A stretch of DNA of 40,671 bases. Source: Alphaproteobacteria bacterium (GTDB taxonomy: Bacteria; Pseudomonadota; Alphaproteobacteria; UBA8366; GCA-2717185). The stretch lies in the NCBI GenBank assembly GCA_028822585.1, contig JAPKDL010000017.1:1-40671 (forward strand). The letters run 5' to 3'. Under the pieces are notes generated by a model. It was not told the origin of the DNA and did no database searches. It was given only the letters and a program-made list of their open reading frames with translations. The translations under genes were made by a program, and so were the position numbers. Every line of letters begins with the position of its first letter. Positions within the stretch are counted from its first letter, which is position 1. Of the stretch, positions 1-40,671 are shown in pieces.

Positions 1-91
1 CACGACCTTCGCCGCATTCTTCCCCATCCATATATTGTTTGCCATCGGCGTCATAAATATGAACGCCCGTGCCCCGCGCGGCAATGGGTGG
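1..91 (-). pseudogene. class III (omega) aminotransferase N-terminal remnant
   Basis: Read on the minus strand from base 91 down, the frame gives PPIAARGTGVHIYDADGK followed by QYMDG. This resembles the N-terminal segment of PLP-dependent class III aminotransferases (a basic residue, G-x-G-V, then D-x-D-G-K-x-Y-x-D-G). An in-frame TAG at 92-94 lies directly upstream. After MDG the usual glycine-rich stretch is shortened to a Cys-Gly-x-Gly-Arg remnant. The rest lies beyond the left edge. The stop and the degraded glycine region suggest a dead gene, but so little is visible that it could be a chance resemblance or an edge effect. Confidence 0.4.
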
Positions 92-537
92 CTATTGTTG
101 CGCGAATCGATGGAAGACAAGACTTATTTACGACGTCCTTACGCCTCCCGTTGGAGCTCCACCATTGCGCAACGCCCAAGCGACGACACCTTTTAAGGGT
201 TTTAGCTAACGCTTGGTCAAAGGACCCAAAAATCGATCCCATCGAGTTCATATTCGCGTCACTAACGCTCTCAAATGTATGGGATTCGACAATGAACCGT
301 TGAGGCAACTTCACCAGCTTCACATTCATACGCACGCGTATTTGAGGAGGCACCGTGTCAACATCAACGCTAAGAGGGCGGCGTCCAGGCTGGTCGCGCT
401 ATCGAACGTCCAGCATCCACCTGCAACCAAGGTCAGGCGTTCACCATAAACCTAACTTTCCAGCCACCCCGGCGTGTCTGCCATGAGTTTCCACGTTTCC
501 CACGCTTTGATAATCCGTTCAAGGATAAGCCGTTAGT
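92..537. other. gene-poor decayed stretch
   Basis: No convincing gene is present. The open frames here lack family motifs and ribosome sites. One short minus-strand stretch ending in TAG at 452-454 reads as a protein-like C-terminus (ERIIKAWETWKLMADTPGW...). It is preceded by an in-frame TAA and has no start codon, so it is probably a leftover of an older gene. Family not recognised. Confidence 0.4.
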
Positions 538-1173
538 TCAACCCGGCGCAATCGGCGCAACATCAAAAGTGAATGTCAGACTAACATGACCCGTCTCGTC
601 ATCATGTCCATGAACATCATTTATCAAATTACTGGGAAATATGATCAATTCCCCAGGAAACCCAAGGATGCTTTCCACCCGCTTATTGACGCGATTGGCG
701 GTTGTCGACGGCGTATGTGGCCAATTTTCACCAACTGAGGAGAAAAATCGAAAATTCACGCCCTTCGGCGATGCGTTAACAAAATAAGTCGCGGTAAAAA
801 CCGAACTCGGATTGGTGTGCATTTCAACCGCTTCGCCCTTTTCCAGAACGGTCAACCAGCAGGCGTTGATCACCAAATTCCCAGCATCCATATCCAGCAT
901 GATTTTTTCAGCATAAGCTTCAGCCTCCGTGCACACCAACAACACGATATCCGTAAGTTCAGGGCGAAGATGAAGCTGATTACCGCTTCCTCGCGTTATA
1001 TACGCTTGAGACGCGGCATGTTTCGGAAGGCCGTTGGGCGTCGATTTGCGAATATCGTCGAGAACCGTGCGTAATTTCTGGTTCAAATCCGAATCCTGCG
1101 CCGACAGCCGAACTCGCATCATCGTCGAAGGGAACAGCCCAAAGAATTTTCCGGTAAGCTTCGTCACGCTCAA
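538..1173 (-). CDS. 2OG-Fe(II) oxygenase-like protein with degenerate active site
   Basis: A 211-residue protein with the layout of the small 2OG-Fe(II) oxygenase-like family (TIGR02466/PF13759 type): an N-terminal FPSTMMRVRL strand, a central cupin-like core and a C-terminal FPSNLINDV segment. Where the family has His-x-His, this copy has His-Thr-Asn. The distal iron His is Asn (in NLIND), and the 2-oxoglutarate-binding Arg position holds His. It therefore probably lacks normal iron/2OG chemistry and may be a pseudoenzyme. The start is TTG at 1173, preceded by GGGGGAG at good spacing; no in-frame ATG fits. It lies 28 bp downstream of a paralogue with conserved residues and is likely co-transcribed with it. 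The substrate is unknown. Fold call is moderately sure; inactivity is inferred. Confidence 0.72.
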   Translation of the reverse strand: MSVTKLTGKFFGLFPSTMMRVRLSAQDSDLNQKLRTVLDDIRKSTPNGLPKHAASQAYITRGSGNQLHLRPELTDIVLLVCTEAEAYAEKIMLDMDAGNLVINACWLTVLEKGEAVEMHTNPSSVFTATYFVNASPKGVNFRFFSSVGENWPHTPSTTANRVNKRVESILGFPGELIIFPSNLINDVHGHDDETGHVSLTFTFDVAPIAPG

Positions 1174-1201
1174 TCCAACTCCCCCACATTCATGTGGCGA
1201 C

Positions 1202-1831
1202 TCATTCGGGCTTCAGGTTAATATTGAAATTTGCGCTAACGCTTATGCGTTCTTCATCAATATTATTGGCGGTGCAAGAATGCCGCAAATGCCCATTAAA
1301 GACCACCATCATGCCTGGTTCAGGGTCAATCTTGATGCTCAAGTGATCGACTTGGTCACTCCCAAGATATTGGGGCCGCAGCATCGTGTCTGCATGTTCC
1401 GAATGAAGGATCAAACTCGAACAATTAGGCGGCGCCGCCGCATAATAAATAGCGACAATGGGATGGGCGCTGTGGTTGTGCCTTTCCTGCCATTGATTTC
1501 GCCCGTAGATGTTAAGCCAACAGACCTCAATCGACAGGTCATTTTCATGCATTGGATAACTCAGACCTTTGGCGAACTCCGTTGCGCCTTCCATAAACCG
1601 CGATGTTAGGCGGCTAAACCCAGCTTGGTGATGCAGGCTGAAGTTGCTGTGGAAAGTTGTGTAGACGTCACAGGACCATGCTTCAGGGCGACCATTGGGC
1701 GTGGCGTTGCGGACAGCGTCGATTTCGCGTTTGAGCTCTTTGTTCAACGTCTCATGATCCGGCACACGGGCGACAAGCACCGGCGTTGGAAACAGTTCCG
1801 TGAAGGTTCGATCAAAACCGTCTTCGCTCAT
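1202..1831 (-). CDS. putative 2OG-Fe(II) oxygenase (TIGR02466-like)
   Basis: A 209-residue protein starting at ATG. It has the FPTPVLVARV N-terminal strand, an RHNHSAHPIVAIYY segment supplying the proximal His-x-His iron ligands, and a C-terminal block FNGHLRHSC...ERISVSANF holding the distal His and the Arg expected to bind 2-oxoglutarate. Family members are predicted non-haem iron dioxygenases, soluble and of unknown substrate, often linked to small-molecule hydroxylation. It is the upstream member of a tandem pair with the diverged copy at 538-1173. The two align without gaps through their last 27 residues, which supports duplication. Specific function cannot be stated. Confidence 0.78.
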   Translation of the reverse strand: MSEDGFDRTFTELFPTPVLVARVPDHETLNKELKREIDAVRNATPNGRPEAWSCDVYTTFHSNFSLHHQAGFSRLTSRFMEGATEFAKGLSYPMHENDLSIEVCWLNIYGRNQWQERHNHSAHPIVAIYYAAAPPNCSSLILHSEHADTMLRPQYLGSDQVDHLSIKIDPEPGMMVVFNGHLRHSCTANNIDEERISVSANFNINLKPE

Positions 1832-1946
1832 CTGACCGGCCAGTCCCTAAAAATCAATTACCAGCGTACCACACCGCAGCACACTTCATCACATAATCTA
1901 CCAGCAACGCGCTCGCTATACCATGCGACCATTTAACATGGGGCGA

Positions 1947-2264
1947 CTATTTAACGAGGGTTTGCACGGCGTGGAAACCTTCAAATTTTGGCAGACCCTT
2001 ATAGATACCCCAACGGGTGCCGCCCGCGTTCGCATGCGCTTTACGTAACGCATGGGATTGGGTCCACGCGTCGAAGTCTGATTATTTCGACCATATAGTG
2101 TGCGAAACGTAGAGCGTGTGATCTTCAACCTCGGGGCCTTTCAACAAATTGAATTCAACAAACGGCAGCACCTCGCGCAAATGCGTGTCGCGTTCAGCCC
2201 AAAAGCGTTCGAAGACTTCCTCTTCACCTTTGACGATATGCAAACGATTCATGGCGATAAACAT
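1947..2264 (-). pseudogene. antibiotic-biosynthesis-monooxygenase (ABM) fold protein with internal TAA
   Basis: The frame opens at ATG 2264 and reads 60 residues of a small ABM-fold protein (MFIAMNRLHIVKG...EVLPFVEFNLLKGP...), related to HmoA/IsdG-like haem-degrading or quinol monooxygenases. A TAA at 2082-2084 then interrupts it. The same frame continues for 44 codons with family-like sequence (SDFDAWTQSHALRKAHANAG, ending FHAVQTLVK) to a TAG at 1947-1949. The two parts together give about 105 residues, the normal family length. A single base change such as GAA to TAA would explain it. The N-terminal half alone lacks half the ferredoxin-like fold, so the gene is probably inactive. It follows the desaturase gene by 6 bp and was likely in its operon. 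Sequencing error remains possible. Confidence 0.82.
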
Positions 2265-2270
2265 GATAAA

Positions 2271-3140
2271 TCATCGGTTATTAATATTCGTATCACGCGG
2301 CGAATTACGAAACGGCTGGATCAAAAGTTGGTCAAGCCGAAGGTCTTTCTTATCGCGAAACAATGCAATACCGATTGTCATGTTTTTATGACCATCAGCA
2401 GGTTGCTCCCGGTAGGTTCCAAATAAACGGTCCCACCACGGCGCATTGAAACCGTAATTTCTGTCGGTTTCGTCCGTCCGGATGGAGTGATGAACGCGGT
2501 GCATATCGGGCGTCACAATTATCCACCGCAATAAGCGGTCAATGGCGGTCGGCAGTCGAACATTCCCATGATTAAACATCGCGGTAGCGTTCAGGATAAT
2601 TTCAAACACCATAACGGCCAAGGGCGGCGCGCCGAGCAGCACCACGACTGCAAGCTTTATGCCCATCGACAGTGCGATTTCAAAGGGATGGAACCGCACC
2701 CCCGTCGTCACGTCAATATCCTGATCCGCATGATGCATTCGATGTAGTCGCCATAGGACTGGCACAGCGTGAAACAGGACATGTTGCCCGTAAATTGCTA
2801 AATCCAGCAGAATGATTGCGACAAAAGCTGCTACGCCACTGTCAACCGCCAGGATATTGAGAACACCCCACCCGCGTTCGGCCGCCAACCCGGCCATACC
2901 GACAGCAGCGAAAGGAAACGCAATGCGCAACATCACTGAATTTAACGCCACCAACACCAGATTGCTGGGCCAACGCGTCTCTCTGCCGATAGAAAGGGCG
3001 CGGCGCGGCGCCAGAAATTCCCAGACTGCGACCACCAGCAAAACGCCGCCGAAACACGCCAGCCGTATCTCCATTTCATGATTTACAAATAAATTCGCCA
3101 AATGCGTAAATTTTTCCTTGGCTTGAACACAACGTACCAC
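2271..3140 (-). CDS. sterol desaturase / fatty acid hydroxylase family membrane protein
   Basis: A polytopic membrane protein with the di-iron histidine clusters of PF04116. Counting from the GTG, His120 and His124 form the first box (HVLFH), His133/136/137 the second (HRMHH), and HRVHH near residue 215 the third. Hydrophobic segments precede and separate the boxes, as expected for a non-haem di-iron hydroxylase in the inner membrane acting on lipids or sterol-like substrates. The start is unresolved: GTG 3140 (289 aa), TTG 3101 or ATG 3074 (267 aa) all keep the domain intact and none has a strong ribosome site. The broken ABM gene follows 6 bp downstream. The gene is divergent from apt. The exact substrate is unknown. 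Confidence 0.85.
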   Translation of the reverse strand: MVRCVQAKEKFTHLANLFVNHEMEIRLACFGGVLLVVAVWEFLAPRRALSIGRETRWPSNLVLVALNSVMLRIAFPFAAVGMAGLAAERGWGVLNILAVDSGVAAFVAIILLDLAIYGQHVLFHAVPVLWRLHRMHHADQDIDVTTGVRFHPFEIALSMGIKLAVVVLLGAPPLAVMVFEIILNATAMFNHGNVRLPTAIDRLLRWIIVTPDMHRVHHSIRTDETDRNYGFNAPWWDRLFGTYREQPADGHKNMTIGIALFRDKKDLRLDQLLIQPFRNSPRDTNINNR

Positions 3141-3193
3141 CGTTATAGAGGATACTGGCTTATTTTGCGCGGCTCGTTCAGGAGAATATCACC

Positions 3194-3709
3194 ATGAATT
3201 TAAAAGACCACATTCGTGAAGTCCCTGACTTCCCAAAGCCTGGTATTTTGTTTTATGATTTATCCACCTTGTTGGCCCATCCCGCCGCATGGAAATATTG
3301 CGTCGCGCAGCTTACGGAAATCGTTGCGCCAATGGAACCGGATCTGCTATTCGGCATTGAATCTAGGGGCTTTCTTGTCTCCGCACCGCTGGCGTTACAG
3401 CTCGGCTGCGGATTTTCGATGATCCGAAAAAAAGGCAAGCTCCCCGGCGACACCATCGAATTGAGCTATGACCTTGAATACGGAACCGACACCATCGCCA
3501 TCCAGGCGGATGCAATAAAGCCCGGCCAAAAGGTGGTGATTTTAGACGATTTATTGGCAACCGGCGGCACCATGGCCGCGTCCGTCGATTTGGTGGAAAA
3601 GTGCGGTGGCATTGTCGTCGCCTGCGCGTGCATTATCGAACTGACGTTCCTCGAAGGCCGCGACAGACTTCAGAAACCCGTTCACACGTTGATTGCCTAC
3701 GATTCTTAA
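3194..3709 (+). CDS. apt: adenine phosphoribosyltransferase
   Basis: A 171-residue purine-salvage enzyme: adenine + PRPP gives AMP + diphosphate, in the cytoplasm. The type I PRTase fold is evident: N-terminal [15 protein letters not shown] is typical of APRT, followed by GIESRGFL, the IRKKGKLPG loop, and the PRPP-binding motif [14 protein letters not shown] at about residues 115-128. Length matches the family (170-180). AGGAG lies about 9 bases before ATG. Its TAA (3707-3709) overlaps the TAA of the convergent creatininase-family gene (3706-3708), so there is no spacer for a terminator between them. It looks intact and is a housekeeping gene in an otherwise accessory region. Confidence 0.96.
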
Positions 3710-4536
3710 TCCGCAACTTTTAACGCGGCCAAATCAAACTTTTCAACGTCCCGCAATAACGCGGCCAAACCATCCGCCGCACGTTGTACAATAAGTTCTC
3801 CAATTGCGGCGGTGGCGGACGCCGCGTCGCCAACCGCGCCGGTTTCGTTCAAATCCTGTGTTTCCCAGGCGAATGACGGACCGCCTGTGGGCGACAAAAC
3901 CATAAATTCAACCGCCATCGCCTGCCGTCCCATCTTTGGCCCTCCCATCTTTTGCCCCAGGGACTCAAAGTTTTTCGCTTTTGTCATGTCGACCAATTCC
4001 GGGTGCAAATGCAGCAGTATCGATGTTTCCACCGCACCGCCGTGTATGCCGTGGCGACGTTCTGTTTCGGTAAACAAATCTTCGATATCCACCAAATCAT
4101 ACCAATTCGCCGTGACCGCCAAGAGGCCGCACTGTCCCCGCAGGCGGCGCGCCACGATATCCATCACCGGCGGGTTGCCGCCGTGACTGTTGAAGATGAC
4201 CAGCGTCTTCACACCCGCGCGTGCAACCGATTCACCAATCTCGCTCCAAGCGGCGATCAGTGTTTCCGCGGTCAAGCTTAGGGTGCCGGGAAACCGGTTA
4301 TGTTCTTCGCTCAAACCGATGTTCTGCGCGGGCAACACGAGCACCGGCGAATTTACTGGCGCCGCTTCCAGCATCGCATCGATAACGGCCGCGTTGATGA
4401 TAGCATCCACGGCAAGTGGTAAATGCGGCCCATGTTGTTCCGTTGCGGCGACGGGCAACAACGCAATTGTCCTACCCATATCACGCGTTGAAAACTCAAC
4501 CGTGCTTAAATTTTCCCAGAAGAAATCCGATTTCAT
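3706..4536 (-). CDS. creatininase-family amidohydrolase
   Basis: A 276-residue member of PF02633 (creatininase/ArfB/MftE type), metal-dependent hydrolases of cyclic or linear amides. Metal-binding motifs are present: [28 protein letters not shown] and HGGAVETS, the last containing the Glu/His set near residues 165-175. The ATG at 4536 is preferred over the upstream TTG (4554) because it overlaps the TGA of the preceding argJ-like gene as ATGA, the usual sign of translational coupling. The two genes therefore form a minus-strand operon. Substrate could be creatinine, a formamide or another amide; sequence alone does not decide it. The pairing with an altered ArgJ suggests a joint step in N-acyl or amide metabolism, which is inference. 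Confidence 0.88.
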
Positions 4537-5717
4537 CCGTATCCGACCGAACAATCCGTCGTCCAGACCGTCGCGCGACCCCGGCCAACACCGACATCCA
4601 CGCCAAGGGCGAGTTCCGACCCTTTGAGATGTTTAGTCACACGGTCGGCGTCATAATCGTCAAGAATATTACCGTGCTCGGCCACCAGGACGCCATTGGC
4701 GGTGATCGAAAGTTGGTCCCGATCCGCCCGTTCGCCACACTTACCTACCGCCATGATCATCCGGCCCCAGGGATTGGCGATCCGCAATCCAACCTTGACC
4801 AAAGTCGAGCTGGCCATGGACAGACCAATCCGCCGGGCGGCGCGTGCGGAAGCAGCGCCAGTCACCGTGATCGCCACAAATTTTTTCGCCCCCGTCGCAT
4901 CGCGCACAATAGCATGGGAGATGTCGCGCAAAACTTCTTCCAACGCCCGCGCGAAGGGCCGCAAACGCGGGTCGGCGGCGTCGGTGATGCGTTTATGTTC
5001 GGCCTTGCCGGTGGCGCACAAAAACAATGAATCGTTGGTCGATGTGTCGCCTTCCACGGTGATGCAGTTATAGGTGCGGTCAATGATTCGCGACAACAGC
5101 TTTTGCAACACAGGCGCCGGAATTTTGGCGTCCGTAAAAATAAAATTCAGAGTCGTCGCCATATCCGGCGAGATCATCTGCGTACCTTTCCCAATCCCGT
5201 TGATCGTCACCGGCGCATCGTCGATTTCCGTGGTGCGGGTCGCGCCCTTGGGGACCGTGTCCGTCGTCATGATCGCCTGCGCCGCCGTCAACCAGTTGTC
5301 CCGCTTCACCGATTTCTTCAACGCGGACAAATTGTTCGGAATGGTGTCCACCGGAAAGGGCACGCCGATACTGCCGGTAGACGCGACAAAGATTTGTTTG
5401 CGCGGACATCCGAATAATTTCGCCGTCCGCGTCACGGTGTCCTGGACCGTCTTGTCCCCGTGGCGTCCTGTAAAAGCGTTGGCGTTGCCCGCATTCGATA
5501 CAATCGCGCGAACCTTGCCTCCAGCGATATTCTCCCTACACCACAACACCGGCGCGGCAGCGGTGCGTGAACGTGTGAAGACCCCGGCGATCGCTGTTCC
5601 AGGCTCCAATTCCGCCATGAACAAATCGTTCCGGTCCTGGTAATTAATCCCACATGCAACCGCGCCCAGCTTGACCCCGGCCAGCGGCCCCATATCGGGA
5701 AATGCAGATAATTTCAC
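4533..5717 (-). CDS. ArgJ-like Ntn-fold acetyltransferase, diverged
   Basis: A 394-residue ArgJ/OAT family protein. Classical ArgJ moves acetyl groups between N-acetylornithine and glutamate and cleaves itself into two chains. Conserved parts are SNAGNANAFTG, the oxyanion pair Thr114-Gly115 in ASTG, Lys177, the self-cleavage site PDMAT with nucleophile Thr188, and VEGDTSTND. Two features are unusual. The family D-G-E-G-A-T-K motif, whose Glu contacts ornithine, reads D-A-T-G-A-K-K (residues 273-279). The conserved C-terminal tail (I-N-x-x-Y-R) is missing, as the chain stops after TTDCSVGYG. Self-processing may persist while ornithine binding is doubtful. The start is GTG 5717 behind GAGGGA. 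It is coupled to the creatininase gene by ATGA, and no arg genes are nearby. It may be a catabolic paralogue or a decaying argJ. Confidence 0.85.
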   Translation of the reverse strand: MKLSAFPDMGPLAGVKLGAVACGINYQDRNDLFMAELEPGTAIAGVFTRSRTAAAPVLWCRENIAGGKVRAIVSNAGNANAFTGRHGDKTVQDTVTRTAKLFGCPRKQIFVASTGSIGVPFPVDTIPNNLSALKKSVKRDNWLTAAQAIMTTDTVPKGATRTTEIDDAPVTINGIGKGTQMISPDMATTLNFIFTDAKIPAPVLQKLLSRIIDRTYNCITVEGDTSTNDSLFLCATGKAEHKRITDAADPRLRPFARALEEVLRDISHAIVRDATGAKKFVAITVTGAASARAARRIGLSMASSTLVKVGLRIANPWGRMIMAVGKCGERADRDQLSITANGVLVAEHGNILDDYDADRVTKHLKGSELALGVDVGVGRGRATVWTTDCSVGYG

Positions 5718-5844
5718 GACTTAATTCCCTCTTAAATTTTTTATAACTATAAAGGCTTGCACTTGAAGCGCCAACTACCCTTTCCGTCCCGGCGACACCC
5801 CGGTAAAGTGATTTTTTAAGTATGATTTGAACGAAGGCGCTTTA

Positions 5845-7299
5845 ATGACCACACACGATTTGATTATCCGCAAGGGCGTTGTCATTGACGGCTCGGGCAG
5901 CCCGCGGATTGAAGCAGACCTCGCCGTCGACGGTAGCAAAATCGTTGCGATTGGCGATTTATCCAACGCCCAAGGCCGCGCGGAAATCGACGCCGAGGGG
6001 ATGATCGTGGCACCCGGGTTCATCGACGTGCACACCCATGACGATCACGCCTTGCTGTCCAAGCCCGATATGGCCTTTAAAGCGAGCCAGGGCGTCGCCA
6101 CCGTCGTCGTCGGCAATTGCGGCATCAGCCTGGCTCCGTTGACATTCCAAGGCGACCGCCCGCCCGCCCCGCTCGACTTGCTGGGCGACGGCTACCGATT
6201 TCCCAAAATGGCGGATTTCTTCGACGCACTGGCGGAAACGCCATCAGCTCTGAACGCCGCCGCGCTGGTGGGTCATTCCACCTTGCGGGTTGGCGCGATG
6301 GAGGAACTCGACAGGCCCGCAACCGATTTAGAAATTGACGCCATGCGCGAAGCCCTGAGCGAAGCGCTCGACGCGGGCGCCATCGGCATGTCCACTGGGC
6401 TTTATTACGACCCCGCGAAGGAAGCCCCCACGGCGGAAGTCATCCGCCTGGCCGAATTGCTGGGCCCGGTGAAAGGCCTGTACACAACTCATTTGCGCAA
6501 TGAAGGACCTGATTTACAAAAAGCGATGGAGGAAGCCTTCGAAATTGGCCGCGCCGCAGGCGTGAAGGTTGTGTTGTCGCATCATAAATCTGCCGGCCGC
6601 AACAATTTCGGCAAGACAGTTGAATCACTCGCCCTCATCGAAAAAACCCGCAAAGAACAACCCGTCACGCTCGATGTGTACCCATACGACGCCTCTTCCA
6701 CCGTGCTGCAATACGAACGTGTTTTGAACTCCAAACGAACCATCGTCACATGGTCAGAGAAAAACCCCGAATTCGCTGGCCGGGATTTAACCGATATCGC
6801 AGCGGAAATGGGGTTAAGCGAAGAAGACGCCGCTTCCGCATTACAGCCCGCCGGGGCCATCTATTTCATGATGGACGAAGATGACGTTCAACGCGTATTG
6901 AAATATCCCCACGCCATGGTCGCGTCCGATGGCCTACCCCATGATGCATTCCCGCACCCCCGTCTTTGGGGCACGTTCCCGCGCGTACTGGGGCATTACA
7001 GCCGCGATTTGGGATTAATGCCGTTGGAGGAGGCCGTCCACCGAATGAGCGGCCTGCCCGCCAGTGAATTTGGCCTTACCGGGCGGGGGCTGTTGGCATC
7101 GGGCAACTATGCCGATATCGTCATATTCAACGCTGAAACCGTGGCCGACCGAGCGGATTTTGAGCACCCCACTGAACCTGCCGCAGGCATTTCAACCGTC
7201 TTGGTGAATGGTCAAGCCGTATGGCGGAACGGCGCGGCGACCGGCGCGCGACCGGGACAGGCATTGAAACGGCAAGACCTGCAAGACGCCGCGAAATAA
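5845..7299 (+). CDS. N-acyl-D-amino-acid deacylase (D-aminoacylase family amidohydrolase)
   Basis: A 484-residue amidohydrolase. From ATG 5845 the protein begins MTTHDLIIRKGVVIDGSG, a typical N-terminal beta-sandwich. The metal site follows D-aminoacylase: His63 and His65 in DVHTHDDH, Cys92 in VVVGNCGIS, then the LSHHK segment and ASDGLPHD containing the catalytic Asp. The Cys ligand separates this group from dihydropyrimidinases, which use a carboxylated Lys. It would release D-amino acids from N-acyl-D-amino acids in the cytoplasm. The upstream TTG 5827 is less likely, since GAAGG precedes the ATG at good spacing. It is divergent from the argJ-like/creatininase pair across about 127 bp and lies upstream of a broken TctC gene that may once have fed it substrate. 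Confidence 0.9.
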   Translation: MTTHDLIIRKGVVIDGSGSPRIEADLAVDGSKIVAIGDLSNAQGRAEIDAEGMIVAPGFIDVHTHDDHALLSKPDMAFKASQGVATVVVGNCGISLAPLTFQGDRPPAPLDLLGDGYRFPKMADFFDALAETPSALNAAALVGHSTLRVGAMEELDRPATDLEIDAMREALSEALDAGAIGMSTGLYYDPAKEAPTAEVIRLAELLGPVKGLYTTHLRNEGPDLQKAMEEAFEIGRAAGVKVVLSHHKSAGRNNFGKTVESLALIEKTRKEQPVTLDVYPYDASSTVLQYERVLNSKRTIVTWSEKNPEFAGRDLTDIAAEMGLSEEDAASALQPAGAIYFMMDEDDVQRVLKYPHAMVASDGLPHDAFPHPRLWGTFPRVLGHYSRDLGLMPLEEAVHRMSGLPASEFGLTGRGLLASGNYADIVIFNAETVADRADFEHPTEPAAGISTVLVNGQAVWRNGAATGARPGQALKRQDLQDAAK

Positions 7300-7378
7300 A
7301 AACACCTCCATATTTTTGGATTCTCTTATGGAAATTTCACTGCAACGGCAATACATAACTTAAACAGGCTAACGTACC

Positions 7379-8343
7379 GTGAGCGGACCAACGACGAAGA
7401 TTTTTTATATTCTGCTATTGGGATTGGCCGTCATCGCCACGACCGACACCCCTGCGTCCGCCACTGAATATCCCGCGAACCCGGTCACATATATCATTCC
7501 CTTTGGCGATGGTGGGGAATCCAGCTTCGCGGCGCGTCTCCAGCAGCCTACCTACAAACGGCTAATCGGTCAGGATTTGATTGTCGTCAACAAACCCGGT
7601 GGTGGCGGCGCGGTCGTCTGGTCGCAAATGACCCGGATGCCTATCGACGGGTACACCATTATTGGCGTCAACCTGCCGCACATTATTCTATAGCCACTCC
7701 AAAGCGCCAGTTATCAGATGGCCCACTTAGCGGTTGTCCATATTTTCCACTAAACACCTGACGCCATCGTGGTCGCCGCCGACTCACCCTATAAATCTAT
7801 TCAAAATTTGATCGACAACGCCGTACAGCGCCCTGGCAAGCTACGGTTTTCCGGATCCGGACGCGCCACCGCCAACCATCTGGCCCAAATCCGCTTCGAC
7901 CGTATTACCGGCGGGAAAACAATCTACCAATCCTATAAAGGCACCGCGGCGTCCATCGCCGCTATGCTAGAAGGACGCGTTGACGCTGCCATGGCGTATA
8001 CAACAGCGGCAAAAAATATGGATCAGACGTCCGCCTCCTCGCCGTCGCCATGGAAAACCGGCACCCAGAATTTCCCACCATTCCAACATTTCGGGAACTG
8101 GATATCGATATGGTCGACGGTGCCTATCGCGGCATCGCGGTTCCCAGCGACACTCCGGTCACCGTACAAAAAGCCATTTCGGCGCTATTCAGCCGGATTT
8201 CCCAGGACCCGGAAGCCATCCAGAAAAACCAGGACCTTGGCTTAGCGCCACTGGATATCGGCTATGACGCTCTACCCGATTTCCTATTCAAGCAGCGGGA
8301 GAAATATCTGGCGACGGCCCAGCAAGCCGGCCTCATCGACTAA
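7379..8343 (+). pseudogene. tripartite tricarboxylate transporter binding protein (TctC/Bug family), broken
   Basis: A periplasmic binding protein of the TTT/Bug family (PF03401) can be followed over its whole length of about 320 codons. It has a GTG start, a signal peptide ending near TPASA, the VTYIIPFGDGGESS binding loop, NKPGGGG, then ADSPYKSIQNLI, ANHLAQIRFD and a C-terminus TFRELDIDMVDGAYRG...QQAGLID. Three lesions interrupt it: TAG at 7691-7693 (CAG in relatives, LPHIIL-Q-P), TAA at 7751-7753 where relatives have Tyr (FHYTPDA), and a -1 frameshift in the A6 run at 8011-8016, since seven As would restore AKKYGSDVRLLAVA. No TctA/TctB genes are nearby. It likely served the neighbouring D-aminoacylase by importing its substrate, now lost. 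Lesions are seen; the former role is inferred. Confidence 0.9.
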
Positions 8344-8356
8344 AACAGGTCGACTT

Positions 8357-8377
8357 TCGTGATTCCGGTTATCACGA
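8357..8377. terminator. inverted repeat between convergent genes
   Basis: TCGTGAT and ATCACGA form a perfect 7-bp stem with a 7-base loop between the broken TctC gene and the convergent aminotransferase. It has no clear T-run, so it is at best a weak bidirectional terminator. Confidence 0.35.
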
Positions 8378-8399
8378 CTTGCTCTAGCGGAAATTCAGC

Positions 8400-9578
8400 T
8401 TAACTCGACTGCCGCTTCGCAGCGAGGTAATCCATAGCGGCTGCAACGCCGCCGGTTGAATGCGGAATTCCAGCCAAGCCCAACCCCATTTCCACACCGC
8501 ATAAGGCACCCGTCAGCGTCAAATCGTTAAAGTCGCCAAGATGCCCAATGCGAAACACCTTATCGGCGACCTTGCCAAGCCCAGAACCTAGCGACATGTC
8601 GAAATTCTCCAACACGGCTTTGCGCAACGCATCGGCGCTGTTGCCTTCGGGCACCCGAATGGCGGTCAAGGCGTTGGAAAATTCATCCGGGTTCAGGCAT
8701 TGCAGCTCCAGTCCCCAAGCCGTTACCGCGCGCCGCGCCGCTTCCCCATGGCGCACATGGCGCGCAAAGACGTTATCCAAGCCTTCTTCGTTTAACATAT
8801 CGATGGCTTCACGAAGGCCATAGAGCATGTTCGTCGCGGGCGTAAACGGAAACGAACCGCCTTCGTTAGCGGCGATCATGTCGTTCCAATCCCAATAGGA
8901 TCGCGTCATGCCGCCAGATTCCGACGCGGCCAGCGCTTTATCGCTAATCGCGTTAAAGCTTAGCCCCGGCGGCAGCATCAAGCCCTTTTGCGACCCACCG
9001 ACCGTTACATCCACGCCCCATTCATCATGTTTATAATCGATAGAGCCCAAGGACGAGATAGTGTCGACCAGTAACAACGCCGGATGTCCAACCGCATCCA
9101 TCGCCTTGCGCACATTTTGAACATTGGAGGTGATGCCCGTCGCGGTGTCATTATGCACAACGCACACCGCCTTTATTGCGTGCGCCTTGTCTTCAGCCAG
9201 CGCAGCTTCGATGCGCGCCGCATCAGCGCCATGACGCCAATCGCCTTCGATATAATCCGGCGACAACCCCAATCGTTCCGCCAAATTGCGCCACAACGTG
9301 GAAAACTGCCCGGTTTCATGCATCAAGACGCGGTCACCCGCCACCAGTGTGTTCACAAGGGCGGCTTCCCATGCGCCCGTACCGGAACCGGTGATTATCA
9401 CAACACGGCTCTCAGTTTTGAATATTCCGCGAATATCGCGCAACAGCCCCTTGGTCAAACTGATAAATTCCGGTCCACGATGATCGATTGTCGGTCGGTC
9501 TATCGCCCGCAAAATGCGATCCGGCACATTCGTCGGCCCGGGAATTTGTAGAAAGTGACGACCACTTTGATAGGACAT
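8400..9578 (-). CDS. class V aminotransferase, serine-glyoxylate aminotransferase type
   Basis: A 392-residue PLP enzyme of the alanine/serine-glyoxylate aminotransferase group. It opens with GRHFLQIPGPTNVP, has ITGSGTGAWEAAL for phosphate binding, VDTISSLGS with the PLP-ring Asp (Asp182), and VGGSQKGLMLPPG with the Schiff-base Lys198. Expected chemistry is serine + glyoxylate to hydroxypyruvate + glycine, or a related amino donor with glyoxylate. The ATG at 9578 is chosen because GGAG sits 7 bases upstream; the open frame extends to 9824 but would overlap the divergent dehydrogenase. It shares a promoter region with that dehydrogenase, which suggests linked handling of 2-hydroxy- and 2-oxo-acids. 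Amino-donor specificity is not readable by eye. Confidence 0.88.
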   Translation of the reverse strand: MSYQSGRHFLQIPGPTNVPDRILRAIDRPTIDHRGPEFISLTKGLLRDIRGIFKTESRVVIITGSGTGAWEAALVNTLVAGDRVLMHETGQFSTLWRNLAERLGLSPDYIEGDWRHGADAARIEAALAEDKAHAIKAVCVVHNDTATGITSNVQNVRKAMDAVGHPALLLVDTISSLGSIDYKHDEWGVDVTVGGSQKGLMLPPGLSFNAISDKALAASESGGMTRSYWDWNDMIAANEGGSFPFTPATNMLYGLREAIDMLNEEGLDNVFARHVRHGEAARRAVTAWGLELQCLNPDEFSNALTAIRVPEGNSADALRKAVLENFDMSLGSGLGKVADKVFRIGHLGDFNDLTLTGALCGVEMGLGLAGIPHSTGGVAAAMDYLAAKRQSS

Positions 9579-9622
9579 AAAAGGCTCCTTTAACGAGAAT
9601 GCGCGAACGCGTACCACATCAT

Positions 9623-9672
9623 ATATTCGACTTAGGCCACTGGTTCCATATTCGAATAGGCTATAAATTCGA
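9623..9672. promoter_or_regulatory. repeated ATTCGA elements in divergent promoter
   Basis: The 128-bp divergent spacer holds ATATTCGA at 9623-9630 and 9648-9655 (25 bp apart) and a third ATTCGA at 9667-9672. The middle copy sits in the palindrome TTCGAA. They may bind a regulator shared by the aminotransferase and dehydrogenase. No regulator gene is adjacent, so this is a suggestion only. Confidence 0.3.
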
Positions 9673-9706
9673 TTATCTTGAAATGAACTGTCAGAAAGCC
9701 TAACCC

Positions 9707-12661
9707 ATGGCCGCGACCGCAACAAAAGTATCCTCGAAAACTGCGAATAGCATTGGCGACGCCGCCCTGGCGTCACGGCTGTCCCGTGAAATCGAAGGCG
9801 ACGTGCGCTTCGACGCTTTTTCACGGGGGCGATATTCGACAGATGCGTCGCATTACCAGATAGAGCCTATCGGCGTCGTTATCCCCAAAACCGACAAAGA
9901 TATTGCGCGCGTCATCGCCATCGCCGCGGATGAAGGTCTCCCTGTGCTGCCACGCGGCGCCGGCACATCGCAATGCGGACAAACCGTCGGCGAAGCAATT
10001 GTTGTCGATGTCAGCCATCATTTGAACCAGATTGTGGGTTTCGACCCCGACGCACGCCGGATCACCGTGCAACCTGGCGTGGTCCTGGACGACCTCAACG
10101 CGTTCCTGGCGCCGCATAAACTTTTATTTCCCGTTGATATATCCACGTCCAGCCGCGCCACCATCGGCGGCATGACAGGCAACAATAGTTGCGGCGCACG
10201 TTCCATCCACTATGGCACAATGCGCGACAATGTTCGCGCCGTCGACGCGATCATGGCGGACGGGCAGGCGTTTCATTTTGGTGAATTGCCCGCCGACCTC
10301 GCCGGATTGAACCCGGCCTATCAAGCGCTGGCGGGTCAATTGCTGGGTATCGGCACCCGAGAAAGGGCAGAAATTTCCAACCGTTTTCCCGATTTAATGC
10401 GCCGTGTCGGCGGTTACAATATCGACGCACTCGTCGCTGAAGGCCGAAACACGCCAGTTAATCTGGCCCATCTTCTGGTGGGATCAGAAGGTACATTGGC
10501 GTTTTCAACCAAGATCGAACTCGATCTCTCGCCAGTCCCGTCGCATAAGGTTCTGGGCATTTGTCATTTCCCGACCTTCCATCAAGCTATGCAATCAACC
10601 CAACACATTGTCACTTTGGGCCCGAAAGCCGTCGAGTTGGTGGACAGTACCATGATTGGTCTGGCGCGCGACATTCCCATGTTCCGCGCGACTGTTGAGC
10701 AATTTGTTCAAGGCGAACCAGGCGCTATTCTATTGGTCGAATTCGCGGGCGAGGGTCGCGACGATTTGCTGCGGCGCATGAAAGATTTGGTCGCCATGAT
10801 GGCCGATCTCGGCTTTCCCGGCGGTGTGGTGGAGGCCATCGACCCCGTCTTTCAAAAAGCCGTGTGGGACGTTCGCAAATCTGGTCTGAACATCATGATG
10901 TCGATGAAAGACGATGGCAAACCGATTTCCTTCATCGAAGATTGTGCTGTGCGACTGGAAGATCTCGCAGACTACACCGCGCGCCTGACCGAACTTTTCG
11001 AAAAACACGGTACGTCCGGCACCTGGTATGCGCACGCCTCAGTCGGCTGCCTGCATGTCCGGCCCATCGTGAACTTGAAACAACAAGCCGGCGCCGACAC
11101 GATGCGGGCCATCGCGGAGGAAGCCTTCGAGATCGTCCGTGAATACAAAGGATCACATTCCGGCGAACATGGCGACGGATTGGTGCGGTCGGAATTCCAC
11201 GAAGCCATGTTTGGCCGCCGCATGGTGGACACTTTCAAGGAAGTAAAAACAGCGCTTGACCCCGAGGGCCTCTTCAACCCTGGCAAGATTGTCGATCCGC
11301 CCAAAATGGACGACCGGTCGTTGTTTCGCTTCAAACCCGGTTACGCATCACAAAAGCTGGATACTGGGTTTGACTGGTCGGCCTGGGGCGGGCTCGGTGG
11401 CGCCGTAGAAATGTGCAACAACAATGGCGCGTGCCGAAACTTTAACGCCGACGTCATGTGTCCGTCCTTTCGTGCAACCGGCGAGGAAAAGCATTTAACG
11501 CGGGGCCGCGCCAACACGTTGCGCCTCGCCTTGTCCGGGCAATTAGGCGACGACGCCTTCACGTCTGACGACATGTTCGACACCATGAAGCTTTGCGTGG
11601 GTTGCAAGGGCTGCCAGCGGGAATGCCCAACCGGCGTCGACATGGCGAAGATGAAGTCTGAATTTCTATATCACTATACCAAGCGCCATGGCTTGAAATT
11701 GCGTGACCGGCTCGTCGCCTTCCTGCCGCGATACGCCGCATTGGCCGCACGCTTTAGCGGTTTGATGAATTTGCGCGACACCGTTCCAGGCTTGGCCGCG
11801 CTGAGCGAAAAACTGCTTGGGTTCAGCGCCCGACGTACTCTACCCGTGTGGCGGCACGATGTTTTTCACTGTGAAACGCCTGCGGTCGGTCCTGTAGAGG
11901 GCCCCGAAGTCGTGTTTCTAGTCGATACTTTCAACCGGTACTTTGAACCAGAAAACGCGCGCGCCGCCGTCAACGTTTTGGTTGCGGCAGGCTACCGCGT
12001 CCATTTGCCCGGCGGTGCCGAAAACCGGGCAGATGGAGATCGGCCTTTATGTTGTGGCCGGACATTCCTGGCCGCCGGATTGATCGATGAAGCCAAAGCC
12101 GAAGCCAGCCGCGCGCTGGCGGCGTTGACGCCATTTGTCGAACGCGGCGTGCCGGTGATAGGCCTGGAGCCGTCCTGCCTGTTCACCTTCCGCGACGAAA
12201 TCAAGGCGATGCTACCCGGTGCCGCGGCTGAAAATTTGTCAAACCGAGCCATGTTGTTCGAAGAATTCCTCGCCTCAGAGCACGACGCCGGGCGATTGTC
12301 CCTAGATTTAGCGCCAATCCCCTATAAGAAAGCTTTGCTGCACGGCCATTGTCACCAAAAGGCGTTCGCGGTCATGGGCGCCGTGCAGTCTACTCTCTCC
12401 ATGATCCCCGACCTGGACGTAGAGACCATTCAATCCAGTTGTTGTGGCATGGCGGGTGCATTTGGATATGAGGCCGACAATTACGATATTTCAATGAAAA
12501 TGGCGGAAGCCGACTTGTTACCCGCGGTTCGCAACGCTGATTCGGATACGGTCATCGTCGCGGATGGCACAAGCTGCCGTCATCAGATAAAAGACGGCGC
12601 GGACAGGGAGGCTTTGTCCGTCGCGCGCTTGCTTGAATCAGCTCTAAAAAAGGAAAAGTAA
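9707..12661 (+). CDS. FAD- and Fe-S-containing 2-hydroxyacid dehydrogenase (YdiJ/GlcD-GlcF fusion type)
   Basis: A 984-residue fusion. The N-terminal half is a PCMH-type FAD-binding domain (PRGAGTSQCGQTVG near residue 85, IGGMTGNNSCGARS near 152) plus a FAD-oxidase C-terminal domain (HSGEHGDGLVRSEF). The second half is a ferredoxin-like module with Cys at about 570-586 and CVGCKGCQRECP at 630-640, followed by two CCG-type cysteine-rich segments (PLCCGRTF, GHCHQKAF, SSCCGMAGAFG). This is the architecture of E. coli YdiJ and of D-lactate/glycolate/D-2-hydroxyglutarate dehydrogenases that pass electrons to the respiratory chain. ATG 9707 has no strong ribosome site. The alpha/beta hydrolase starts 4 bp after its stop. 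It is divergent from the serine-glyoxylate aminotransferase, so glycolate, D-lactate or D-glycerate are plausible substrates. Confidence 0.88.
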   Translation: MAATATKVSSKTANSIGDAALASRLSREIEGDVRFDAFSRGRYSTDASHYQIEPIGVVIPKTDKDIARVIAIAADEGLPVLPRGAGTSQCGQTVGEAIVVDVSHHLNQIVGFDPDARRITVQPGVVLDDLNAFLAPHKLLFPVDISTSSRATIGGMTGNNSCGARSIHYGTMRDNVRAVDAIMADGQAFHFGELPADLAGLNPAYQALAGQLLGIGTRERAEISNRFPDLMRRVGGYNIDALVAEGRNTPVNLAHLLVGSEGTLAFSTKIELDLSPVPSHKVLGICHFPTFHQAMQSTQHIVTLGPKAVELVDSTMIGLARDIPMFRATVEQFVQGEPGAILLVEFAGEGRDDLLRRMKDLVAMMADLGFPGGVVEAIDPVFQKAVWDVRKSGLNIMMSMKDDGKPISFIEDCAVRLEDLADYTARLTELFEKHGTSGTWYAHASVGCLHVRPIVNLKQQAGADTMRAIAEEAFEIVREYKGSHSGEHGDGLVRSEFHEAMFGRRMVDTFKEVKTALDPEGLFNPGKIVDPPKMDDRSLFRFKPGYASQKLDTGFDWSAWGGLGGAVEMCNNNGACRNFNADVMCPSFRATGEEKHLTRGRANTLRLALSGQLGDDAFTSDDMFDTMKLCVGCKGCQRECPTGVDMAKMKSEFLYHYTKRHGLKLRDRLVAFLPRYAALAARFSGLMNLRDTVPGLAALSEKLLGFSARRTLPVWRHDVFHCETPAVGPVEGPEVVFLVDTFNRYFEPENARAAVNVLVAAGYRVHLPGGAENRADGDRPLCCGRTFLAAGLIDEAKAEASRALAALTPFVERGVPVIGLEPSCLFTFRDEIKAMLPGAAAENLSNRAMLFEEFLASEHDAGRLSLDLAPIPYKKALLHGHCHQKAFAVMGAVQSTLSMIPDLDVETIQSSCCGMAGAFGYEADNYDISMKMAEADLLPAVRNADSDTVIVADGTSCRHQIKDGADREALSVARLLESALKKEK

Positions 12662-12665
12662 TTTT

Positions 12666-13556
12666 ATGACACCCCCACCTTCCATGCCAGGCCCCGAAAG
12701 TCACAGTTATTACTCGCAACGGCTGCGCCTGCACTATGTGGACTGGGGCAACCGCGATGCACCACCCTTGTTGTTGATTCATGGTGGCCGTGACCATTGC
12801 CGCAACTGGGACTGGGTCGCCAACGAACTACGTGAGCAATACCACATCATCGCGCCAGATTTGCGCGGTCATGGGGATTCCCAATGGTTGATCGGCGGCA
12901 CCTATACGTTATTGGATTATGTGTACGACATCGCTCAATTGATCGAACAAATGCATCTAAGTCCGGTCACCATTATCGGCCATTCGCTCGGCGGTGCGGT
13001 CAGCTTAAACTATGCAGGCCTTTGCCCGGGAAACGTCGCCAAACTAGTCGTGATCGAAGGCATGGGGGGTCGCCCTACCAAGGATGGGAAACCCAGGGTC
13101 GTCAAGCCGATTGAAGAGCGCGTGCATGGCTGGGTCAATATTTTGCGCCGCTTTTCCGGACGCGAAGTGCGCAAATACGTAAGCATCGAAGAAGCGTTTA
13201 ATCGGATGCAGGAAGCCAACCCGCATCTGACGCCCGAACAAGCCCGCCATCTGACCGTGCACGGTGCCAACCAGAATGAAGACGGCACCTATAGCTGGAA
13301 ATTCGACAACTACATCCGGGTGGATTTACCGCTGCGCGAAACCGACGAAGAACGCGAACGCCTGTGGTCGCGCATCTCCTGTCCCACTCTCTTGTTCCGG
13401 GGCGAAGAAAGCTGGGCCAGCGACCCGCAACTCGATGGGCGTATGTCGCACTTCCAAGACGCCAAACTCGTCAACGTTGCCGATGCGGGCCATTGGGTGC
13501 AACACGACCAACTCGACTTGTTCCTACGCGAGACGCAGGCATTTCTGGGGTCATGA
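12666..13556 (+). CDS. alpha/beta hydrolase
   Basis: A 296-residue alpha/beta-hydrolase-fold enzyme. The oxyanion motif LIHGGRDHCRNW lies near residue 37, the nucleophile elbow GHSLGG places Ser107, and the catalytic His276 is in DAGHWVQHD. The acid is probably the Asp in the ESWASD region. The lid region (about 140-215) is of average size. It resembles epoxide hydrolase/haloalkane dehalogenase-like and esterase members; substrate is not determinable. It is translationally close to the dehydrogenase (4-bp gap) and so is probably in the same operon, possibly releasing a hydroxyacid from an ester or lactone for that enzyme (inference). No signal peptide is seen. Confidence 0.88.
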   Translation: MTPPPSMPGPESHSYYSQRLRLHYVDWGNRDAPPLLLIHGGRDHCRNWDWVANELREQYHIIAPDLRGHGDSQWLIGGTYTLLDYVYDIAQLIEQMHLSPVTIIGHSLGGAVSLNYAGLCPGNVAKLVVIEGMGGRPTKDGKPRVVKPIEERVHGWVNILRRFSGREVRKYVSIEEAFNRMQEANPHLTPEQARHLTVHGANQNEDGTYSWKFDNYIRVDLPLRETDEERERLWSRISCPTLLFRGEESWASDPQLDGRMSHFQDAKLVNVADAGHWVQHDQLDLFLRETQAFLGS

Positions 13557-13611
13557 GCGGCGGCACAAACGGTAACACTTGCGTTTTAAAACAAGTGCGG
13601 AACATTAAGGC

Positions 13612-13731
13612 ATGGATGCATCTCTGGCAAAAGATCAGGAAGACGCGGCTGACTACTTGGTCAAAGCTAACCTTTTCACCTCTAAAAAGGACGCTGTCGC
13701 CCGAAATCTCACGACGCTAGATTTTGACTAA
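13612..13731 (+). CDS. possible small protein, 39 aa
   Basis: A short frame from ATG 13612 to TAA 13729-13731, bounded upstream by an in-frame TAA at 13606-13608. The product is acidic to neutral with an amphipathic look (DAADYLVKANLFTSKKDAV), vaguely like the helical part of a ribbon-helix-helix protein. It lacks the N-terminal strand, so no family is claimed. GGA lies 11 bases before the ATG. It sits in a decaying region and may itself be a fragment. Confidence 0.3.
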   Translation: MDASLAKDQEDAADYLVKANLFTSKKDAVARNLTTLDFD

Positions 13732-13980
13732 CCGCACCGCCCTGCCCCTTACAACCCATACATTGCCACCTGTGCTCGCGCCACTGCGGCTGCGTTTCCG
13801 TTGCCGACACCCTCTAGATGTGATCTCTCACGAGGTTGTACACTCGATCACCTTCTGGAAAGCCGACGTTTGCGACAACAGAAGCTTGAAGAAGAAAACC
13901 GAATTAACGGATGCTGCAATGCCCGCCTGAAAGATTTAAGCGCGTTGTTGATGGGGCTAAGTTTGTAACAAGACGAATCC
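13732..13980 (+). other. spacer with a coiled-coil-like broken frame
   Basis: No intact gene. One plus-strand frame contains LLESRRLRQQKLEEENRI, a charged coiled-coil-like stretch, and continues to a TAA at 13966-13968. It runs in frame with the remnant that follows, so it may be the front of the same dead gene. Confidence 0.3.
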
Positions 13981-14447
13981 CACCAGGATAATCAGCGCGA
14001 CCAACCCACCACCACAGCGCCAGCGACCTTGGGGTCTAAACCTGCTGACATTCATTCTAAAAACGCTATCACAAACGCCTTCGCCCTAGAAATGAATTTT
14101 CGTGCTGATACGTTGACCGGCAATATCGGGGTAACGCTGTATCAATCTCATGACCGGCAAACCGGATACAAATTGGTCCACACGGAAAATGGCAAAATCC
14201 ACCTAAAGCGTCGCGGCGTCCAGCGCGTTAAGACCATCGCCAACGCCGCTGACGCCCTACGCTTGGGAAGAGTTCAAACCCTCTCTTGGACGCGTGCAAC
14301 CGATGGAACCATGATTACCACATTGGATGGCGAGACCATAATCAATGTTGAGAACCATGGTTCCAGGACGTTTGGCGCGGCATACCGCTAACCAATACAG
14401 ACGGCGACATCAACATTTCCACCATCACCGTAAAAGGCGCGCGATAA
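13981..14447 (+). pseudogene. concanavalin/LamG-like domain protein remnant, frameshifted
   Basis: The frame reads a beta-rich segment (FRADTLTGNIGVTLYQSH, TGYKLVHTENGKIHLKRRG, QTLSWTRATDGTMITTLDGE) typical of jelly-roll/LamG-like or DUF1080-like domains. At about 14355-14361 the reading shifts frame: the continuation FQDVWRGIPLTNTDGDINIS, then TITVKGAR and TAA at 14445-14447, completes a plausible last strand. No start codon or signal peptide remains, and an in-frame TAA lies just upstream (13966-13968). It looks like the C-terminal domain of a lost secreted or surface protein. Domain naming is tentative. Confidence 0.55.
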
Positions 14448-14449
14448 GG

Positions 14450-14479
14450 CCACTAGAATTCGGTATTTTTGTCTAGTGG
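14450..14479. terminator. hairpin spanning the mlrC stop
   Basis: CCACTAGA and TCTAGTGG form a perfect 8-bp inverted repeat around a 14-base loop. The left arm contains the stop codon of the minus-strand mlrC-like gene. It could protect the transcript end or act as a weak terminator; there is no adjacent U-tract on either strand. Confidence 0.35.
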
Positions 14480-15934
14480 GTAAATTGGACGCGTCAGCGA
14501 CTTATAGGGAAACAGGTTAAAATCCGCGCTGCCAACGCCAAGCGCGTTACAGTCGATGACATGTTTTGAGACAACGCCAAAGGTTGGCCTATATTGAATT
14601 TTTGATTTCAAAATAATGTAGGTCTTGTCAAGCGGCTCGATCCCAACCATTCGGAACATACCCAGATCCAGCGGTTCAATTCGTTCTTCGCTTACGACGA
14701 TTTGCATCGGCCCCGTATCAAGCACCACCGTACGGCCAAGGTCGACTCGCATCCCAGTGAAGACAGGCCCCCGCACAGTAAAACGACCATCGGAAATAAG
14801 CGTCACCCGACCGGATAATACTAAAGGGTCACCTTTCCGCTCAAGGGCGTGAAGATCCATTTTACCACCTACGGGCAAGGTGATTTCAGCGCCCACCCCC
14901 GCGCCCACCATCGCCGCGACGGCTTCGGGATCGCAGACCGGACCGGCCAGAACATCTTCAAGCCCTTGGTTCAACGCTTCACGGATCACCGCCATCGAAT
15001 CCAGCGTGCCGCCGGAATTGCAATTATCTGCCAAGTCGAGCAACAGAATGGGACCGTCCTTCAACGCCTTGGCGCGCGCGACAGCGTCCACGAAGGGCGC
15101 AGCGTGATAGATGAATTCATTACGGGATCGCCACGCTATATCCAAAATTTCTCGGCACGCGTGTTCGCCTTCACCCGCCGCGCCGTCTTCGACGACCAAA
15201 GCGCTTAGCCGGGTATGGGGCGTGTCCGCTAGCGGAAAGCCGGGAAATACACTGACCGACAGCAATTTTCCGCCTTCCAGTGCATCGGCCTTGGCCATGA
15301 TGGCGTCCATCGGCGCCTCATTCGTCGCCATACGTAGGATGTTCGGCAACACCGGGCAGGTGGCGAAGGACATGTGCGGCGTAATTTTACCCGCGATCAT
15401 GTCCAACAGCAATTCACCAGTGCGCCGCCCAGCTTCATACATGTCGACATGCGGGTAGGTCTTGTAACCCACCGCCACATCGCAATTCTGAACCATCCGT
15501 TCGGACATGTTGGCATGAAAATCCAGCCCGACGCCAATTGGTACATCTGGCGCGGCGCGGCGAACCCGTTCCAGCAACTCGCCTTCGCCGTCTTCGAAAT
15601 CCTCGCTCACCATGGCACCATGTAAATCAAGCAACAGCGCGTCACAACCTGCCGTGACAGCGTCGCAGATAACTTGGGCAACCTGGTCGAATGCATCCTG
15701 GGACACCGGGCCACTTGGTACGGTGCGCGCCGCAATGGGAATCTCAATTTCAGCACCGATCTCTTCCGCCAAATCAATAAACGCGCCCATGGGAATTTGT
15801 GTGCCCTTAAAATACGCATACGCGTCCTCACCCCGCAACGGACCGCCATTTTCCGGACCCAGACTTTCAAGCGGCGTCAGCAACGGCGAAAACGTGTTGG
15901 TTTCATGCTTTAACATCGCGATGATGATTTTCAC
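14453..15934 (-). CDS. MlrC-like M81 family metallopeptidase
   Basis: A 493-residue protein of the MlrC family, named for the microcystin-degradation enzyme but far more widespread. The N-terminal motif KHETNTFSP (His10, Glu11), DLHGAM, GLDFHANMSERM and YKTYPHVDMYEAG carry the predicted zinc ligands. The C-terminal MlrC domain follows from about residue 300 (LLLDLADNCNSGG). GTG 15934 is chosen since GGGGAG lies 8 bases upstream; the open frame extends further but without family sequence. The substrate is probably a small peptide or amide rather than microcystin. It lies 217 bp downstream of the amidase-M20 operon on the same strand, so it may share its transcript or have its own promoter. Confidence 0.9.
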   Translation of the reverse strand: MKIIIAMLKHETNTFSPLLTPLESLGPENGGPLRGEDAYAYFKGTQIPMGAFIDLAEEIGAEIEIPIAARTVPSGPVSQDAFDQVAQVICDAVTAGCDALLLDLHGAMVSEDFEDGEGELLERVRRAAPDVPIGVGLDFHANMSERMVQNCDVAVGYKTYPHVDMYEAGRRTGELLLDMIAGKITPHMSFATCPVLPNILRMATNEAPMDAIMAKADALEGGKLLSVSVFPGFPLADTPHTRLSALVVEDGAAGEGEHACREILDIAWRSRNEFIYHAAPFVDAVARAKALKDGPILLLDLADNCNSGGTLDSMAVIREALNQGLEDVLAGPVCDPEAVAAMVGAGVGAEITLPVGGKMDLHALERKGDPLVLSGRVTLISDGRFTVRGPVFTGMRVDLGRTVVLDTGPMQIVVSEERIEPLDLGMFRMVGIEPLDKTYIILKSKIQYRPTFGVVSKHVIDCNALGVGSADFNLFPYKSLTRPIYPLDKNTEF

Positions 15935-16151
15935 GATAACGGCTCCCCAGCACTTCATATATCGACAAAGATTTCGGACAGGTCGTCGTCCGGTTGTCAA
16001 CGGCGACGGATTTGCCCCGACACCACCGGCTAGTTAGGCTGAGCATGAGTAATCGCAAGCGTTCTAGGGCGGGGGTGAATATGTCAGCATTCATTTCAGC
16101 GGATATCATGGCGCACCAGATCAAAGCCATCGCGGGCCGATTGGATTTTAT

Positions 16152-17585
16152 TTACACCAACAACTTTGCTATATCTGGGAGTGGCCTCGCGGTGCGAGGA
16201 TCCCGTTCAAAGAGACGCTCCAAGGATTTCGCAACCCCCAGAATAAACCGGTCATCGTGATGGCGGCCGCAAACCTGCAACCCAAACGGCGTCCCCGTTG
16301 GTTCCAGACCACAGGGAATATTCGTCACAGGATTTCCAGGAATCGTCAGCCCCCAGGTCAGCGCCATCCATTCAACGTAATCGTCCAGTTTCTGGCCATC
16401 GATTTCATCGCAATAACGCTGTTCGACCGGGAACGGCGGCACCGCCACAGTAGGGCAGATCAGGATATCCACGTCCTCGAAAAATCTGCCCATCTCACGA
16501 TACAGATTGGTCTGTTCCGTCGTCGCCCAGGCAATGTCTTCTGCACTTAGCTTTTGTCCAGCTTCGTAATTGCTTTTGACGTTGGGGCCCAGTTCGTCAG
16601 CGCGAGTTTCGTACAGCGTCTTATATCGGGACAAATATTGCAGCGCCCGCAACACCCAGTTAGTTTTACGCACCGTCGATAAATCGGGTTCGCTCCAGAT
16701 GCACTCCTTAAACGCTGATTTGAACAAGCCCACTCTTTCTTCAAACGTGGCACGGATTCGTTTGTCGACAATCGCGAAGCCAAGGTCGGTCGACACCGCC
16801 ACCTTCAGCTTCGAAAGGTCGACTTCCGGCACGCCCTTGAACAGATTTTGCCGCATCGGCGAAGACAGCGGATCAACCGGGTCGAACCGCGCCATCACCG
16901 ATAACATCATTGCCGCATCGTCAACATTACGCGCCATCGGGCCTTGCACGCCGAAGGTGGTGAAACCGAAGCCGTGTTTTTCCGTGGGCACCAGACCCGG
17001 CGTACTACGGTGAGACACGACACCACAAATCGCCGCAGGAATACGCAAGCTACCGCCAGTGTCTGACCCTGTGCAGAGCGGCGACATATTGGTGGCCAGC
17101 GCCACCGCCGACCCACCAGACGACCCGCCGCAAATCCGCGCCGGATCAAAGGGATTGCCCGTTGCCCCCCAGACCAAATTGGTGGTGTTCGCACCGGCAC
17201 CGAATTCGGGCGTGTTGGTTTTGCAAAAAACAATGGCGCCGGCGGAGCGCAACGTGGCGACGATACTTTCATCGCTATCGGGCACATTGTCCTTGAACAA
17301 CAACGAGCCAAAAGTCGTTAAAATACCTTCGGTTTGAAGTAAATCCTTCACGCCCAGCGGCAAACCATGCAACACACCCAATTCATCGCCCCGCAAAACC
17401 GCCGCCTCGGCTTCTTTTGCCTCAGCCCGCGCGCGGTCATAGGCTTTAGCCGTGACTGCATTAACCGTCGGGTTCACCGCTTCGACCCGCGCGATGCACG
17501 ATTCCAACAAATCGACCGGCGACAGACTCTTATCGCCAATCATCCGCCGCGCCTCAATCGCAGTCAGTTCACAGAGTTCCGCCAT
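16152..17585 (-). CDS. amidase signature family enzyme (copy 1)
   Basis: A 477-residue amidase (PF01425). The Ser-cisSer-Lys triad is complete: Lys80 in LGVKDL, the cis-Ser in GGSSGGSA (155/156) and nucleophile Ser179 in GSDTGGSLR. Such enzymes hydrolyse carboxamides to acid and ammonia; GatA is excluded as a simple reading because no gatB or gatC is present. It starts at ATG 17585, 5 bp after the stop of copy 2, and the two proteins share most motifs (ELTAIEARRMIG versus DLTAVEARRLIG), which indicates tandem duplication followed by divergence. It has no signal peptide, so it is cytoplasmic. Together with the M20 gene it forms a tight three-gene operon. Confidence 0.92.
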   Translation of the reverse strand: MAELCELTAIEARRMIGDKSLSPVDLLESCIARVEAVNPTVNAVTAKAYDRARAEAKEAEAAVLRGDELGVLHGLPLGVKDLLQTEGILTTFGSLLFKDNVPDSDESIVATLRSAGAIVFCKTNTPEFGAGANTTNLVWGATGNPFDPARICGGSSGGSAVALATNMSPLCTGSDTGGSLRIPAAICGVVSHRSTPGLVPTEKHGFGFTTFGVQGPMARNVDDAAMMLSVMARFDPVDPLSSPMRQNLFKGVPEVDLSKLKVAVSTDLGFAIVDKRIRATFEERVGLFKSAFKECIWSEPDLSTVRKTNWVLRALQYLSRYKTLYETRADELGPNVKSNYEAGQKLSAEDIAWATTEQTNLYREMGRFFEDVDILICPTVAVPPFPVEQRYCDEIDGQKLDDYVEWMALTWGLTIPGNPVTNIPCGLEPTGTPFGLQVCGRHHDDRFILGVAKSLERLFERDPRTARPLPDIAKLLV

Positions 17586-17590
17586 TTAAG

Positions 17591-19036
17591 TTACGCCTCC
17601 ACCGCCAGCGCCCGGATGTCCGGGATTGGCCTTCTAGTTAATTCATTATGCGACAATAACGCCTCCAGCGCGTGGGCAACGCCCATGACGAACCGGTCGC
17701 CATGACGCGGCCCAACGATCTGGATACCGAACGGCGTTCCCGTTGCGTCCAGACCGATCGGCAGGGCGACTACAGGATGCCCAGTCAAGGTCAGCCACGA
17801 CGAAATTGCCGATGCGCTGATGTAATGCTCCATCTTCACGCCATTGACGATCTCCGGCGCGCGCTGATCCACCGGGAAGGGCGGAACCGGCGCGCCGGGA
17901 CAGATCAACACGTCGAAATTTTCGAAATACGATTGGAAATTCCGGTAAATGCGAGTTTGTTCCGCCTCCGCCCAGGCGATTTCCTCGACCGTCATCTTCA
18001 GCCCAGCTTCGGTATTGAACAAAACATTTGGCCCTAACTGGTCGCGATGATTATCGTAGCGTTCCTTTTGATTGGCGACAAAATAGACCCCACGCAATAT
18101 CCAGAACACATCGTTCGCCGTGGTGAAGTCCGGATCTTTATCCACGCAGGATCCAAAGACCGAACTGTAATGCGCCAAGGTGTCGCGGAATACTTTACGT
18201 AGTCCATTATCCACCGGGGCGCCGCCCAAGTCCTCCGACACCGCCACGCGCAAGCCACCAAGGTCGATTTCTTCAATCCGGCGCAGCGCGTCTACGTCGT
18301 GCGGGTAGGACAGAGGATCGATATTATCCCCTCCCGCCATGCCAGACAGCAATAACGCCACATCACCAACCGTACGCGCCATCGGCCCCAGCGTGCCGTA
18401 ATTCGTAAAGCCGAGCGGGCGCCGGTCCGATGGCACCAAACCGACAGTCGGTCGCAGCGCCACGACGCCATTATAGGTCGCCGGGCGGCGCAAACTACCG
18501 CCCGTGTCGGAGCCCGTGCATATAGGCAACATCCCCGTCGCTAGCGCTGCCGCCGAGCCGCCTGACGAACCACCCGCCGTGCGCGCCGTGTCAAAGGGGT
18601 TCACCGTCGCGCCATAGACAGCGTTGTTCGTGTTGCCGCCCGCGCCAAATTCCGGCGTGTTGGTTTTACCCACAACAATCGCGCCTGCCTTGCGTAAGGA
18701 CGCAACGATACGTTCGTCTTTATCCGGGACAAAATCCGCGTAGATCGGCGAGCCATAGGTGGTGCGAAGCCCTTCCGTATTACTGAGGTCCTTCACCCCC
18801 AGAGGCAAGCCGTGCAAGGGCGGCAGGTCGTCGCCGCGCAGCAAGGCTTCGGTCGCTGTGCGCGCTTCGTCCCGGGCACGGTCGTAACAGGTCGCGACCA
18901 CGGCGTTGATCGTTGGGTTCACCATTTCAATCCGCGCGATACAGGATTCCAACAGCTCCACCGGCGACAATCGCTTGCGGCCAATCAGACGCCGCGCTTC
19001 GACTGCAGTCAGGTCGCAGGGTTCGCTCATGCTCAT
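17591..19036 (-). CDS. amidase signature family enzyme (copy 2)
   Basis: A 481-residue amidase with Lys82 in LGVKDL, cis-Ser in GGSSGGSA (157/158) and nucleophile Ser181 in GSDTGGSLR. It begins 4 bp after the M20 stop. The start could be ATG 19036 or the second Met two codons later. Substrate-pocket regions (about 200-380) differ clearly from copy 1, so the two probably take different amides. As the middle gene of M20-amidase-amidase it likely works on products or analogues of the M20 substrate. The exact substrate is unknown. Confidence 0.92.
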   Translation of the reverse strand: MSMSEPCDLTAVEARRLIGRKRLSPVELLESCIARIEMVNPTINAVVATCYDRARDEARTATEALLRGDDLPPLHGLPLGVKDLSNTEGLRTTYGSPIYADFVPDKDERIVASLRKAGAIVVGKTNTPEFGAGGNTNNAVYGATVNPFDTARTAGGSSGGSAAALATGMLPICTGSDTGGSLRRPATYNGVVALRPTVGLVPSDRRPLGFTNYGTLGPMARTVGDVALLLSGMAGGDNIDPLSYPHDVDALRRIEEIDLGGLRVAVSEDLGGAPVDNGLRKVFRDTLAHYSSVFGSCVDKDPDFTTANDVFWILRGVYFVANQKERYDNHRDQLGPNVLFNTEAGLKMTVEEIAWAEAEQTRIYRNFQSYFENFDVLICPGAPVPPFPVDQRAPEIVNGVKMEHYISASAISSWLTLTGHPVVALPIGLDATGTPFGIQIVGPRHGDRFVMGVAHALEALLSHNELTRRPIPDIRALAVEA

Positions 19037-19040
19037 GATG

Positions 19041-20435
19041 TTACTCTCTATAAACAGGCGGGTTATCGCCCAAATCCCAGAACAACCCAGTCATCAATCG
19101 CAGGGCCTCGCGCGCCACCGGAGCTAGCATATGTTCGTTCGGCGCATGTTGGGAACAGGACGCATAGGAATGTGGCACCCACACCGTCGGCAGGCCCAAT
19201 ACATCGGCGAACACATCGTTTGGCAGCGACCCGCCCAGGCTGGGCAACACTGCCGGTTCCTTGCCCGTGGTTTTTTGTAGCGACGCAATCGCCCAATCGA
19301 CCCAAGGATCATCTGGACTCAACCGGGTGGCGCGCATGTAACTATCACGGGTCATGGACAATTCGACTGCCTCGAACCCGCGCGCGTCCAAATACCGGCG
19401 CAGGCCCGGCATGAAATCTTCCGGCTCCACGCCAACCGTAAAGCGTATTTGGCAATGGGCGAAGGCGTTCGGCGGGATGGCGTTGACCGGATGTTCGGGG
19501 TTACCGGTTTTAAACGCCAGCACTTCAAACCCATTCCACGCGAACACCTTCTCAGGCCCAGTCAGACCTGGTTCACCCCAATCTGGGTCGATCTCCGGCG
19601 CGTCTTCCCCGCCATCAATCACAAGGTTGTGCACTGCATTGCGCACTGCATCAGGAATACCGTCCGGGCGCCATTCGGGCACGTAAAGCTCGCCCGTGGC
19701 CGAGGTCAAACTGGCGATGGCGTGGGCAAGAATGACGCCAGGGTTGGACAATAATCCACCCCAATTACCCGAATGATGGCCACCCTCGCGACAGTTCACG
19801 GTCATGGTGAAATTAAAATTACCCCGCGCGCCCAGAAAGATTGTCGGGCGGCTGGGACTGAGACGCGGACCGTCGGACGCGATCAACACGTCGGCGGCGA
19901 ACAAATCCTTATGAGACTCGCAAATTTCACGTAGGCCAGGCGACCCGGTTTCCTCCCCCGTCTCGATCAAAATTTTGGAGTTGAACCCCAGCGACCCACG
20001 CGTTTCCAATACCGTTGACAACGCCGCCAGGTTGATGCCGTGCTGGCCTTTATTATCCGCCGTGCCGCGTCCGTACAGACGGTCGCCTTCCTGGGTCAGA
20101 ACCCAGGGTGACAGACCTTCGCGCCATTGGTCGTCATACCCGTTGACCACATCGCCGTGCCCATACATCAACATCGTCGGCAGATCATCTGATTCGTGAC
20201 GCTGCGCAAGCAAAAACGGCCCACGCTCTGGCGTTGGGTTGTTGAAGAATTGGCAGGTATATCCCATACTCTCCAACAACGGTTGCATTTCATCGGTAAG
20301 ATAGGACTTCAGCACGGCGTGGCGTTCTGGGTTCTGGCTTTCCGTCTTGAACGCCACCCGCCGGGCTAAATCCTCAACAAAGCCGCCATCGTCAAAATAC
20401 GCCTCGATCCGCTCAACCGCTTGGGCTCGCGACAT
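19041..20435 (-). CDS. M20 family metallopeptidase (ArgE/DapE/CPG2-like)
   Basis: A 464-residue di-zinc hydrolase. Ligands and catalytic residues are visible: His93 in YGHGDV, bridging Asp127 in GRGTADNKGQ, catalytic Glu161-Glu162 in IETGEETGS, Asp188 in ASDGPR and His435 near the C-terminus (APNEHM). A dimerisation domain is inserted at about 200-330. Family members remove N-acyl, carbamoyl or dipeptide groups. It is the first gene of a minus-strand operon with two amidases; spacing of 4 bp to the next gene supports coupling. Its ATG faces the divergent region with the CRP-like site and riboswitch, though those are arranged for the opposite strand. The most likely role is amide or dipeptide breakdown for nitrogen and carbon. 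Confidence 0.92.
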   Translation of the reverse strand: MSRAQAVERIEAYFDDGGFVEDLARRVAFKTESQNPERHAVLKSYLTDEMQPLLESMGYTCQFFNNPTPERGPFLLAQRHESDDLPTMLMYGHGDVVNGYDDQWREGLSPWVLTQEGDRLYGRGTADNKGQHGINLAALSTVLETRGSLGFNSKILIETGEETGSPGLREICESHKDLFAADVLIASDGPRLSPSRPTIFLGARGNFNFTMTVNCREGGHHSGNWGGLLSNPGVILAHAIASLTSATGELYVPEWRPDGIPDAVRNAVHNLVIDGGEDAPEIDPDWGEPGLTGPEKVFAWNGFEVLAFKTGNPEHPVNAIPPNAFAHCQIRFTVGVEPEDFMPGLRRYLDARGFEAVELSMTRDSYMRATRLSPDDPWVDWAIASLQKTTGKEPAVLPSLGGSLPNDVFADVLGLPTVWVPHSYASCSQHAPNEHMLAPVAREALRLMTGLFWDLGDNPPVYRE

Positions 20436-20650
20436 GAAGTCATCCTCCGTTTGAATCAGTATACAAGGTGGGCGTTAAGACCATCACCGGTCAAGCCCCG
20501 AACTTCGGATAATTACGAACACCCCGCATTTCCCTAAATACCCCCTTTTTTGGTGGTTTTTTATTTTCTTGTGACCACCGTCACAGACGCGGGCGCATCG
20601 TTTTGGCATTATGGCTTCACCTACATTCGCCAAGGCTCAAAGCGCCGGTG
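20436..20650 (+). other. divergent leader region, T-rich
   Basis: Spacer between the M20 start and the riboswitch. It holds a T-rich stretch (about 20545-20570), a CRP-like palindrome and presumably the promoter of the riboswitch transcript. No coding frame is evident. Confidence 0.5.
20570..20585. promoter_or_regulatory. CRP/FNR-type palindrome
   Basis: TGTGACCACCGTCACA is a perfect 6+6 inverted repeat fitting the TGTGA-N6-TCACA pattern of cAMP-CRP sites. It lies 66 bp before the riboswitch, a plausible position for activation of that transcript. No CRP gene is in the window, so binding is inferred from the match only. Confidence 0.5.
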
Positions 20651-20747
20651 TTCTACGAAATGGCAAACCATTGGAAACGACGGTACGCAAAGCCACCGGC
20701 CGCAAGGCCTCGACGAAGAGGTTAGGTAGCGGGGCTCCCGAATAGAA
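20651..20747 (+). promoter_or_regulatory. cyclic di-GMP-I riboswitch (GEMM)
   Basis: The core matches class I c-di-GMP riboswitch RNA: TGGCAAACC, a P2 hairpin with a GAAA tetraloop, GGTACGCAAAGCCACCGG, and GGTAGCGGGGCTCCCGA. Aligned with the Vibrio Vc2 RNA, the ligand-contact bases are kept: G at 20663 (G20), A at 20690 (A47) and C at 20738 (C92). G rather than A at the first position favours c-di-GMP over cGAMP. TTCTA (20651-20655) can pair with TAGAA (20743-20747) as P1. The 3' strand of P1 overlaps the AGAAGG that would serve as ribosome site for the ATG at 20759, so ligand binding may lower translation; that direction is inference. The gene directly downstream is broken. Confidence 0.9.
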
Positions 20748-20758
20748 GGTAAACAATT

Positions 20759-21208
20759 ATGTCATCTGCGACATCCCCAATTGAGTCCTTGATCATCAAT
20801 ACCGACCATCCGAAATCACCGGCATCTTTGGCGTCGGCGCCACCGATGCGGACAATCGTCTTTTCCTCCCAGAAGGGTGGATCAGGCAGAACCACCTGAT
20901 GCGGTCAGTCATCTATTCAAGCCAAACTGACGGGTTTGGCCCCGTCGCGCTGATCAACACTGACTCCCAAAGTCAGCCTGTCAGATTGGTGGAACGCCCA
21001 CACTGCAGACACGCCTGAACTCAACTCAACGCACAATACCGGAACCATATTGGATTCGTACCAGCGCACAATCCAGACGACAACTCACCGTCCAACTACT
21101 AAAAAATAAATTTGCGCGTTTGATAATCTAACCAAACAGTAGAACCGGACGTATCAAAGCATCTTGTCTGAAGCGATTTTCGATTACCTCGCCAATAACG
21201 TCACATAG
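20759..21208 (+). pseudogene. ParA-family ATPase, broken
   Basis: From ATG 20759 the frame encodes 46 residues ending MRTIVFSSQKGGSGRTT, the deviant Walker A motif of ParA/MinD-type ATPases (KGGSGKTT), with Arg for the usual Lys. A TGA at 20897-20899 stops it. Family sequence goes on in shifted frames: QAKLTG, then FGPVALINTDSQ (Walker A' region), then LSDWWNAHTADTP, which is typical of this ParA group. A tail resembling the ParA C-terminus (TVEPDVSKHL, SEAIFDYLANNVT) ends at a TAG at 21206-21208. The total is about 450 bp against an expected 650 or so, so there is also an internal deletion. It lies 11 bp after the riboswitch and was evidently its target. Confidence 0.85.
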
Positions 21209-21240
21209 CATGATTGCGGAATTTCGAGGGTGGGCTTAAA

Positions 21241-21834
21241 ATGGCCGCCAACTTAAAAATCTGGATCGTAATGGACACCGCCGCTCAACGTATCGTTCAA
21301 TCGTTCGCCAAACCCGGCGAACGATTGATCTGGTATGGGCAACCCACACGCGCCGCCGCCGCCGCCGCCAATTATTTGCAATCGCTGATCGGCCTGGCGT
21401 TTCTCGCCATCTCGGGTTTATTGATTATTGTCCCTGACGAAACCTCGCCGGAAACGCCAACAGGTTTGATTTTACTGGGACTGCCGTTCCTGGCGGTAGG
21501 GCTCTGGATGGCCACCCGCACGCTGCGCGACTATTTAATGGCTGAATATACTTTCTATGGCGTGACCGACCAACGCATCCTAATCGGGCGAACCTGGCCA
21601 ACAAGCACTGTCAAATCATACGGTCCGGACGACATTGACGACATCACGACGACGGAAAACGCCGACGGATCTGGCGACGTTCAATTCAAGAAGTATTATT
21701 TCGGCGCGGTGCGCAACGCCAACGCCATTCCCGAACGAATTGGATTTTGGGGCGTGCCGGACGCGCATGGCGTTTCACAATATATTATTCCGTTGAAAAA
21801 ACAGGCCGCCCCGCGTCTCCCTTTTTCCCGATAG
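21241..21834 (+). CDS. PH-domain-like two-helix membrane protein
   Basis: About 197 residues from ATG 21241, with GAGG a little upstream. Two hydrophobic segments (about residues 40-60 and 75-95, LIGLAFLAISGLLIIV and LILLGLPFLAVGLWMA) are followed by a soluble beta-rich part with EYTFYGVTDQRILIGR, typical of bacterial PH-like (bPH2, YdbT/YvbH-type) proteins. It begins PGERLIWYGQP, a common lead-in for this group. Function is unknown; members sit in the inner membrane. It lies 32 bp after the ParA remnant and may be transcribed from the riboswitch leader. An alternative ATG at 21271 would also keep the domain. Confidence 0.75.
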   Translation: MAANLKIWIVMDTAAQRIVQSFAKPGERLIWYGQPTRAAAAAANYLQSLIGLAFLAISGLLIIVPDETSPETPTGLILLGLPFLAVGLWMATRTLRDYLMAEYTFYGVTDQRILIGRTWPTSTVKSYGPDDIDDITTTENADGSGDVQFKKYYFGAVRNANAIPERIGFWGVPDAHGVSQYIIPLKKQAAPRLPFSR

Positions 21835-22007
21835 CGACCGCCTTAGAACGTTAAAGATAGAGCAAAGAAACAAGACTAGGCGAATCGCCAACAGCGAACC
21901 CCACCAATCTTAATTTGCTCTAGTTCGTGATCAAAAATTGGTTTTCTAATTCCGGTTCTAATCCGTTAGATTGCCGATAGTGCAAACCATTTAAGAAGCC
22001 CCCTGCC

Positions 22008-23000
22008 GTGACCGACTCCGCCGACATTCAAGCTATACTAGATTCCCGGCTCACCGACGCTACATTCACGCAATTGCCTAATTTGCAACGCGGCAAAGTG
22101 CGCGAATCCTATGATTTGCCGGACGGTCGACGGATAATGATCTCGACAGATCGGCAATCCGCATTCGACAAGGTGCTGGCCGCCGTGCCCTATAAAGGAC
22201 AAGTCCTGAATGAAACCGCACGGTTTTGGTTCGAACAAACCGCTGATATATGCCCAAACCATATCATCGCCTATCCCGATCCCAATGTGACCATCGCACG
22301 CAGATTGACCATGTTGCCGGTAGAAATGGTTGTGCGCAGCTACTTGACCGGTTCCACGAACACCAGCATCTGGCCGATGTATGAACGCGGTGAGCGCGTG
22401 GTGTACGGCCACCATCTGCCGGACGGCCTGTCAAAGAACGACTCCTTGCTGGAAACGATCATCACACCGACGACGAAAGCTGCGGATCACGATGCGCCAA
22501 TCACCGCAACGGAATTGGTCGCCCAAGGGCTCGTCACCGCCGCGCAATGGGACGAATTATCGGCGCGGAGTCTTGCGCTTTTCGCCCGGGGTCAGAAAAT
22601 TGCAGCATGCCATGGGTTAATCCTAGTCGACACCAAATATGAATTCGGCCTTGATGACGACGGCGTCATCACCTTGGCCGACGAGGTGCACACACCTGAT
22701 TCCAGCCGCTATTGGTTAACTGACAGTTATGCAGGCCATCTTGCGAATGCCCAGGAGCCAGATAGTCTGGACAAGGAATTCCTGCGCTTATGGGTCAACG
22801 AACGCTGCGACCCATACACTGACTCAATCCCCGAAATTCCATCTGAAACGCTTATGCTATTTAGCGAAAAATATATTCGCTTGTATGAATTAGTAACCGG
22901 CCAGCCGTTTCAAAAACCCGAAATCAGCGAACCTATCCGAGACAGAGTTGAGCGGAATTTACACACAGCGTTCCCTTATTATTTTAGCTCCGCGGATTAA
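22008..23000 (+). CDS. purC: SAICAR synthase (phosphoribosylaminoimidazole-succinocarboxamide synthase)
   Basis: A 330-residue enzyme of purine synthesis: CAIR + aspartate + ATP gives SAICAR. Family motifs are present in order: [20 protein letters not shown] (ATP-binding glycine-rich part), [16 protein letters not shown], and the C-terminal DTKYEFGLD and [12 protein letters not shown]. It is longer than the E. coli enzyme (237) and matches the long form of about 300 residues found in yeast and many bacteria. The start is GTG 22008. It stands alone here, with no other pur gene; apt elsewhere in the window is a separate salvage gene. The 173-bp upstream spacer shows no motif I can defend. Confidence 0.95.
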
Positions 23001-23183
23001 TAGCACATTTTGTCCCTGACCAAAAACCTTGCATCTCCGGAACAAAATCGTTTTAGGACACAACCAATGGAATTGTTAGGAAGCAATCACTGTAGCGTCG
23101 TCAACACTCATGCGCACCGTTTCAGGAGGCATCTCATTTAAAAAATTATTCGTCTGCCTCAGCTCGTTCTATTTGTAATTTTC

Positions 23184-24470
23184 CTAATTCCCAAAGACCG
23201 GTTTTTCTGCAAGTGAAGGCAACCATAGTGCCAATGCCGGGTACGCAACGACAAGCATTAGGACGATACTGTCGGTACACAGAAATGGGAATGATCCACG
23301 CATGACTCTTGTGACGGGAACGCCCGTCACCCCACTGACCGCGAACAAGTTCAACCCGACGGGTGGAATGACGCCCCCCATTTCAATCGCCAATGCGGTC
23401 AAAATTCCCAAGTGAATGGGATCAACACCAAGCGACAGCGCCACGGGAAAGAAGATTGGCACCGTCAGCACAAGTATCGCGACGCCCGTAAGGAACATGG
23501 AAAGCAGCAGTAATAATATTAACAAAACAGAGAGAAACCCTAACTCTGAGAAGCCTTGTGCGATGACCCATTCTGCGACATCTTGCGGCCAACCTTTGTT
23601 CGCCAGTAGGAATTGGAACACGCCTACACATCCCAACAGAAAATACACAATTGATGTTAGGTTGATCGCGCGAATCGTTGTTGGCATCAGTTCTTTAAGA
23701 AAGGCGCCCCGACGCGCAATTAATCCGTAGACAAGCGCATACCCACTTGCTGCGGCCCCGGCTTCGGTTGGCGTAAACAATCCGCCGTATAATCCACCAA
23801 GTATGACGATGGGCATTAACAAAGCTGGCCAGGATTCCAAAATGGCGGCGCCTAACCCCTTTAGACTGAACGTGCCCGAGGGTAATTTCATAAAGAACGA
23901 CATGCTTAAAATTATTGTCGCATCACTACACGCGAGCATCAGTCCAGGGACGACCCCCGCCATGAACAATGCCACAATGGATTCCTCGGTGATGATGCCG
24001 TACAGGATCAACGTAATGCTCGGGGGTATTAAAATCGCTATGCCGCCACCACAGGCGATAATACCCGCCGCCATCCAAACTGGATAACCCCGACGAATCA
24101 TTTCGGGATAAGCGATGACCCCCATCGCCGCCGCCATTGCCGTACTGGATCCGGAAATTGCGCCAAACAATACGGAAGTTATGAGGGTTGCGTATGCGAA
24201 ACCACCTGGAACCCAGCCTACCAGCGCATCCGCGAGTTTAAATAATTTCGCGATGAGTCCGGTTTTTTCCATGAGAAATCCCGCATAGATAAAGAACGGG
24301 ATCGCCATCAATGTGTATTTATTTACAAAGCTAAAAAATGCCCGAAACAGCGCATTTGGCGTCATGATTGGGTCGACATAAACAATCAAAACCGTCGCCG
24401 CCATCAACGCAATGCCGATTGGCGTGCCGGCTAACAACAAACCAATCAGACTTCCACCAAGTACACCCAT
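23184..24470 (-). CDS. dctM: TRAP transporter large permease (DctM), system 1
   Basis: A 428-residue, highly hydrophobic protein with about twelve membrane helices. It has the DctM hallmarks: GTPIGIALM near the start, SGSSTAMAAAMGVIAYPEM, the GGGIAILIPPSITLILYG re-entrant segment, FTPTEAGAAASGYALVYG and GGVIPPVGLNLFAVSGV. It forms the ion-coupled channel for uptake of organic acids delivered by the binding protein. ATG 24470 lies 48 bp after the dctQ stop. Order dctP-dctQ-dctM on the minus strand is canonical. The substrate is unknown. It converges with purC across 183 bp, in which I see no clear terminator. Confidence 0.95.
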   Translation of the reverse strand: MGVLGGSLIGLLLAGTPIGIALMAATVLIVYVDPIMTPNALFRAFFSFVNKYTLMAIPFFIYAGFLMEKTGLIAKLFKLADALVGWVPGGFAYATLITSVLFGAISGSSTAMAAAMGVIAYPEMIRRGYPVWMAAGIIACGGGIAILIPPSITLILYGIITEESIVALFMAGVVPGLMLACSDATIILSMSFFMKLPSGTFSLKGLGAAILESWPALLMPIVILGGLYGGLFTPTEAGAAASGYALVYGLIARRGAFLKELMPTTIRAINLTSIVYFLLGCVGVFQFLLANKGWPQDVAEWVIAQGFSELGFLSVLLILLLLLSMFLTGVAILVLTVPIFFPVALSLGVDPIHLGILTALAIEMGGVIPPVGLNLFAVSGVTGVPVTRVMRGSFPFLCTDSIVLMLVVAYPALALWLPSLAEKPVFGN

Positions 24471-24518
24471 TTACCGTTTCCCCACAGGCCGAAAAAATAA
24501 CGCCTGCTGATTTTGTAA

Positions 24519-25076
24519 TTAAACTTCGATGTGCTCATCTACCGGTGCCCATGGGAAAACTGTTTTCCCGCGTAACGCTTGAATATCTTGATATAGCTGG
24601 AACAAAGAGACGAGCGCCATTAAACCGAAACCAACCGTCAAGCACAGTTGAAACGGCCAGAGTTCTATCATCAAGCTCTGCGTCTTTCGACCCAACATCT
24701 CGGAACGTTCAACAGCAGGGACGCCCCACATAGCGAAACTTGTGAAAAGGTACACCGCAAGTGCTGTGATCAAGGCGCGGATTGTCAGAACCAATTTGAT
24801 GTAACCACGTTTCCGTAAAATGTCGACGAACGCCAACATCGCTAAATTTGACCGGTGCGCCTGGGTCACCGCAAAATAGAGGAATACCGAACTCACCATC
24901 ATATATGTCACGGCGTCCTGTCCCCAATCGAAGACAAAACCTAATATATAACGTCGAAATATTTCAATTATCGCCAACAATGTGGACGCGAGCATAATGA
25001 AAGCCGCGCAATTCCCAATAATCTTATCAATGATGAAACGCACGACTTGATAGAGCCGGTCAATCACGAGTTCCAT
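24519..25076 (-). CDS. dctQ: TRAP transporter small permease (DctQ), system 1
   Basis: A 185-residue protein with four predicted membrane helices (about 18-38, 52-72, 95-115 and 135-155), the DctQ topology. The RRYILGFVFDWGQDAVTYMM segment is typical. It partners DctM in the inner membrane. It starts at ATG 25076, 98 bp after dctP, with a strong hairpin in that gap, so its expression is probably lower than dctP's. Confidence 0.9.
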   Translation of the reverse strand: MELVIDRLYQVVRFIIDKIIGNCAAFIMLASTLLAIIEIFRRYILGFVFDWGQDAVTYMMVSSVFLYFAVTQAHRSNLAMLAFVDILRKRGYIKLVLTIRALITALAVYLFTSFAMWGVPAVERSEMLGRKTQSLMIELWPFQLCLTVGFGLMALVSLFQLYQDIQALRGKTVFPWAPVDEHIEV

Positions 25077-25109
25077 GGAAGTATTCCATTTAATAAAAAT
25101 CTATAAAAG

Positions 25110-25140
25110 GGGGAGACCATGGTGTGACCACCGTCTCCCC
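25110..25140 (-). terminator. intercistronic hairpin between dctP and dctQ
   Basis: GGGGAGAC pairs with GTCTCCCC (8 bp), with a further TGGT/ACCA block inside. On the minus strand it is followed by CTTTTATAGATTTTT, a T-rich tail. It lies 35 bases after the dctP stop. It likely acts as a partial terminator or 3' stabiliser that gives more binding protein than permease. Confidence 0.7.
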
Positions 25141-25174
25141 AATCATATTGGTAGAACGTATCGCTTGGCTCGAC

Positions 25175-26341
25175 TTACTTTTTCTTCTTTTTCTTTTTGA
25201 TACGTTTGTAACGATTGAACCAACTGGCCATTTTTGTGCAGTCGGTTTTTTCTAGCGAATCGCTGCCGACAGGATGCGCAGCGACAGCGGCTTTAGCTTC
25301 TTGTTTGAACTTGTCGACCCATTTGTTGGCGTCGTCTGGCGTGTTTTTCTTCAACCAGTTTGTAGTTGCATCACCGAGTTTGTCAGCCAAGACCTTTTGT
25401 TCCGCCGAATTCATGACATAAATGCCAGGTTTCGAAGGGTCCTTGGTCTCAAATTTATCGAGAAGACGCTTGTCATTACACCAGTTCATCTTCTTCTGGA
25501 ATGGAATGACTTCGTTGACCAAAACATCTTCGATAATTGATTGTTGCTTGGAATCCAAGGACCGCCACCATTTCCCGCTGGCACCAATCCAATAGTAATC
25601 GCCAACGATACCGTTAATACCGGCAATCGTATAGAACGGCGCTTGGTCCTTGGTTGCATTAAATCCGCCAAGGCTTGTCAACAAACCGTCTATTACTCCA
25701 GTTTGAAGCGCTGGTGGTACGTCGCCAAAAGCCATGGTGGTCGGATTTGCGCCCCAGGCGCTAAGCGCTGCATTTTCAGCAGGGCCCATGGAACGAATTT
25801 TTTTGCCTTTGAAATCATTAAGAGTCAACAAGCGGAAACCGGCACCAGCGCCCATATACATGCTCAAATGCGCCGTTGCGAAGACTTTCACATCGTGAAC
25901 CTTCGCCATCCGGGCTTTCAACATTTTGACAGTTTCAAAGTTGTCCAGTTGGTTCATGGCGCCGGGTGTGGACATCAACATTGGTCCCACAACAACGTTC
26001 ATGAAAGGGTCGATTTGGGCGGATTTCCCAAATTGTCCCCAGGCCATTTCGAGGTTGCCCTCGGTCATAGCTTCCACGGCTTCGGGAATATTATACAACG
26101 CGCCAGCGTAATACGTCCGAACCTTGCTGCCCGGAATACGCTTTTCGATTGTTTCCTTGAAAAATTCCTTGGCAATAGCCGCAGGATGCGGCGGACCAGT
26201 CAAGTCACTGGTAAAACGGATCGTCACTGGTTTGACGTCCGCTGCGACACTTGGCGCAGTAGCACCGACGGTTGCGACGCCAAGGATCGCTGCTGCGATT
26301 CCATAACGCCGTAGATTATTGCATTGCTTTATAAAACGCAT
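25175..26341 (-). CDS. dctP: TRAP solute-binding protein (DctP family), system 1
   Basis: A 388-residue periplasmic binding protein. The signal peptide runs to about residue 34 (IAAAILGVATVGATAPSVAA). DctP features follow: IRFTSDLTGPPHP, then KGKKIRSMGPAENAAL near residue 170 with the substrate-carboxylate Arg, and MAFGDVPPALQTGVIDGLLTS. The odd feature is the end: RYKRIKKKKKKK, seven Lys in a row coded by mixed AAA and AAG, not usual for a periplasmic protein. The 53-102 bp region upstream holds a 14-bp palindrome. The ligand is unknown but is likely an organic acid, as in most of this family. Confidence 0.93.
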   Translation of the reverse strand: MRFIKQCNNLRRYGIAAAILGVATVGATAPSVAADVKPVTIRFTSDLTGPPHPAAIAKEFFKETIEKRIPGSKVRTYYAGALYNIPEAVEAMTEGNLEMAWGQFGKSAQIDPFMNVVVGPMLMSTPGAMNQLDNFETVKMLKARMAKVHDVKVFATAHLSMYMGAGAGFRLLTLNDFKGKKIRSMGPAENAALSAWGANPTTMAFGDVPPALQTGVIDGLLTSLGGFNATKDQAPFYTIAGINGIVGDYYWIGASGKWWRSLDSKQQSIIEDVLVNEVIPFQKKMNWCNDKRLLDKFETKDPSKPGIYVMNSAEQKVLADKLGDATTNWLKKNTPDDANKWVDKFKQEAKAAVAAHPVGSDSLEKTDCTKMASWFNRYKRIKKKKKKK

Positions 26342-26417
26342 TTATAACCCCCTGGCTTTCTGAGTTCTGTCAGACGCCTGCGATCAACCTAATTATTGAC
26401 GGCACCGCCTGAAAATA

Positions 26418-26431
26418 AAGGTACTTACCTT
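26418..26431. promoter_or_regulatory. palindromic operator candidate upstream of TRAP system 1
   Basis: AAGGTACTTACCTT has perfect 6-bp arms around CT, about 77 bp before the dctP start. The GGT-N-ACC core recalls sites of GntR-family (FadR/FCD) regulators, which often control TRAP operons. No regulator gene is adjacent. Confidence 0.4.
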
Positions 26432-26581
26432 ATTGATTGGTTGCAATAGACTGCATCATACACTCCAGAGCTGCTCCTTAAGTTGAATATCAGCACCCAG
26501 GTGTTACGTCGATTAATATCGGGCACCATGTTGGGACAAATTCCTCGGCGTTCAACGAGCAAATGAAAAAGCATCTGTCAA

Positions 26582-26767
26582 ATGGCCCCGCCCCCTTCAT
26601 CCGGGCAAAACGATATGCTTACTATCTGTTTGGTCGGTTTCGCACAGTTGCCGGCACACTTTTGTCATATTGCACTGGGGCTTTCATTTCCGCTGTTGCG
26701 GGACGAATTCAGCGTTAGTTATACTGCTCTTGGATTGGTCATTACGTTATTTTACGGCGTCTCGGGT
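26582..26767 (+). pseudogene. MFS transporter N-terminal fragment
   Basis: Encodes an N-terminal MFS-like piece: CLVGFAQLPAHFCHIALGL, then PLLRDEFSVSYTALGLVITL, FYGVSG. This corresponds to helices 1-2 of a major-facilitator permease. The remaining ten helices are missing. The frame then runs without a stop into an unrelated DapA-family fragment at 26768. Confidence 0.7.
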
Positions 26768-27218
26768 ATGAGCCCAGAGCTTTGCATCGAGCTTGCTACA
26801 TTGCCTAATGTTGTAGCCATAAAATACAGCTTGCCGCGGGAGATGCACAAATCACTAACAAAATTGGCCGGTGACACGTTAATCGTATCAACCACCTCCG
26901 AGGAGGAATGGCTTGACAACATCACCGAGCTTAACTGGCAACTCTAATCTTTGCTCATCACCGCCTTATTAACTACAGACCGCCAATGACCGCAGAATGC
27001 ATGAGTATACTCACGCGGCGTTCACCGGAGATCATGACAAAGCCTACGCAATACAGAAAATTCTGGAACCGGTGCGCCAAGCTCTAAAATCCACACGGCC
27101 GAAAGGAAAACCACAAGCCCATCAAAAATATTGGTAAGAATTCTTAGGCTAAATGGGAGGCCCGGTGCGCAGACCCATGTTACAATTGACGGAGCAGGAA
27201 AAGGCGACGGCGGGATAA
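26768..27218 (+). pseudogene. DapA-family (DHDPS/aldolase) C-terminal remnant
   Basis: The sequence reads PELCIELATLPNVVAIKYS, then PREMHKSLTKLAGD and SEEEWLDNITELNWQ, the C-terminal half of a dihydrodipicolinate synthase/N-acetylneuraminate lyase family protein. It stops at 26947. A frame change near 26945 then gives LCSSPPY, LQTANDRRMHEYTHAAFTGD, VRQALKSTRPKGKPQAHQKY and GGPVRRPMLQLTEQEK. These are interrupted by TAA at 26970, 27135 and 27150 and ended by TAA at 27216-27218. The N-terminal half with the active-site Tyr and Lys is gone, replaced by an MFS fragment. The gene is dead. DapA-type aldolases often accompany TRAP operons, so it may once have belonged with one of the flanking systems. 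Confidence 0.85.
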
Positions 27219-27375
27219 TCCCGTCTGCATGAAAATCCAGGATGACCTGAGACTTGAATCTATAGACTCGCCTTAACGTGGCCATATATGCAATACCTTC
27301 AAAAGTGGATTGAATTCCGCCAAGAATACAAAGAAAAATTAAATAACAACGGTATCGTTAAACAGGGAGAATATA

Positions 27376-28455
27376 ATGCGAAAAACATCATTGATGACGG
27401 CTACGGCGATTGCAGTTGGAGCCATGGGTATGTTTGCGTTAAGCGCACCGCAAGCAAAGGCCGAAATCCAAAAGTACAATTTTGAAATTGTCGGCACCTG
27501 GGGTTTCCTGGAAAATTGGAAACAGTTTGAGAAAAAATTCTGGACCGAACAATTGCCTGCAGCATCCGGCGGCAAGCTAACCGCCAATGCGAAGCCCTAC
27601 ACGGAATTGGGCCTCAAAGGGTACGAAGTCATGTCGGGTTTGAAAAAGGGCGCCTATGACGCGGTGCACGCCGTAACATCCTATAGCGCTAAGGCCAGCC
27701 CGGCGTTGGAAGGCATCGATTTGGCAGGCGTCATTCAGGATTATGGTGTTTACCGGAAAGCGGTGAACGCATATCGGCCGGTTATCGCCAAGGAAATTGC
27801 CGAAAAATATAACGCCAAGCTCATCAATGTTTACACGTTCCCCAGTCAACAACTGTGGTGCAATCTGAAGGACAAAAGCATCAAAAACGTGTCGCTGAAG
27901 GATTTGGCGGGTATGAAAATCCGCACTTACAGCCGCACCTTGGGTGACTTTATCGAAGGCTTGAACGCCAGCGCCGTCACCATCGCCTTCGCCGAAGTCG
28001 TACCCGCCCTGCAAAAAGGAGTTGCGGATTGTGGCATCACGGGCACCATGCCCGCTTATAACGCCAAATGGTGGCAAGTCGTGACGCACAACATCCGCGT
28101 CCGGGTTGGGTATGCGGCGACCTTCACCGCCATGAACATGGATACTTGGAAAGAGCTGAACGGCGATACGCAAAAATTGATAATGTCCGAAGGCAAAAAG
28201 ATGGAAGACGCCATCTGGACCTTTGAAAGCTCGCTCGATCAAATGGGCATGGATTGCAACGCCAGTGGTCCCTGCCCCAAGGGCAAGCCCGGCGGCATGA
28301 TACCGATCATCCCGAGCGCCGAAGACAACGCCATGCTCAAGGATATTTCCAAAAATGTCGTCCTCAAGCGTTGGGCGGCCCGCTGTGGCGCGGCCTGCGT
28401 GACCGAATGGAACAACACGATTGGTAAGGTCATCGGCGTCACGGCGTCCGAATAA
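27376..28455 (+). CDS. dctP: TRAP solute-binding protein (DctP family), system 2
   Basis: A 359-residue secreted binding protein. Signal peptide to about residue 29 (MGMFALSAPQAKA, then EIQKY). DctP pattern: VGTWGFLENWKQFEKKFW, KDLAGMKIRTYSRTLGDFI with the ligand-carboxylate Arg, and AFAEVVPALQKGVADCGITG. AGGGAG lies 8 bases before ATG. Six Cys are present, several in the C-terminal lobe (MDCNASGPCPKG, RCGAACVTEW), which suggests disulfides in the periplasm and is more than usual for DctP. It heads a long plus-strand cluster with dctQ, dctM and four CoA-enzyme genes. The ligand is unknown. Confidence 0.94.
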   Translation: MRKTSLMTATAIAVGAMGMFALSAPQAKAEIQKYNFEIVGTWGFLENWKQFEKKFWTEQLPAASGGKLTANAKPYTELGLKGYEVMSGLKKGAYDAVHAVTSYSAKASPALEGIDLAGVIQDYGVYRKAVNAYRPVIAKEIAEKYNAKLINVYTFPSQQLWCNLKDKSIKNVSLKDLAGMKIRTYSRTLGDFIEGLNASAVTIAFAEVVPALQKGVADCGITGTMPAYNAKWWQVVTHNIRVRVGYAATFTAMNMDTWKELNGDTQKLIMSEGKKMEDAIWTFESSLDQMGMDCNASGPCPKGKPGGMIPIIPSAEDNAMLKDISKNVVLKRWAARCGAACVTEWNNTIGKVIGVTASE

Positions 28456-28474
28456 GAAACGTCTAAAGCCACAG

Positions 28475-28507
28475 CCGCCGTGCGGGAGGCCAGCTTCCGC
28501 ACGGCGG
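28475..28507 (+). terminator. intercistronic hairpin between dctP and dctQ, system 2
   Basis: CCGCCGTGCGG (28475-28485) and CCGCACGGCGG (28497-28507) form a perfect 11-bp GC-rich stem with an 11-base loop, 19 bases after the dctP stop. The following tract is only TACTTTA, so partial termination or mRNA 3'-end protection is more likely than full termination. Confidence 0.75.
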
Positions 28508-28588
28508 TACTTTATAAGCGCCTGTCTAGGCCCAACCGGGGTTCATTCCATCTCCGCATTCGCCGCGATCCACGCTAAATTCACCAAC

Positions 28589-29122
28589 GTGTCCCGCTAC
28601 GCCACATGGGTTGGCGGCGCAGCGCTGATGCTGTCGGCCATCATGGTGACTCTTGACGTCATCTCCCGAAAACTGATCGGCTTTACGATCAGCGGGTCCG
28701 ATGAAATTTCCGGATACATATTCGCAGCCAGTACGACTTGGTCATATTCGTATTGTTTATTCGCGCGCGCCAATATCCGCATTGATGCGTTTTATAATTT
28801 GCTCAGTCTAAAGCCCAAGGCCATTTTGGACATGATCGGCCTGCTTTTGCTGCTTTATTATATTTATCTTCTGACCACCAATGCGTTCGGTATGTTTCTG
28901 GAAAATGTGAAGTTCAATTCCTCGGCCCAAACCACCTTAGCGACTCCCCTGTGGATCCCCCAACTCTTCTGGGTTTCAGGTCTCTTCTTTTTCCTCCTGA
29001 GCCTTGCATTTTTGTCCGTGTATGGATTTGCCGCCCTGGTTCGAGGCGACTGGGCGACAATTAATAAAATTGCTGGGGTGCGAACGGTAGAAGAAGAAAT
29101 TATTGAGGAAACGCACGTTTAG
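28589..29122 (+). CDS. dctQ: TRAP transporter small permease (DctQ), system 2
   Basis: About 177 residues from GTG 28589, with four membrane helices starting at VGGAALMLSAIMVTLDVISR. The helix-2 region ISGYIFAASTTWSYSYCLFA and final helix LFWVSGLFFFLLSLAFLSVYG fit DctQ. The frame is open back to a TTG at 28421, but that start would overlap dctP and the hairpin, so it is unlikely. GTG 28589 has no good ribosome site, so the start is uncertain. dctM begins 2 bases after its TAG. Confidence 0.85.
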   Translation: MSRYATWVGGAALMLSAIMVTLDVISRKLIGFTISGSDEISGYIFAASTTWSYSYCLFARANIRIDAFYNLLSLKPKAILDMIGLLLLLYYIYLLTTNAFGMFLENVKFNSSAQTTLATPLWIPQLFWVSGLFFFLLSLAFLSVYGFAALVRGDWATINKIAGVRTVEEEIIEETHV

Positions 29123-29124
29123 TC

Positions 29125-30411
29125 ATGCCCCTTTTGATCCTATTAATATTGATGTCGCTGATCGTCGCGGCAGTGCCTGTCGCCGCTGTGCTCGGCATTT
29201 TGAGCCTGTCGCTCGACGAAATTTTCATGCGCGGCCGCCGTTCACTTATGTTGGGCGACTTCGTGTGGGAACAAAGCATAGAGTATATATTGGTCGCCAT
29301 TCCCATGTTCATTCTGTTGGGCGAAATCATGCTGCGCGCGGGGATTGCGCAACGCATGTACAATGCGGTCATCCAATGGCTGTCATGGCTGCCCGGCGGT
29401 CTCATGCATGCGAACATCGGATCCTCGGCCATATTCGCTGCGTCGTCAGGATCCAGCGTCGCCACAGCCGCGACGGTTGGCACCGTCGCCTATCCTGAAA
29501 TAGAAAAGCACGGCTACAACGAAAAACTGTTCCTCGGCTCATTGGCGGCAGGCGGCACGCTTGGCATTCTGGTGCCGCCGTCGATTAATTTGATCATCTA
29601 TGGATTGTTGACCGACACTTCGGTGCCGGAACTCTATTTGGCCGGCATTTTTCCCGGTTTAACGTTGGCCATCCTATTCATGGGCGTTATCGCCATTGCA
29701 TGTTTGTTGCGACCGGGGTGGGATGGCGAGAAAGTTGAAACTAATTGGGCGATGCGGATCAAAGTCCTGCCGGATTTATTGCCTCCGGTGTTGTTGTTTG
29801 TCGCCGTGGTCGGCTCTATTTACGCGGGCGTCGCCACCCCAACGGAAGCCGCGTCCATCGGCGTGGTCTTCGCCTTGATCATCGCCGCCTGGAACAGAGC
29901 GTTGACCCTGGAAATGCTAAAACAGGCGTTCGAAGGCACCATGCGATCCAGCGCGATGATCATGCTGATTATTCTCGCTGCCGTCTTTTTGAATTTTGTC
30001 CTCGGTTTCATGGGCATTACGCAGACGCTTCTGGAAGCAATCAAGGATTTGGGATGGACGCCCATGCAGACGATGGTGGTCATCATCTGTTTTTATCTTT
30101 TGCTCGGCATGTTCATGGAAACCCTTTCGATGATGTTGACCACCATCCCCGTGGTCTTTCCCATCGTCATGCATATGGGGTTCGACCCGGTTTGGTTCGG
30201 CATTATGATCACCGTGCTGATGGAAGCTGCCTTAATTACTCCGCCTATCGGGATTAACCTTTACGTGGTGCACGGCATTCGCGCGCGTGGGGGCAATTTC
30301 AATGATGTCAGTATTGGTGCCATCCCGTTCCTGTTCGCCATGTTCGCCCTGATCGCCCTGTTGCTGTTTTACCCGAATATAGCCATTTGGCTACCTAACC
30401 AATTTTATTAA
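29125..30411 (+). CDS. dctM: TRAP transporter large permease (DctM), system 2
   Basis: A 428-residue DctM with about twelve helices. Motifs: AVPVAAVLGILSLSLDE, FAASSGSSVATAATVGTVAY, GTLGILVPPSINLIIYGLLT, ATPTEAASIGVVFALIIAA and ITPPIGINLYVVHGI. It starts 2 bp after dctQ, the tight coupling common in TRAP operons. About 130 bp later comes the CaiB gene on the same strand, so the imported acid is probably the substrate of the CoA enzymes downstream (inference from order). Confidence 0.95.
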   Translation: MPLLILLILMSLIVAAVPVAAVLGILSLSLDEIFMRGRRSLMLGDFVWEQSIEYILVAIPMFILLGEIMLRAGIAQRMYNAVIQWLSWLPGGLMHANIGSSAIFAASSGSSVATAATVGTVAYPEIEKHGYNEKLFLGSLAAGGTLGILVPPSINLIIYGLLTDTSVPELYLAGIFPGLTLAILFMGVIAIACLLRPGWDGEKVETNWAMRIKVLPDLLPPVLLFVAVVGSIYAGVATPTEAASIGVVFALIIAAWNRALTLEMLKQAFEGTMRSSAMIMLIILAAVFLNFVLGFMGITQTLLEAIKDLGWTPMQTMVVIICFYLLLGMFMETLSMMLTTIPVVFPIVMHMGFDPVWFGIMITVLMEAALITPPIGINLYVVHGIRARGGNFNDVSIGAIPFLFAMFALIALLLFYPNIAIWLPNQFY

Positions 30412-30540
30412 TCGTACGGGCGCTACGCTACGAAACCGCATTGTGATTGGGGCCGAAACCCTATTAAATCATCCCTTCATTCATCGCCTGAGTCGCCAGG
30501 CGAATTGCCGAACGGAACCGGCATAAAGGGGAAATATTCA

Positions 30541-31731
30541 ATGCCGCATAAACCCGCTTCCAGCGCCCTAGCCGATCTGGTCGTTTTGGATTTAACGCGC
30601 GCACGGGCAGGACCCACCGCGGTGCGGCAATTGGCGGATTGGGGCGCGGACGTCATCAAGATCGAAATACCCGCCGCCATCGAAGGCGGCGATGTCATGG
30701 GCGCCGCCCGGCACGGCTCCGACTTTCAAAACCTGCAACGCAATAAACGCAGCGTCTCGATTAATCTAAAAGAACCAGACGGCGTTGCGGTTCTGAAACG
30801 GATGGTCGAAAAAGCCGACATCGTCATTGAAAACTACCGGCCCGGCGTCAAACACCGCCTTGGCATTGATTACGATACGTTCAAGGCGATCAACCCCCGG
30901 ATCATTTACGGCAGCATTTCCGGCTTCGGACAACACGGGCCTTATCGGGACCGCCCCGGCTTCGACCAGATCGCGCAAGGCATGGGCGGCTTGATGTCGA
31001 TAACCGGATTGCCGGGACAGGGCCCGGTCCGCGTCGGCATCCCCATTGACGATCTCTGTGCCGGTATATTTCTGGCGCAAGGCATACTTGTCGCGTTGCA
31101 CGAACGTGAAAAATCCGGCGAAGGCCAATGGGTGCATACCTCGCTGCTACAGGCGCAAATGTTCATGCTCGACTTCCAGGCCGCCCGTTGGCTTGTCGAC
31201 AAGGACGTGCCGCCGCAAGCCGGCAACAACCACCCGATGATCATCCCCCAGGGGGTTTTTGAAACCAGCGATGGACACATCAACATCGCCGCGGCCGGAC
31301 AGGTCATCTGGAAACGCTTCTGCGTCGCGGCGGATGCGGAGCATTTGATCGAGCATCCAGACTATAAACTACCGGACTCACGGTCCGCTAACCGCGATGC
31401 GCTGGGCGTCGAAATCTCCAAGATCACCCGACAAAAAAGTAGTCAGCACTGGATCGATCTTCTGGCGGAAGCCAGCGTACCCTGCGGCCCCATCTATTCC
31501 ATCGACCAGGTGTTCAATGACGAACATGTCCAGCAATTGGGCGCGACGCAAACGATTGATAGCCACGCCGGCGACATCGAAGTGCTGAAACAACCGGTCG
31601 AACTGGAACGCACCCCTGGTGAAATAACCGCGCCCGCGCCGGAAAATGGCGAACATACGGATGAAGTACTCGAAAATTTCGGATTTTCGTCTGACGACAT
31701 CGCTAAGCTGCGCGGCCGCAACGTCATTTAA
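30541..31731 (+). CDS. class III CoA-transferase (CaiB/BaiF family)
   Basis: A 396-residue CaiB/BaiF enzyme. It moves CoA between acids through an aspartyl-anhydride/thioester; Asp142 in RPGFDQIAQGMGGLM is the predicted nucleophile. Other family marks are VVLDLTRARAGPTAVRQLADWGADVIKIE at the N-terminus, KRSVSINLKEPDG, ENYRPGVKHRLGID, YGSISGFGQHGPY and the C-terminal RTPGEI. ATG 30541 follows AAGGGG at proper spacing; an upstream TTG adds nothing conserved. It is the first of four CoA-related genes with short gaps. Likely role: activating the TRAP-imported acid with CoA from an acyl-CoA donor. Donor and acceptor are unknown. Confidence 0.93.
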   Translation: MPHKPASSALADLVVLDLTRARAGPTAVRQLADWGADVIKIEIPAAIEGGDVMGAARHGSDFQNLQRNKRSVSINLKEPDGVAVLKRMVEKADIVIENYRPGVKHRLGIDYDTFKAINPRIIYGSISGFGQHGPYRDRPGFDQIAQGMGGLMSITGLPGQGPVRVGIPIDDLCAGIFLAQGILVALHEREKSGEGQWVHTSLLQAQMFMLDFQAARWLVDKDVPPQAGNNHPMIIPQGVFETSDGHINIAAAGQVIWKRFCVAADAEHLIEHPDYKLPDSRSANRDALGVEISKITRQKSSQHWIDLLAEASVPCGPIYSIDQVFNDEHVQQLGATQTIDSHAGDIEVLKQPVELERTPGEITAPAPENGEHTDEVLENFGFSSDDIAKLRGRNVI

Positions 31732-31757
31732 TTGTCTGACGGAAAGGAATTCTCATC

Positions 31758-32546
31758 GTGACAACAGACAAGATGATCACAGAGCGAGACGGCGCGATTG
31801 GCCGAATGATCTTTAACAACCCCGCCAAGCATAATGCCGTATCTCCCGATATGTGGGCAGCGGTCGGGACCATCATGAACGACCTCAACAACGACGACGC
31901 CATCCGCGTGGTGATCGTCAGTGGTGCCGGCGGAAAAGCCTTCGTATCCGGGGCCGATATATCCAAATTCGAAGACGAACGAGCCGATGCGGAGGCCGAA
32001 GCCAAATACCATCTGCTCAACAGAAGCGCGCGCGAAAAACTGTCCAATGCACCGAAACCGACCATCGCCATGATACGGGGCTACTGCATTGGCGGCGGCG
32101 TGGGGACGGCAATGGCATGCGACATGCGCATTTGTTCCGATAACGCCCGTTTCGCAATACCCGCAGCCAGGCTGGGGGTCGGATATTATTACGACGACAT
32201 CAAAAAATTGACAGATTTAATAGGTCCTTCCTTTACCAAGGAAATCTTTTTCACCGCGCGCCAGTTCGATGCGATTGAAGCCCGCGATATGGGGTTAGTC
32301 GACCGCATCGTCCCCGATGGGGAATTGGATGATTATGTCAAAAACTATGCGGACACGATCGCGGCCAACGCGCCCATGACGATCGCTGCGGTCAAAAAAT
32401 CCGTTATCGAAGGCGCAAAAGACCCGAACGACCGCGACGTCGCCCTGTGCGATGAGATGGTCGATATTTGCAACGCCAGCAAAGACTACGCCGAAGGCCG
32501 CCAAGCGTTCATGGAAAAACGCAAGCCGGTCTTCATCGGCCGTTAG
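31758..32546 (+). CDS. enoyl-CoA hydratase/isomerase (crotonase) family
   Basis: A 262-residue crotonase. The oxyanion-hole segments are present: GKAFVSGADISKF near residue 62 and CIGGGVGTAMACDMRI near residue 110. At the usual Glu positions the sequence reads AARLGVGYYYDDIKKLTDLIG, where the typical acid residues of hydratases are not obvious, so isomerase, hydrolase or decarboxylase chemistry should be considered. The start is GTG 31758 behind GGAAAGGAA. It follows CaiB by 26 bp and precedes the carboxyltransferase by 36 bp. Probable role: converting the CoA ester made by CaiB. Confidence 0.92.
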   Translation: MTTDKMITERDGAIGRMIFNNPAKHNAVSPDMWAAVGTIMNDLNNDDAIRVVIVSGAGGKAFVSGADISKFEDERADAEAEAKYHLLNRSAREKLSNAPKPTIAMIRGYCIGGGVGTAMACDMRICSDNARFAIPAARLGVGYYYDDIKKLTDLIGPSFTKEIFFTARQFDAIEARDMGLVDRIVPDGELDDYVKNYADTIAANAPMTIAAVKKSVIEGAKDPNDRDVALCDEMVDICNASKDYAEGRQAFMEKRKPVFIGR

Positions 32547-32582
32547 TTTAACCCTACCAGCACGTGAGATGGAAATACCCCA

Positions 32583-34136
32583 ATGAGAAATTTAGACGAC
32601 CAGGACATTGAAGCTCGCATCGCTGACCTAGACGAACGTCGCGCCAAGGCGCTGGCGATGGGCGGCGAGAAAAAAATTGCCCGCCGTCGGAATTCCGGCC
32701 AATTGAACGCGCGCGAGCGTTTGGCTTATCTCGTGGATGAAGGAAGCTTCTGGGAAACGGGCCTGCTGGGCACCTCGGGCGTTTATCTAGAAGACCGGGA
32801 CAAAACGCCAACCGACGGCAAGATTGCCGGGTACGGCAAAATTAATGGCCGTGACGCCTCCATCGTCGTTAACGATTTCACCGTCAAAGGCGCATCCACC
32901 AGCGCCACCAACGGCAAGAAAATCGGTCAGGTCAAACGTATCGCCACCGAACGCGGCATGCCTTGCGTTTTTATCGGCGAGTCGACCGGCGCCCGCCTGC
33001 CCGACGCCATGGGGTCGCGCGGCATGGGATCGCAACTGGGCAACGATATCACGCAATTCCAGCGGATGCGTGAAACCCCATGGACCGCCGCCGCTTTGGG
33101 TACGTCCTTCGGATCGTCGGCATGGCTGGCGTGTTGTTCCGACTTCGCGGTGATGCGCAAGGGATCCATCATGGCGGTGTCGAGCCCGCGTTTGGTGTCC
33201 AAAGCCATTGGCGAGACCGTTGATTTGGAAGCACTGGGCGGTTGGAAGCTGCACGCGGACACCACCGGCCAAATTGACATGTTCGTCGATACTGACGAAG
33301 AAGCGCTGGACGCTATCAAGACTTTCCTAAGTTATTTGCCGAGCCATCACATGGAAGCCCCACCCGAAGTTACCGTGGCGCCGGGATCCGGCGAAGACAT
33401 GGACGACATCCATAAAATTTTACCCCCCAAACGCACGCAGGTTTACGACGTCCGCAAGGTCATTAAGGCCGTGGTGGATAAGGGCAGTTATTTCGAACTC
33501 AAGCCCCGTTTTGGCAAATCGGCCGTTGTCGCGTTGACTCGTATAGATGGGAAATCCGTGGGGGTCTTCGCGAACAACCCACTGCATCGTGGTGGCGCGT
33601 TGGACACCCAGGCCTGTGAAAAAATTGTCGATTTCCTGGTGATGTGCGATTCCTTCAACATTCCGTTGGTGTCCTTGGTCGACACACCTGGATTCACAAT
33701 CGGTACGGAAGCCGAACGCAGCCGGGCGCCGGGCCGTATCATGAATTTCATGAACGCCATGACCCTGGTGTCTGTCCCTATCGTCTCAGTCATCATGCGT
33801 AAAAGCTACGGGCGCGCCTATGTCTGCATGGGCGGCGGCCGCCATTCCAACAACATCGCCGCCTGGCCGACCGCCGAGGTTAGTTTCATGGACCCCCGCT
33901 TCGCCACTATGATCGTTCACGGCCTGGAACCGGGCATGGAAGGTTATGAAGAAGCCCTGACAGAAACGCAAAATGACATTGAAGTCTGGGACATGGCGTC
34001 GATTTACGCGGTACAAGACGTTATCAAACCCAGCGAAACACGCGACCATCTCATCCGCATGTTAGACATACATCGGCTGCGCATAACCAATGGTGTTGGC
34101 AAACACCTGATGCGCACCTGGCCCACGAGTTATTAA
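32583..34136 (+). CDS. acyl-CoA carboxyltransferase beta-type subunit
   Basis: A 517-residue carboxyltransferase (PF01039) with both N- and C-terminal crotonase-like halves. Start region RIADLDERRAKALAMGG; N-terminal oxyanion area VVNDFTVKGASTSATNGKK and FIGESTGARLPDAMGSRG; C-terminal area FANNPLHRGGALDTQACEK, LVDTPGFTIGTEAERS and MGGGRHSNNIAAWPTAEV. Relatives are the beta subunits of propionyl-/methylcrotonyl-CoA carboxylase and biotin-dependent decarboxylases. No biotin carboxylase or biotin-carrier gene is in the window, and the next gene is an acyl-CoA synthetase. It may use subunits encoded elsewhere or belong to a non-carboxylase branch. It is in an operon with CaiB and crotonase. Confidence 0.9.
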   Translation: MRNLDDQDIEARIADLDERRAKALAMGGEKKIARRRNSGQLNARERLAYLVDEGSFWETGLLGTSGVYLEDRDKTPTDGKIAGYGKINGRDASIVVNDFTVKGASTSATNGKKIGQVKRIATERGMPCVFIGESTGARLPDAMGSRGMGSQLGNDITQFQRMRETPWTAAALGTSFGSSAWLACCSDFAVMRKGSIMAVSSPRLVSKAIGETVDLEALGGWKLHADTTGQIDMFVDTDEEALDAIKTFLSYLPSHHMEAPPEVTVAPGSGEDMDDIHKILPPKRTQVYDVRKVIKAVVDKGSYFELKPRFGKSAVVALTRIDGKSVGVFANNPLHRGGALDTQACEKIVDFLVMCDSFNIPLVSLVDTPGFTIGTEAERSRAPGRIMNFMNAMTLVSVPIVSVIMRKSYGRAYVCMGGGRHSNNIAAWPTAEVSFMDPRFATMIVHGLEPGMEGYEEALTETQNDIEVWDMASIYAVQDVIKPSETRDHLIRMLDIHRLRITNGVGKHLMRTWPTSY

Positions 34137-34137
34137 T

Positions 34138-36318
34138 ATGGGCGTCTCTTTCGATCCTATCGCAACGGCGCGCGCCGCTGGACGCACCGCTCTTGATGAA
34201 CACGCGGGTAAGCGGCTGCTGGCACAATTCGGGTTAGGCGTACCGAATTCCGTGATTGTCACGGGTCAGTCCGATGTGGACGCCGCCATCAGCGACCTGA
34301 CCGGCCCTTTCGCCGTCAAGGTGATGTCCCCCAACATTTTGCACAAAAGCGATTCCGGCGGCGTCCAGATTAATTTGGCGGATGCAACGGCGGTCCGGGA
34401 CGCTATTTCGGACATGGCGGACACGCCCGCAATCCGCGACGCCGTCGTCGATGGATACTTGATCGAAGACATGGCCCCAAGTGGGGAGGAGGTCGTGATC
34501 GGTGGCGTCCTGGAGCCGCAATTCGGTCCCATGATCATGGTTGGCCTGGGGGGCATTTTCGTGGAAATTTTGGCGGATGTCGCGTTCCGTCTGTGCCCCA
34601 TCACCGAGCGCGACGCACGCGCCATGATGCAGGAATTACAGGGACTGCCCCTTTTGGCGGGGGCGCGCGGTCATACACCGGTATCCCAAGACGCCATTAT
34701 CGACGCCTTGCTACGCATTGGTGGTGACGGCGGGTTGTTAATGACCCATGGTGCCGATATTGCGGAACTGGACATTAACCCGTTGATCGTGTCGGCGAAT
34801 GGCGCGGTCGCAGTCGATGCGCGAATCATATTGACGCAAGGTGATAACTCCCTCGAACAAACCGGCGTGACAACCCCCTCCGATCCTGAAACTTATTTTG
34901 CGCCTCTGTTTACTCCTAAAACCATCGCCGTGGTCGGGGCGTCGTCCAGCAACGTCAACATCGCCAACACCTTCATCGAACGACAAGCCGAATATGGATT
35001 CACCGGAAAAATTTATCCTATCCACCCAAGCGCCGAGACCATATCCGGCCTACCTGCTTATCCCACGCTAGGCGACACACCAGAACCCGTGGATTACGCC
35101 TATCTGGCGATAGGTGCCGATCGGGTGCCACCGCTGTTATCTGCCGCCAATGGCCGCGTAAAGTTTGCGCAGGTGATCTCGGCAGGATTTGGTGAAGTCG
35201 AAGAAGGCATTTCTCTACAAACCGATTTGGTTACCGCCGCCCGCAACGGCGGATGCCGAATCATCGGGCCAAATTGTCTCGGTCTGCACACCCCGCGAGG
35301 CCGTGTCAGCTTTACCAAAAACGCCTCGCCGGAATTGGGAACGGTCGGCATCATATCGCAAAGCGGTGGGCTTGGCACCGACATCGTCCGGCGAGGCCAT
35401 GTGCGCGGCGTGCGGTTCAGCGGTGTTTTGACTGTTGGCAACAGCGCCGACCTTGGCCCCAACGATATCCTCGAATTTTACCTTGCGGATGCGCAAACCA
35501 AAGTGGTCGGCATGTATCTGGAAGATGTGAAGGACGGCCGTCGGTTCGCGAAGATTTTACGCGGTGCAAAATCCAGAAAACCCGTTGTCATCCTGAAGGG
35601 CGGCCGCACAAGCCAGGGTCAACGCGCCGCCGCCTCCCACACCGGATCTCTAGCGGGCGACGACCGGGTCTGGGACGCCTTGTCAAAACAAACCGGATGC
35701 GTGCTGACCGATACGCTCGATCAATTTCTTGAAGCCCTGTTAGCGTTTCAATTCATGACGCCGCGCGCCAACCGTCCAACGGAACAAGTCATCTTGTTTG
35801 GCAATGGCGGGGGCACGAGCGTGTTGGCGACCGACTTCTTTGCGAGTCAGGGGTTGAGCATCGATCCCATCGCCGATGACGCGCTGTCGGCGTTGGAAGC
35901 GCTCAACCTGCCGCCCGGCACCAGCGTGGTTAATCCCATCGACACGCCGGTGATCACTCTGCAAGCCGAGGAAGGTCGCATCGCGAGTCGCATCCTTGAT
36001 GCTGTTTACACCACCAGTGCACCGGACGCGATTGTTATGCATTTGAACCTCGCCTCTTTTCTGGGGCGCGGTCCCATCGATCCGATGGACAACCTCATTA
36101 ATGCGGCAGTCACCGTGCAGACGCAATTCCCCAGCCAGGCACATTTCATATTGGTCTTACGGTCTGACGGTGAAGCCGCATTGGAAGAAAGTAAACGAAC
36201 TTACCGCGCCCGTGCTCTGGACGCTGGCATTCCCGTCTATGACGAGCTCAGCAACGCTGCTATGGCGCTAACAGCCATCCGTCATGTGGAAAAATTTTTG
36301 ACGGCTCACAGAAATTAA
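34138..36318 (+). CDS. ADP-forming acyl-CoA synthetase (ATP-grasp/CoA-ligase fusion)
   Basis: A 726-residue fusion of the two acetyl-CoA synthetase (ADP-forming) subunits in beta-alpha order. Residues 15-235 form the ATP-grasp domain (KVMSPNILHKSDSGGVQINL, EDMAPSGEEVVIGG, ELDINPLIV). Residues 258-385 are a CoA-binding Rossmann fold (KTIAVVGASSSN, IIGPNCLG). Residues 395-720 are ligase domains with the phospho-His501 in AAASHTGSLAGDD. The reaction acyl-CoA + ADP + Pi to acid + CoA + ATP is reversible and can save energy at the end of a pathway. ATG 34138 is one base after the carboxyltransferase TAA, so coupling is tight. It could regenerate ATP or activate the imported acid. Confidence 0.93.
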   Translation: MGVSFDPIATARAAGRTALDEHAGKRLLAQFGLGVPNSVIVTGQSDVDAAISDLTGPFAVKVMSPNILHKSDSGGVQINLADATAVRDAISDMADTPAIRDAVVDGYLIEDMAPSGEEVVIGGVLEPQFGPMIMVGLGGIFVEILADVAFRLCPITERDARAMMQELQGLPLLAGARGHTPVSQDAIIDALLRIGGDGGLLMTHGADIAELDINPLIVSANGAVAVDARIILTQGDNSLEQTGVTTPSDPETYFAPLFTPKTIAVVGASSSNVNIANTFIERQAEYGFTGKIYPIHPSAETISGLPAYPTLGDTPEPVDYAYLAIGADRVPPLLSAANGRVKFAQVISAGFGEVEEGISLQTDLVTAARNGGCRIIGPNCLGLHTPRGRVSFTKNASPELGTVGIISQSGGLGTDIVRRGHVRGVRFSGVLTVGNSADLGPNDILEFYLADAQTKVVGMYLEDVKDGRRFAKILRGAKSRKPVVILKGGRTSQGQRAAASHTGSLAGDDRVWDALSKQTGCVLTDTLDQFLEALLAFQFMTPRANRPTEQVILFGNGGGTSVLATDFFASQGLSIDPIADDALSALEALNLPPGTSVVNPIDTPVITLQAEEGRIASRILDAVYTTSAPDAIVMHLNLASFLGRGPIDPMDNLINAAVTVQTQFPSQAHFILVLRSDGEAALEESKRTYRARALDAGIPVYDELSNAAMALTAIRHVEKFLTAHRN

Positions 36319-36398
36319 TTGATTAACCCATTCATTTTGACCTGCCTGCCACCATACGGCATTCTTCGGACAACAAACATCTAACAAGCGGGGCGACC

Positions 36399-36878
36399 AT
36401 GAAAGAATTATTTGCGATTGCGAACACTGTTGGCGAAGCGTTGAAACGGCGGGGCGAAACTATCGCGGTTGCAGAATCGTCAGCTGGCGGCCTAATTTCA
36501 GCAGCATTGCTAGCGGTGCCAGGCGCGTCTGCGTATTTCATGGGGGGCGGCGTCTGTTATACACGAGCTGCAAAAATAGAGTTAATGGATATTCCCCCAG
36601 CAGTATTGGACAAAATCCGATCTTCTTCAGAACCTCATGCAGAAGTTCTGGCCCGCGCCGCCAAGGACCGTTTATCTGCGGATTGGGGATTGGCTGAAAC
36701 CGGCGCGGCAGGCCCGCGCGGCAATCGGTATGGCGACGCCTCGGGCCATACCTGCATCGCCATCGATGGTCCCATCTCGAAGGTCACAACGATTGAAACA
36801 GTGTCAGACGACCGCGAGGCCAACATGTTAATTTTCGCGAAGGAAGCGCTGCAGCTTCTAGGAAAACATCTCGAATAG
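36399..36878 (+). CDS. CinA C-terminal-type nicotinamide-nucleotide amidohydrolase family protein
   Basis: A 159-residue protein of the CinA/PncC amidase family, with the domain standing alone as in E. coli PncC. AVAESSAGGLISAALLAVPG holds the Ser and small-residue loop of the active site, followed by GGGVCYTRAAKIELM and ETGAAGPRGNRYGDASGHT (the usual GIAGP reads GAAGP). The reaction is NMN + H2O to nicotinic acid mononucleotide + NH3. The usual Y-x-N after GG is altered to CYT, so activity may differ. It starts 80 bp after the synthetase with a spacer, so it may or may not share the transcript. It is convergent with the oxoprolinase gene. Confidence 0.85.
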   Translation: MKELFAIANTVGEALKRRGETIAVAESSAGGLISAALLAVPGASAYFMGGGVCYTRAAKIELMDIPPAVLDKIRSSSEPHAEVLARAAKDRLSADWGLAETGAAGPRGNRYGDASGHTCIAIDGPISKVTTIETVSDDREANMLIFAKEALQLLGKHLE

Positions 36879-37018
36879 CATATTTCTATTAGGAGACACC
36901 TTGCCCACAGAACAGCGCCCGTATGGTTTGGAATAAACTTCGAAAATCTACACCCCGCCTGACCAAGCGGCCACACGCGCTTGCGCCAAAAATTTTAGTT
37001 GGGACGCGCGACGGCGTA

Positions 37019-37061
37019 GGGTTAACTCTACTTGTTCCGGTCTATTATAAAGAGTTAACCC
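37019..37061. terminator. bidirectional terminator-like inverted repeat
   Basis: GGGTTAACTCT (37019-37029) and AGAGTTAACCC (37051-37061) form a perfect 11-bp inverted repeat around a 21-base loop in the 190-bp spacer between convergent genes. The right arm ends 7 bases from the oxoprolinase stop (37069). The position suits a shared terminator, but no T-tract adjoins either arm. Confidence 0.5.
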
Positions 37062-37068
37062 GGCCCTC

Positions 37069-40000
37069 CTAGGCTAGTTTCGGCCCATACCCACCACCAG
37101 TTGGCGTCTCTAGAATAAAGACATCGCCAACAGCGACCTTCGCCGTATCCAGTCCCGTCATCACGTGAATATCGCCATTCTTACGTTCGACCCAGTTTTT
37201 GCCGCATTGGCCCGGTTCACCCCCCGCCATCCCATAGGGCGGCACAATGCGATGATTAGACAGCATCACAACTTCCATGTTCTCCAAAAACCGGATGCGC
37301 CGATAAGTCCCGTCGCCACCTCGGTATTGCCCAGCCCCACCCGAACCATGGCGCACACCAAAGCTTTCCAATAACACCGGGTAGCGCCACTCCAACACTT
37401 CCGGGTCGGTCAAGCGGCTGTTCGTCATATTTGTGTGCACAGCTGAGGTTCCGTCCCACCCTGGTCCAGCACCGGAACCACCGCACACGGTTTCATAATA
37501 TTGGTGTTGATCATTACCAAACGTAAGGTTGTTCATCGTGCCTTGGGACGCCGCCATCACGCCCAACGCTCCATAGAGCGCATCGGTCACGCATTGCGAG
37601 GTCTCCACATTACCCGCAACCACCGGTGCCGGATAGGATGGTGCCAGCATACTGCCCTCGGGCACAATGAAAGTTATCGGCTTTAGACACCCGTCGTTCA
37701 TGGGAATGTCATCGTCCACCAGAGTACGAAACACATATAACGCCGCCGCTCGGACAACAGCTGTTGGGGCATTAAAATTTGTGGGTCGCTGCGCACTGGT
37801 ACCTGTGAAATCCAAGGTCGCACCGCGCGCCGCCTTATCAAACGTAATCTTGACCTTGACCACGCTGCCTTCATCCATTGGGTAGGTGAATTCACCGTCA
37901 CGCAACACATCTATCACGCGGCGCACAGATTCTTCCGCGTTGTCCTGCACATGCACCATATAAGCGTGCACCACATCCAACCCGTAATGGTCCACCATCT
38001 TGCGTAATTCCTGAACACCACGTTCGTTTGCCGCCACCTGGGCGCGGAGATCAGCCAAATTCTGATCAGTGTTACGCGCCGGATATTGCGCCGAAGTCAG
38101 GAGTTCAAGGATGCTCGCTTCCTGAAAACGACCGCCTTCCACCAGTTTAACGTTGTCCAATAACACACCTTCTTCTTCTACTACCTTACTGTCTGGCGGC
38201 ATTGACCCTGGCGTGATGCCGCCAATATCAGCGTGGTGGCCCCGGCTGCCGACGTAGAATAAAATTTCATTACTTTTCTCACCGCCCCCGAATACCGGTG
38301 TGATTACAGTAACGTCTGGTAAATGCGTACCGCCGTTATAGGGGTCATTCAACACGAACACATCGCCTGGCTTGATGCGTCCTTGGTTCTTGTCAATGAC
38401 GGTCCGAACACTTTGCCCCATGGACCCCAAATGAATTGGAATATGTGGTGCATTCGCGATCAGTCCGCCATCGGCGGCAAACACAGCGCAGGAAAAATCT
38501 AACCTTTCCTTGATATTCACCGAATAAGCGGTGTTTTGCAGAGTGAAGCCCATCTGTTCAGCGATGGACATGAACAAATTGTTGAACACTTCCAACATCA
38601 CCGGGTCGCAGGTCGTGCCAATCGCCATGCGCGTCGGCAAGGCGACGACACGGGACATCACCAAATCACCGGAAGTTGTCATTTCCGCCTGCCATCCAGG
38701 CTCAATCACCGAAGTGGCCGTGTCTTCGCAAATAATCGCCGGACCGTCCACTTTGGCACCGGCCGGTAACGCCGCCCGGTCGTAAATAGGGGTGCGCCGC
38801 ATCTCGCCCGCCATATAGGCATCAACCCCGCCCAGCGTCCCAACCGCGCCACCTGCCGCTGTTACGGTAGTGACGGCACCACTTGCAACATCGTCGGCCC
38901 GCCCAATAGCTTCAACAGTGGCGACCTCCACGACGACGGCCTTATCCGGCATAATGAATCCATAACGTTGTTGATAGGCGGCTTCGAACGCTGCCTTCAT
39001 CGCCCCGGCTGGGCCCGCATCAACGGCCAGCGCCGTGTCTGTACCATCGTATTTCAAATGCGCCTTGCGCAGCATCGAAATCCGATAATCCGGAATTTTC
39101 TGGCTTCGTATTTCCGCCACTGCTTCGGCCATCAAGTCATCCAAAACCTTGTCGAGAAGCCCAGAAGCAACATCTTCCAAGGGCGCTTCGACCGCCTTTT
39201 CACGTAACGCCCGTAAATCCGCCAAGCCCATCCCGTAGGCAGATAAAACACCGGCAAAGGGATGAATAAGAATTTTCTTCATACCCAGCGCATCCGCGAC
39301 CAGACAAGCGTGCTGGCCCCCCGCACCGCCAAAGCAGCACAAGGTATAGTCGGTTACGTCATATCCGCGCTGCACCGAGATTTTCTTGATTGCGTTGGCC
39401 ATGTTCTCCACGGCTATTGTCAAAAATCCATCAGCGACTTCGACCGGCGAACGATCATCGCCTGTACTGTCCTTAATCTCTTTGGCCATCGCCGCAAATT
39501 TTTCCTGAACGACCGCGACATCCAAAGGTTTGTCTTGGCCTGAACCAAAGACGGCGGGAAAATAATTTGGCTGCAATTTCCCCAAGATTACGTTGCAATC
39601 GGTGACGCAGAGCGGTCCCCCGCGCCTGTAGGACGCAGGACCGGGATTGGCACCAGCAGATTCAGGGCCAACCCTATACCGCGCACCATCAAAAAAGCAC
39701 ATGGAGCCACCACCCGCCGCAACCGTGTGAATCTGCATCATTGGTGCCCGCATCCGGACACCAGCGACCAGAGTTTCAAACGCGCGTTCATATTCGCCGT
39801 CGTAATGCGCCACATCGGTCGACGTGCCACCCATATCAAACGTGATAAGTTTTTCGAACCCAGCGTCCTTGCTGACCTGGACCGCACCGACAATACCGCC
39901 TGCCGGACCGGACAGAATGGCGTCCTTCCCTTGAAATATTGTCGCATCCACCAAACCACCATTCGACTGCATGAACAGCAAATTTGCGTCCCCTAATTCC

Positions 40001-40671
40001 TCCGCAACATGGTTCACATAACGCCGAAGAATAGGAGAAAGATAGGCATCAACGACAGTCGTATCGCCGCGCCCCACCAGCTTCATCAACGGACTGGTTT
40101 CAAAACCCGTAGAAATTTGTTCAAACCCAATCTCTCGCGCTACGGCAGCGACGGCGCGTTCATGTGCCGGATACCTATACGCATGCATGAAAACAATCGC
40201 CACGGACCGGTAGTCATCGTCATAAGCTGCCTGCAAATCTTCCCGTGCCGCCTCTAAATCCAACGCTTGATGAATATCGCCATTGGCACCAATTCGCTCC
40301 TCAACCTCCACGACTTTGCTATAGAGTTGTTCGGGCAGGATAATGCGTCGGTCAAAAAGACGGGGCCGCGCTTGATATCCGATGCGTAGCGCATCGGAAA
40401 ACCCCTTGGTGACAACCAAAAGCGTGCGTTCGCCTTTGCGTTCCAACAAAGCATTTGTCGCCACGGTGGTGCCCATTTTCACTGCCGCAATACGCCCACT
40501 GGGAAATTTTTCGTCAACGCTCAAGCCCAACAGATCACGAATTGCCTGCACCGCCGCGTCTTCGTAGTGTTCCGAGTTTTCCGACAATAGCTTGTGCGTA
40601 ACCAGAGACCCATCCGGGCGCTTCGCCACCACGTCGGTAAAGGTGCCACCTCTATCAACCCAGAACTGCCA
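37069..40671 (-). CDS. 5-oxoprolinase/hydantoinase HyuA-HyuB fusion, 5' end outside window
   Basis: At least 1200 residues of an ATP-dependent hydantoinase/oxoprolinase fusion. The frame continues to base 40671 and includes WVDRGGTFTDVVAKRPDG, the normal N-terminal phosphate-binding motif. The GTG at 40632 is therefore internal and the real start lies just beyond the edge. HyuA part (first ~690 residues): MGTTVATNALLERKGERT, LSGPAGGIVGAVQ, TFDMGGTSTDVAHYDG. HyuB part: FNNLFMSIAEQMGFTLQNTA, NDPYNGGTHLPDVTVI, YVGSRGHHADIGGITPG, and the C-terminal TPTGGGYGP. Such enzymes open 5-oxoproline or hydantoin rings with ATP. A fused single chain resembles eukaryotic and many bacterial oxoprolinases. It fits the amide-hydrolysis theme of the window. 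Confidence 0.94.
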   Translation of the reverse strand, partial: WQFWVDRGGTFTDVVAKRPDGSLVTHKLLSENSEHYEDAAVQAIRDLLGLSVDEKFPSGRIAAVKMGTTVATNALLERKGERTLLVVTKGFSDALRIGYQARPRLFDRRIILPEQLYSKVVEVEERIGANGDIHQALDLEAAREDLQAAYDDDYRSVAIVFMHAYRYPAHERAVAAVAREIGFEQISTGFETSPLMKLVGRGDTTVVDAYLSPILRRYVNHVAEELGDANLLFMQSNGGLVDATIFQGKDAILSGPAGGIVGAVQVSKDAGFEKLITFDMGGTSTDVAHYDGEYERAFETLVAGVRMRAPMMQIHTVAAGGGSMCFFDGARYRVGPESAGANPGPASYRRGGPLCVTDCNVILGKLQPNYFPAVFGSGQDKPLDVAVVQEKFAAMAKEIKDSTGDDRSPVEVADGFLTIAVENMANAIKKISVQRGYDVTDYTLCCFGGAGGQHACLVADALGMKKILIHPFAGVLSAYGMGLADLRALREKAVEAPLEDVASGLLDKVLDDLMAEAVAEIRSQKIPDYRISMLRKAHLKYDGTDTALAVDAGPAGAMKAAFEAAYQQRYGFIMPDKAVVVEVATVEAIGRADDVASGAVTTVTAAGGAVGTLGGVDAYMAGEMRRTPIYDRAALPAGAKVDGPAIICEDTATSVIEPGWQAEMTTSGDLVMSRVVALPTRMAIGTTCDPVMLEVFNNLFMSIAEQMGFTLQNTAYSVNIKERLDFSCAVFAADGGLIANAPHIPIHLGSMGQSVRTVIDKNQGRIKPGDVFVLNDPYNGGTHLPDVTVITPVFGGGEKSNEILFYVGSRGHHADIGGITPGSMPPDSKVVEEEGVLLDNVKLVEGGRFQEASILELLTSAQYPARNTDQNLADLRAQVAANERGVQELRKMVDHYGLDVVHAYMVHVQDNAEESVRRVIDVLRDGEFTYPMDEGSVVKVKITFDKAARGATLDFTGTSAQRPTNFNAPTAVVRAAALYVFRTLVDDDIPMNDGCLKPITFIVPEGSMLAPSYPAPVVAGNVETSQCVTDALYGALGVMAASQGTMNNLTFGNDQHQYYETVCGGSGAGPGWDGTSAVHTNMTNSRLTDPEVLEWRYPVLLESFGVRHGSGGAGQYRGGDGTYRRIRFLENMEVVMLSNHRIVPPYGMAGGEPGQCGKNWVERKNGDIHVMTGLDTAKVAVGDVFILETPTGGGYGPKLA

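Follow-up and report, generated by a model that had tools for sequence, protein, structure and literature searches.

A class I c-di-GMP riboswitch aptamer upstream of a dead parA-partner operon, probable relic of a dismantled regulon in an alphaproteobacterial genome

The window, a 40,671-nucleotide stretch of DNA from an alphaproteobacterial draft genome (assembly GCA_028822585.1, contig JAPKDL010000017.1), carries a class I c-di-GMP riboswitch aptamer whose direct target, the gene of a ParA-type ATPase, is dead. This aptamer has very probably been orphaned recently and is best read as the relic of a c-di-GMP riboswitch regulon that was dismantled in this lineage. An inherited riboswitch would once have set the expression of a two-gene operon, consisting of parA and a partner gene, by controlling translation initiation at the adjoining parA ribosome-binding site; the operon was then destroyed by stops and frameshifts, together with a deletion that removed about 1 kb from the two genes, so that the aptamer was orphaned and has begun to erode. 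Of the enzymes of c-di-GMP synthesis and breakdown, about one GGDEF protein and one EAL protein are still intact. The orphan reading is preferred because parA died recently, and because decay also extends to the other aptamers of the genome and to the majority of its c-di-GMP enzymes.

The aptamer and the remains of its operon

The only Rfam hit that cmscan gave in the window was to c-di-GMP-I (GEMM-I, RF01051); this hit is full length, spans 20652-20742 (+), and scores 62.3 bits (E 5.5e-10, gathering score of the family 35 bits), bearing out the class assignment made in an initial annotation of this DNA. With a covariance model built during the analysis, the same element scored 84.1 bits. Both invariant blocks of the core (GGCAAAC and ACGCAAAG) are present, as is CCGAA at the 3' end, and G20663, A20690, and C20738, which we take to be the counterparts of the ligand-contact bases G20, A47, and C92 of Vc2, are all unchanged, so that on this presumed mapping the three contact bases are kept, as had been claimed. 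Across the family alignment, 97.4% of stem cells are paired, including the P1b and P2/P3 stems, and double changes occur at 8 pairs, versus 3.8 after shuffling. The element is thus a true aptamer of the class I c-di-GMP type, which would be expected to bind c-di-GMP: it shares with RF01051 a full-length, above-threshold match, the invariant core, paired stems, and a position just 5' of a start codon. It differs from that class in that its target gene is dead, one stem pair is lost, and a ParA target is, so far as found, undescribed in the open literature.

The description of the aptamer as well preserved holds with some qualification. Relative to the orthologous aptamer of the congener G020, with which it is identical at 76 of 91 positions, one P1b pair is broken (A20670.C20681, alignment column pair 19/30, A-U in G020), the RF01051 score is lower (62.3 versus 69.3 bits), and the predicted fold is weaker by 4.6 kcal/mol (-28.4 versus -33.0 kcal/mol). 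Immediately 3' of the aptamer, at 20744-20749 (+), lies the ribosome-binding site of the dead parA, which sequence comparison and alignment with G020 indicate to be weakened (AGAAGG, compared with AGGAGG in the intact orthologue). The parA start codon is at 20759, 16 nt past the end of the model match and about 11 nt past the aptamer end drawn in the initial annotation, in agreement with the spacing given there.

From this ATG, the ParF-like parA pseudogene extends to about 21015 (+) and retains only the 5' third of the gene. A tblastn-type search aligned it at 62% identity with residues 3-91 of the intact orthologue (E 1.9e-31); a TGA breaks the frame in the Walker A region, and a second in-frame TGA and frameshifts follow. 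The C-terminal two thirds are deleted, the remnant no longer offers an open frame with the Walker A and downstream motifs of a working ParA-family ATPase, and intact copies were seen only in relatives. Locus alignment with G020 (locus L021) showed that the deletion, about 1 kb, runs from parA into the next gene, leaving a scar at 21016-21074 (+) that joins the two. What remains of the second gene, an RHH/ParG-like partner that is intact in G020, is the C-terminal end at about 21075-21189 (+), found by local alignment to L021:3805-3920 and interrupted by stops and a frameshift. The breakage of parA by TGA, frameshifts, and deletion had been recognized previously; the dead partner gene had been missed, as had the loss of an upstream gene and the collapse, described below, that the riboswitch regulon has undergone across the genome. 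The lost upstream gene encodes a TPR protein (131 aa, L021:1839-2234 in G020), and its absence leaves a shortened leader region at 20436-20651. Stop-codon recoding was considered for the broken genes and rejected, since TGA, TAG, and TAA all occur in them, together with frameshifts and the deletion. Rescue by another intact parA was likewise rejected, as a search of the genome found no further copy of this ParA.

The intact arrangement was found, with shared synteny, on contig C74 of G020 (a draft with 7% estimated contamination), where the order is M20 peptidase, TPR gene, aptamer, parA (306 aa), partner (173 aa), PH/PuhB-like gene, and purC; the same aptamer lies there directly 5' of an intact parA, as the comparison of related genomes proposed in the initial annotation was meant to reveal. 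At codon positions 1, 2, and 3, the parA remnant has diverged by 0.146, 0.108, and 0.388, close to the values for the living PH gene (0.215, 0.113, and 0.457), which argues that parA was under selection during most of the period after the split and that the gene died recently. The good state of the aptamer therefore says little about its present use.

The next intact gene is, as annotated initially, that of a PH-type membrane protein (PH/PuhB-like, 21241-21834, +; ORF 21214-21834, likely start 21271 by homology). It has a weak NCBIfam PuhB match, below the cut-off, and is 77% identical to its G020 orthologue. The initial annotation left two options, that the switch now serves this gene or that the aptamer is orphaned, and the evidence fits the second best and gives little support to the first. 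For the PH gene to have taken over the switch through a long leader is improbable, although it had the distal place in the operon from the outset: in G020 it is the third gene, starts 65 bp past the partner gene, and is probably co-transcribed with parA and its partner, and in the window it is intact, with neither an intrinsic terminator on the + strand nor a better sigma-70 promoter found before it. Its dN/dS of 0.15 also speaks for selection, but covers the whole branch and not the time since parA died. Against such a takeover, about 500 nt of stop-filled, untranslated RNA would lie between the aptamer and the gene, a switch that acts on translation at the ribosome-binding site of parA could not reach the gene directly, the third gene of aptamer-parA loci differs outside the genus, and the aptamer stem is decaying. 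Some residual function of the aptamer is possible, given its kept core, its good score, and selection on the PH gene, although the relic has presumably lost its function.

Decay of riboswitch loci and c-di-GMP genes elsewhere in the genome

A search with RF01051 returned only two aptamers in this genome. The second (C167:84236, 71.1 bits) lies 5' of a small membrane-protein gene cut by a TAG, and the related loci in G019 and G020 are intact and stand within tandem units of the form aptamer, Flp pilin, aptamer, small membrane protein. In two such units (L024 on G020:C648 and L026 on G019:C416), the Flp pilin gene and the gene of the membrane protein of about 60 aa have separate aptamers. An eroded orthologue of the tandem unit was located on C167 at about 101.1-102.0 kb, where the first aptamer scores 43.8 bits and has changes in both core blocks, the second is mostly deleted, and the Flp and membrane-protein genes are both dead. 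All c-di-GMP-I riboswitch loci found in the genome have dead targets, at differing stages of decay.

The enzymes of c-di-GMP turnover are in a similar state. Of eight GGDEF matches, seven are fragments or stop-bearing and a single one, which has a GGEEF motif, is full length, versus 7 and 9 matches, nearly all whole, in the relatives G019 and G020; one of two EAL proteins is intact and the other has two TAG codons, versus 6-10 in relatives. Since a GGEEF-type cyclase and an EAL protein each survive intact, the organism may retain some c-di-GMP production. A single chemoreceptor fragment remains in the genome. As a control, all 33 ABC permease domains (BPD_transp_1) were stop-free and close to full length (Fisher p 3.6e-7 for GGDEF versus permease intactness), and the Tad ATPase and one Flp pilin, both on C181, are intact and have no aptamer. 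Measured against one control family, gene loss appears concentrated on c-di-GMP functions; the genome is a draft of 265 contigs, most probably a MAG, and missing genes may sit in its gaps.

Two further alternatives were weighed. The pseudogenes might reflect decay of the whole genome, as in a young symbiont, with nothing specific to c-di-GMP; other broken genes were indeed seen (at 26582-26947 of the window, and the chemoreceptor fragment), but the intact permeases, Tad ATPase, and Flp pilin, set against seven of eight GGDEF genes damaged, make this reading rather unlikely, as gauged against a single control family. The ORF at 26582-26947 resembles a transporter fragment fused to a dihydrodipicolinate synthase-like fragment and is probably a pseudogene. 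Sequencing or assembly error as the source of the stops and frameshifts, with parA in fact intact, is conceivable in a draft of so many contigs, and yet extremely improbable: the lesions are of several independent kinds (two TGA, indels, and a deletion over two genes), many other c-di-GMP genes are broken in the same genome while every permease is intact, and there is no second parA copy.

The aptamer-ParA pairing in Alphaproteobacteria

The initial annotation had supposed that a c-di-GMP switch before a ParA-type ATPase is not a common pairing, and this did not hold. Eighty named relatives of the ParA were scanned with a covariance model built from 16 aptamers, and an aptamer lay directly before parA in 12 of the 80 loci, at E 2e-20 or better; a scan by regular expression missed seven of these 12. 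The partner gene follows parA directly in 11 of the 12, the twelfth (L107) stopping at the edge of its stretch, and the partners mostly have an N-terminal motif of the LTAGLLARKGEA type. In two of the 12 loci, a second aptamer was found about 0.6 kb farther upstream (L069:3300-3381 and L086:3353-3441), before the gene of a small two-TM protein of about 110 aa and just 5' of the aptamer-parA unit.

In a class-wide scan, RF01051 was present in 33 of 385 alphaproteobacterial genomes, and ParA followed the aptamer in 10 of the 26 loci newly fetched from it, three of the 10 appearing to be on the same contigs as named loci. ParA is the commonest aptamer target seen in this class-wide sample. Overall, about 20 distinct genomes of the class (G020 and about 19 others) have the aptamer directly 5' of ParA, and the idea that the pairing is a novelty confined to the window locus was rejected, as it recurs in relatives and in the class-wide sample. 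Neither result named in the initial annotation as refuting, a covariance score under the threshold or an aptamer that at homologous loci never stands before ParA, was obtained. When 107 ParAs were placed on a tree, the aptamer label took 6 changes versus a shuffled mean of 21, a contrast that near-copies inflate and that comes with modest support for single deep branches. This clustering fits an old association of aptamer and ParA, with losses. In the other genera of the window's own family, Rfam searches found no aptamer in the genomes, and the ParAs of these genera fall into separate clades.

At most aptamer-parA loci, an AGGAG-type ribosome-binding site lies at the 3' end of the aptamer or shortly past it, a position from which the c-di-GMP riboswitch would probably act on translation initiation of parA. 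Searches of the open literature for the c-di-GMP-I riboswitch with ParA, Flp pilin, or partitioning found no relevant paper, and we provisionally regard the pairing of c-di-GMP-I with ParA as undescribed.

Several other loci were noted during these scans. In order-mates of the window (L029-L040), ParA has a downstream partner of the LTGSLLARKGAA type and often a third gene resembling a PAS-type protein, with no aptamer, and at several of these loci a second ParA lies close by. Within the order, but in a different family (L004-L007 and L009-L015), aptamers mostly precede the gene of a protein of about 160-250 aa with an N-terminal hydrophobic segment, and the one such protein that was tested had no Pfam match.

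The ParA module and its precedents

The intact ATPase matched NCBIfam ParA_partition at 154 bits, below the cut-off of 180, and its nearest solved structure is that of ParF from TP228 (PDB 4dzz). Pfam RHH matches to the partner protein were sub-threshold; its N-terminal tail has a conserved K15-G16, and its AlphaFold model, of low overall confidence (mean pLDDT 55), is disordered over the first two thirds and ends in a confident helix-helix region. ParG, the partner of ParF, combines an RHH domain with an N-terminal tail whose arginine-finger-like motif stimulates ParF (PMC7308502). As a reasoned working label, the intact module is taken to be a chromosomal ParF/ParG-like positioning or partition module whose expression would be set by c-di-GMP. 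It resembles ParF/ParG of plasmid TP228 in its ParF-like ATPase, in the small partner adjoining downstream, and in the long disordered tail with a conserved KG motif and the C-terminal helix-helix region of that partner; it differs in being chromosomal and a single locus, in its presumed riboswitch control within the aptamer clade, in the weakly supported RHH fold of the partner, and in having no known cargo or centromere.

The riboswitch class is already known, and Bordetella pertussis provides an earlier example of a riboswitch with a broken target: there, a Mn2+ riboswitch precedes the non-functional exporter gene BP3410 and was shown experimentally still to work (PMC8546581). Both cases have a riboswitch kept before a broken target in a decaying lineage; the window aptamer is of another class, is itself eroding, and is part of a wider loss. 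No report of a riboswitch regulon decaying as a whole was found in the open literature. The genome offers a snapshot of the death of such a regulon, target genes first and aptamers later, with several stages visible at once, and the window relic points to a recurrent, seemingly undescribed link between c-di-GMP and ParA-type positioning in about 20 genomes across many alphaproteobacterial lineages. More tentatively, and with somewhat less than even confidence, an ancient undescribed module may exist in Alphaproteobacteria, with the level of a ParF/ParG-like positioning machine set by c-di-GMP by way of a class I riboswitch, within a surface-attachment regulon that includes riboswitch-controlled Flp pilins; the window's lineage would have dismantled both this regulon and its c-di-GMP network, leaving the aptamers as fossils. 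Inspection by eye of further aptamer targets (L162, L169, L172, L158, and L159) suggested transglutaminase-like (LapG-type) proteins, a possible PilZ protein, and a CheY-like regulator.
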